Source of the DNA: a virus
Direction: 5' to 3' (one strand)
Virus record (IMG/VR): IMGVR_UViG_3300007344_000219
Location: 1 to 25,029 of that record
DNA: 25,029 nt
Shown here: positions 1-25,029 of the stretch, one piece after another
Layout: each line of letters begins with the position of its first letter
Position numbering within the stretch: the stretch's first letter is position 1
Notes under the pieces: generated by a model
What the model was told of the DNA's origin: nothing
Seen by the model: the letters and a program-made list of their open reading frames with translations, nothing else
The model's database searches: none
Position numbers and translations under genes: made by a program

Positions 1-40
1 GATTTAGCATTAAAATATAAAGAAAATAAATAAAATAGTA

Positions 41-1840
41 ATGGCAAAGAAAAAAGAAGAACCTTATTTATTAAACGATGAAGAACATTTAAGTGAAGTA
101 GATACACAAATTACTAAAACTTATAATGATAAAGATCAAGAATCAAATCCTGACGAAGTTTCTAAAGCTATTAAAAAGGCCAACCCTGAAGATGTATCAT
201 ATAATGAAGATGGTAGTATTTCAGTTAAGGAAGGTGATGTAAATGAAGTTGAAAAAACACAAGTAATGAAATTCGATATTAAGAGTAGTTCTGATGTTAA
301 AGCTTTACAACAAATGTTAGATAAGGGGGTAGATTCTAAAAAAATGGGTGTTGGTACAGATGGAACAATATCTGTATCTGAGAATAAAATTAATTTGACT
401 AAAAAAGAAATAATGGGTATTATTAAGGAGAATAAAAATTTTGTATCAACAAAATCGGATTTATTAAAAACAATTAAAAACAGAATAATATCAGAATCAA
501 GAATGAACGATAACGTAAGAAGGAAGTTTGAGGGTGGTGATAACGACTATAATGATATTTTGGGTCAAGATTTAACAAATCAATTGGCACAAGAATCTTT
601 TAGAGAAATTGCTGACAATATTAGACAAAAAACAGGTAAGGAAAACCCATCTTTTATGGAAATCCAACAATTTTTGAGTAATTCTCTATTGGAGGCAGCA
701 AAAGAAGAATATAGGTTAGGAACAGAAAACCTAGAAAGAAAGGCTGTTGCCATGATTAGAAGACAATTTAACATCCCTGAGGATGCTGTTGAATTTGATG
801 CAAAAATTATGGGAATACCTCCAGCAATGTTGGGTTTACCTAGTTCAACACCACAAACACGATTAGACCAAATTGCTAGACAACAAGGGTTTAAGATTGG
901 TGATATTAAACGTGAAGGATTAAAGTTTGATAAAGGTAATAAACCAAAACCTGAGGGTAGAACAGAAGAACAAATTAAACCAGCATTAAAAAGAAGGCGT
1001 TTAACGAACTCAATGATGCATGGGGCAGCAAGAAAATCACAAAATTTACACCATTTAGATGATGAATTAAGAGAAACCAACCCAACACTAGGAAGAAACT
1101 ATTCTAACGTTATGGCAGCAAACGATGCAAACTATTTCTTAATGGATGATGATTCTATTAAACAACAAGGAATGGGTGGTATTCATGCAGGAAACGTTAA
1201 ATTAGACATTTCTAATCCTGATAAACCAAAAATTATAGCACAAGGAATTATTTTCCCAATTCTTTTACACGAATTAGCTAAAGGTGTTGTAGAATTAATG
1301 TCTTTACAAGGTTTAAGTGATGATGTTGAAGTAAGAAAATATGTTTTAGATAAAACTGATAATTTGGAATCAGAAACTAATGATATTCGTTTGGGTACAA
1401 AAATTTGGGAGAAATTTGTTACACAAATACCAACTGAAAACCAAGAAGTTATTTCTTTAACATGGAGTATTTTACAAGAATTACCTGATAGTGAATTTAA
1501 TTCTGTTATTGAGGGGTTAATTAAAGGTGATGGTAATGCACAACAAAAAGTTAGAGGATTTGCTAATGAAGCTTTAGAAGAATTAAGAAGTGAGGCAGCT
1601 GAAGATGTTTTAGATGGTAGTGATGATGAAGATACTTATCCAGCATTAGAAGATGAGGATGAATTAGAAGATGAGGATGAAATTCAAAAACTAATCAACC
1701 AACAATTATCTGATGATAGTGATGAGGTTGACTACGAATCTATGTCAAAAGTAGAATTACAAAATCTTATTGATGATGCTTTGGATGCTGGTGATATGGA
1801 ATTAGTTAGACATTTAGGTTCAATATTGAATAAGAAATAA
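41..1840 (+). CDS. Hypothetical phage protein, 599 aa, acidic C-terminus
   Basis: I do not recognise this protein. It is hydrophilic, with no signal peptide or membrane span. Residues 1-150 are charged and low in complexity. The middle (about 320-430) looks like a folded conserved core and includes a basic stretch (KRRRLTNSMMHGAARK), an ANDANYFLMDD segment and a hydrophobic LLHELAKGVVEL segment near residue 408; the last resembles HExxH but lacks the second histidine, so I do not call a protease. Residues about 535-575 are strongly acidic. Several (L/I)-x-E triplets occur. It ends just before a terminator and sits upstream of the terminase, so a virion or head-assembly role is possible. The start at 41 follows an A-rich leader without a Shine-Dalgarno. 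The coding call is strong; the function is unknown. Confidence 0.85.
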   Translation: MAKKKEEPYLLNDEEHLSEVDTQITKTYNDKDQESNPDEVSKAIKKANPEDVSYNEDGSISVKEGDVNEVEKTQVMKFDIKSSSDVKALQQMLDKGVDSKKMGVGTDGTISVSENKINLTKKEIMGIIKENKNFVSTKSDLLKTIKNRIISESRMNDNVRRKFEGGDNDYNDILGQDLTNQLAQESFREIADNIRQKTGKENPSFMEIQQFLSNSLLEAAKEEYRLGTENLERKAVAMIRRQFNIPEDAVEFDAKIMGIPPAMLGLPSSTPQTRLDQIARQQGFKIGDIKREGLKFDKGNKPKPEGRTEEQIKPALKRRRLTNSMMHGAARKSQNLHHLDDELRETNPTLGRNYSNVMAANDANYFLMDDDSIKQQGMGGIHAGNVKLDISNPDKPKIIAQGIIFPILLHELAKGVVELMSLQGLSDDVEVRKYVLDKTDNLESETNDIRLGTKIWEKFVTQIPTENQEVISLTWSILQELPDSEFNSVIEGLIKGDGNAQQKVRGFANEALEELRSEAAEDVLDGSDDEDTYPALEDEDELEDEDEIQKLINQQLSDDSDEVDYESMSKVELQNLIDDALDAGDMELVRHLGSILNKK

Positions 1841-1847
1841 AGACATA

Positions 1848-1910
1848 CGGATTAGGACCGTTATCAGTTACGACTGATTAAACCCACCAAGTTCGCTACT
1901 ATGGTGGGTT
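1848..1910 (+). terminator. Hairpin cluster ending in a rho-independent terminator
   Basis: The last hairpin has a 9-bp perfect stem (1881-1889 with 1902-1910) followed by TTTCGTTTTT and should terminate transcription from the 599-aa gene. Just before it is a 6-bp hairpin with loop TACG (1863-1868 with 1873-1878), and before that a weak 4-bp hairpin (1847-1850 with 1858-1861). Only the last is needed for termination. Confidence 0.75.
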
Positions 1911-1924
1911 TTTCGTTTTTGATT

Positions 1925-1933
1925 ATATTTATA
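1925..1933 (+). promoter_or_regulatory. ATATTTATA start-proximal motif
   Basis: A copy of the recurrent ATATTTATA motif lies 4 bases before the ATG at 1938. See the separate finding on this motif. Such short spacing would make an mRNA started downstream of it leaderless or start-less, so the exact role is unclear. Confidence 0.5.
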
Positions 1934-1937
1934 TTAT

Positions 1938-2300
1938 ATGAAATCAATAAAACAAATAATTAGAGAAGAAATCAACGATTTTGATTGGACATCAGAGATT
2001 AAACCGATGAAACCTGAAATGGAATGGTTAAAATCTAATTTTGATAACCTTAAACCAATTGTTAAAGGTATTAGAACCTATTATGTTGATAACGAAAGAA
2101 AACCACTTTTTTATTATCAGAATGAAGAAAATGGGGATGTTTACATAAATTATGGTAGAATTTGGTCGGTTTTAAAAAAGGATTTTGGTCTTAATCGTAC
2201 TGAAATTCAGGAACTTATAAAGAGGTGGTTGGAAGAGACCTATAATTTAATGGGACTTACACCGAACAAGTTAAAAATGCTCTTTCTTCCTTTGTTGTAA
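1938..2300 (+). CDS. Small NDFDW-motif protein with capsid-targeting-like leader
   Basis: The 120-residue protein begins MKSIKQIIRE, ten residues ending in I-R-E, then EINDFDWTSEI. The T4 internal-protein capsid-targeting leader (MKTYQEFIAE) is also ten residues ending in I-x-E and is removed by gp21, so I infer head targeting and cleavage after E10. The NDFDW segment is nearly the same, in protein and DNA, as the start of the 848-aa lysozyme polyprotein at 20554, and the length matches one module of that protein. The rest (about 20-105) has a YYVDNE and YYQNEENGDVYINYG region and a helical end with RWLEETYNLMGLTP. Its 3' end lies in a short tandem duplication with a stop codon in the junction, so the C-terminus may be truncated. 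Molecular function unknown. Confidence 0.8.
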   Translation: MKSIKQIIREEINDFDWTSEIKPMKPEMEWLKSNFDNLKPIVKGIRTYYVDNERKPLFYYQNEENGDVYINYGRIWSVLKKDFGLNRTEIQELIKRWLEETYNLMGLTPNKLKMLFLPLL

Positions 2301-2329
2301 GAGACCTATAATTTAAGGGGACTAACACC
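2233..2329 (+). repeat. Imperfect tandem repeat, 66-base offset, at the gene 3' end
   Basis: Bases 2233-2263 and 2299-2329 match at 29 of 31 positions, 66 bases apart, so the repeat is in frame. The first copy encodes ETYNLMGLTP of the 120-aa protein. In the second copy the codon aligned with GAA is TAA, the stop of that gene; beyond it the same frame would read ETYNLRGLTPHH and stays open into the terminase start. This looks like a duplication followed by a nonsense change. Confidence 0.75.
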
Positions 2330-2367
2330 CCACCATATCTGTATGGGTCACAAAATTAAAACTCATG

Positions 2368-2376
2368 ATATTTATA
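2368..2376 (+). promoter_or_regulatory. ATATTTATA start-proximal motif before terminase
   Basis: ATATTTATA lies 3 bases before the preferred terminase ATG at 2380, in the context ATGATATTTATAAG, which recurs almost unchanged at 24178 and 5332. Confidence 0.5.
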
Positions 2377-2379
2377 AGT

Positions 2380-4212
2380 ATGAGTTTATCAAAAGCACAA
2401 ATGTTATATGAAATTGGGAAATGTTTATCAGACCCAGTTTATGCAATAGAATCTTATTTAGAAACAGAAGATAGGACACAAGGTGGTTATGTACCATTTA
2501 GATTATTCCCAAGACAAATAGAATTGGTTAATGATTATAAAAATCATGACCACAATATAGTAATGAAACCTCGTCAGGCAGGTATTTCAACAACAACGGC
2601 AGCATACTTCGCAGTTTTAACAGCTTTATCTTCAAATAAATCAACACAAAAGATATTGATTGCGGCCAACAAACAAGAAACGGCAAAAGAATTCTTGAAA
2701 AAAATTAAAGATTTTACCATGCAATTACCAGCATGGATGGATGTATATAGACCAGCAAATAGTGATTCATGGTTTAACCCCGAAAAAAACTCAAGTTCCC
2801 ATTATAAATTATGGAATGGTTCAGAGGTTAAGGCCGTTGCTTCATCAAAAGATGCTTTAAGGGGTTATACACCATCATATATTGTTGTGGATGAGGCGGC
2901 CTTCATTGAGGGTAATAGAGGAGAAGAATTTTATACTGCAGCACAACCTTCATTATCAACAGGTGGTAAGTCGATACTTATTTCAACACCCAATGGATAC
3001 GACCCACTTTACCATAAAGCATACGTTATGGCAGAAAAAGGTCGAAATAATTTTAATATTGTTTCGATGAAATGGTATGAAGATCCACGTTATAATGGTA
3101 GAAATGATGGTTCTGGTATGTCATGGATTTTACGTGACGATAAAACAGATGAAGTTGTTGAGGAGATAGTTGACCCTAAAAGTGGTAAAGGTCCTGATGC
3201 TGTTGTCTCTGAAGAAAAATGGGATGAGATGGTTGAAAAAGGTTATACACCTAGGTCTAAATGGTTTGATGATATGTGTGCTCAACTTAACCATAACCCA
3301 AGGTCGATTTCACAGGAGTTGTTGTGTTCATTTATTGGTTCAGGTGATAACGTAATCGATGATAAATATAAAAATAGACAAGAAAAAGAAAACGTAAAAG
3401 ACCCAATCAGGAAAGAATGGATTGATGGTGGTATGTGGATATGGGAAGACCCTATTAAGGACCATCAATATATATTGGCAGCAGACCCTTCTTCAGGTTC
3501 TTCTGATGACTTCGCTGGTATATGTATATGGGATTATACAACAGGTAATCAGGTTGCTGAATACCATGGTAAGGTTGCACCAGACGTTTTGGGTGAAATA
3601 TGTAAATATTATGGTGAATCATATGACGCATTTATTGTTGTCGATATTACAGGTGGTTGGGGTGCTTCAGTTGTGTTAAAATTGATTGAATTAGGATACC
3701 CAAAAAATCGTCTTTATTACGATGTTGCTGTTGGTATTGATTCTGTTGAAAACAATAAAGCATTACAGAAGTTTATGGATAAAGGTAAATTACCTGGACT
3801 AAACTTCCAAAAGAATAGGAATACCATTATTTCTGAGATGGAAAAAGGTATTAGGATGGATACTTTTAAGATTCGTTCTAAAAGGGTATTAAATGAAGTT
3901 AGTACCTTTGTTTATATTAACGGTAGACCAGACCATATGAAGGGTTATCACGATGACCTTTTAATGTGTATTGGTATGTGTTGTTTTGTTGGTATGACTT
4001 CTTTTAAGGATTTGGAAAAATCTAAGGGTCAGGCTAAAGCGATGATAAATAGTTGGTCTGTTGAAACAAATGATGTTAAAGATAATAGTGTTTTAGGTGA
4101 AGTTGTGGGTGGAGGGTTTTACTCAGACAAAAACACCAAAAATAACGTTACTGCTGAACAATTTAAAGAAAATATGTGGTTATTTAGTGGTATGAAAGGC
4201 TTTAAAAAATAA
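2380..4212 (+). CDS. terL: Terminase large subunit (T4 gp17-like)
   Basis: This is the DNA-packaging motor ATPase and headful nuclease, which docks on the portal during genome packaging. From the ATG at 2380 it is 610 residues, the same length as T4 gp17; an in-frame ATG at 2365 would add five residues. The N-terminal ATPase has a Walker A-like MKPRQAGISTTT (62-73), an AANKQETAKEFL segment (95-106), a Walker B with the catalytic glutamate in YIVVDEAAFI (167-176) and an ISTPNG coupling motif (201-206). The C-terminal RNase H-fold nuclease shows acidic residues in LAADPSSG (D369), VVDITGG (D422) and YHDDLLMC (D525/D526). No small terminase subunit is evident nearby. The identification is firm. 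Confidence 0.97.
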   Translation: MSLSKAQMLYEIGKCLSDPVYAIESYLETEDRTQGGYVPFRLFPRQIELVNDYKNHDHNIVMKPRQAGISTTTAAYFAVLTALSSNKSTQKILIAANKQETAKEFLKKIKDFTMQLPAWMDVYRPANSDSWFNPEKNSSSHYKLWNGSEVKAVASSKDALRGYTPSYIVVDEAAFIEGNRGEEFYTAAQPSLSTGGKSILISTPNGYDPLYHKAYVMAEKGRNNFNIVSMKWYEDPRYNGRNDGSGMSWILRDDKTDEVVEEIVDPKSGKGPDAVVSEEKWDEMVEKGYTPRSKWFDDMCAQLNHNPRSISQELLCSFIGSGDNVIDDKYKNRQEKENVKDPIRKEWIDGGMWIWEDPIKDHQYILAADPSSGSSDDFAGICIWDYTTGNQVAEYHGKVAPDVLGEICKYYGESYDAFIVVDITGGWGASVVLKLIELGYPKNRLYYDVAVGIDSVENNKALQKFMDKGKLPGLNFQKNRNTIISEMEKGIRMDTFKIRSKRVLNEVSTFVYINGRPDHMKGYHDDLLMCIGMCCFVGMTSFKDLEKSKGQAKAMINSWSVETNDVKDNSVLGEVVGGGFYSDKNTKNNVTAEQFKENMWLFSGMKGFKK

Positions 4213-4216
4213 TAAA

Positions 4217-4465
4217 ATGAAAAAAGTTAATTCTAACAAACCGTTTAATAATAGATGTAATTTAAGGGCTGGTGCAGGACCCATTTATAATAAATTTTGT
4301 CCAACACCAAATAACCCCAATGGTTCAAAAACAAAGGGTGGTGATTATAAAGGTGTTAAATTACCATGTAGTGAATTATATGATAATTTAGTTAATTATG
4401 TTTGGGAAATAGACCTTTCAAACGGAGAACACTTATCTTATGTTGAATGTGATTATGTAGATTAA
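4217..4465 (+). CDS. Hypothetical protein, 82 aa
   Basis: I do not recognise it. It starts 4 bases after the terminase stop, so it is co-transcribed. It has no signal peptide or membrane span. Three cysteines at residues 14, 28 and 50 and a fourth near the C-terminus (VECDYVD) could bind a metal, but spacing is irregular. The N-terminal half is rich in Asn, Gly and Pro. Its stop abuts the stop of the opposite-strand gene at 4466, leaving no intergenic base. Confidence 0.7.
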   Translation: MKKVNSNKPFNNRCNLRAGAGPIYNKFCPTPNNPNGSKTKGGDYKGVKLPCSELYDNLVNYVWEIDLSNGEHLSYVECDYVD

Positions 4466-5041
4466 TTATTTTTTAAATAATTTAATTTTTCTATTGTTTG
4501 TTGTGTCTTGGTCTTTTTCAATGACCTTGTTTGATTTATATTTTTCTAAAATATTTAAAACTACTTGTAATTCGTATTTTAATTCTTGGTTTTCAATCTC
4601 CAAGTTGTTAATTACCTGTAAAAGATGTTTATTTTTTTTGTTTAATTTATTTAAATCATTTTTATAATCATTTATTGTAACATCTTTTTTATTTAATTCC
4701 TGTTTAAGTTCCAAATAACGTTTGTTTAATTCATTTAAACAATTTTCAACAGAATCTAATTCATATTTACTAATAATTAAAGAAACGCCTTTTGTTTTTA
4801 CTTTACGATCTAAACTATCCATTTTATGTTTTGATATGCTGTCCATATAAACAATGTCTTCAATCATTTTTTCAGCAACCTCAATCATATCATTTTGTTT
4901 AATTTTTAAACTATCAATTTCTTTATTTATTTTATCCGTATCAATATTTTTTCGTTCATCGTTATATATTGATACAACCGAAAAAGTTGTAAAAGATAAA
5001 ATAACAACCAATACACCATATTTTATTAATCTTCTAATCAT
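4466..5041 (-). CDS. Membrane-anchored coiled-coil protein (possible i-spanin)
   Basis: The 191-residue protein has a basic N-terminus, one hydrophobic segment (about 8-26, VLVVILSFTTFSVV) and then a long charged coiled coil (about 35-165) with repeated leucine and asparagine heptads, ending in a basic tail. This single-anchor plus periplasmic coiled-coil shape is that of Rz-type inner-membrane spanins, which act last in lysis of Gram-negative hosts. I see no partner lipoprotein (o-spanin) in another frame, and a structural or membrane-associated role is equally possible. It overlaps the upstream minus-strand gene by 8 bases, so the two are translated from one message. Confidence 0.8.
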   Translation of the reverse strand: MIRRLIKYGVLVVILSFTTFSVVSIYNDERKNIDTDKINKEIDSLKIKQNDMIEVAEKMIEDIVYMDSISKHKMDSLDRKVKTKGVSLIISKYELDSVENCLNELNKRYLELKQELNKKDVTINDYKNDLNKLNKKNKHLLQVINNLEIENQELKYELQVVLNILEKYKSNKVIEKDQDTTNNRKIKLFKK

Positions 5042-5270
5042 TTTTTTTATTTCTATTATTTAACTTTGTTATTGTTATAATGAATTTTTCATTTAATTCC
5101 TTATAATCATCTTTTAGTTGATTAACTTCTTTTTCTAATTTAACTATTTGTGTTGTTAGTGTTGATTTGTTATCTAAATATAAATAACCTATCGCTATTA
5201 AACACATAAATAGTAATGCCACTATTGGGTTTTTGGCGAACTCTTTAAACGATATGTTAGGTAAACTCAT
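5034..5270 (-). CDS. Small single-span membrane protein with coiled coil
   Basis: The 78-residue protein begins MSLPNISFKEF, has one membrane span (about 15-31, IVALLFMCLIAIGYLYL) and a charged helical tail (about 36-70). I chose the ATG at 5270 over the longer form starting at 5333 because an ATATTTATA motif lies 14 bases upstream in the sense of this gene, the same spacing as before two other genes here. Together with the overlapping downstream gene it forms a minus-strand pair of anchored coiled-coil proteins, suggesting a shared envelope role, perhaps lysis. Function not established. Confidence 0.7.
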   Translation of the reverse strand: MSLPNISFKEFAKNPIVALLFMCLIAIGYLYLDNKSTLTTQIVKLEKEVNQLKDDYKELNEKFIITITKLNNRNKKND

Positions 5271-5284
5271 TATGTTTTTTATTA

Positions 5285-5293
5285 TATAAATAT
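5285..5293 (-). promoter_or_regulatory. ATATTTATA motif (minus strand)
   Basis: Read on the minus strand this is ATATTTATA, 14 bases before the ATG at 5270. It serves the two-gene membrane-protein unit and shows that the motif follows gene direction. Confidence 0.5.
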
Positions 5294-5334
5294 ACCCTTC
5301 ACATTCATAATATAATAAATTATCTTTAAACATG

Positions 5335-5343
5335 ATATTTATA
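5335..5343 (+). promoter_or_regulatory. ATATTTATA motif before portal gene
   Basis: ATATTTATA lies 18 bases before the portal ATG at 5362, followed by an A-rich leader without Shine-Dalgarno. The context ATGATATTTATAA matches those at 2365 and 24178. Confidence 0.55.
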
Positions 5344-5361
5344 AAAAAGAAATAAAAAAAA

Positions 5362-7242
5362 ATGGCAGATAATAAGAATAATTTAACAGTTTATCAAAAA
5401 CTATTTTATATGTTTGGTCAAGGTGGTGGTCCTAAAGCTAACCTAACCAACAATAAATATTCTTTAACGGATAACGATTTAATTGTAACAAAATCCAAAG
5501 AAGAGTTTAATAAAGAAAAATTACAACTACAACAACAAAAATATTTAGAAAGTCAATGGTCTAAAATAGATAGTGAATTATATCAAAAGGCTATATTTTA
5601 TGAAACTTCTAGAGTCGCTTCTTATATGGATTATGAGGCAATGGAATTTACTCCGGAGATTGCGGTAGCTTTAGATATTATGTCAGAAGAGTCGTGTACG
5701 TTAAGTGAACAAGGTAAAATGTTAACGGTTTACTCTGATTCTAGTAGAATTAAAAAAGTATTAGAAGATTTGTTTTTTAATGTTTTAGACATCCACTCTA
5801 ATTTACCAATGTGGACTAGAAATACATGTAAATATGGTGATAATTTTGTATTTTTAAAAATAGATTACAAAGATGGTATCATTGGTGGTACCCAATTAAC
5901 TAATTTAGATATTGAAAGAAAAGAATTAAACGCAGTAGATTTTAAAAACAGCCAATTACAAGGTGAGAATGAAAATTCTCTTAATAAAAAGAATGTTAAG
6001 TTTATTTGGAAAGATAAAACTTTGGAGTTTAATGCTTGGGAGGTAGCTCATTTCCGTTTATTGGGTGATGATAGAAAACTACCTTATGGTACATCTGTTT
6101 TAGAAAAAGTTAGACGTATTTGGAAACAATTGCTTTTAGCCGAAGACGCGATGTTAGTTTATCGTGTAACAAGAGCACCTGAAAGAAGGGTATTTAAAGT
6201 TTATGTAGGTAACATTGATGATTCGGATGTTGAGGCATACGTACAAAAAGTAGCTAATAAATTTAAAAGAACACAAACAGCGGATAAACAAACAGGCCAA
6301 ACAGATGTTAGATATAACACATTGGCAGTAGACCAAGATTATTTTGTTCCTGTTAGAGACCCTAACGCTTCAATGCCTATTGAAACTTTACCAGGTGCAT
6401 CGAATTTAGATCAAATTGCAGATATTCAGTTTATCCAAAGAAAATTGGTTACAGCATTAAGAGTACCAAAAACTTTTTTAGGGTTCGAAGAACCTACAGG
6501 TGAAGGTAAAAATTTAGCTTTAATGGATATTAGATTTGCTAGAACTATTAACAGAATCCAACAAGCTATGATTCAAGAATTAAATAAAATAGCAATCATT
6601 CATTTATATATTTTAGGTTTCCATGATGAGTTAAATAATTTTAAATTAACACTTAATAACCCATCAACACAAGGTGAGGTATTAAAGGTTGAACAATGGA
6701 AGGAAAAAGTATTGTTATATAAAGATTTAACAGCTAGTGATGCTGGTATTGCCGCAACATCACATACGTGGGCTAAGAAAAATATCTTTAATTGGTCTTC
6801 TGATGAAATTTTGGAAGATTTGGAACAACAAAGATTGGAGAGAGCTGTTGCAGCTGAATTGGAAAAAACATCTGAGGTTATTAAAAACACAGGATTCTTT
6901 AAGAAGGTTGATAAGTTATATGGTGAGTTACCGTCAGAACAAGGTGCTGAAGGTGCTGAAGATACTGGTGGTGATGAAGGTGGATTTGGTGCTGACTCAG
7001 GAGGTGGTTTCGGAGGCGGAGGCTTCGGTGGAGGTGACTTCGGAGGTGGAGATACTGGAGGTGAAGATACTGGTGGTGATGAAGGTGGATTCGGAGAAAG
7101 TTTTAGAGGTGATAAAAACACAATAGACAAATTACTATTAGAAGGTAAAAAGAAAAATCAAGATATTTTTTATATGACTAAAGGTATAGATGAACTTTTA
7201 AATGAAGATATTTCTGATGAAGATGAATTATTATTCGATTAG
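5362..7242 (+). CDS. 20: Portal vertex protein (T4 gp20-like)
   Basis: The portal forms the dodecameric ring at the head vertex, initiates prohead assembly and is the channel for packaging and ejection. Diagnostic segments of the T4 family are EFTPEIAVALDIMSEE (about 93-108) and the stretch from LLLAEDAMLVYRVTRAPERR to VFKVYVGNI (about 256-285), followed by the GASNLDQIADIQFIQRKL region. The protein is 626 residues against 524 in T4; much of the extra length is a glycine-rich acidic stretch (about 533-580) followed by a conserved-looking acidic end (IDELLNEDISDEDELLFD). That tail is unusual for a portal. The gene follows a divergent minus-strand pair and starts its own unit. Confidence 0.95.
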   Translation: MADNKNNLTVYQKLFYMFGQGGGPKANLTNNKYSLTDNDLIVTKSKEEFNKEKLQLQQQKYLESQWSKIDSELYQKAIFYETSRVASYMDYEAMEFTPEIAVALDIMSEESCTLSEQGKMLTVYSDSSRIKKVLEDLFFNVLDIHSNLPMWTRNTCKYGDNFVFLKIDYKDGIIGGTQLTNLDIERKELNAVDFKNSQLQGENENSLNKKNVKFIWKDKTLEFNAWEVAHFRLLGDDRKLPYGTSVLEKVRRIWKQLLLAEDAMLVYRVTRAPERRVFKVYVGNIDDSDVEAYVQKVANKFKRTQTADKQTGQTDVRYNTLAVDQDYFVPVRDPNASMPIETLPGASNLDQIADIQFIQRKLVTALRVPKTFLGFEEPTGEGKNLALMDIRFARTINRIQQAMIQELNKIAIIHLYILGFHDELNNFKLTLNNPSTQGEVLKVEQWKEKVLLYKDLTASDAGIAATSHTWAKKNIFNWSSDEILEDLEQQRLERAVAAELEKTSEVIKNTGFFKKVDKLYGELPSEQGAEGAEDTGGDEGGFGADSGGGFGGGGFGGGDFGGGDTGGEDTGGDEGGFGESFRGDKNTIDKLLLEGKKKNQDIFYMTKGIDELLNEDISDEDELLFD

Positions 7243-7245
7243 GGC

Positions 7246-7254
7246 ATATTTATA
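7246..7254 (+). promoter_or_regulatory. ATATTTATA motif
   Basis: In the context GGGCATATTTATA, this lies 14 bases before the ATG at 7269, the same context (GGC) and spacing as the copy before the prohead protease gene at 10851. Confidence 0.55.
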
Positions 7255-7268
7255 TTTAAAATAGTACT

Positions 7269-8069
7269 ATGAATTTTGGAACATTAAAAGATATTTTCCT
7301 TGAGGAATTAATTGAATCTTATACATCTGAAGATACTTTAGGCAAGGATTTATATAAAAAATTCTTAAAAATATTAAAAGAAAACGAAACTTTAAAAACT
7401 AGTTTTATTGTTTTTAAAAATATAGAAAACAAAACAATTACTAGTGAAGTTAAAGCCATAGAATACCTAAAAGAACACAAATCTTTATTCGATAAATTCC
7501 GTGGTGATAAGTCATTATCAAAAAATTTAGAAAAATTAACAACTTTGTTGGAGTCTTACGGAATTGATTATTCAAACAAGGAAGTTAAACCAATTCACAA
7601 ATCTTTACAGGATTTTATATTAACACAAAAAAATATAAACACATTAGATTCTTTACAAGAAACACAAGATGTGTTGGTTAATTGGTTATTAACTGAAAAA
7701 GTTTTGGTTAAAGAAACAACTAACGATGAATATATTAAAAAAGGGATTAACCCTAAAAACTTTTTAGATATTGCTTCTAAAAAGTTTAATGAAAAATGGG
7801 GGAATACTTTAACAGAAGAAGAAAAGTCATTATTAAAGGTTTTAAGGGAAAGAAATGAAGAAAAAAATAAGGCCTTAGTAAAAGAATTAGTTAAAGAGAA
7901 TATTTCTTTAGTGAATCAGCTTTTAGAAGAAAATGCTGAAAACATTACAATTAAGTCAAAACTACTAGAAACTAAGGATGCTATTTATAAAATGGCTGAA
8001 AATAACGACAGTTTCAGTAGAAACATACTGAAATTGTATGAACTAAAGAAAAACCTTAAAAATGATTAA
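7269..8069 (+). CDS. Hypothetical helical protein, possible prohead core protein
   Basis: The 266-residue protein is predominantly charged and apparently all-helical, with no membrane span or recognised motif. Its position directly after the portal is where T4 carries the small core genes 67 and 68, and its start (MNFGTLKDIFLEELIES) includes L-E-E, but I see no sequence identity that proves a core role. Several (L/I)-x-E triplets are present (for example VLVKET, NQLLEEN), as expected of scaffold proteins degraded by the prohead protease, though they are also common in any charged helical protein. It overlaps the holin-like gene by 8 bases, so the two are translationally coupled. Confidence 0.75.
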   Translation: MNFGTLKDIFLEELIESYTSEDTLGKDLYKKFLKILKENETLKTSFIVFKNIENKTITSEVKAIEYLKEHKSLFDKFRGDKSLSKNLEKLTTLLESYGIDYSNKEVKPIHKSLQDFILTQKNINTLDSLQETQDVLVNWLLTEKVLVKETTNDEYIKKGINPKNFLDIASKKFNEKWGNTLTEEEKSLLKVLRERNEEKNKALVKELVKENISLVNQLLEENAENITIKSKLLETKDAIYKMAENNDSFSRNILKLYELKKNLKND

Positions 8070-8601
8070 CAAACTACTACACCAAATCGTAAACAATTTT
8101 GGATTTAAATGTGTTTCTGATTTTGGAAACTCTATTGTACACTCAAAATTTTTGGCATTAACATTACCATTAGCAGCATTATCTTCTATGGTACAAACTC
8201 TTTTGGGTTTACACTTATTAACAATAATATCTTTTGTTGTTTTGGTTGTATTGGAATTAATAACGGGGTTATTGGCATCAAAAGTTAGGGGTGAAAAAAT
8301 TGTTTCACGTAAGTTTAGTCGTTTTGGTTTAAAAGTATTTGTTTGGATACTTTTATTATACGTAACAAACGCTGTTAAGTTAGAATATAACACAGACCCA
8401 ACAGCTTTTGGTAAAGTCGCTTCAACATTATTTACGTGGTTACATGGTACATTCTTTATTTATATTGTTTTGGAATATCTAATATCAGTTTTAGAAAACT
8501 TGGGTGTTATAACTGGTAATTCTAAACAAACGTTAATTGACGCTATAATCAAAAAAATAAACACATTTTTAGGTTTAGAAAAAGACAAAGATAAAAAATG
8601 A
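8062..8601 (+). CDS. Phage holin family protein (four predicted membrane spans)
   Basis: The 179-residue protein has hydrophobic spans at about 30-47, 51-72, 88-105 and 118-142. The segment LELITGLLASKVRGEKIVSRKFSRFG after the second span matches the pattern of the toxin-secretion/phage lysis holin family (phi29/TcdE type, Pfam Phage_holin_4): an acidic residue and TG at a membrane edge, then a basic loop leading to a G-L-x-K segment. Such proteins make the membrane lesion that lets endolysin reach the cell wall. It overlaps genes on both sides (8 bases upstream, 4 downstream). A holin inside the head cluster is unusual for T4-like phages; a virion-associated membrane role is an alternative. 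Confidence 0.82.
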   Translation: MINKLLHQIVNNFGFKCVSDFGNSIVHSKFLALTLPLAALSSMVQTLLGLHLLTIISFVVLVVLELITGLLASKVRGEKIVSRKFSRFGLKVFVWILLLYVTNAVKLEYNTDPTAFGKVASTLFTWLHGTFFIYIVLEYLISVLENLGVITGNSKQTLIDAIIKKINTFLGLEKDKDKK

Positions 8602-8897
8602 AAAAATTATTTCAACAAATATTAAAAGAAAAAGATGAATATTCACAAGGTAGGGTTTATTTACTTTGGTCTATTATTGCTTACTACATAACAATAACAA
8701 TATTGTTAATTTCTGGTATTAAAAAAGAAGAGTTAAAAATGGAAAACTTTAAAATAATATTAGATGCTTTGGAATACGCAATGACCTTATTCGGTGGTTA
8801 TGTATTCGGTGGTAAGTTTTTGGAAGTTGTTAAACATATTGGGGTTAACAGAGGTAAAAATACTGATAATAACGAAAAACAAATATTAAACGATTAA
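8598..8897 (+). CDS. Small two-span membrane protein, holin-associated
   Basis: The 99-residue protein has an amphipathic, charged N-terminus (MKKLFQQILKEKDEYSQGR), a span at about 22-40 (YLLWSIIAYYITITILLI), a short charged loop and a second, weaker glycine-containing segment at about 57-75 (YAMTLFGGYVFGGKF). The start overlaps the stop of the holin-like gene (ATGA), so the two are coupled. A two-span hydrophobic protein next to a holin could be a second holin or antiholin, but no family motif confirms this. Confidence 0.75.
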   Translation: MKKLFQQILKEKDEYSQGRVYLLWSIIAYYITITILLISGIKKEELKMENFKIILDALEYAMTLFGGYVFGGKFLEVVKHIGVNRGKNTDNNEKQILND

Positions 8898-8902
8898 AAA
8901 TT

Positions 8903-9592
8903 ATGGCACAAACAAGAGTAGGGGTAAGACCCAGAATATCACCAAATTCAACATTATGGAATGATTTATTAGCTTATTACACAGCAGATAACACACCTAA
9001 CGATGCTTTAGGGAATTATAACGGTACACTTGTAAATGGTGCTACTTATGGAACTGGAATTATTAATCAAGGTTTTTCGTTAGATGGAGTTAATGATTAT
9101 GTTGACTTGGGAAACTCCTCAATTTGGGATTACGGAACGAATGACTTTACAATTTCAATTTGGTGTTATTGGACTACAAACACACTTAACGACCCTATAT
9201 TAGGGGTTGCTGGATATAATACTACAAACGGAGGGTTCAGCCTCTACGCTACTACGTCTGAAAAATTAACTTTATGGTATAGAAATTCTGGTACATTCCA
9301 AATCGGAGGTACAGCTAATGGAACATTTACAATAAACAATTGGAATCATGTAGTTTTGAGAAGAACAACGAATACTATTGATTTATTCATTAACAATGTT
9401 AAACACAATCTTTCCACAACATTTACAGATTCATTAGGTAATTCAACAGCTAATACAAGAATAGGGAATAACGGTTACGGCTTGTATTTTATTGGGTCAC
9501 TAGACGAGCTAGCTAATTTTAATCGTTCTTTATCAGATGTTCAAATAACAGAATTATACAACTCAGGAGCAGGAAAGCAATATCCAAACTAA
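8903..9592 (+). CDS. LamG/concanavalin A-like domain protein
   Basis: The 229-residue protein is almost entirely one LamG-like jelly-roll domain. Recognisable pieces are the leading LLAYYTADNTPNDALGNYNGTL (about 22-43), GFSLDGVNDYVDLG (about 57-70), DFTISIWCYW (about 80-89), NNWNHVVLRR (about 147-156), TIDLFINNVKH and the closing IGSLDELANFNRSLSDVQITELYN. LamG_3 domains bind glycans or stabilise protein surfaces and are common in phage fibres and decoration proteins. There is no signal peptide. Five bases separate it from the two-span protein, and a terminator follows. I infer a virion surface or carbohydrate-binding protein. The Gly/Asn/Thr-rich composition differs from its charged neighbours, so it may be recently acquired. 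Confidence 0.9.
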   Translation: MAQTRVGVRPRISPNSTLWNDLLAYYTADNTPNDALGNYNGTLVNGATYGTGIINQGFSLDGVNDYVDLGNSSIWDYGTNDFTISIWCYWTTNTLNDPILGVAGYNTTNGGFSLYATTSEKLTLWYRNSGTFQIGGTANGTFTINNWNHVVLRRTTNTIDLFINNVKHNLSTTFTDSLGNSTANTRIGNNGYGLYFIGSLDELANFNRSLSDVQITELYNSGAGKQYPN

Positions 9593-9615
9593 TAAAATAA
9601 CATAAATTATATATA

Positions 9616-9643
9616 AAAGCCTCCACAGAAATATGGGGGCTTT
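9616..9643 (+). terminator. Rho-independent terminator after LamG gene
   Basis: A 9-bp stem with one G-T pair (AAAGCCTCC at 9616-9624 with GGGGGCTTT at 9635-9643) is followed by a T run to 9648. It ends the unit that begins at the portal or at 7269. Confidence 0.85.
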
Positions 9644-9686
9644 TTTTTATGCAAAAAAGTTATTATAATTAAGAAAAAGTTTTTCA

Positions 9687-10385
9687 ATGACAATAACAAC
9701 AATTAGTGATACACACAACAAACACAATCTTATACCAAAGGAGTATTTAAGTGGAGGTGATGTTATTATACACGCAGGAGATATGTCCTCAAGAGGTATG
9801 GAATATGAAATAGATTCGTTCCTTAATTGGTATGAAACATTACCATATACACATAAAATATTAATTGCCGGAAACCACGATTTTTTCTTTGAGAATGCAT
9901 CAAAATATATTATAGAAGATAAATTAAAAAAATACCCAAACATTACCTACTTAAACGATAGTGGTGTTGATATTGAAGGAATAAAGATATGGGGTAGTCC
10001 CGTACAACCTTATTTTCATGATTGGGCATTTAACAGAAAAGGTGAGGATATTAAAAAACACTGGGATTTAATACCAAGTGATATTGATATCTTAATTGTA
10101 CATGGAGGACCAAAAGGTAAGGGTGATCTTAATTTAACTTTACGTGGTGAGGATGTTGGTTGTCCTTATTTAACAGAAACAATTGATAATAGATTAAATA
10201 ACCTTAAATGTTTTATTCACGGACATATTCATGAAGGTTATGGGATGTATGAAGATGAAAATGGTGTATTATATATAAACACAAGTGTATTAGATGTTAG
10301 ATATGTAATTAAAAATAAACCACAAATGTTTTATATGGATACAAATAACAAAAAAATAAATAAAAATTTTTATGAAAAAAGGTAA
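9687..10385 (+). CDS. Calcineurin-like metallophosphoesterase, MPPED type
   Basis: The 232-residue protein carries the full metallophosphoesterase motif set in order: ISDTHNKH (D-x-H, about 5-12), GGDVIIHAGD (about 23-32), GNHDFF (about 58-63), a histidine in LIVHGGPKGKGD (about 136-147) and GHIHEGYG (about 166-173). The linking text (NWYETLPYTHKILIAGNHD, KIWGSPVQP, WDLIPSDIDILIVHG) follows the MPPED1/MPPED2 subgroup, which are metal-dependent phosphodiesterases active on cyclic nucleotides in characterised members. All metal ligands appear present. The substrate is unknown; degrading a host defence nucleotide signal is an attractive but unproven role. It overlaps the next gene by 14 bases. 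Confidence 0.93.
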   Translation: MTITTISDTHNKHNLIPKEYLSGGDVIIHAGDMSSRGMEYEIDSFLNWYETLPYTHKILIAGNHDFFFENASKYIIEDKLKKYPNITYLNDSGVDIEGIKIWGSPVQPYFHDWAFNRKGEDIKKHWDLIPSDIDILIVHGGPKGKGDLNLTLRGEDVGCPYLTETIDNRLNNLKCFIHGHIHEGYGMYEDENGVLYINTSVLDVRYVIKNKPQMFYMDTNNKKINKNFYEKR

Positions 10386-10809
10386 AGAAATAACCTTAAA
10401 AACAAATTACCAATACAACGTCAAATCAGGTACCGTTGATAATAAAAACCCAAAATCACTTTATTTACAGATATCTGCATGGGGCAAACCAAAAAGTGAA
10501 TGGATTGAGGAATACGATGCAATAATTAGAAAAAAATCCAAACGTGTTAAGAAAAAATTATTTGAGGTTTTGGATGGTAATGATTTTTATAAGGACTTAT
10601 CTATAATTGATTTTAATATGGCTTCTTCTGGAATTGATTATAATAAAAGAAGTTTTATGTCTGTTGAGATTACTTTATTTAAAAAACAACCTCTTTTTTC
10701 GATAAACTCAAATGAAATGATACCAGTTATGACAGAGTTATCAGAAAATTTAATAAAAGATGTTTTTGAATCGGATGAAGATTTTGAGTTTTTTAAAACT
10801 AAAAATTAA
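10372..10809 (+). CDS. Hypothetical protein, 145 aa
   Basis: I do not recognise it. The protein is soluble and strongly basic in the middle (RKKSKRVKKKLFEV, about 49-62) and acidic at the end (FESDEDFEFF). The beta-rich pattern around SLYLQISAW and FMSVEITLF suggests a small alpha/beta domain. Its start lies inside the last codons of the metallophosphoesterase gene in another frame, so it is co-expressed and probably translationally coupled to it; that pairing is the only clue to function. Confidence 0.75.
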   Translation: MKKGKEITLKTNYQYNVKSGTVDNKNPKSLYLQISAWGKPKSEWIEEYDAIIRKKSKRVKKKLFEVLDGNDFYKDLSIIDFNMASSGIDYNKRSFMSVEITLFKKQPLFSINSNEMIPVMTELSENLIKDVFESDEDFEFFKTKN

Positions 10810-10827
10810 TTTTATTTTAATATTGGC

Positions 10828-10836
10828 ATATTTATA
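10828..10836 (+). promoter_or_regulatory. ATATTTATA motif before prohead protease
   Basis: In the context TTGGCATATTTATA, it lies 14 bases before the ATG at 10851, matching the copy at 7246 in both context and spacing. Confidence 0.55.
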
Positions 10837-10850
10837 GATAAAAAATACTT

Positions 10851-11597
10851 ATGAAAATATTAAAACCAGGTGAAGAAGGAACAGGTTTTTTGGTAGAATT
10901 TGATTCGGGATATATTACACCAGAATTAACTTGTCCTGATGGGGTTTGTTCTAATAGAAATTTAATTAGAGAATTTAAGTCAGGAACTAATTTAGGTGAG
11001 AATGGTGAAATACCTGAAAAAGTTGAGATATACGCTGTATTACAAAAATGGGGTGTTGAAAATAAGAATGGTCGGGTATACCCTGAAGAAATATTAAAAA
11101 GAGAAGCTAAAAGATATCAAGAATTTATTGATATGGGAACTTCGTTGGGTGAATTAAACCACCCTGAATCATCTATTATTGATGCCGACAGAGTATCACA
11201 TAGAATCACCGAGATATGGTGGGAGGGACGAACTCTAATGGGTAAAATGGAATTAGATACAACACCAGGTTACCACAAAATGGGTGTCATATCATCTGTT
11301 GGTGATAAAGTTCTTAATATGATTAGAAAAGGTTGGACCGTTGGTATATCTTCAAGAGGTGTTGGTTCCCTTAAACAAGAAGGTGGTAAGAATATAGTAC
11401 AAGATGATTTTGAACTTATTTGTTGGGATATAGTAACATCTCCTTCTACACCGGGGTCTTGGATTTCATCAGAAAAATCAGATTTAAAACCATATACAGA
11501 ATCTACAGAAAAAAAATCTATTGAATTTGAGGAAGTTAAAAAAACTACATTAAATGAAAATAAGGTTATGGATGCCTTGAAAAAATTCTTAGATTAA
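10851..11597 (+). CDS. 21: Prohead core protease (T4 gp21-like)
   Basis: This serine protease sits in the prohead core and, in T4, cuts capsid, scaffold and internal proteins after (L/I)-x-E, then removes itself. The family core is clear: KWGVENKNGRVYPEEIL (67-83), a catalytic histidine in GELNHPE (H104), and the catalytic serine in GWTVGISSRGVGS (S167 or S168), followed by DFELICWDIVTSPSTPGSW (186-204). Length 248 against 212 in T4; the N-terminal 55 residues are extra. The C-terminal tail carries TTLNE|NK (233-238), a possible self-cleavage site. In T4 gene 22 follows directly; here a homing endonuclease, three leader genes and others intervene. Confidence 0.95.
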   Translation: MKILKPGEEGTGFLVEFDSGYITPELTCPDGVCSNRNLIREFKSGTNLGENGEIPEKVEIYAVLQKWGVENKNGRVYPEEILKREAKRYQEFIDMGTSLGELNHPESSIIDADRVSHRITEIWWEGRTLMGKMELDTTPGYHKMGVISSVGDKVLNMIRKGWTVGISSRGVGSLKQEGGKNIVQDDFELICWDIVTSPSTPGSWISSEKSDLKPYTESTEKKSIEFEEVKKTTLNENKVMDALKKFLD

Positions 11598-11614
11598 TTT
11601 ATATTTAAGGATAT

Positions 11615-13402
11615 ATGTCCTTAAAAAGCCTTTTAGAAAATAAAAATTATAAAGCAATAGCTACGTTTCTCAAACATCACCCAGAGGAACGTAGTTTTTT
11701 ATTGCAACAAACACAACATATACCCAATAATACTGAAATAAAGAATAACGAACTGGTTTATATTATTGTTAATAACCTAACAAATAAACCAAAATGTATT
11801 TGTGGTAAAGATTTGGTATATGTTAAACCTAATGTTGGATATAAAATCACTTGTGGTGATAAAGTGTGTATTGATACCATCGCTGTTGAAAAGAGGTCTA
11901 AAACAAACAAAAAACGATATGGTGGTAAAACACCCATGAGTTCACCAAAAGTAAGAGAAAAAGTAAAACAAACAATAAAAGAAAAGTATGGTGTTGATTC
12001 TGTTTTTGATATAGATGGTGTTAAAGAAAAAACCATCAAAACCAATATTGATAAATATGGCACAGAATGGTCCTCACAATCAGAAGTTATTAAAGAAAAA
12101 TCTAAAAATAATTTATTAGATAAATGGGGTGTTGATTGCACCCAAAAATTAGATTTTGTTAAAAATAAAACAAAAAAAACTAATTTGGATAAATATGGTT
12201 CCGAAGAATTTTTTGGTGCCAAAATTAATAGGGAAAAGATTAAATCCACTTGGGATAACAAATATGGTGGCCATCCGTTAAGGTCTGATAAGGTTAAAAA
12301 TAAAATCGTTAAAACAACTCTAGAAAAATGGGGTGTTACCCATGTATCCAAAACAAAATTAGTTAAAGATAAAATATCAAAAGCCTTAACCAAAAGATGG
12401 TTAGAATTTATGTCCATCGATGATAAGAATTTTATTAGAAAAGATGAGGATGGTTATTATATTTTATTTTGTGAAGAAACTGGTAAAGAATATAAAATTA
12501 ACCCAGTTACATATAATAGAAGAAAAAGAAATGGTGAAGTAATATCTACTTACTTAAACCCTATAAATAAAAGTTATTCTAAAGGTGAAACAGAGTTGTT
12601 TGATTATATTAATTCAATATATGATGGTGAAATATTAAAAAATAATAGAGAAATCCTTGGTGGTTATGAATTAGATATTGTTATTCCTGAATTAAAATTA
12701 GCTTTTGAATATAATGGTATGTATTGGCACTCAGAAGAAAATAAACCAAAAAAGTATCATCAAAATAAATTCTTAAAATGTGAGGAAGTTGGTTATAGAT
12801 TAATACAAATATGGGAAGATGAGTGGCAAAACGAAAATAAAAAAATAAAATCTTATATTAACCATATTATTGGTAAATCGGATAAAAAAATATATGCCAG
12901 AAAATGTGATGTTAAATTAATTGAACCAAAGGAATATAAAAAATTTTGTGAATTAAATCATTTACAGGGGTATGCTAGAGCCAAACATAAAATAGGGTTA
13001 TATTATAAAGATGAGTTGGTTTCTGTAATGAGTTTTTGTACACCAAGGGTAAAATCTAAAGAAGTTATTGAATATGAGATGATTAGATTTTGTAATAAAT
13101 TAGGTTATTCTGTTATTGGTTCGGCATCAAAAATATTTAAGTTTTTCTTAGATGAAATAAAACCAAAATGTATTATAACTTATTCTGATATGGATAAATT
13201 TAATTCAAATTTATATGTAAATTTAGGTTTTCAATTTGTTGGTTTTACTGAACCTAGTTATTTTTACTATTATAACGGAGAAAGGGTGAATAGATTCAAA
13301 TTAAGGAGGTCCAATGTTATAAAAGAAAGTATAGACATTACCAAATATGTTAAAGTGTTTACGTCAGGAAATAAGAAATTTTTATGGCGCAGCATCTTTT
13401 AA
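11615..13402 (+). CDS. Free-standing homing endonuclease, Vsr-like nuclease
   Basis: The 595-residue protein has four parts. An N-terminal region holds a possible Cys pair motif (CICGKDL, 61-67, with C80 and C85). Residues about 98-262 are seven 23-residue repeats centred on YG/WG at 102, 125, 148, 171, 194, 217 and 239, each with K-rich helices; such repeats are known DNA-recognition modules in phage endonucleases. The nuclease core is ELDIVIP (D354), AFEYNGMYWHSE (E365, H372) and QIWEDEW (398-404), as in Vsr-like (EDxHD) homing endonucleases. Residues about 427-565 resemble a GNAT-like fold. It lies 17 bases after the prohead protease gene and probably targets a site in head genes of related phages. 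The C-terminal half is homologous to the minus-strand gene at 18880. Confidence 0.88.
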   Translation: MSLKSLLENKNYKAIATFLKHHPEERSFLLQQTQHIPNNTEIKNNELVYIIVNNLTNKPKCICGKDLVYVKPNVGYKITCGDKVCIDTIAVEKRSKTNKKRYGGKTPMSSPKVREKVKQTIKEKYGVDSVFDIDGVKEKTIKTNIDKYGTEWSSQSEVIKEKSKNNLLDKWGVDCTQKLDFVKNKTKKTNLDKYGSEEFFGAKINREKIKSTWDNKYGGHPLRSDKVKNKIVKTTLEKWGVTHVSKTKLVKDKISKALTKRWLEFMSIDDKNFIRKDEDGYYILFCEETGKEYKINPVTYNRRKRNGEVISTYLNPINKSYSKGETELFDYINSIYDGEILKNNREILGGYELDIVIPELKLAFEYNGMYWHSEENKPKKYHQNKFLKCEEVGYRLIQIWEDEWQNENKKIKSYINHIIGKSDKKIYARKCDVKLIEPKEYKKFCELNHLQGYARAKHKIGLYYKDELVSVMSFCTPRVKSKEVIEYEMIRFCNKLGYSVIGSASKIFKFFLDEIKPKCIITYSDMDKFNSNLYVNLGFQFVGFTEPSYFYYYNGERVNRFKLRRSNVIKESIDITKYVKVFTSGNKKFLWRSIF

Positions 13403-13434
13403 TTAAAATAATATATATTTATTAAAAAAATAAT

Positions 13435-13467
13435 GCGCAAGCAAGCTTTGCAAAGCAAGCAGCAAGC
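13435..13467. repeat. GCAAGC repeats with a 12-bp palindrome
   Basis: Four copies of GCAAGC (starting at 13437, 13441, 13455 and 13462) surround the perfect palindrome GCTTTGCAAAGC (13445-13456). The patch is much richer in G and C than the surrounding intergenic DNA. It lies between the homing endonuclease gene and the first leader gene and could be a recombination remnant, protein-binding site or element border. Confidence 0.6.
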
Positions 13468-13485
13468 AAAATAAAATAAAATAAT

Positions 13486-13923
13486 ATGAAAAAGAAGGTT
13501 ATTAGATTAACAGAATCCGATTTGGAAAAATTGGTTAAAAGGGTTATTAAAGAAGAGTATGATAACCATATGGAACAACCATCAATTATTGGTGATATTG
13601 AAGGTGATTTAATGGAGATGTCAAATGACGAAGCATTAGAATATTTAGAAGATATTATTCAATATTGTATGGATAAAAAACAAGAGTTAAGTTCAGAATC
13701 AACAGAAGAAGAAATAGGTGAACATACCCAAGAAGAAATGAACGATGTTTGGCGTAAATTAAATGAGTGGAATAGTGAATCTGTTTTTGAGAGAATGGAA
13801 AGAACATTTAACGAAGAATCTATGAGTGTTGAATATTTTGTAGACTCCCTACCAACCCATTTTGGTTATGATGAAGATTACCTAATATCAGTATTAAAAC
13901 AAATTAAAGAAGAAGGGATATAA
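13486..13923 (+). CDS. Leader-bearing small acidic protein 1 (putative head-internal)
   Basis: The 145-residue protein starts MKKKVIRLTESDLEKLVKRV and continues IKE|EYDN; both L-T-E at 8-10 and I-K-E at 21-23 fit the prohead protease signature. The rest is acidic and mostly helical (EEEIGEHTQEEMNDVW, MSNDEALEYLEDIIQYC) with no recognised domain. The leader is shared with the next two genes and with that at 24205, while the bodies are unrelated: the arrangement of T4-type internal proteins, whose N-terminal leader sends them into the prohead. I infer head packaging and leader removal; the body's role is unknown. No ATATTTATA lies right upstream, but ATATATTTATTA occurs around 13410-13421. Confidence 0.8.
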   Translation: MKKKVIRLTESDLEKLVKRVIKEEYDNHMEQPSIIGDIEGDLMEMSNDEALEYLEDIIQYCMDKKQELSSESTEEEIGEHTQEEMNDVWRKLNEWNSESVFERMERTFNEESMSVEYFVDSLPTHFGYDEDYLISVLKQIKEEGI

Positions 13924-13925
13924 AT

Positions 13926-14453
13926 ATGAAAAAGAAAGTTATTAGATTAACAGAATCCGATTTGGAAAAATTGGTTAAAAAAATAATCACAGAGGTTGGT
14001 GGTTATGATGACCCAAGTATTATGGGTACTCACACAGCTAAGTCAATGGAAAACTTAACAGGAGTATATGATGAGTTATCGAATATCTTACAAGGGTTGG
14101 CTAACGCTATTATGGATGATTTTTCTGTATCAGAATTAAGTGATTTCTTAAATGATGTTGTTAATGAAATAGAAATCCTAGTAGATACAATCCAAAAAAC
14201 AATTAAAGATTTTACAGAGGATGATATGATTGCTACAGCAAAAAGATTTATAAAAGAATTAAAATCATTCCAAAGAAAAATTATTGTATTAATGAATTTT
14301 TCAGATTCTATGGGTAATGAATTAGAATTTAAGGAAAGATTAAAGAATATGGTCCAAGGTTTAATTCCAATGGTTAAAGAATATGGGAAAAAACTTAGAA
14401 TAACAAATGATACATTTAGAGATAGATTCTCAAGTGGTATGGGTTTTAATTAA
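13926..14453 (+). CDS. Leader-bearing small protein 2 (putative head-internal)
   Basis: The 175-residue protein carries almost the same first 20 residues as the preceding gene, then ITE|VGG (I21, E23), a good (L/I)-x-E site. Its first 55 bases match those of the previous gene at all but one position, whereas the remainder does not align. The body is helical and amphipathic (about 40-150) without recognised motifs or membrane spans; segments such as LSDFLNDVVNEIEILVDTI suggest helical bundles. It starts 2 bases after the previous stop, so the two are in one operon. Probably packaged cargo; function unknown. Confidence 0.8.
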   Translation: MKKKVIRLTESDLEKLVKKIITEVGGYDDPSIMGTHTAKSMENLTGVYDELSNILQGLANAIMDDFSVSELSDFLNDVVNEIEILVDTIQKTIKDFTEDDMIATAKRFIKELKSFQRKIIVLMNFSDSMGNELEFKERLKNMVQGLIPMVKEYGKKLRITNDTFRDRFSSGMGFN

Positions 14454-14461
14454 AAAAAATA

Positions 14462-14917
14462 ATGAAAAAGAAAATTGTAAGATTAAACGAATCTGAATTT
14501 ATAAGATTAGTTGAAAAGGTTGTTAGAAGAGTTAATAAAAAACCTTTAAGAGAATCTAGAAATAGAAAAAGAATGATTAGAGAAAATACTAGTGATATGT
14601 ATACATTAGAATTTTATTACACGACAGGTGAGGAAGATTATGGTGATGAAGGTTATGATGATAGTGGTTATGTAGAAGGTCAATTTGTTGTAAACATACC
14701 TAAATCTATTTTTAGACAAATAACTGGTATAGATTCTATTACAGGTGATGAAGAATTTGAACCTTGTAATAGTGATGAAGGTGGGGAATTACTTGATTAC
14801 ATGTTAGATTCTTATTACAAAGGTGATTATGTGATTTCTAAAAATACTATAACAGGTAGAGATATGGAACCAGACATTGACTGTAGTTGGACACAAGGTG
14901 TGATTACAGTTAAATAA
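14462..14917 (+). CDS. Leader-bearing small protein 3 (putative head-internal)
   Basis: The 151-residue protein begins MKKKIVRLNESEFIRLVEKV, a diverged version of the leader of the two genes before it. A very basic stretch follows (about 21-40) with two further candidate sites, PLRE|S (E31) and MIRE|N (E41). The body after residue 45 is beta-rich and acidic (YTLEFYYTTGEEDYGDEGYDD, split by loops; FVVNIPKSIFRQI; EPCNSDEGGELLDY) and resembles no family I know. Length of the removable basic leader is greater than in the neighbours. A terminator follows at 14929, closing the three-gene group. Confidence 0.78.
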   Translation: MKKKIVRLNESEFIRLVEKVVRRVNKKPLRESRNRKRMIRENTSDMYTLEFYYTTGEEDYGDEGYDDSGYVEGQFVVNIPKSIFRQITGIDSITGDEEFEPCNSDEGGELLDYMLDSYYKGDYVISKNTITGRDMEPDIDCSWTQGVITVK

Positions 14918-14928
14918 CATTAAATTAG

Positions 14929-14950
14929 AAGGTCTGAGAAATCAGACCTT
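14929..14950 (+). terminator. Terminator, 9-bp stem with GAAA loop (copy 1)
   Basis: AAGGTCTGA (14929-14937) pairs perfectly with TCAGACCTT (14942-14950) around a GAAA tetraloop, followed by TTTTATTTA. It is identical over 22 bases to the hairpin at 15273-15294. Confidence 0.88.
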
Positions 14951-15016
14951 TTTTATTTACTTTATAACATATTTTATTTAATATTGAGTAAATAATTAAT
15001 TAAATAGTTTTTAGAT

Positions 15017-15250
15017 ATGAATAATGATGTAGTAAATTTTTTCCTAGTTAAAGTTGAATTTGATTCAATTAACGAACAAACAGGAAAAGCAAAGAAAATT
15101 AAAACTCAATATTTGGTTGATGCAATGACTTGTACTGAGGCTGAAGCTAGAACTCACCAATACTTAAATGGTACGGTTTTAGATTATAATATTGTATCAG
15201 CAACAAAATCCCCTATTGAGGATGTTATTAAAGTTGGGGTTCCTGCTTAA
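15017..15250 (+). CDS. DUF4494-like small protein
   Basis: The 77-residue protein has the pattern FFLVKVEFDSINEQTGK (about 8-24), then TQYLVDAMTCTEAEART (about 31-47), which is the signature I associate with DUF4494: a beta-hairpin, YLVDA, and a TEAEAR helix start. Members are small cytosolic proteins of unknown function in Bacteroidota and their phages. The gene stands alone, with identical terminator hairpins before and after it, so it forms its own transcription unit. It has no leader of the type seen in the preceding three genes. It supports a Bacteroidota host. Confidence 0.75.
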   Translation: MNNDVVNFFLVKVEFDSINEQTGKAKKIKTQYLVDAMTCTEAEARTHQYLNGTVLDYNIVSATKSPIEDVIKVGVPA

Positions 15251-15272
15251 TAACTTTAATTAAACAAAAAAA

Positions 15273-15294
15273 AAGGTCTGAGAAATCAGACCTT
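15273..15294. terminator. Terminator, 9-bp stem with GAAA loop (copy 2, bidirectional)
   Basis: Identical to copy 1 over 22 bases, but flanked by A on the left and T on the right, so it works in both directions. It ends the DUF4494-like gene on the plus strand and the metalloprotease-like gene on the minus strand, whose stop is at 15299. Confidence 0.9.
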
Positions 15295-15298
15295 TTTT

Positions 15299-15727
15299 TT
15301 AATCCCTATATTCTTCAGGTAATCCCATACCATCAGCTAATCTATCAAATAAACCTTCATGTTCCTTATCTTCAGGTAAATCAACACCAACAGCAGCATG
15401 TATTAACTCATGTGTTATAACCCATTTAAGATATTCCATATCATTTAATGCTTTTGGTTTAATTCCCATAACACCATTCTTACCATTTTTTGGGTGATTG
15501 AATCCAGCGATTTTACCATCAATAATCGAATCATCCAACTTAATATCTATTTTTGGTAAATTTAATTCTTTATTTGTTATATTAAAATAAACTTTTTTTA
15601 ATTTATTTTCGATAGCAGATTTTAATGACTTAACTTTATCAGAATCATCTTTTTCCGTTAAAAAATAACGTTTTTTAACATCTTCAGTAATAACTTTTCT
15701 TATAATATTTTTAATTTTTCTTTCCAT
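15299..15727 (-). CDS. Small HExxH metalloprotease-like protein with leader
   Basis: From the ATG at 15727 the protein is 142 residues. It starts MERKIKNIIRKVITE|D, a short basic leader ending in I-T-E at residue 15 as in the plus-strand leader genes, with a second candidate site FLTE|K (E25). The zinc-protease motif HELIHAAVG (106-114) is intact, with H123 in KEHEGLFDRLADGMG as a possible third ligand. MGIKPKALNDMEYLKWVITHELIH, read as beta-edge then active-site helix, resembles SprT/zincin-type small peptidases. An ATATTTATG lies 5 bases upstream. I infer a head-packaged peptidase, perhaps delivered with the DNA; proteolysis has not been shown and the leader role is inferred. Confidence 0.8.
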   Translation of the reverse strand: MERKIKNIIRKVITEDVKKRYFLTEKDDSDKVKSLKSAIENKLKKVYFNITNKELNLPKIDIKLDDSIIDGKIAGFNHPKNGKNGVMGIKPKALNDMEYLKWVITHELIHAAVGVDLPEDKEHEGLFDRLADGMGLPEEYRD

Positions 15728-15732
15728 ATAAC

Positions 15733-15741
15733 CATAAATAT
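15733..15741 (-). promoter_or_regulatory. ATATTTATG motif (minus strand)
   Basis: Read on the minus strand, GATATTTATGG lies 5 bases before the ATG at 15727. It is a one-base variant of the ATATTTATA motif and supports the shorter start of the metalloprotease-like gene. Confidence 0.4.
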
Positions 15742-15869
15742 CAAAAAAAATTAAATAAATCTTGTGCAAAAACCTATCTTTTTTGTTTTTAACGAATATT
15801 TATTTGAAAAAGTGTTTATTCGTGCATTTTTTTTTAAAAATAACAAATAAAAATAAAAAAACAAACAAA

Positions 15870-17069
15870 ATGGCTGAAACAAGAAAGTCTATCATCGAAG
15901 AAGCTTTTATGGAAGCAGAAAAAATTGAACAAGCTTTCAAAGTCAACTCAAAAGAAATACTGGCTCATACAATGGGTTCAGATATTGAAGAAATGGTAAA
16001 GGAATCTTTAAAAGGTTCGAATGACTTAAACGAAGACGAAGATGAAGAGAATGCTGAATTAGAGTTGGATTTAGACTCTGATGAAGAAGCTAGCTTAGAC
16101 GCTGGTGATGACCTTGACCTAGAAATTGGGGATGAGGAAGAGGGAGATGAAATCGAACTTGACTTGGATGACGAGTTAGAGGGAGATGAAGACCTTGAAG
16201 TGGTAGACCTTACGGGTGTGAGTGATCAAGAAGTTATTACGGTGTTCAAAAAAATGGCACCAGAAGACGAAATCGAAGTTACTCAAAAAGACGGGGGTGT
16301 AGAAATCAAGGATAACGAAACTGGTGCTGAGTATCATATTGAACTTGGTGGTTCTGAAATGGCTGATGAAGATGAAATCGAATTAGGTTCTGATGAAGAT
16401 GAAGAGATGGAATTGGAATTAGGTGATATGGAAGACGAAGGAGGTGAAGAGATTGAATACCAAATTGAACTTGACGATGAAGAAGAGGAAGGTGAAGAAA
16501 TGGAAGATGAAATGTCTGAGGCTTCTCGTACATTAGCAAGTGGTAGAGCATTTGGTAGAAAAGGATTAGATAAACCAAAAGCCGCTCCAAGACATTTAAG
16601 AGCTGAATCTAAAACACCAAGATCAAACAAATTGATTAACGAAAACAAAGTTCTAAAAAACGAATTAAATAATATTACGTCTGAAAACGAAACTTTAAAA
16701 GAAGATTACAACAAAATGGTTGATGCTCTTAAAGAATTCAGACAAAAATTAAATGAGGTGGCTGTTTTCAATAGTAACCTTACTTATACAGTTAGATTAT
16801 TTACTGAACACTCAACTACTAAAGATGAAAAAGTTGATATCATTAAAAGATTTGATGATGTTAAAACTTTGAAAGAATCTAAAACTACTTACAAAAACTT
16901 AGTTAAAGAAATTTCAAAAACTAAAACACCAATCAAAGAATCAATTGATAACAAACTTAATGAAACTAAAAGTAGTGGTTCAGCAACTGAAATAACTGAA
17001 TCAAATGTTTATGTAGACCCACAAATTGAAAAAATGAAAAAATTATGGGAATACCAATATAAACACTAA
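15870..17069 (+). CDS. 22: Prohead core scaffold protein (T4 gp22-like)
   Basis: From the ATG at 15870, after an A-rich leader, the protein is 399 residues; T4 gp22 is about 269. A longer frame back to a TTG at 15762 is unlikely. The start MAETRKSIIEEAFMEAEKIEQAF is a gp22-like helix with I-E-E|A. Residues about 50-225 are a very acidic D/E-rich expansion. The C-terminal third holds the family core: a coiled coil (NKVLKNELNNITSENETLKED), then VAVFNSNLTYTVRLFTEH and KVDIIKRFDDVKTLKES, which match the pattern in T4-like scaffold proteins. Many (L/I)-x-E sites (LINE, TLKE, KLNE, PIKE, EITE) fit degradation by the prohead protease. It directly precedes the capsid gene. Confidence 0.9.
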   Translation: MAETRKSIIEEAFMEAEKIEQAFKVNSKEILAHTMGSDIEEMVKESLKGSNDLNEDEDEENAELELDLDSDEEASLDAGDDLDLEIGDEEEGDEIELDLDDELEGDEDLEVVDLTGVSDQEVITVFKKMAPEDEIEVTQKDGGVEIKDNETGAEYHIELGGSEMADEDEIELGSDEDEEMELELGDMEDEGGEEIEYQIELDDEEEEGEEMEDEMSEASRTLASGRAFGRKGLDKPKAAPRHLRAESKTPRSNKLINENKVLKNELNNITSENETLKEDYNKMVDALKEFRQKLNEVAVFNSNLTYTVRLFTEHSTTKDEKVDIIKRFDDVKTLKESKTTYKNLVKEISKTKTPIKESIDNKLNETKSSGSATEITESNVYVDPQIEKMKKLWEYQYKH

Positions 17070-17105
17070 TAAAATAACAAATAAAAAAATAAAAAACAAA
17101 AAAAA

Positions 17106-18827
17106 ATGGGATATTTATTAAAATCTGGTGAAGTTGGAAATATCGGAACTAAACACCAAAAAGCAGTTCGTGAGGCAACTGTAAACAAATGGGAATCTTT
17201 AGGATTCTTAGAAGGATTAGAAGGACACGTTAGAGAAAACATCGCTTTGTTATATGAAAACCAAGCAACAACTTTAATTAACGAAACTTCAACTGAAGGT
17301 GGAGCATCTACTGGTTCTTTTGAAACTGTAGTTTTCCCTATCGTTAGAAGAGTATTCTCTAAATTATTAGCTAATGACATCGTATCAGTACAAGCTATGA
17401 ACTTACCAATCGGTAAATTGTTCTACTTCGTACCTAAAATTTCTGATAGAGTTGATGGTAGCCACGGTGAACCAGTTGTTACAACTTGTTTAGATGCTGG
17501 ATGTTCAGGAACTACTTACCAAAACGCTGTTAAGAGTTTATACGACCAATTCTATAACGATGGTTTATTTGACCAATCAAAAGGAAAAATCACTGTTAAA
17601 TATTTAACTGGTTCTACTGTAGCATTTAATGCTGATAGTGAGTTAGTTTCTGGTGATAGTGCATTAGCTGGTGACGGTTCAAGAAGAAACCAAATCTTAA
17701 TGTTACAAGGATTTGTTGGAACAGGAGCTGGTAGATTACAAGGACCAGACGGACACGAAATGGATACTGAATCTTTCTTAGCTTCATTAGCAATTTCTAG
17801 TACTTCAGATATAGAAGACCCTAACGCTGACGTTATTATTGCAGCAAACAATCCAATTCCTTTTAGAGTTGTTACTCAAAAATACGGAAAAGGTATTGTT
17901 GATTATGGAAGTGATATTTGTGATGCTGACGGTAAAATCTATATTGATTTAGATTTAACTCACCCAGTATGTGCTAACTGTGATAACGGAACTATCGATG
18001 GTTATATCGGAGCTTCTACAGGAGCAACATTAAATGGTTTAATCGCATCTTACCACTCTTACGATGACTTAGAATTAGAATCTCAAATGGGAGAAGTTTC
18101 TTTCGAATTAGATTCTGTTACAGTATCAGTTACTGAAAGAAAATTAAGAGCTACATGGACTCCTGAATTAGCTCAAGACGTATCAGCATTCCATAACATT
18201 GATGCTGAAGCTGAATTAACAGCTTTATTGTCTGAGCAAGTTGCAGCTGAAATTGACCGTGAGATTTTAAGAGATTTAAGAAAAGGTGCAGCATGGCAAT
18301 TACGTTGGGATTACAACGGATGGAAGAGATTGTCTAACAACGCTTCTTATACACAAAAAGACTGGAATCAAACATTAATCACTGCGATTAACCAAATTTC
18401 AGCACAAATCCACAAATCTACATTAAGAGGTGGAGCTAACTTTATCGTAGTATCTTCTGAGGTATCAGCTATCTTTGATGATTTAGAATACTTCCACGTA
18501 TCTAACGCTTCTCCTGAGCAAGATAACTACAACATGGGTATTGAAAGAATTGGTTCATTATCAGGAAGATATACAGTATACCGTGACCCTTACGCACCGG
18601 CTAGTTCAGTGTTAATCGGACACAAAGGTAAATCTTTATTAGATACTGGTTATATCTACGCACCATATGTTCCTTTACAATTAACACCAACAATGTATAA
18701 CCCATTCAACTTCGTACCTGTTAAAGGTATCATGACACGTTACGCTAAGAAAATGGTTAACAACCGCTTCTACGGACAAGTTTCAGTTGATGGTTTACGT
18801 ACATTCGATATCAGAGAGTTAAGATAA
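17106..18827 (+). CDS. 23: Major capsid protein (T4 gp23-like)
   Basis: This 573-residue protein (T4 gp23: 521) forms the hexamers of the HK97-fold shell. The conserved start of the mature part is FPIVRRVFSKLLANDIVSVQAMNLPIGKLF (about 79-108, in pieces FPIVRRVF and VQAMNLPIGK), followed by the family block TPELAQDVSAFHNIDAEAEL (about 354-373) and the end pieces YTVYRDPYAP, GYIYAPYVPLQLTP and FVPVKGIMTRYAKK. The propeptide ends in TTLINE|TSTEGG: L57-I58-N59-E60, aligned with T4's cut after E65, so maturation by the gp21-like protease is likely. Codon choice favours TTC, AAC, TAC and GGA more than neighbours, consistent with very high expression. A strong terminator follows. Confidence 0.97.
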   Translation: MGYLLKSGEVGNIGTKHQKAVREATVNKWESLGFLEGLEGHVRENIALLYENQATTLINETSTEGGASTGSFETVVFPIVRRVFSKLLANDIVSVQAMNLPIGKLFYFVPKISDRVDGSHGEPVVTTCLDAGCSGTTYQNAVKSLYDQFYNDGLFDQSKGKITVKYLTGSTVAFNADSELVSGDSALAGDGSRRNQILMLQGFVGTGAGRLQGPDGHEMDTESFLASLAISSTSDIEDPNADVIIAANNPIPFRVVTQKYGKGIVDYGSDICDADGKIYIDLDLTHPVCANCDNGTIDGYIGASTGATLNGLIASYHSYDDLELESQMGEVSFELDSVTVSVTERKLRATWTPELAQDVSAFHNIDAEAELTALLSEQVAAEIDREILRDLRKGAAWQLRWDYNGWKRLSNNASYTQKDWNQTLITAINQISAQIHKSTLRGGANFIVVSSEVSAIFDDLEYFHVSNASPEQDNYNMGIERIGSLSGRYTVYRDPYAPASSVLIGHKGKSLLDTGYIYAPYVPLQLTPTMYNPFNFVPVKGIMTRYAKKMVNNRFYGQVSVDGLRTFDIRELR

Positions 18828-18850
18828 GAATAATTCTTAAATATATCAGG

Positions 18851-18873
18851 AAGAGGGGTTTTATACCCCTCTT
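18851..18873. terminator. Terminator after major capsid gene
   Basis: AAGAGGGGT (18851-18859) pairs perfectly with ACCCCTCTT (18865-18873), loop TTTAT, then a run of T to 18881. It ends the scaffold-capsid unit. The minus-strand endonuclease stops at 18880, just past the T run. Confidence 0.9.
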
Positions 18874-18879
18874 TTTTTT

Positions 18880-20478
18880 TTATATAACAATCTCGTATTT
18901 ATAATTACCACAATCCCAAACAACTAAATAACCAATTTCATTCATTATTTGTTTTTCGGTTTTATTAACATCATAACCCTTTTTGATTAAAATGTCTTTT
19001 CTAAAAGAATATCTATGATACCTTTTATTATCACCTTTAATATACCAATAATTAGGTTTTATTTCACCAACTAAGTTAAAACCTATTTTTGTATATAAAT
19101 TATCATTATTTAAGGTCCATCTTTTATCAGCATAAGATATAATATTCTTAGGGTTATATTCTTTAATAAAGTATTTTAATAATCTAGGTGCAATACCCAC
19201 AACATTATTAGATGCAAATCTAACCAACTCATAAGAACCTTCTTTATGTTTACTACCCAAAGAACCTCTTAATTTAGAGAAAGTCATTACAGCAACCAAT
19301 TCTTCGTTATAATAAGCACCAATAAAATATTTAGATTTATCTGTTCCTTGTATATGTGTTTTATTTAAGAAATTATTTTTTTCGTCACTACTTATTTCTT
19401 TTATAACACATTTTCTTGCATATATTTTTTTATCATCAAAACCTAATAAATGTTTTATTTTTGATTTAACAATATCTTTTTTATTTAGCCATTCATCGGA
19501 GAATATATGAACCAATTTAATCCCTTTTTTGTTCGCTAATTTTGTTTTATTAGTATGGTAATGTTTATCTTTACCCATTTTTTCTGAGTGCCAAAATAAA
19601 CCATTATATTCAAAACCGATTTGTTTATCCTCAACAAATATATCTATTTCAATCCCATCTAAACTTTTTTTATGATTCATTATTGGATTAACACCTAATG
19701 ATTTTATATAATCAAAAATCTCTTGCTGGTCTTTGGAAATGAAATTATTTTTTATTAGTGGTCTACCATCATCTAAATAACCCTTAAATTCTTCTCTTAT
19801 GTTTTTGGAATATAAGTTATCACCATATTCTTTAACATAATCATCTAATGTTATATTATGCGTCAATAAATGAGTGTTTGTTATACATCTAAATTTTTCG
19901 TTACATATTTTACATTCCACAAAATTGTTTGGGTCATCGTAGTTTATATTATCCTTTAATAACCACTTTTCTTTTGGGTAATCATTAATAAAATCATCTA
20001 TTGTTAAATAATCGTGTGAAAAAATATGTTTGGTTATTGATCCTGCTTTATTTTCAATATCTATAGTTTCCCATTCACATATTGAGCAACACCATTTTTC
20101 TTCATTTATTTTATCTATTAATTCAAAATAATCTTCATACCATAATTTACCTGTTGTTTCACTAATTCTATTTCTTATATAAGTTGATGGCAACTCTATT
20201 TGATAGTTATTCCTTATATGAGTTGTTATTGAACCAGATTTATTTAACACATCACCAAAAATTTTACCTGTTTTAACACACTTTAATGATTTATTATCGT
20301 ATCTATTGTAATCTATTGTTTTTTCGTTAAACTTTTTTTGAGCACCCCTTTTCTTAATTTCAATATTATTTTTATTTAATATATCTTTAACTTTTAACTT
20401 ACCTATGTTAAATTTCTTACAAATAACGTTTATCCCAACATTTTCTTTTGTGTATAAATATATTATTTCCTTTTCCAT
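18880..20478 (-). CDS. Homing endonuclease, zinc-finger plus Vsr-like nuclease
   Basis: The 532-residue protein begins with a helix-turn-helix-like segment (about 3-42, IIYLYTKENVG, NVICKKFNIGKLKV), then two C2H2-like zinc motifs: CSICEWETIDI with H151 and H155, and CKICNEKF (189-196) with H203 and H207, each followed by a LTIDDFI/ITLDDYV segment. The nuclease core is GIEIDIFVED (D279), GFEYNGLFWHSE (E290, H297) and HIFSDEW (324-330). Residues about 352-500 are the same GNAT-like C-terminal domain as in the gene at 11615 (KIYARKC, IQGTDKSKYFIGAYY, LVAVMTFSKLR, ISYADKRW, LYTKIGFNLVG). It lies on the strand opposite the capsid gene, directly behind it, a usual place for a free-standing homing endonuclease gene. 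Confidence 0.87.
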   Translation of the reverse strand: MEKEIIYLYTKENVGINVICKKFNIGKLKVKDILNKNNIEIKKRGAQKKFNEKTIDYNRYDNKSLKCVKTGKIFGDVLNKSGSITTHIRNNYQIELPSTYIRNRISETTGKLWYEDYFELIDKINEEKWCCSICEWETIDIENKAGSITKHIFSHDYLTIDDFINDYPKEKWLLKDNINYDDPNNFVECKICNEKFRCITNTHLLTHNITLDDYVKEYGDNLYSKNIREEFKGYLDDGRPLIKNNFISKDQQEIFDYIKSLGVNPIMNHKKSLDGIEIDIFVEDKQIGFEYNGLFWHSEKMGKDKHYHTNKTKLANKKGIKLVHIFSDEWLNKKDIVKSKIKHLLGFDDKKIYARKCVIKEISSDEKNNFLNKTHIQGTDKSKYFIGAYYNEELVAVMTFSKLRGSLGSKHKEGSYELVRFASNNVVGIAPRLLKYFIKEYNPKNIISYADKRWTLNNDNLYTKIGFNLVGEIKPNYWYIKGDNKRYHRYSFRKDILIKKGYDVNKTEKQIMNEIGYLVVWDCGNYKYEIVI

Positions 20479-20541
20479 ATGATATAATTATACCAAAGTT
20501 AAGGGTTAAAGTAAATGGGTTGTATAAATCTGTATTAACAG

Positions 20542-20550
20542 ATATTTATT
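20542..20550 (+). promoter_or_regulatory. ATATTTATT motif
   Basis: A one-base variant of the recurrent motif, 3 bases before the ATG at 20554; the arrangement (motif, AGT, ATG) equals that before the terminase gene at 2368-2380, where the motif is followed by AGT and then ATG. Confidence 0.45.
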
Positions 20551-20553
20551 AGT

Positions 20554-23100
20554 ATGAATATAAAAGAAATGAATGATTTTGATTGGACATCAGATATTAA
20601 AGCTGGTGAAACTTTGGGTAATATAAAACAAAATAATTTTCGAGGATATAATGTTGGTGACAAAATAACGGTTACAGGTGGTATATATATTGAAGATTAT
20701 GATGGTGATAGAGATGGTTGGATTTGGTTAAGTAATGAACCATTTATGATTAATGATATTATCCCAAATTTGGGTAGATTCGTTCTATTAGCACTTAATG
20801 AAAAATTAATTAACAACCCTGAAAATAAACATTTCTTATTAAATGATTGGAATGAATTATATATCGGAGATTATCACCAAGATAATGATTTATTAATTTC
20901 ACGATATATTGAAAATCTAAAAGAAGATAATGATTTTGATTGGATAAATGATATTGATGATAGTAAACCACAAAAAGGAACTGCTTGGGCAATAACAGGT
21001 ATTAAGAATGAGACTGACTCTATCCAATGTCAGAAATTCTTATTTAATCTTGGTTTTGGGTGGGTTAATGATGCAAAAGAAATTATTTACACCCCAGCAA
21101 AACAATTCGGTTCTATATTTCGTGGTGACATTAAACACAAGTTATTTGGTTTAAGTTCTAAACAGGGGATAGATAGTACCATAGAAATAGCCAAAGGAGA
21201 AAGTAGACAAGACAAACTATATCATTTTGAGTGGGTTAATGGTGAAACAAAATTAAAAGATATTATTTATTTAACTGATAACATAAACGAATCCAATGAT
21301 TTTGATTGGGTTGAAGATGTTAAATACACATTAGGTCAATTAGTTGATTTAGGTGATTTATCTGTTGGGGATAAACTTATATTACGTGGTAATGTGTTTA
21401 ATAATAAGACACACCAAAGAACATACGTTGATAACTTTGAAGTTGAAATCGTTAGTAAATCTAAATATAGAGAAGGTCTAGATGGGTATGGTATGAGTTT
21501 TAGTCCTGAACGTGGAGATGTGGTTGATGCTATGGGTGGTGTTATTAACACTGAAGATATATCATTTCTAAAACAAGATAGGGATTTAGAAGTTGTTCAA
21601 CATATTAAATCTAATGATAGATTAAATGAAGATAATGATTTTGGTTGGGCTGGAAATGTATCATCTGAACCTGATTTTGATATATGGGAAAAGGTGACCA
21701 ATATAATTGATAATGAGGTATCACAAGGACCTAATTATGATTCTTGGGTTGGTTCTAACTCTTACAATGAATTAGATAATATATTAAGTAGGTATGAAAT
21801 AGATATTGATGATATGGGTGATTTTTTCACTTTCCCACCAAAAAATAAAAATGGGGTGGAGATTAACCATTACCAAATACAAGAAATATTAGATGATTTG
21901 TTATTTAATGGTTATGATGACCCAAATGATGATTATATGTTAGAATCTTATAACCCATTTGATTTTGGTTGGGCTGGAGGTGAAGTTCACTTAAAACCCG
22001 AATATGTTATTGGTAGAAGAATATGTTATAGAAAACAAAAAAATAACATTAGTTCATATAATCTGTTCAAATATAATAGATATGAACTAAAACTTAATGA
22101 TGTTAGAGAAGTAGATTGTTGGGTTATAGACCATATAGATGGGGATAATGTTGTGATAGAGATGGAAGATACTGGTGAAGATATGGATTTCAGGTACGAC
22201 AGAGTTGAACAATTACTAAATTTAGGTGTGTGGGCAATAATGAATGATGATGGTTCTATTGAAAATGATTTTGTAAACCCAAATATTAAAGAATCTATTA
22301 AATATATTAATAACGTTGTTAAAGAATTATCCATTTTAAGTGAGGATGGCAAAACCGAACCCGATATGGAATGGGATTTATCAGATAATATCAAAAAAGA
22401 TTTAGACAGGTCAAAAAAATGGGTTAAAACTGGTGAAGACGTTAAAGAATATGTTAAGGTTTTAATGGATAAGATAAAATCTTTACCAAAAGCAACAAAG
22501 AAAAAGATTATTGGTTATGCTTTATTGGGTATGGTATCTGTTAACACAATAAATAATTACATTAGTGATGTTGAAAAAGAAAAACCTACCGATACTGAAA
22601 TAATTAGGTCTAACATAAAAAAACCTGCAATAAGAAAACCAAGTTATGAATTAAAACAATTTATTAAAAGTGAAGAAAAGTTAAGATTAACAGCTTATGA
22701 AATAGGTGATGATATGGTTACAATAGGTTATGGACATGCTGAACCAACTACAAAAACAAAAATGATTCCTGGTAAAACAAAAATCACAAAAGAAAAAGCT
22801 GAAAAATTATTTGAAAAGGATATTGAGGAGGCGTCAAACGGGTTAAATAGGATATTAGATTCATGGGTAGACCAAGGTATTGATGTTGAAATAACTCAGG
22901 GTATGTACGACGCTATGACATCAATGATATTTAATATGGGTATTGGTAATTTTAGAATGTCTGATTTTATTCAAATGGTTAAACGTGGTAATTATCAACA
23001 AGCACAAGATACAATTAAAACAACCAATGTAACTTATCCTGGACATAAACCAAGAAGAGAAAAAGAATCAGAGATGTTCGGGGGATATTATAATATTTGA
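20554..23100 (+). CDS. Multi-module NDFDW polyprotein with C-terminal GH24 lysozyme
   Basis: The 848-residue protein is built of segments that each start with (L/I)-x-E and an NDFDW-type motif: IKE|M-NDFDW (E5), LKE|D-NDFDW (E124), INE|S-NDFDW (E246), LNE|D-NDFGW (E359) and a weaker MLE|S-YNPFDFGW (E464). Further sites are IKE|S (E580) and LSE|D (E597). Between them lie four or five modules of about 105-122 residues that mostly do not resemble each other; the first and third share a VGDK beta motif. Residues about 648-672 are hydrophobic. The end (about 696-848) is a T4-type lysozyme: FIKSEEKLRLTAY with catalytic E707 or E708, MVTIGYGHA, and AMTSMIFNMGIGNF. I infer head cargo split by the prohead protease, the last piece degrading peptidoglycan. 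An uncut tail lysin is the alternative. Confidence 0.88.
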   Translation: MNIKEMNDFDWTSDIKAGETLGNIKQNNFRGYNVGDKITVTGGIYIEDYDGDRDGWIWLSNEPFMINDIIPNLGRFVLLALNEKLINNPENKHFLLNDWNELYIGDYHQDNDLLISRYIENLKEDNDFDWINDIDDSKPQKGTAWAITGIKNETDSIQCQKFLFNLGFGWVNDAKEIIYTPAKQFGSIFRGDIKHKLFGLSSKQGIDSTIEIAKGESRQDKLYHFEWVNGETKLKDIIYLTDNINESNDFDWVEDVKYTLGQLVDLGDLSVGDKLILRGNVFNNKTHQRTYVDNFEVEIVSKSKYREGLDGYGMSFSPERGDVVDAMGGVINTEDISFLKQDRDLEVVQHIKSNDRLNEDNDFGWAGNVSSEPDFDIWEKVTNIIDNEVSQGPNYDSWVGSNSYNELDNILSRYEIDIDDMGDFFTFPPKNKNGVEINHYQIQEILDDLLFNGYDDPNDDYMLESYNPFDFGWAGGEVHLKPEYVIGRRICYRKQKNNISSYNLFKYNRYELKLNDVREVDCWVIDHIDGDNVVIEMEDTGEDMDFRYDRVEQLLNLGVWAIMNDDGSIENDFVNPNIKESIKYINNVVKELSILSEDGKTEPDMEWDLSDNIKKDLDRSKKWVKTGEDVKEYVKVLMDKIKSLPKATKKKIIGYALLGMVSVNTINNYISDVEKEKPTDTEIIRSNIKKPAIRKPSYELKQFIKSEEKLRLTAYEIGDDMVTIGYGHAEPTTKTKMIPGKTKITKEKAEKLFEKDIEEASNGLNRILDSWVDQGIDVEITQGMYDAMTSMIFNMGIGNFRMSDFIQMVKRGNYQQAQDTIKTTNVTYPGHKPRREKESEMFGGYYNI

Positions 23101-23304
23101 TTCTTCACGTAACATTCTTGCTGCATCACCTTCCATTAATTCAGCTATATTAATACGGTTTTCGGTTGTTAACCCATCTAGTAAACCACTTTCTTGCCAT
23201 CTTCTAATAATTTCTTCTCTATCGGTTGGGAAAGGTATTTCATACTGAATGACTGGACCACCTGATATAAAATCGTGTTTTTGTATTTTTTTTTTAATTA
23301 ACAT
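23068..23304 (-). CDS. Small protein resembling the major capsid propeptide
   Basis: The 78-residue protein aligns without gaps to the gp23-like propeptide in this window: W36 to E67 here against W29 to E60 there, with 13 identities over the 33 positions that include the next residue, among them W, GxL, GL, R-x-NIA, L-x-E and the final E. It ends MLRE|E, a (L/I)-x-E site at the place of LINE|T, plus only 11 more residues. The N-terminal 35 residues differ. There is no shell domain. Its 3' end overlaps the lysozyme gene by 33 bases, tail to tail. It starts 9 bases after a terminator hairpin with no evident promoter, so expression is uncertain; it could be a relic of a capsid or vertex gene. 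Confidence 0.6.
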   Translation of the reverse strand: MLIKKKIQKHDFISGGPVIQYEIPFPTDREEIIRRWQESGLLDGLTTENRINIAELMEGDAARMLREESNIIISPEHL

Positions 23305-23313
23305 AAAAATATT

Positions 23314-23333
23314 GGTGGGGATTTGACCCCACC
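23314..23333. terminator. Bidirectional terminator
   Basis: GGTGGGG (23314-23320) pairs with CCCCACC (23327-23333) around ATTTGA, with a long T run on the right and an A-rich stretch on the left. It can end the lysozyme transcript on the plus strand and the GTKWC-protein transcript on the minus strand. Confidence 0.85.
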
Positions 23334-23340
23334 ATTTTTT

Positions 23341-24081
23341 TTATTCTTTAATTCCACGTTCTTTGGCCATCTCTTTATTTGTAGGACCATTCTCCAAACG
23401 ATTGTTAATGATTGTTGTGATTTCGTTACCCAACATTGAATAAACTTTCATGAAATTACCCACACCCAATTGTGAATCTTTAACATCCCATAAAGTAATC
23501 CCATCTTTTTTACTTCTATCGTTGTGGAAAGCTACTTTAGCAAAATCATTAGAACGATATTCAGTTTCTTTAACTGATTTGTCAATAACAAACACTAAAC
23601 AACCATTCTCTATATATTGTTTATAGTATTTACCATAGTTATTATCTTCTGAAGATACACACCATTTAGTTCCTTTACCATAAACATTAGAACTTCTAAC
23701 AGATAAAGGGTATAAAACTAACCATCTATCATCTTCGTATAAGATTTCAGTTTCTTTGTTTTTAACCTCAGAGATTGTAACCTTTTCTTTAGCGTTTTTA
23801 ACTGTTTGAACAATATCTGGATTTGATGGGTATGAATAAATATCTTTATTCTCCAAAAGATTTCGTTCAGACAAGTCATGGAAATCCCTAATAACATCAA
23901 ACATTTCCTTAAAAGTGTTCTCTTTTAATTCTTTTTCAATCCATTCAACCCAATCTGAAACAGATTTAATCATAAACGGTAAATACTTGTTTGTTTTAGA
24001 TGGGTCCATTGCTGATAAAATATCAATGATACTGATATTGTAGTTTGGGTTTTGTTCTTTTAGTTCCTTAATTTTTGCCAT
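23341..24081 (-). CDS. Hypothetical protein with GTKWC motif
   Basis: The protein is 246 residues from the ATG at 24081; a frame extending to a TTG at 24123 is less likely. I have no function for it. The most distinctive part is about 117-170: WLVLYPLSVRSSNVYGKGTKWC (in pieces WLVLYPL and YGKGTKWCVSS, 134-144), then GKYYKQYIENGCLVFVID and a later KVAFHNDRS and ITLWDVKD. I recall similar GxxTKWC proteins in other large phages but cannot name the family. The N-terminal 100 residues are charged and helical. On the minus strand upstream there is TATATTTG (about 24123-24130), like a Bacteroidota -7 element, so this gene may use host RNA polymerase. No leader of the head-targeting type is evident. 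Confidence 0.82.
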   Translation of the reverse strand: MAKIKELKEQNPNYNISIIDILSAMDPSKTNKYLPFMIKSVSDWVEWIEKELKENTFKEMFDVIRDFHDLSERNLLENKDIYSYPSNPDIVQTVKNAKEKVTISEVKNKETEILYEDDRWLVLYPLSVRSSNVYGKGTKWCVSSEDNNYGKYYKQYIENGCLVFVIDKSVKETEYRSNDFAKVAFHNDRSKKDGITLWDVKDSQLGVGNFMKVYSMLGNEITTIINNRLENGPTNKEMAKERGIKE

Positions 24082-24180
24082 ATCTATTAATATTAATTCG
24101 GTTTTTAACTTTAACTCCAACAAATATATTAATTCTTTTTTAATTAAACAATATATAACCTAATTTTTTGGAAGTTAATG

Positions 24181-24189
24181 ATATTTATA
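24181..24189 (+). promoter_or_regulatory. ATATTTATA motif
   Basis: ATATTTATA in the context ATGATATTTATAAG, 15 bases before the ATG at 24205. The upstream in-frame ATG at 24178 overlaps the motif and is unlikely to be the start. Confidence 0.55.
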
Positions 24190-24204
24190 AGAAAAGAAAT
24201 TATT

Positions 24205-24621
24205 ATGAAAAAAATTATAAAATTAAAAGAATCTGATTTGGGAAGGCTGGTTAGAAGGGTTATTAAAGAAGAGGAAGAAGTTAAAAAAGAAAAATCTACT
24301 ACTTTAACTAAACACCCTGCATACCCAGCAATAGATAGATTGGAGAGGGAGTTAGAAAACTTAAAAATGGAATTTAAGGATAGTATTGCTAATGCTGTAT
24401 CGGGTGAAGATGGGTATCATAGTGAAATCGATAAATTCTCTGAAGATTTTGGTAAATTCATTACTAAAGTATCTAATTTGAAATCTAAAATAAATGATTA
24501 TCAAATAGCTAATAAAGATAAGGAAATGGCTGAGGCTAGAAAACGTAAAGAAAAACAACGTCAATATCAACACCATATGAGAGAAAAGGCTAGAAAAGAT
24601 GGTCGTAACTATTCTTATTAA
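24205..24621 (+). CDS. Leader-bearing basic protein (putative head-internal)
   Basis: From the ATG at 24205 the protein is 138 residues and begins MKKIIKLKESDLGRLVRRV, the leader type of the genes at 13486, 13926 and 14462, with IKE|EEE at 20-22. The body is a highly charged helix (about 45-105, ERELENLKMEF, SEIDKFSEDFGKFITKV) ending in a very basic tail (ARKRKEKQRQYQHHMREKARK) that could bind DNA, as many head-internal proteins do. The start is preferred over 24178 because the leader begins there and the ATATTTATA motif lies 15 bases upstream. I infer packaging with the genome; no enzymatic motif is seen. Confidence 0.8.
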   Translation: MKKIIKLKESDLGRLVRRVIKEEEEVKKEKSTTLTKHPAYPAIDRLERELENLKMEFKDSIANAVSGEDGYHSEIDKFSEDFGKFITKVSNLKSKINDYQIANKDKEMAEARKRKEKQRQYQHHMREKARKDGRNYSY

Positions 24622-24628
24622 AAACACA

Positions 24629-24958
24629 ATGAGAAGGTTTGATAAAAAAAAGAATATTTTAGAGGCTAACTTGAGGTTGGAGGAGTCTTTTATTGGATCT
24701 AAAAAACTAATTTTAGAAGATCAAAACCCTGATACTAGTTCTGATACAAAAAATATTTGTGATATAATGACGGTTAATTCATGGGATGAAATTTTAGAAT
24801 TATTAAACACTATGGATTCTGTTAAAGGTTCTGATAAAATAAAAAAAGATATAAAAAATTTGTATCAAAAAAGTAAAGAAGAATTGTCTACATTAAGTAA
24901 TGATGAGGATATTATGAATACTTATTTAAGAAAGATACAAAATGAATTGTGTAAATAA
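24629..24958 (+). CDS. Small helical protein, possible head-internal
   Basis: From the ATG at 24629 the protein is 109 residues. It begins MRRFDKKKNILEANLRLEES, with I-L-E|A at 10-13, a very T4-like prohead protease site, and further L-x-E triplets (RLEE, LILE). The body is helical and charged (SWDEILELLNTM, DKIKKDIKNLYQKSKEEL) and resembles no known family. A longer frame from 24599 would overlap the preceding gene and add ten residues that do not look like a leader. It starts 7 bases after the previous stop and is in the same operon. Confidence 0.72.
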   Translation: MRRFDKKKNILEANLRLEESFIGSKKLILEDQNPDTSSDTKNICDIMTVNSWDEILELLNTMDSVKGSDKIKKDIKNLYQKSKEELSTLSNDEDIMNTYLRKIQNELCK

Positions 24959-24969
24959 AATAAAACAAA

Positions 24970-25029
24970 ATGAAAAACTTAAAACAAATTAAATTAATGA
25001 TGGAGAGATTGGAATCTCCTAGAATGACC
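24970..25029 (+). CDS. Start of a further small gene (cut by window end)
   Basis: Twenty codons are visible: an ATG 11 bases after the previous stop, after an A-rich leader, encoding MKNLKQIKLMMERLE then SPRMT. The basic, leucine-rich start with R-L-E|S resembles the leaders of the genes before it. The product and length cannot be judged from this window. Confidence 0.55.
   Translation, partial: MKNLKQIKLMMERLESPRMT

What the first reader, a model, noticed from the sequence alone, without database searches (positions are those of the whole stretch)
20554..23100. A probable head-cargo polyprotein: (L/I)-x-E before every NDFDW motif, ending in a lysozyme
Seen: in the 848-aa protein every NDFDW/NDFGW motif (residues 7, 126, 248, 361) has (L/I)-x-E one residue upstream, and a weaker fifth copy (MLE then NPFDFGW, 464-473) continues the series. 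Spacing is about 105-122 residues, and the segments between are mostly dissimilar. Known: T4 gp21 cuts after (L/I)-x-E, and the gp21-like protease and a matching site in the capsid protein are in this window. Inference: the prohead protease splits the protein into several independent packaged proteins, the last a GH24 lysozyme that may act at DNA entry. I know of no described phage polyprotein of this design.
Basis: partly seen in the sequence, partly recalled or inferred. Interest (0 to 1): 0.9.

Follow-up and report, generated by a model that had tools for sequence, protein, structure and literature searches.

The report
Self-dividing cargo polyprotein in phage heads
This phage gene, and dozens like it in related uncultured phages, appears to encode several small proteins strung together with repeated cut sites for the phage's own head-assembly protease, so that one gene product could be packed into the virus head and split into a set of separate proteins to be injected into the host.

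Summary
All four NDF(D/G)W motifs of the 848-aa protein carry (L/I)-x-E one residue upstream. In eight NDFDW-bearing phage records (window included), 68 of 95 motifs found without any upstream condition have (L/I)-x-E within 0-3 residues before them, against about 6 expected (maximum 16 in 2,000 random draws). The same DNA pattern in 257 Gb of bacterial genomes shows none. The element is interchangeable with a leader: standalone proteins begin M(N/K)IKKIIKE|E-x-NDFDW, resembling T4's head-targeting MKTYQEFIAE|A. Five of the window's six modules recur elsewhere in different order, and the window's own 120-aa protein (1938-2300) is the last module of another phage's 578-aa polyprotein (69% identity). 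Homology between two polyproteins stops just after a junction. The protease's expected capsid site (LINE|T) is conserved, and the lysozyme start has (L/I)-x-E in 23 of 23 homologues. The best reading is a modular cargo polyprotein cut by the gp21-type protease. Cleavage, packaging and injection are inferred, not shown. It combines two known ideas (T4 internal proteins; polyvalent proteins) in a form I did not find described. Some proteins start directly with the tag, so NDFDW probably does more than mark a cut.

The parts
20554..20568 (+). Minimal leader MNIKE, predicted cut after Glu5; comparable in size to T4 Alt's MELITE
   Evidence: homologous leaders MNIRKIIKE|E etc.. An upstream in-frame stop rules out a longer leader.
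20569..20925 (+). Predicted product 1, residues 6-124: NDFDW tag plus about 105-aa module of unknown function
   Evidence: Junctions IKE5 and LKE124; no close relative found.
20926..21291 (+). Predicted product 2, residues 125-246
   Evidence: Recurs inside a 1,072-aa polyprotein (59% identity) and, diverged, in at least four others. AlphaFold: folded core about residues 143-239, both junctions below pLDDT 50.
21292..21630 (+). Predicted product 3, residues 247-359
   Evidence: Junctions INE246 and LNE359; weak relatives in two other polyproteins (28-32% identity).
21631..21945 (+). Predicted product 4, residues 360-464
   Evidence: 52% identical to the first mature module of a 537-aa protein where it lies in the same chain as a NUDIX domain.
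21946..22293 (+). Predicted product 5, residues 465-580, with a diverged tag NPFDFGW
   Evidence: Homologue is the first module of a 421-aa protein with leader MNIRKIIKE|EIGDFDW (L003) and of a 364-aa protein that continues LKE|SELDW.
22294..22344 (+). 17-residue spacer between IKE580 and LSE597, probably a fossil of the standalone lysozyme's leader
   Evidence: Compare SIKYINNVVKELSILSE, SEYYLNKVIKKLSLLKE and the standalone leader end ...ILDDMVFKLSLITE.
22345..23097 (+). Predicted product 6, residues 598-848: GH24 lysozyme with a tag-like start DGKTEPDMEW
   Evidence: PF00959 E=2.9e-21 at 705-838; (L/I)-x-E at the same place in 23 of 23 distinct homologues.
1938..2300 (+). Standalone 120-aa protein MKSIKQIIRE|EI-NDFDW...: a single-module version of the same kind of cargo
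   Evidence: 69% identical over 90 aa (tag removed) to the last module of the 578-aa polyprotein L041 6415-8148.
10851..11597 (+). gp21-type prohead protease (Peptidase_S77), the proposed processing enzyme; own C-terminal TLNE|N site
   Evidence: Pfam E=3.7e-27; C-terminal hydrophobic-x-E sites in four of the five other proteases shown.
17106..18827 (+). gp23-type major capsid protein, expected maturation site TTLINE|TSTEGG: calibration of the protease's specificity
   Evidence: Pfam E=5.3e-72; site conserved as L-I-(N/S)-E in five capsid proteins of this group.

Best explanation
The gene encodes a cargo polyprotein of a T4-type head. It is targeted into the prohead, where the gp21-type serine protease cuts after (L/I)-x-E at five to seven places. 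This frees a small lysozyme and about five proteins of 105-120 aa, each starting with x-NDFDW-(V/I)-K-D-I-x-P, which are carried in the mature head and delivered with the DNA. The leader-plus-tag cassette works the same at the start of a standalone protein and between fused modules, so modules are gained, lost and reordered. Shown here: the element, its enrichment, the interchangeable leaders, the module shuffling, and the protease and capsid site in the same genomes. Inferred: cleavage, packaging, ejection, and a T4 IP/Alt-like role (counter-defence, host takeover, wall passage). The tag probably acts in the mature protein as well, for example by binding the core, shell or exit path.
For: Enrichment: 68 of 95 unconditioned motifs against a mean of 6.3 and a maximum of 16 in random draws; 34 of 51 internal ones without the window; controls 1/67, 6.3% and 3/95 downstream. 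An unbiased viral scan gave 11 of 13 in-frame elements with (L/I)-x-E, 12 with Met; bacterial genomes 0 of 4. Interchange: standalone leaders, and full leaders kept at internal junctions (SIKNIIREE-LDDFDW, INKILKEE-FDDFDW). Shuffling: five of six window modules in other architectures; two polyproteins are 89% identical over 129 aa, ending 18 residues after a junction, then unrelated. Protease and capsid in the window and in G001, G002, G004 and G005. T4 precedents: MKTYQEFIAE|A and MELITE, gp21 cutting after L/I-x-E and the CTS (PMC9026906). Module-2 model with disordered junctions.
Against: No proteomics: no isolate carrying these polyproteins was found. (L/I)-x-E also occurs inside modules at about background rate; depletion is slight and equals that of a control motif. 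Several proteins carry the tag without a leader. In the two large genomes with a GH24 lysozyme it is the only one, so it might serve lysis instead. The full-length model is too poor to judge boundaries.
Confidence: 0.78

Rival explanations
1. The chain is not cut. NDFDW with its upstream residues is a docking motif repeated along an intact multidomain protein that acts in the virion or early in the cell, as proposed for some polyvalent proteins.
For: The NDFDW core and the following (V/I)KDIxP are strongly conserved, and the tag occurs at native N-termini without any cut site. N4 virion RNA polymerase is packaged uncut (PMC5512222).
Against: It does not explain why hydrophobic-x-E precedes the tag at most internal places, why the same residues end removable-looking leaders of standalone proteins, or why modules exist as separate genes.
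Confidence: 0.12
2. The N-terminal chain is a core or scaffold-like propeptide that the protease shreds and clears from the head, as with long propeptides of SPN3US and phiKZ head proteins; only the lysozyme is kept.
For: Giant-phage propeptides of 111-254 residues are cut at several sites (PMC10052503).
Against: Modules are independently conserved, occur as standalone genes with their own leader, and some fused or leader-bearing cargo includes recognisable domains: NUDIX, GP88, L5 gp82, nucleotidyltransferase, and GNAT in a relative without NDFDW.
Confidence: 0.07
3. An ordinary lysis endolysin with unrelated fused N-terminal domains; the motif series is a repeat artefact without processing.
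For: GH24 domain by Pfam and PHROGs; the only GH24 in two large relatives.
Against: The gene follows the capsid gene in the window and in G002; 23 of 23 homologues keep (L/I)-x-E at the lysozyme start; the same cassette heads dozens of unrelated proteins.
Confidence: 0.03

Closest known systems
T4 internal proteins IPI-IPIII and Alt with capsid targeting sequence, processed by gp21
   Same: Short N-terminal leader ending in (L/I)-x-E (MKTYQEFIAE|A, MELITE|L), gp21-family protease, small diverse non-homologous cargo of about 100 aa, T4-type portal and capsid.
   Different: In T4 each cargo is its own gene. Here up to seven junctions lie in one protein, each followed by a conserved NDFDW tag that the T4 proteins examined here (IPIII fragment, Alt) lack.
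Polyvalent proteins of phages and plasmids (Iyer et al. 2017, PMC5512222)
   Same: Several unrelated domains in one chain, thought to enter with the DNA and be released by proteolysis; lysozyme, GNAT and nucleotidyltransferase domains occur in both.
   Different: There the processing enzyme is mostly a fused zincin-like peptidase, or a fused assemblin-like domain. No such domain was found here, and cutting would be done in trans by the prohead protease at a repeated junction cassette.
phiKZ / SPN3US head and ejection proteins with multi-site propeptide cleavage (PMC10052503, PMC9026906)
   Same: gp21-family protease cutting one head protein at several x-x-E sites; large ejected cargo.
   Different: The cuts there mainly remove propeptides from one mature protein; a series of modules, each with its own tagged start, is not described.
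Phage P1 DarA / DdrB
   Same: Processed, head-packaged proteins, DarA implicated in countering restriction (PMC5512222).
   Different: Single processed proteins of another phage group; no NDFDW cassette known to me (not tested here).

Membership tests
T4-type capsid-targeted, gp21-processed internal proteins | gp21-family (S77) protease in the same phage | tested here: met
   Window 10851-11597, E=3.7e-27; also in 6 of 14 related records, many of the rest being fragments.
T4-type capsid-targeted, gp21-processed internal proteins | Short N-terminal leader ending in (L/I)-x-E | tested here: met
   MNIKE|M in the target, MKSIKQIIRE|E in the 120-aa protein, many in relatives; T4 comparison.
T4-type capsid-targeted, gp21-processed internal proteins | Proteolytic processing at that site | not testable with these tools
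   Needs proteomics or an in vitro assay.
T4-type capsid-targeted, gp21-processed internal proteins | Presence in the mature head and ejection with DNA | not testable with these tools
   No isolate with these proteins found in the phage collection.
T4-type capsid-targeted, gp21-processed internal proteins | One cargo protein per gene | tested here: not met
   Up to seven junctions in one ORF; hence a variant, not a plain member.
Polyvalent proteins | Multiple unrelated domains in one chain, shuffled between relatives | tested here: met
Polyvalent proteins | Fused peptidase domain (MPTase or assemblin-like) for self-processing, present in about a third | tested here: not met
   Pfam finds only the lysozyme in the target and no peptidase in 19 NDFDW-type relatives.
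GH24 phage lysozyme (PF00959) | Profile match over the full domain | tested here: met
   E=2.9e-21, profile 1-125 of 125; activity not tested.

The most novel reading that the evidence does not exclude
A whole group of uncultured T4-type phages uses a general loading code, (L/I)-x-E|x-NDFDW(V/I)KDIxP. The tag is a functional N-terminal signal of the mature cargo (for retention in, or exit from, the head), and the cassette lets any gene be added to head-delivered polyproteins, giving tens of injected proteins per phage from a dozen polyprotein genes. It would be a true viral polyprotein strategy in a dsDNA phage, run by the capsid maturation protease.
Probability: 0.45. Interest if true: 0.88.

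Novelty: new variant of a known kind. Interest (0 to 1): 0.78.

Why it matters
Polyproteins are a hallmark of RNA viruses, and I found no account of a dsDNA phage making a serial polyprotein of separate injected proteins with its capsid protease. If true, the cassette is a sequence signature that reveals head-delivered effector candidates in uncultured phages directly from DNA. The 380-kb relative alone has 21 element-bearing proteins, 12 of them with an internal junction, most without any family match. It would also give a modular, natural way to load several proteins into a phage head in fixed ratio, and a testable explanation for how such phages collect counter-defence genes.

Tried and rejected
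(1) Depletion of (L/I)-x-E inside modules as independent proof of cutting: only slight (z=-2.2) and equal to that of the control motif LI..E (-2.3), so inconclusive. (2) Full-length AlphaFold model: mean pLDDT 53, pTM 0.31, with more than half the residues low; the junctions from residue 246 onward fall in low-confidence stretches, but this proves little. (3) Fold search with the module-2 model: nothing in PDB or the viral library with E <= 0.001, so no function. (4) PADLOC and PHROGs on the polyproteins: no hits apart from the lysozyme. (5) Searches for close relatives of modules 1 and 3 in viral contigs: none. (6) Isolates: Flavobacterium phage immuto, one of the closest isolates by capsid protein (about 42% identity), shows no such polyprotein in the first 150 kb of its 160-kb genome. 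(7) Considered and rejected: NDFDW merely as part of the protease site. The capsid protein and other leader-bearing proteins of the same phages have the (L/I)-x-E without NDFDW. (8) Assembly artefact as source of the fusions: unlikely, since the same junctions recur in records from different samples (L043/L045, L041/L045, L049). (9) First alignments used for folding misplaced module fragments and were replaced. (10) In the module comparison I placed the fifth cut of the window one residue late (465 instead of 464); this does not affect the result.

Full report
What is in the sequence. The window is a 25-kb fragment of an uncultured phage (IMG/VR record) with a T4-type head module: terminase, gp20-type portal, gp21-type S77 protease (E=3.7e-27) and gp23-type capsid protein (E=5.3e-72). 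The target ORF (20554-23100, 848 aa) lies downstream of the capsid gene on the same strand, separated by a probable endonuclease gene on the other strand. Pfam sees only a GH24 lysozyme at residues 705-838. NDFDW/NDFGW at 7, 126, 248 and 361 each has (L/I)-x-E one residue before it.

Is it more than chance? I searched the viral collection for the DNA of NDFDW-(I/M/V)-x-D-(I/M/V) with no condition on what precedes it. Of 13 in-frame elements in the resulting loci, 11 have (L/I)-x-E just upstream and one more has Met-x-E; the last is a protein that begins near the tag. The same pattern in 257 Gb of bacterial and archaeal genomes gave eight matches, four in reading frames, none with the tripeptide. 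I then fetched related phage records piece by piece, including nearly all of a 380-kb and all of a 210-kb record, and scanned all ORFs for the core [NDSEG][DE]F[DGENS]W. Across the eight records with the motif, window included, 68 of 95 have (L/I)-x-E 0-3 residues upstream; random positions in the same proteins give 6.3 on average and 16 at most in 2,000 draws. Internal motifs outside the window give 34 of 51. Controls: other xxFxW 1 of 67; acidic 5-mers 6.3%; (L/I)-x-E downstream of the motif 3 of 95. The proteins are not all independent, but they are mostly dissimilar.

Anatomy of the element. Internal junctions read (L/I)-N-E-S-N-D-F-D-W-(V/I)-K-D-I-x-P. N-terminal versions read M-(N/K)-I-K-K-I-I-(K/R)-E-E-x-NDFDW. 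These leaders resemble the head-targeting leaders of T4, which I translated from the T4 record: IPIII MKTYQEFIAE|A and Alt MELITE|L. gp21 cuts after L/I-x-E, and ten residues of IPIII suffice for head targeting (PMC9026906). In two proteins of the 380-kb record a complete leader is preserved at an internal junction (SIKNIIREE-LDDFDW at residue 291, INKILKEE-FDDFDW at 563), as expected after gene fusion. The lysozyme tells the same story. Most relatives are standalone proteins of about 303 aa whose leader ends ...VFKLSLITE|DGKTEPDMEW. In fusions a remnant, SEYYLNKVIKKLSLLKE, stays between two (L/I)-x-E sites. All 23 distinct homologues keep (L/I)-x-E at that spot, against 13.6% of background stretches, though they are related to each other.

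Module shuffling. After removing the first 16 residues (the tag), modules were compared across records. Window module 2 is 59% identical to a module of a 1,072-aa polyprotein and has diverged kin in several others. Module 4 (52%) sits in the same chain as a NUDIX domain in a 537-aa protein. Module 5 heads a 421-aa two-module protein (34%) and a 364-aa protein. Module 3 has weak kin (28-32%). The lysozyme recurs in several contexts. The window's standalone 120-aa protein is 69% identical over 90 aa to the last module of a 578-aa polyprotein. Two polyproteins from different samples are 89% identical over 129 aa, ending 18 residues past a junction and unrelated beyond. The weak fifth junction of the window (MLE-SY-NPFDFGW) lies where the module-4 homologue has a canonical ITE|S-SEFDW, and the module-5 end (IKE|S) lies where its homologue has LKE|SELDW.

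Protease and its specificity in this group. The S77 protease is present in the window and in the larger relatives. The expected capsid maturation site reads LINE|T, LISE|T or LINE|A in five capsid proteins. The window's protease and several relatives carry an x-x-E site just before a conserved C-terminal tail (TLNE|N, YLSE|N, LLSE|E, ILNE|D); T4 gp21 is also processed near its C-terminus (PMC9026906). The junction residues therefore match what this protease is expected to cut.

What the tag does. It is not needed for cutting, since the capsid site and other leader types lack it. Several proteins start directly with the tag, with in-frame stops upstream (MSNDFDW, MVYNDFEW, MIMSNDFEW, MGDFDW), as if made in the mature form. 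I infer that it works on the mature protein, for retention, targeting or exit; this is the main open question.

Structure. A model of module 2 from seven sequences has a folded core (about residues 143-239) with both junctions below pLDDT 50, as expected for exposed cut sites. No fold match was found. The full-length model is too uncertain.

Function. By size, diversity and leader, the modules resemble T4 internal proteins, three of which inhibit different GmrSD restriction enzymes (PMC12373910). Recognisable cargo in relatives includes NUDIX, GP88, L5 gp82 and (below the Pfam cut-off) nucleotidyltransferase domains. A 1,341-aa relative without NDFDW combines a lysozyme with two GNAT domains. 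Counter-defence and host takeover are the likely roles, with the lysozyme aiding wall passage. None of this is shown, and lysis is not excluded for the lysozyme.

Place among known systems. It works like T4's internal-protein loading, but as a serial polyprotein. It also resembles polyvalent proteins (PMC5512222), which are mostly thought to be processed by a fused peptidase; none was found here. Giant phages cut propeptides at several sites (PMC10052503), but a series of separately tagged modules is not described in the papers I could search. I rate it a new variant of a known kind.

Noticed in passing
window 13486-13923, 13926-14453, 14462-14917, 24178-24621, 24599-24958: Five small proteins with two other leader types (MKKKVIRLTESDLEKLVKRVIKEE... 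and MRRFDKKKNILEANLRLE...), recurring in related phages; most contain (L/I)-x-E near the leader's end and are probably further head cargo without the NDFDW tag.
   Followed up: partly
window 15299-15769 (minus strand): SprT-like metalloprotease homologue with a cargo-type leader (MERKIKNIIRKVITED); leader-bearing ORFs lie at the same place in relatives.
   Followed up: partly
window 11615-13402 (+) and 18880-20478 (-): Two probable selfish endonucleases sharing a 39%-identical C-terminal half, one next to the protease gene and one next to the capsid gene.
   Followed up: partly
L004 3485-7507: 1,341-aa protein with the related lysozyme and two GNAT domains, many (L/I)-x-E sites but no NDFDW: possibly the same strategy with another tag in another phage group.
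   Followed up: partly
G006 (L094/L095) 1170-1490, 1483-1791, 14004-14345; G007 13864-15414: Proteins that begin directly with the NDFDW tag and have no leader or cut site; the tag's own function is unexplained.
   Followed up: partly
window residues about 650-675 of the target (22500-22580): Hydrophobic stretch before the lysozyme domain (KKKIIGYALLGMVSVNTINNYI), conserved in homologues; possibly membrane-interacting.
   Followed up: no

Follow-up and report, generated by a model that had tools for sequence, protein, structure and literature searches.

A small gene of an uncultured T4-like phage joins a family tag to a segment homologous to the gp23 propeptide

The virus record analysed here, a 25,029-base stretch of DNA taken whole (the window), carries on its minus strand a 78-aa gene, P0001. 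Our preferred reading is that P0001 is a genuine accessory gene of chimeric make-up, encoding a tagged partial mimic of the major capsid protein gp23. Residues 1-27 of P0001 are the N-terminus of a small-gene family that occupies the same locus in related phages, and its C-terminal half is homologous to the gp23 propeptide. The gp23 profile matched none of the 18 other locus-family members that were compared and P0001 alone among the 19; P0001 is therefore a chimera of the locus-family tag and a gp23-propeptide module. T4-type head genes are present in the window (terminase, portal, S77 prohead protease, a core-like protein and gp23), as are two homing endonucleases and a lysozyme-containing ORF.

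23068..23304, minus strand: P0001, 78-aa coding sequence including the stop codon (ORF list, translation, coding signal)
23224..23304, minus strand: tag, the N-terminal module 'MLIKKKIQKHDFISGGPVIQYEIPFPT', residues 1-27 (L089, 74% over residues 2-28)
23098..23220, minus strand: gp23-propeptide-like module, residues 29-69, matching gp23 22-62 (BLASTP, profile, shuffles)
23104..23112, minus strand: L-R-E, residues 65-67, aligned with INE of gp23; putative prohead-protease (L/I)-x-E site
23068..23100, minus strand: 3' end of P0001 (10 codons and stop), overlapping the end of the lysozyme ORF in antisense
17106..18827, plus strand: full-length gp23-like major capsid protein, 573 aa (Pfam Gp23, 5e-72)
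17169..17291, plus strand: counterpart of the P0001 module within the gp23 propeptide, residues 22-62 (alignment)
10851..11597, plus strand: prohead protease (Peptidase_S77 domain match)
23341..24081, minus strand: conserved 246-aa neighbour that anchors the synteny; in relatives it is closely followed downstream by P0001-family genes
20554..23100, plus strand: 848-aa lysozyme-containing ORF, convergent with P0001 (Pfam and collection matches)
23313..23334, no strand: terminator-like hairpin GGTGGGG-TCAAAT-CCCCACC, with T-runs on both strands

The two modules of P0001

An earlier note on this DNA had described a 78-residue minus-strand gene at 23068-23304, and the frame is as described, with an ATG at 23304 and a stop codon at 23068-23070. 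The coding signal of P0001 was gene-like (0.26 log-likelihood per codon, and 0.51 in the gp23-like half), and the other five frames over it had negative values. The terminator-like hairpin sits between two genes, the ATG of P0001 directly following its minus-strand T-run; no promoter-like site for P0001 stands out at this start. P0001 runs for its final ~10 codons into the 3' end of the lysozyme ORF, on the opposite strand; its tail after LRE is thus overlap sequence, and the similarity to gp23 ends at the border of that ORF.

In BLASTP, residues 29-69 of P0001 aligned gap-free with residues 22-62 of the gp23 encoded in the window, 16/41 being identical (E 9e-8, as a single comparison). This is the same register as the gap-free pairing of residues 36-67 with 29-60 reported in the earlier note, which had also correctly placed the final (L/I)-x-E at the same spot in both proteins and the end of the frame 11 residues later; the LRE of P0001 falls on the INE of gp23. 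By the rule known from T4, (L/I)-x-E is the cleavage motif of the prohead protease; the enzyme that would read it here is the Peptidase_S77 protease of the window. In a search of 12,668 frames (80 relatives plus the window), P0001 found, apart from itself, all 80 gp23s and the gp23 of the window ahead of everything else (best E ~2e-6). The best gp23 alignment scored 40.4 bits with P0001 itself, while none of 5000 shuffled versions exceeded 26.2 bits (BLAST, gp23 N-termini), and the excess likeness to gp23 on which the earlier note depended was thereby borne out.

The homology spans the propeptide module of gp23 (~20-62), with the protease motif at the module end. Only positions 22-62 of the 581 in the full gp23 model matched P0001, and Pfam Gp23 detected no HK97-fold capsid domain in it. 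The segment was 39% identical to the phage's own gp23, and its nearest match was not gp23 but a stand-alone protein of a relative, L133 (53% over 43 residues); it is thus no fresh copy of the gp23 in the window. Searches of Pfam, PHROGs, the phage collection, plasmids and genome contigs gave no useful match to P0001, and a second scan of genome contigs returned gp23 itself only. No full-length homologue was found in these searches, and P0001 is known from one contig, itself a fragment. Related gp23s were found in contigs binned with Bacteroidota, but with other groups too.

The N-terminal module belongs to another conserved family. Directly downstream of the anchor gene, relatives have small genes that encode 75-132 aa. 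Their first ~25 residues ('IQKHDFISGGP..QYEIPF') are similar to those of P0001, with a likeness that ranges from close to, in the most distant genes, weak; residues 2-28 of P0001 were 50-74% identical to the family, with E down to 8e-12. P0001 shares both the position just downstream of the 246-aa anchor and the K-x-I-x-K-H-x-F-x-x-G module. Such a small gene is absent downstream of the anchor in L003 and L086. Relative to L089 and L095, codon changes in the tag were mostly synonymous (pN/pS 0.17-0.21, over 26 codons with synonymous sites near saturation). The rest of the family members differs from P0001. Their C-terminal parts are unrelated to that of P0001 and mostly beta-rich-looking, and many end 'LNYWDGNQWIEI'-like or 'TEDRVREIV'-like; the longer middle part of the family and its 'TExRVREI' or 'YWDGNxW' C-terminus are not in P0001, where only an LTTENR stretch recalls the tail. 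As these other members have no capsid pieces, the tag is not tied to capsid mimicry. The anchor gene itself belongs to a large family; G041 and G032 contain many paralogues of it, complete or partial.

The earlier note had called P0001 the propeptide without the capsid. This stands for the C-terminal half, a gp23-propeptide homologue with no capsid domain in a gene-like frame, and it fails for residues 1-27, a separate module, so that a free propeptide is not a complete description of P0001. Relatives in which the frame is fused to a different protein, which the note had listed as an argument against its view, do exist, in that members of the tag family carry unrelated C-terminal parts. The note's other suggestion, a relic of a broken gp23 or gp24, was not upheld, given a tag that is read in frame, a strong coding signal and a best match to a stand-alone protein instead of gp23. 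A gp23 or gp24 gene broken in place was rejected as well, because there is no further gp23 sequence nearby and the phage's own gp23 is intact.

In the AlphaFold model of P0001, which is of intermediate confidence (mean pLDDT 70), strands 3-11 and 16-25 are predicted to form a beta hairpin and residues 28-39 and 47-69 two helices; a Foldseek search of this model against the PDB found no significant match.

Motifs like the one at the end of P0001 were also seen elsewhere in the window. The 848-aa lysozyme ORF has several 'NDFDW'-type units with an (L/I)-x-E-like triplet before each (for example LKE-DNDFDW, INE-SNDFDW and LNE-DNDFGW), and may be a polyprotein cut by the prohead protease. Many small proteins, at 13486-14917, 24178-24621 and 1938-2300, have the common N-terminal motifs 'MKKKVIRLTESDLEKLVKRVIKE' and 'MxxKxIIREEIxDFDW', which end in I-x-E and resemble capsid targeting sequences; similar N-termini occur throughout the relatives.

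Capsid pieces in related phages

A profile made from gp23 N-termini, P0001 and three first finds was run on 46 virus records. It recovered gp23 in most of them and also 11 stand-alone ORFs in nine of the 46: G004, G005, G011, G032 (two), G033, G034, G041 (two), G050 and G051. The ORFs of G004, G005 and G011 were members of the profile; the other stand-alone ORFs were not. Applied to nine isolate or reference phage genomes, the same profile gave gp23 itself in seven and no match in two, T4 included; one of the seven, LR756508, had a further weak 118-aa frame (E 0.006).

L133, 4782-5093: stand-alone gp23-N-terminus ORF, 103-104 aa
L135, 2635-2808: 57-aa ORF with nothing but the propeptide (profile search)
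L125, 2604-3224; L134, 2917-3534; L136, 2550-3173: conserved 205-207-aa proteins with a gp23-like N-terminus

The only significant matches of the L133 protein in the phage collection were gp23 N-termini (7e-4 and 2e-3). This protein, from G032, recurs as 100% copies in four other contigs, which speaks against an assembly error, although these contigs still represent one phage type, not five. Each of the L125, L134 and L136 ORFs immediately follows an isochorismatase-like gene and has a NUDIX gene upstream; this setting may connect them with NAD or ADP-ribose metabolism and with capsid-sensing TIR defence. A 210-aa protein beside the propeptide-like ORF of L124 (L161, 7224-7856) has two short stretches like gp23 530-550 and one like 'RATWTPELAQDV', its profile scores not being significant.

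Other parts of gp23 also recur. The full gp23 profile, run on 21 records and fetched regions, identified small ORFs with segments 507-574, 533-572, 424-469, or 335-404 followed by 2-133 or 65-118. In L156, L158, L157, L192, L193, L194 and L196, two adjacent ORFs form one unit: gene 1 has a C-terminal gp23 segment (weak in L157), and gene 2 has 335-404 and then an N-terminal segment. Three gene 1/gene 2 examples were recognised by Pfam Gp23 above its cut-off (29, 79 and 75 bits). None of the pieces collected draws on gp23 134-334, 470-506 or the extreme ends. The AlphaFold model of the permuted gene 2 of L192 (mean pLDDT 44.8) was too poor for use. In all, about 20 capsid-piece ORFs were found in relatives beyond the stand-alone 57-aa propeptide of L135, and the idea in the earlier note that pieces of the capsid protein may serve as free proteins gains support from both. 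G032 and G041 retain a full-length gp23 beside the pieces. The pieces are patchy among relatives and positioned away from the head genes; G003, G006, G007, G039 and G045 have gp23 and no pieces, so the pieces are no core part.

A gene with a DruA (Druantia) domain adjoins the cluster of capsid-piece ORFs at L159 1643-2794 (the copy with the Pfam match), and the same type of gene is present at L160 1172-2329 and G041 293719-294867. In record G038 (12522-12649), gp23 appears split near its N-terminus into 50-aa and 536-aa frames, possibly by a sequencing error or a frameshift. That the pieces form a split vertex protein is unlikely, as many relatives lack both gp24-like genes and pieces.

Among the head proteins tested, gp23 alone recurs as small pieces. 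In a self-comparison of the 699 genes of G032 and G041, gp23 was the large protein with parts recurring in small ORFs; the other partial matches came down to N-terminal motifs in common, to calls that were truncated or overlapped, and to the usual sharing of domains, as in a 152-aa lysozyme-like protein. Profiles of the terminase, portal, protease and core of the window found essentially only their own orthologues.

Several of the ORFs with gp23 segments bear a P0001-type tag; most stand-alone propeptide pieces lack it at the N-terminus. A tag model built from locus-family members only, with the capsid-piece ORFs left out, was searched against 709 proteins: the 699 from G032 and G041 plus 10 hand-added gene 1 and gene 2 proteins. 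Eight of its best nine matches were capsid-piece ORFs, half of which were in the set because they are capsid pieces; the ninth was an ATPase-like protein with the tag at its C-terminus. The enrichment (hypergeometric 7e-13) thus refers to a set enriched by hand; within the two genomes alone, two of the top three matches were capsid-piece ORFs (p 5e-4). Several matches were individually weak (E 0.01-0.2), as the tag has only ~15 residues. Other ORFs end 'PIKYIPKHKL'-like, a possible resemblance to the tag. Two small proteins with a Walker-A-like 'GRQTGKST' start (L159 2795-3211 and G041 295465-296109) have tag-like C-termini, 'LKPIKKHGF' and 'KYIKKHRFINGK'; these ATPase-like ORFs were considered as terminase pieces and rejected, as the terminase profile did not match them.

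Between two phages, orthologous pairs of capsid pieces had pN/pS values of 0.33-0.58, except for piece 512-570 at 0.91; two neighbouring genes had 0.14 and 0.56. The pieces thus evolve faster than a well-conserved neighbour, and the constraint on them is real but moderate. By these values, orthologous capsid pieces appear to be mostly under purifying selection.

Possible roles of P0001 and the capsid pieces

We hold it plausible, though short of probable, that P0001 competitively mimics the N-terminus of gp23, the partner being left general. The short tag, a predicted beta hairpin, is the mark of a small-gene family in this T4-like phage group; in P0001 it is joined to a gp23-propeptide copy whose end coincides with the protease motif. 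P0001 would then belong to a wider class of small genes outside the head cluster that carry capsid pieces, several of them tagged. Its propeptide-like helices would bind whatever binds the N-terminus of nascent gp23, and P0001, itself unable to build a shell, would shield or divert that interaction. A host capsid-sensing defence protein, a chaperonin, the prohead core and the capsid of a rival phage are candidate partners. The expression, binding and competition of P0001 are what we infer here; the patchy presence of the pieces and their location apart from the head genes are compatible with an accessory role or one in conflict.

Small phage genes annotated without a function are a main reservoir of counter-defence. 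Capsid proteins are among the signals sensed by bacterial immune systems: CapRel is triggered by a capsid protein (PMC9712102), CmdTAC is triggered by gp23 (PMC11618068), and Lit acts via the Gol region of gp23 (PMC3014915). More broadly, and more tentatively, uncultured T4-like phages, probably of Bacteroidota, may encode dispersed partial capsid mimics, several tagged and some permuted or split, with P0001 as the propeptide member; these could act, for example, as decoys for capsid-sensing defences or poisons of rival capsids.

Two serious rivals remain. Neutral recombination, which we consider unlikely, would have joined a gp23 N-terminal segment to a tagged gene, its end being set by chance in the lysozyme gene and the frame being still open because the event was recent. 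That P0001 is unique to one contig among the loci searched, that its gp23 similarity stops at the lysozyme ORF border and that homing endonuclease genes flank gp23 on both sides are as this reading would have it. However, a recent copy is at odds with a segment closer to a stand-alone protein than to the phage's own gp23, with the strong coding signal and with the retention of other pieces in different phages, mostly under purifying selection.

A role as head-assembly cofactor is, in our judgement, also unlikely. The gp23 propeptide itself docks in the prohead core; the propeptide-like half could likewise dock P0001 there and the protease cut at LRE, P0001 serving as a minor scaffold or as a handle by which the tag is delivered. 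The window encodes the Peptidase_S77 protease, and the (L/I)-x-E position is kept in P0001, L133, L124, L125 and L196, but the motif is missing from many stand-alone propeptide pieces, and the genes lie outside the head cluster. Precedents that count for such a role are the short N-terminal targeting peptides of T4 internal proteins, cut by gp21 (PMC9958956), and the longer ones of SPN3US (PMC5694885).

It is improbable that the gp23-like part is a GroEL-targeting peptide, one that would direct P0001 to the chaperonin or occupy it and so adjust the folding of the capsid or of tagged small proteins. The analogy is with T4, in which the gp23 N-terminus appears to be a strong GroEL-targeting signal for fusion proteins (Snyder and Tarkowski 2005, as cited in PMC3012670); pieces 335-404, 424-469 and 507-574 are not N-terminal and would need another explanation. 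Finally, a chance or convergent likeness of amphipathic helices is very improbable: the segment is short (41 residues) and helical, and family tails such as 'LTTEERVREIF..ILRED' are loosely similar to that of P0001, but all 80 gp23s rank first, no shuffle approached the gp23 score and no other locus-family member matches gp23.

Competitive mimicry thus remains our preferred reading of P0001. An intact capsid gene together with conserved, tagged and sometimes permuted pieces provides testable candidate decoys or assembly modulators, and the tag is a handle for finding more such genes.

Comparison with known systems

No published report of such capsid-piece genes was found in the open-access subset of the literature that was searched, which is weak evidence of novelty; the tagged and untagged pieces of the relatives suggest a so far unreported class of partial capsid mimics, in which the N-terminal domain of gp23 is reused outside the capsid protein.

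The T4 gp23 propeptide comprises residues 1-65 and is removed by gp21. This removal takes place in the prohead (PMC9958956). Like the propeptide, P0001 has a homologous 41-residue stretch, recognisable in the gp23 of this phage group, that ends at (L/I)-x-E; unlike it, the stretch of P0001 is preceded by a foreign tag, and no capsid domain comes after it. The propeptide of T4 itself is too diverged to match the profile. Similar to the capsid targeting sequences of the T4 internal proteins IPII and IPIII, P0001 has a short module with (L/I)-x-E at its end by which a small protein could be brought into the prohead, but the T4 sequences are N-terminal and of ~10 aa, whereas the P0001 module is C-terminal, of 41 aa and gp23-derived. 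The vertex protein gp24 of T4 is a gp23 paralogue with a full-length capsid fold, unlike P0001; the gp23 profile finds gp24 in T4, and no full-length gp23 paralogue in these phages. Ccm of the satellite SaPIbov5, a homologue of capsid proteins with the full HK97 fold, redirects capsid assembly (PMC8569155). P0001 resembles Ccm as a capsid-protein homologue in the position of an accessory protein and differs in that only pieces are present here, in the phage's own genome.
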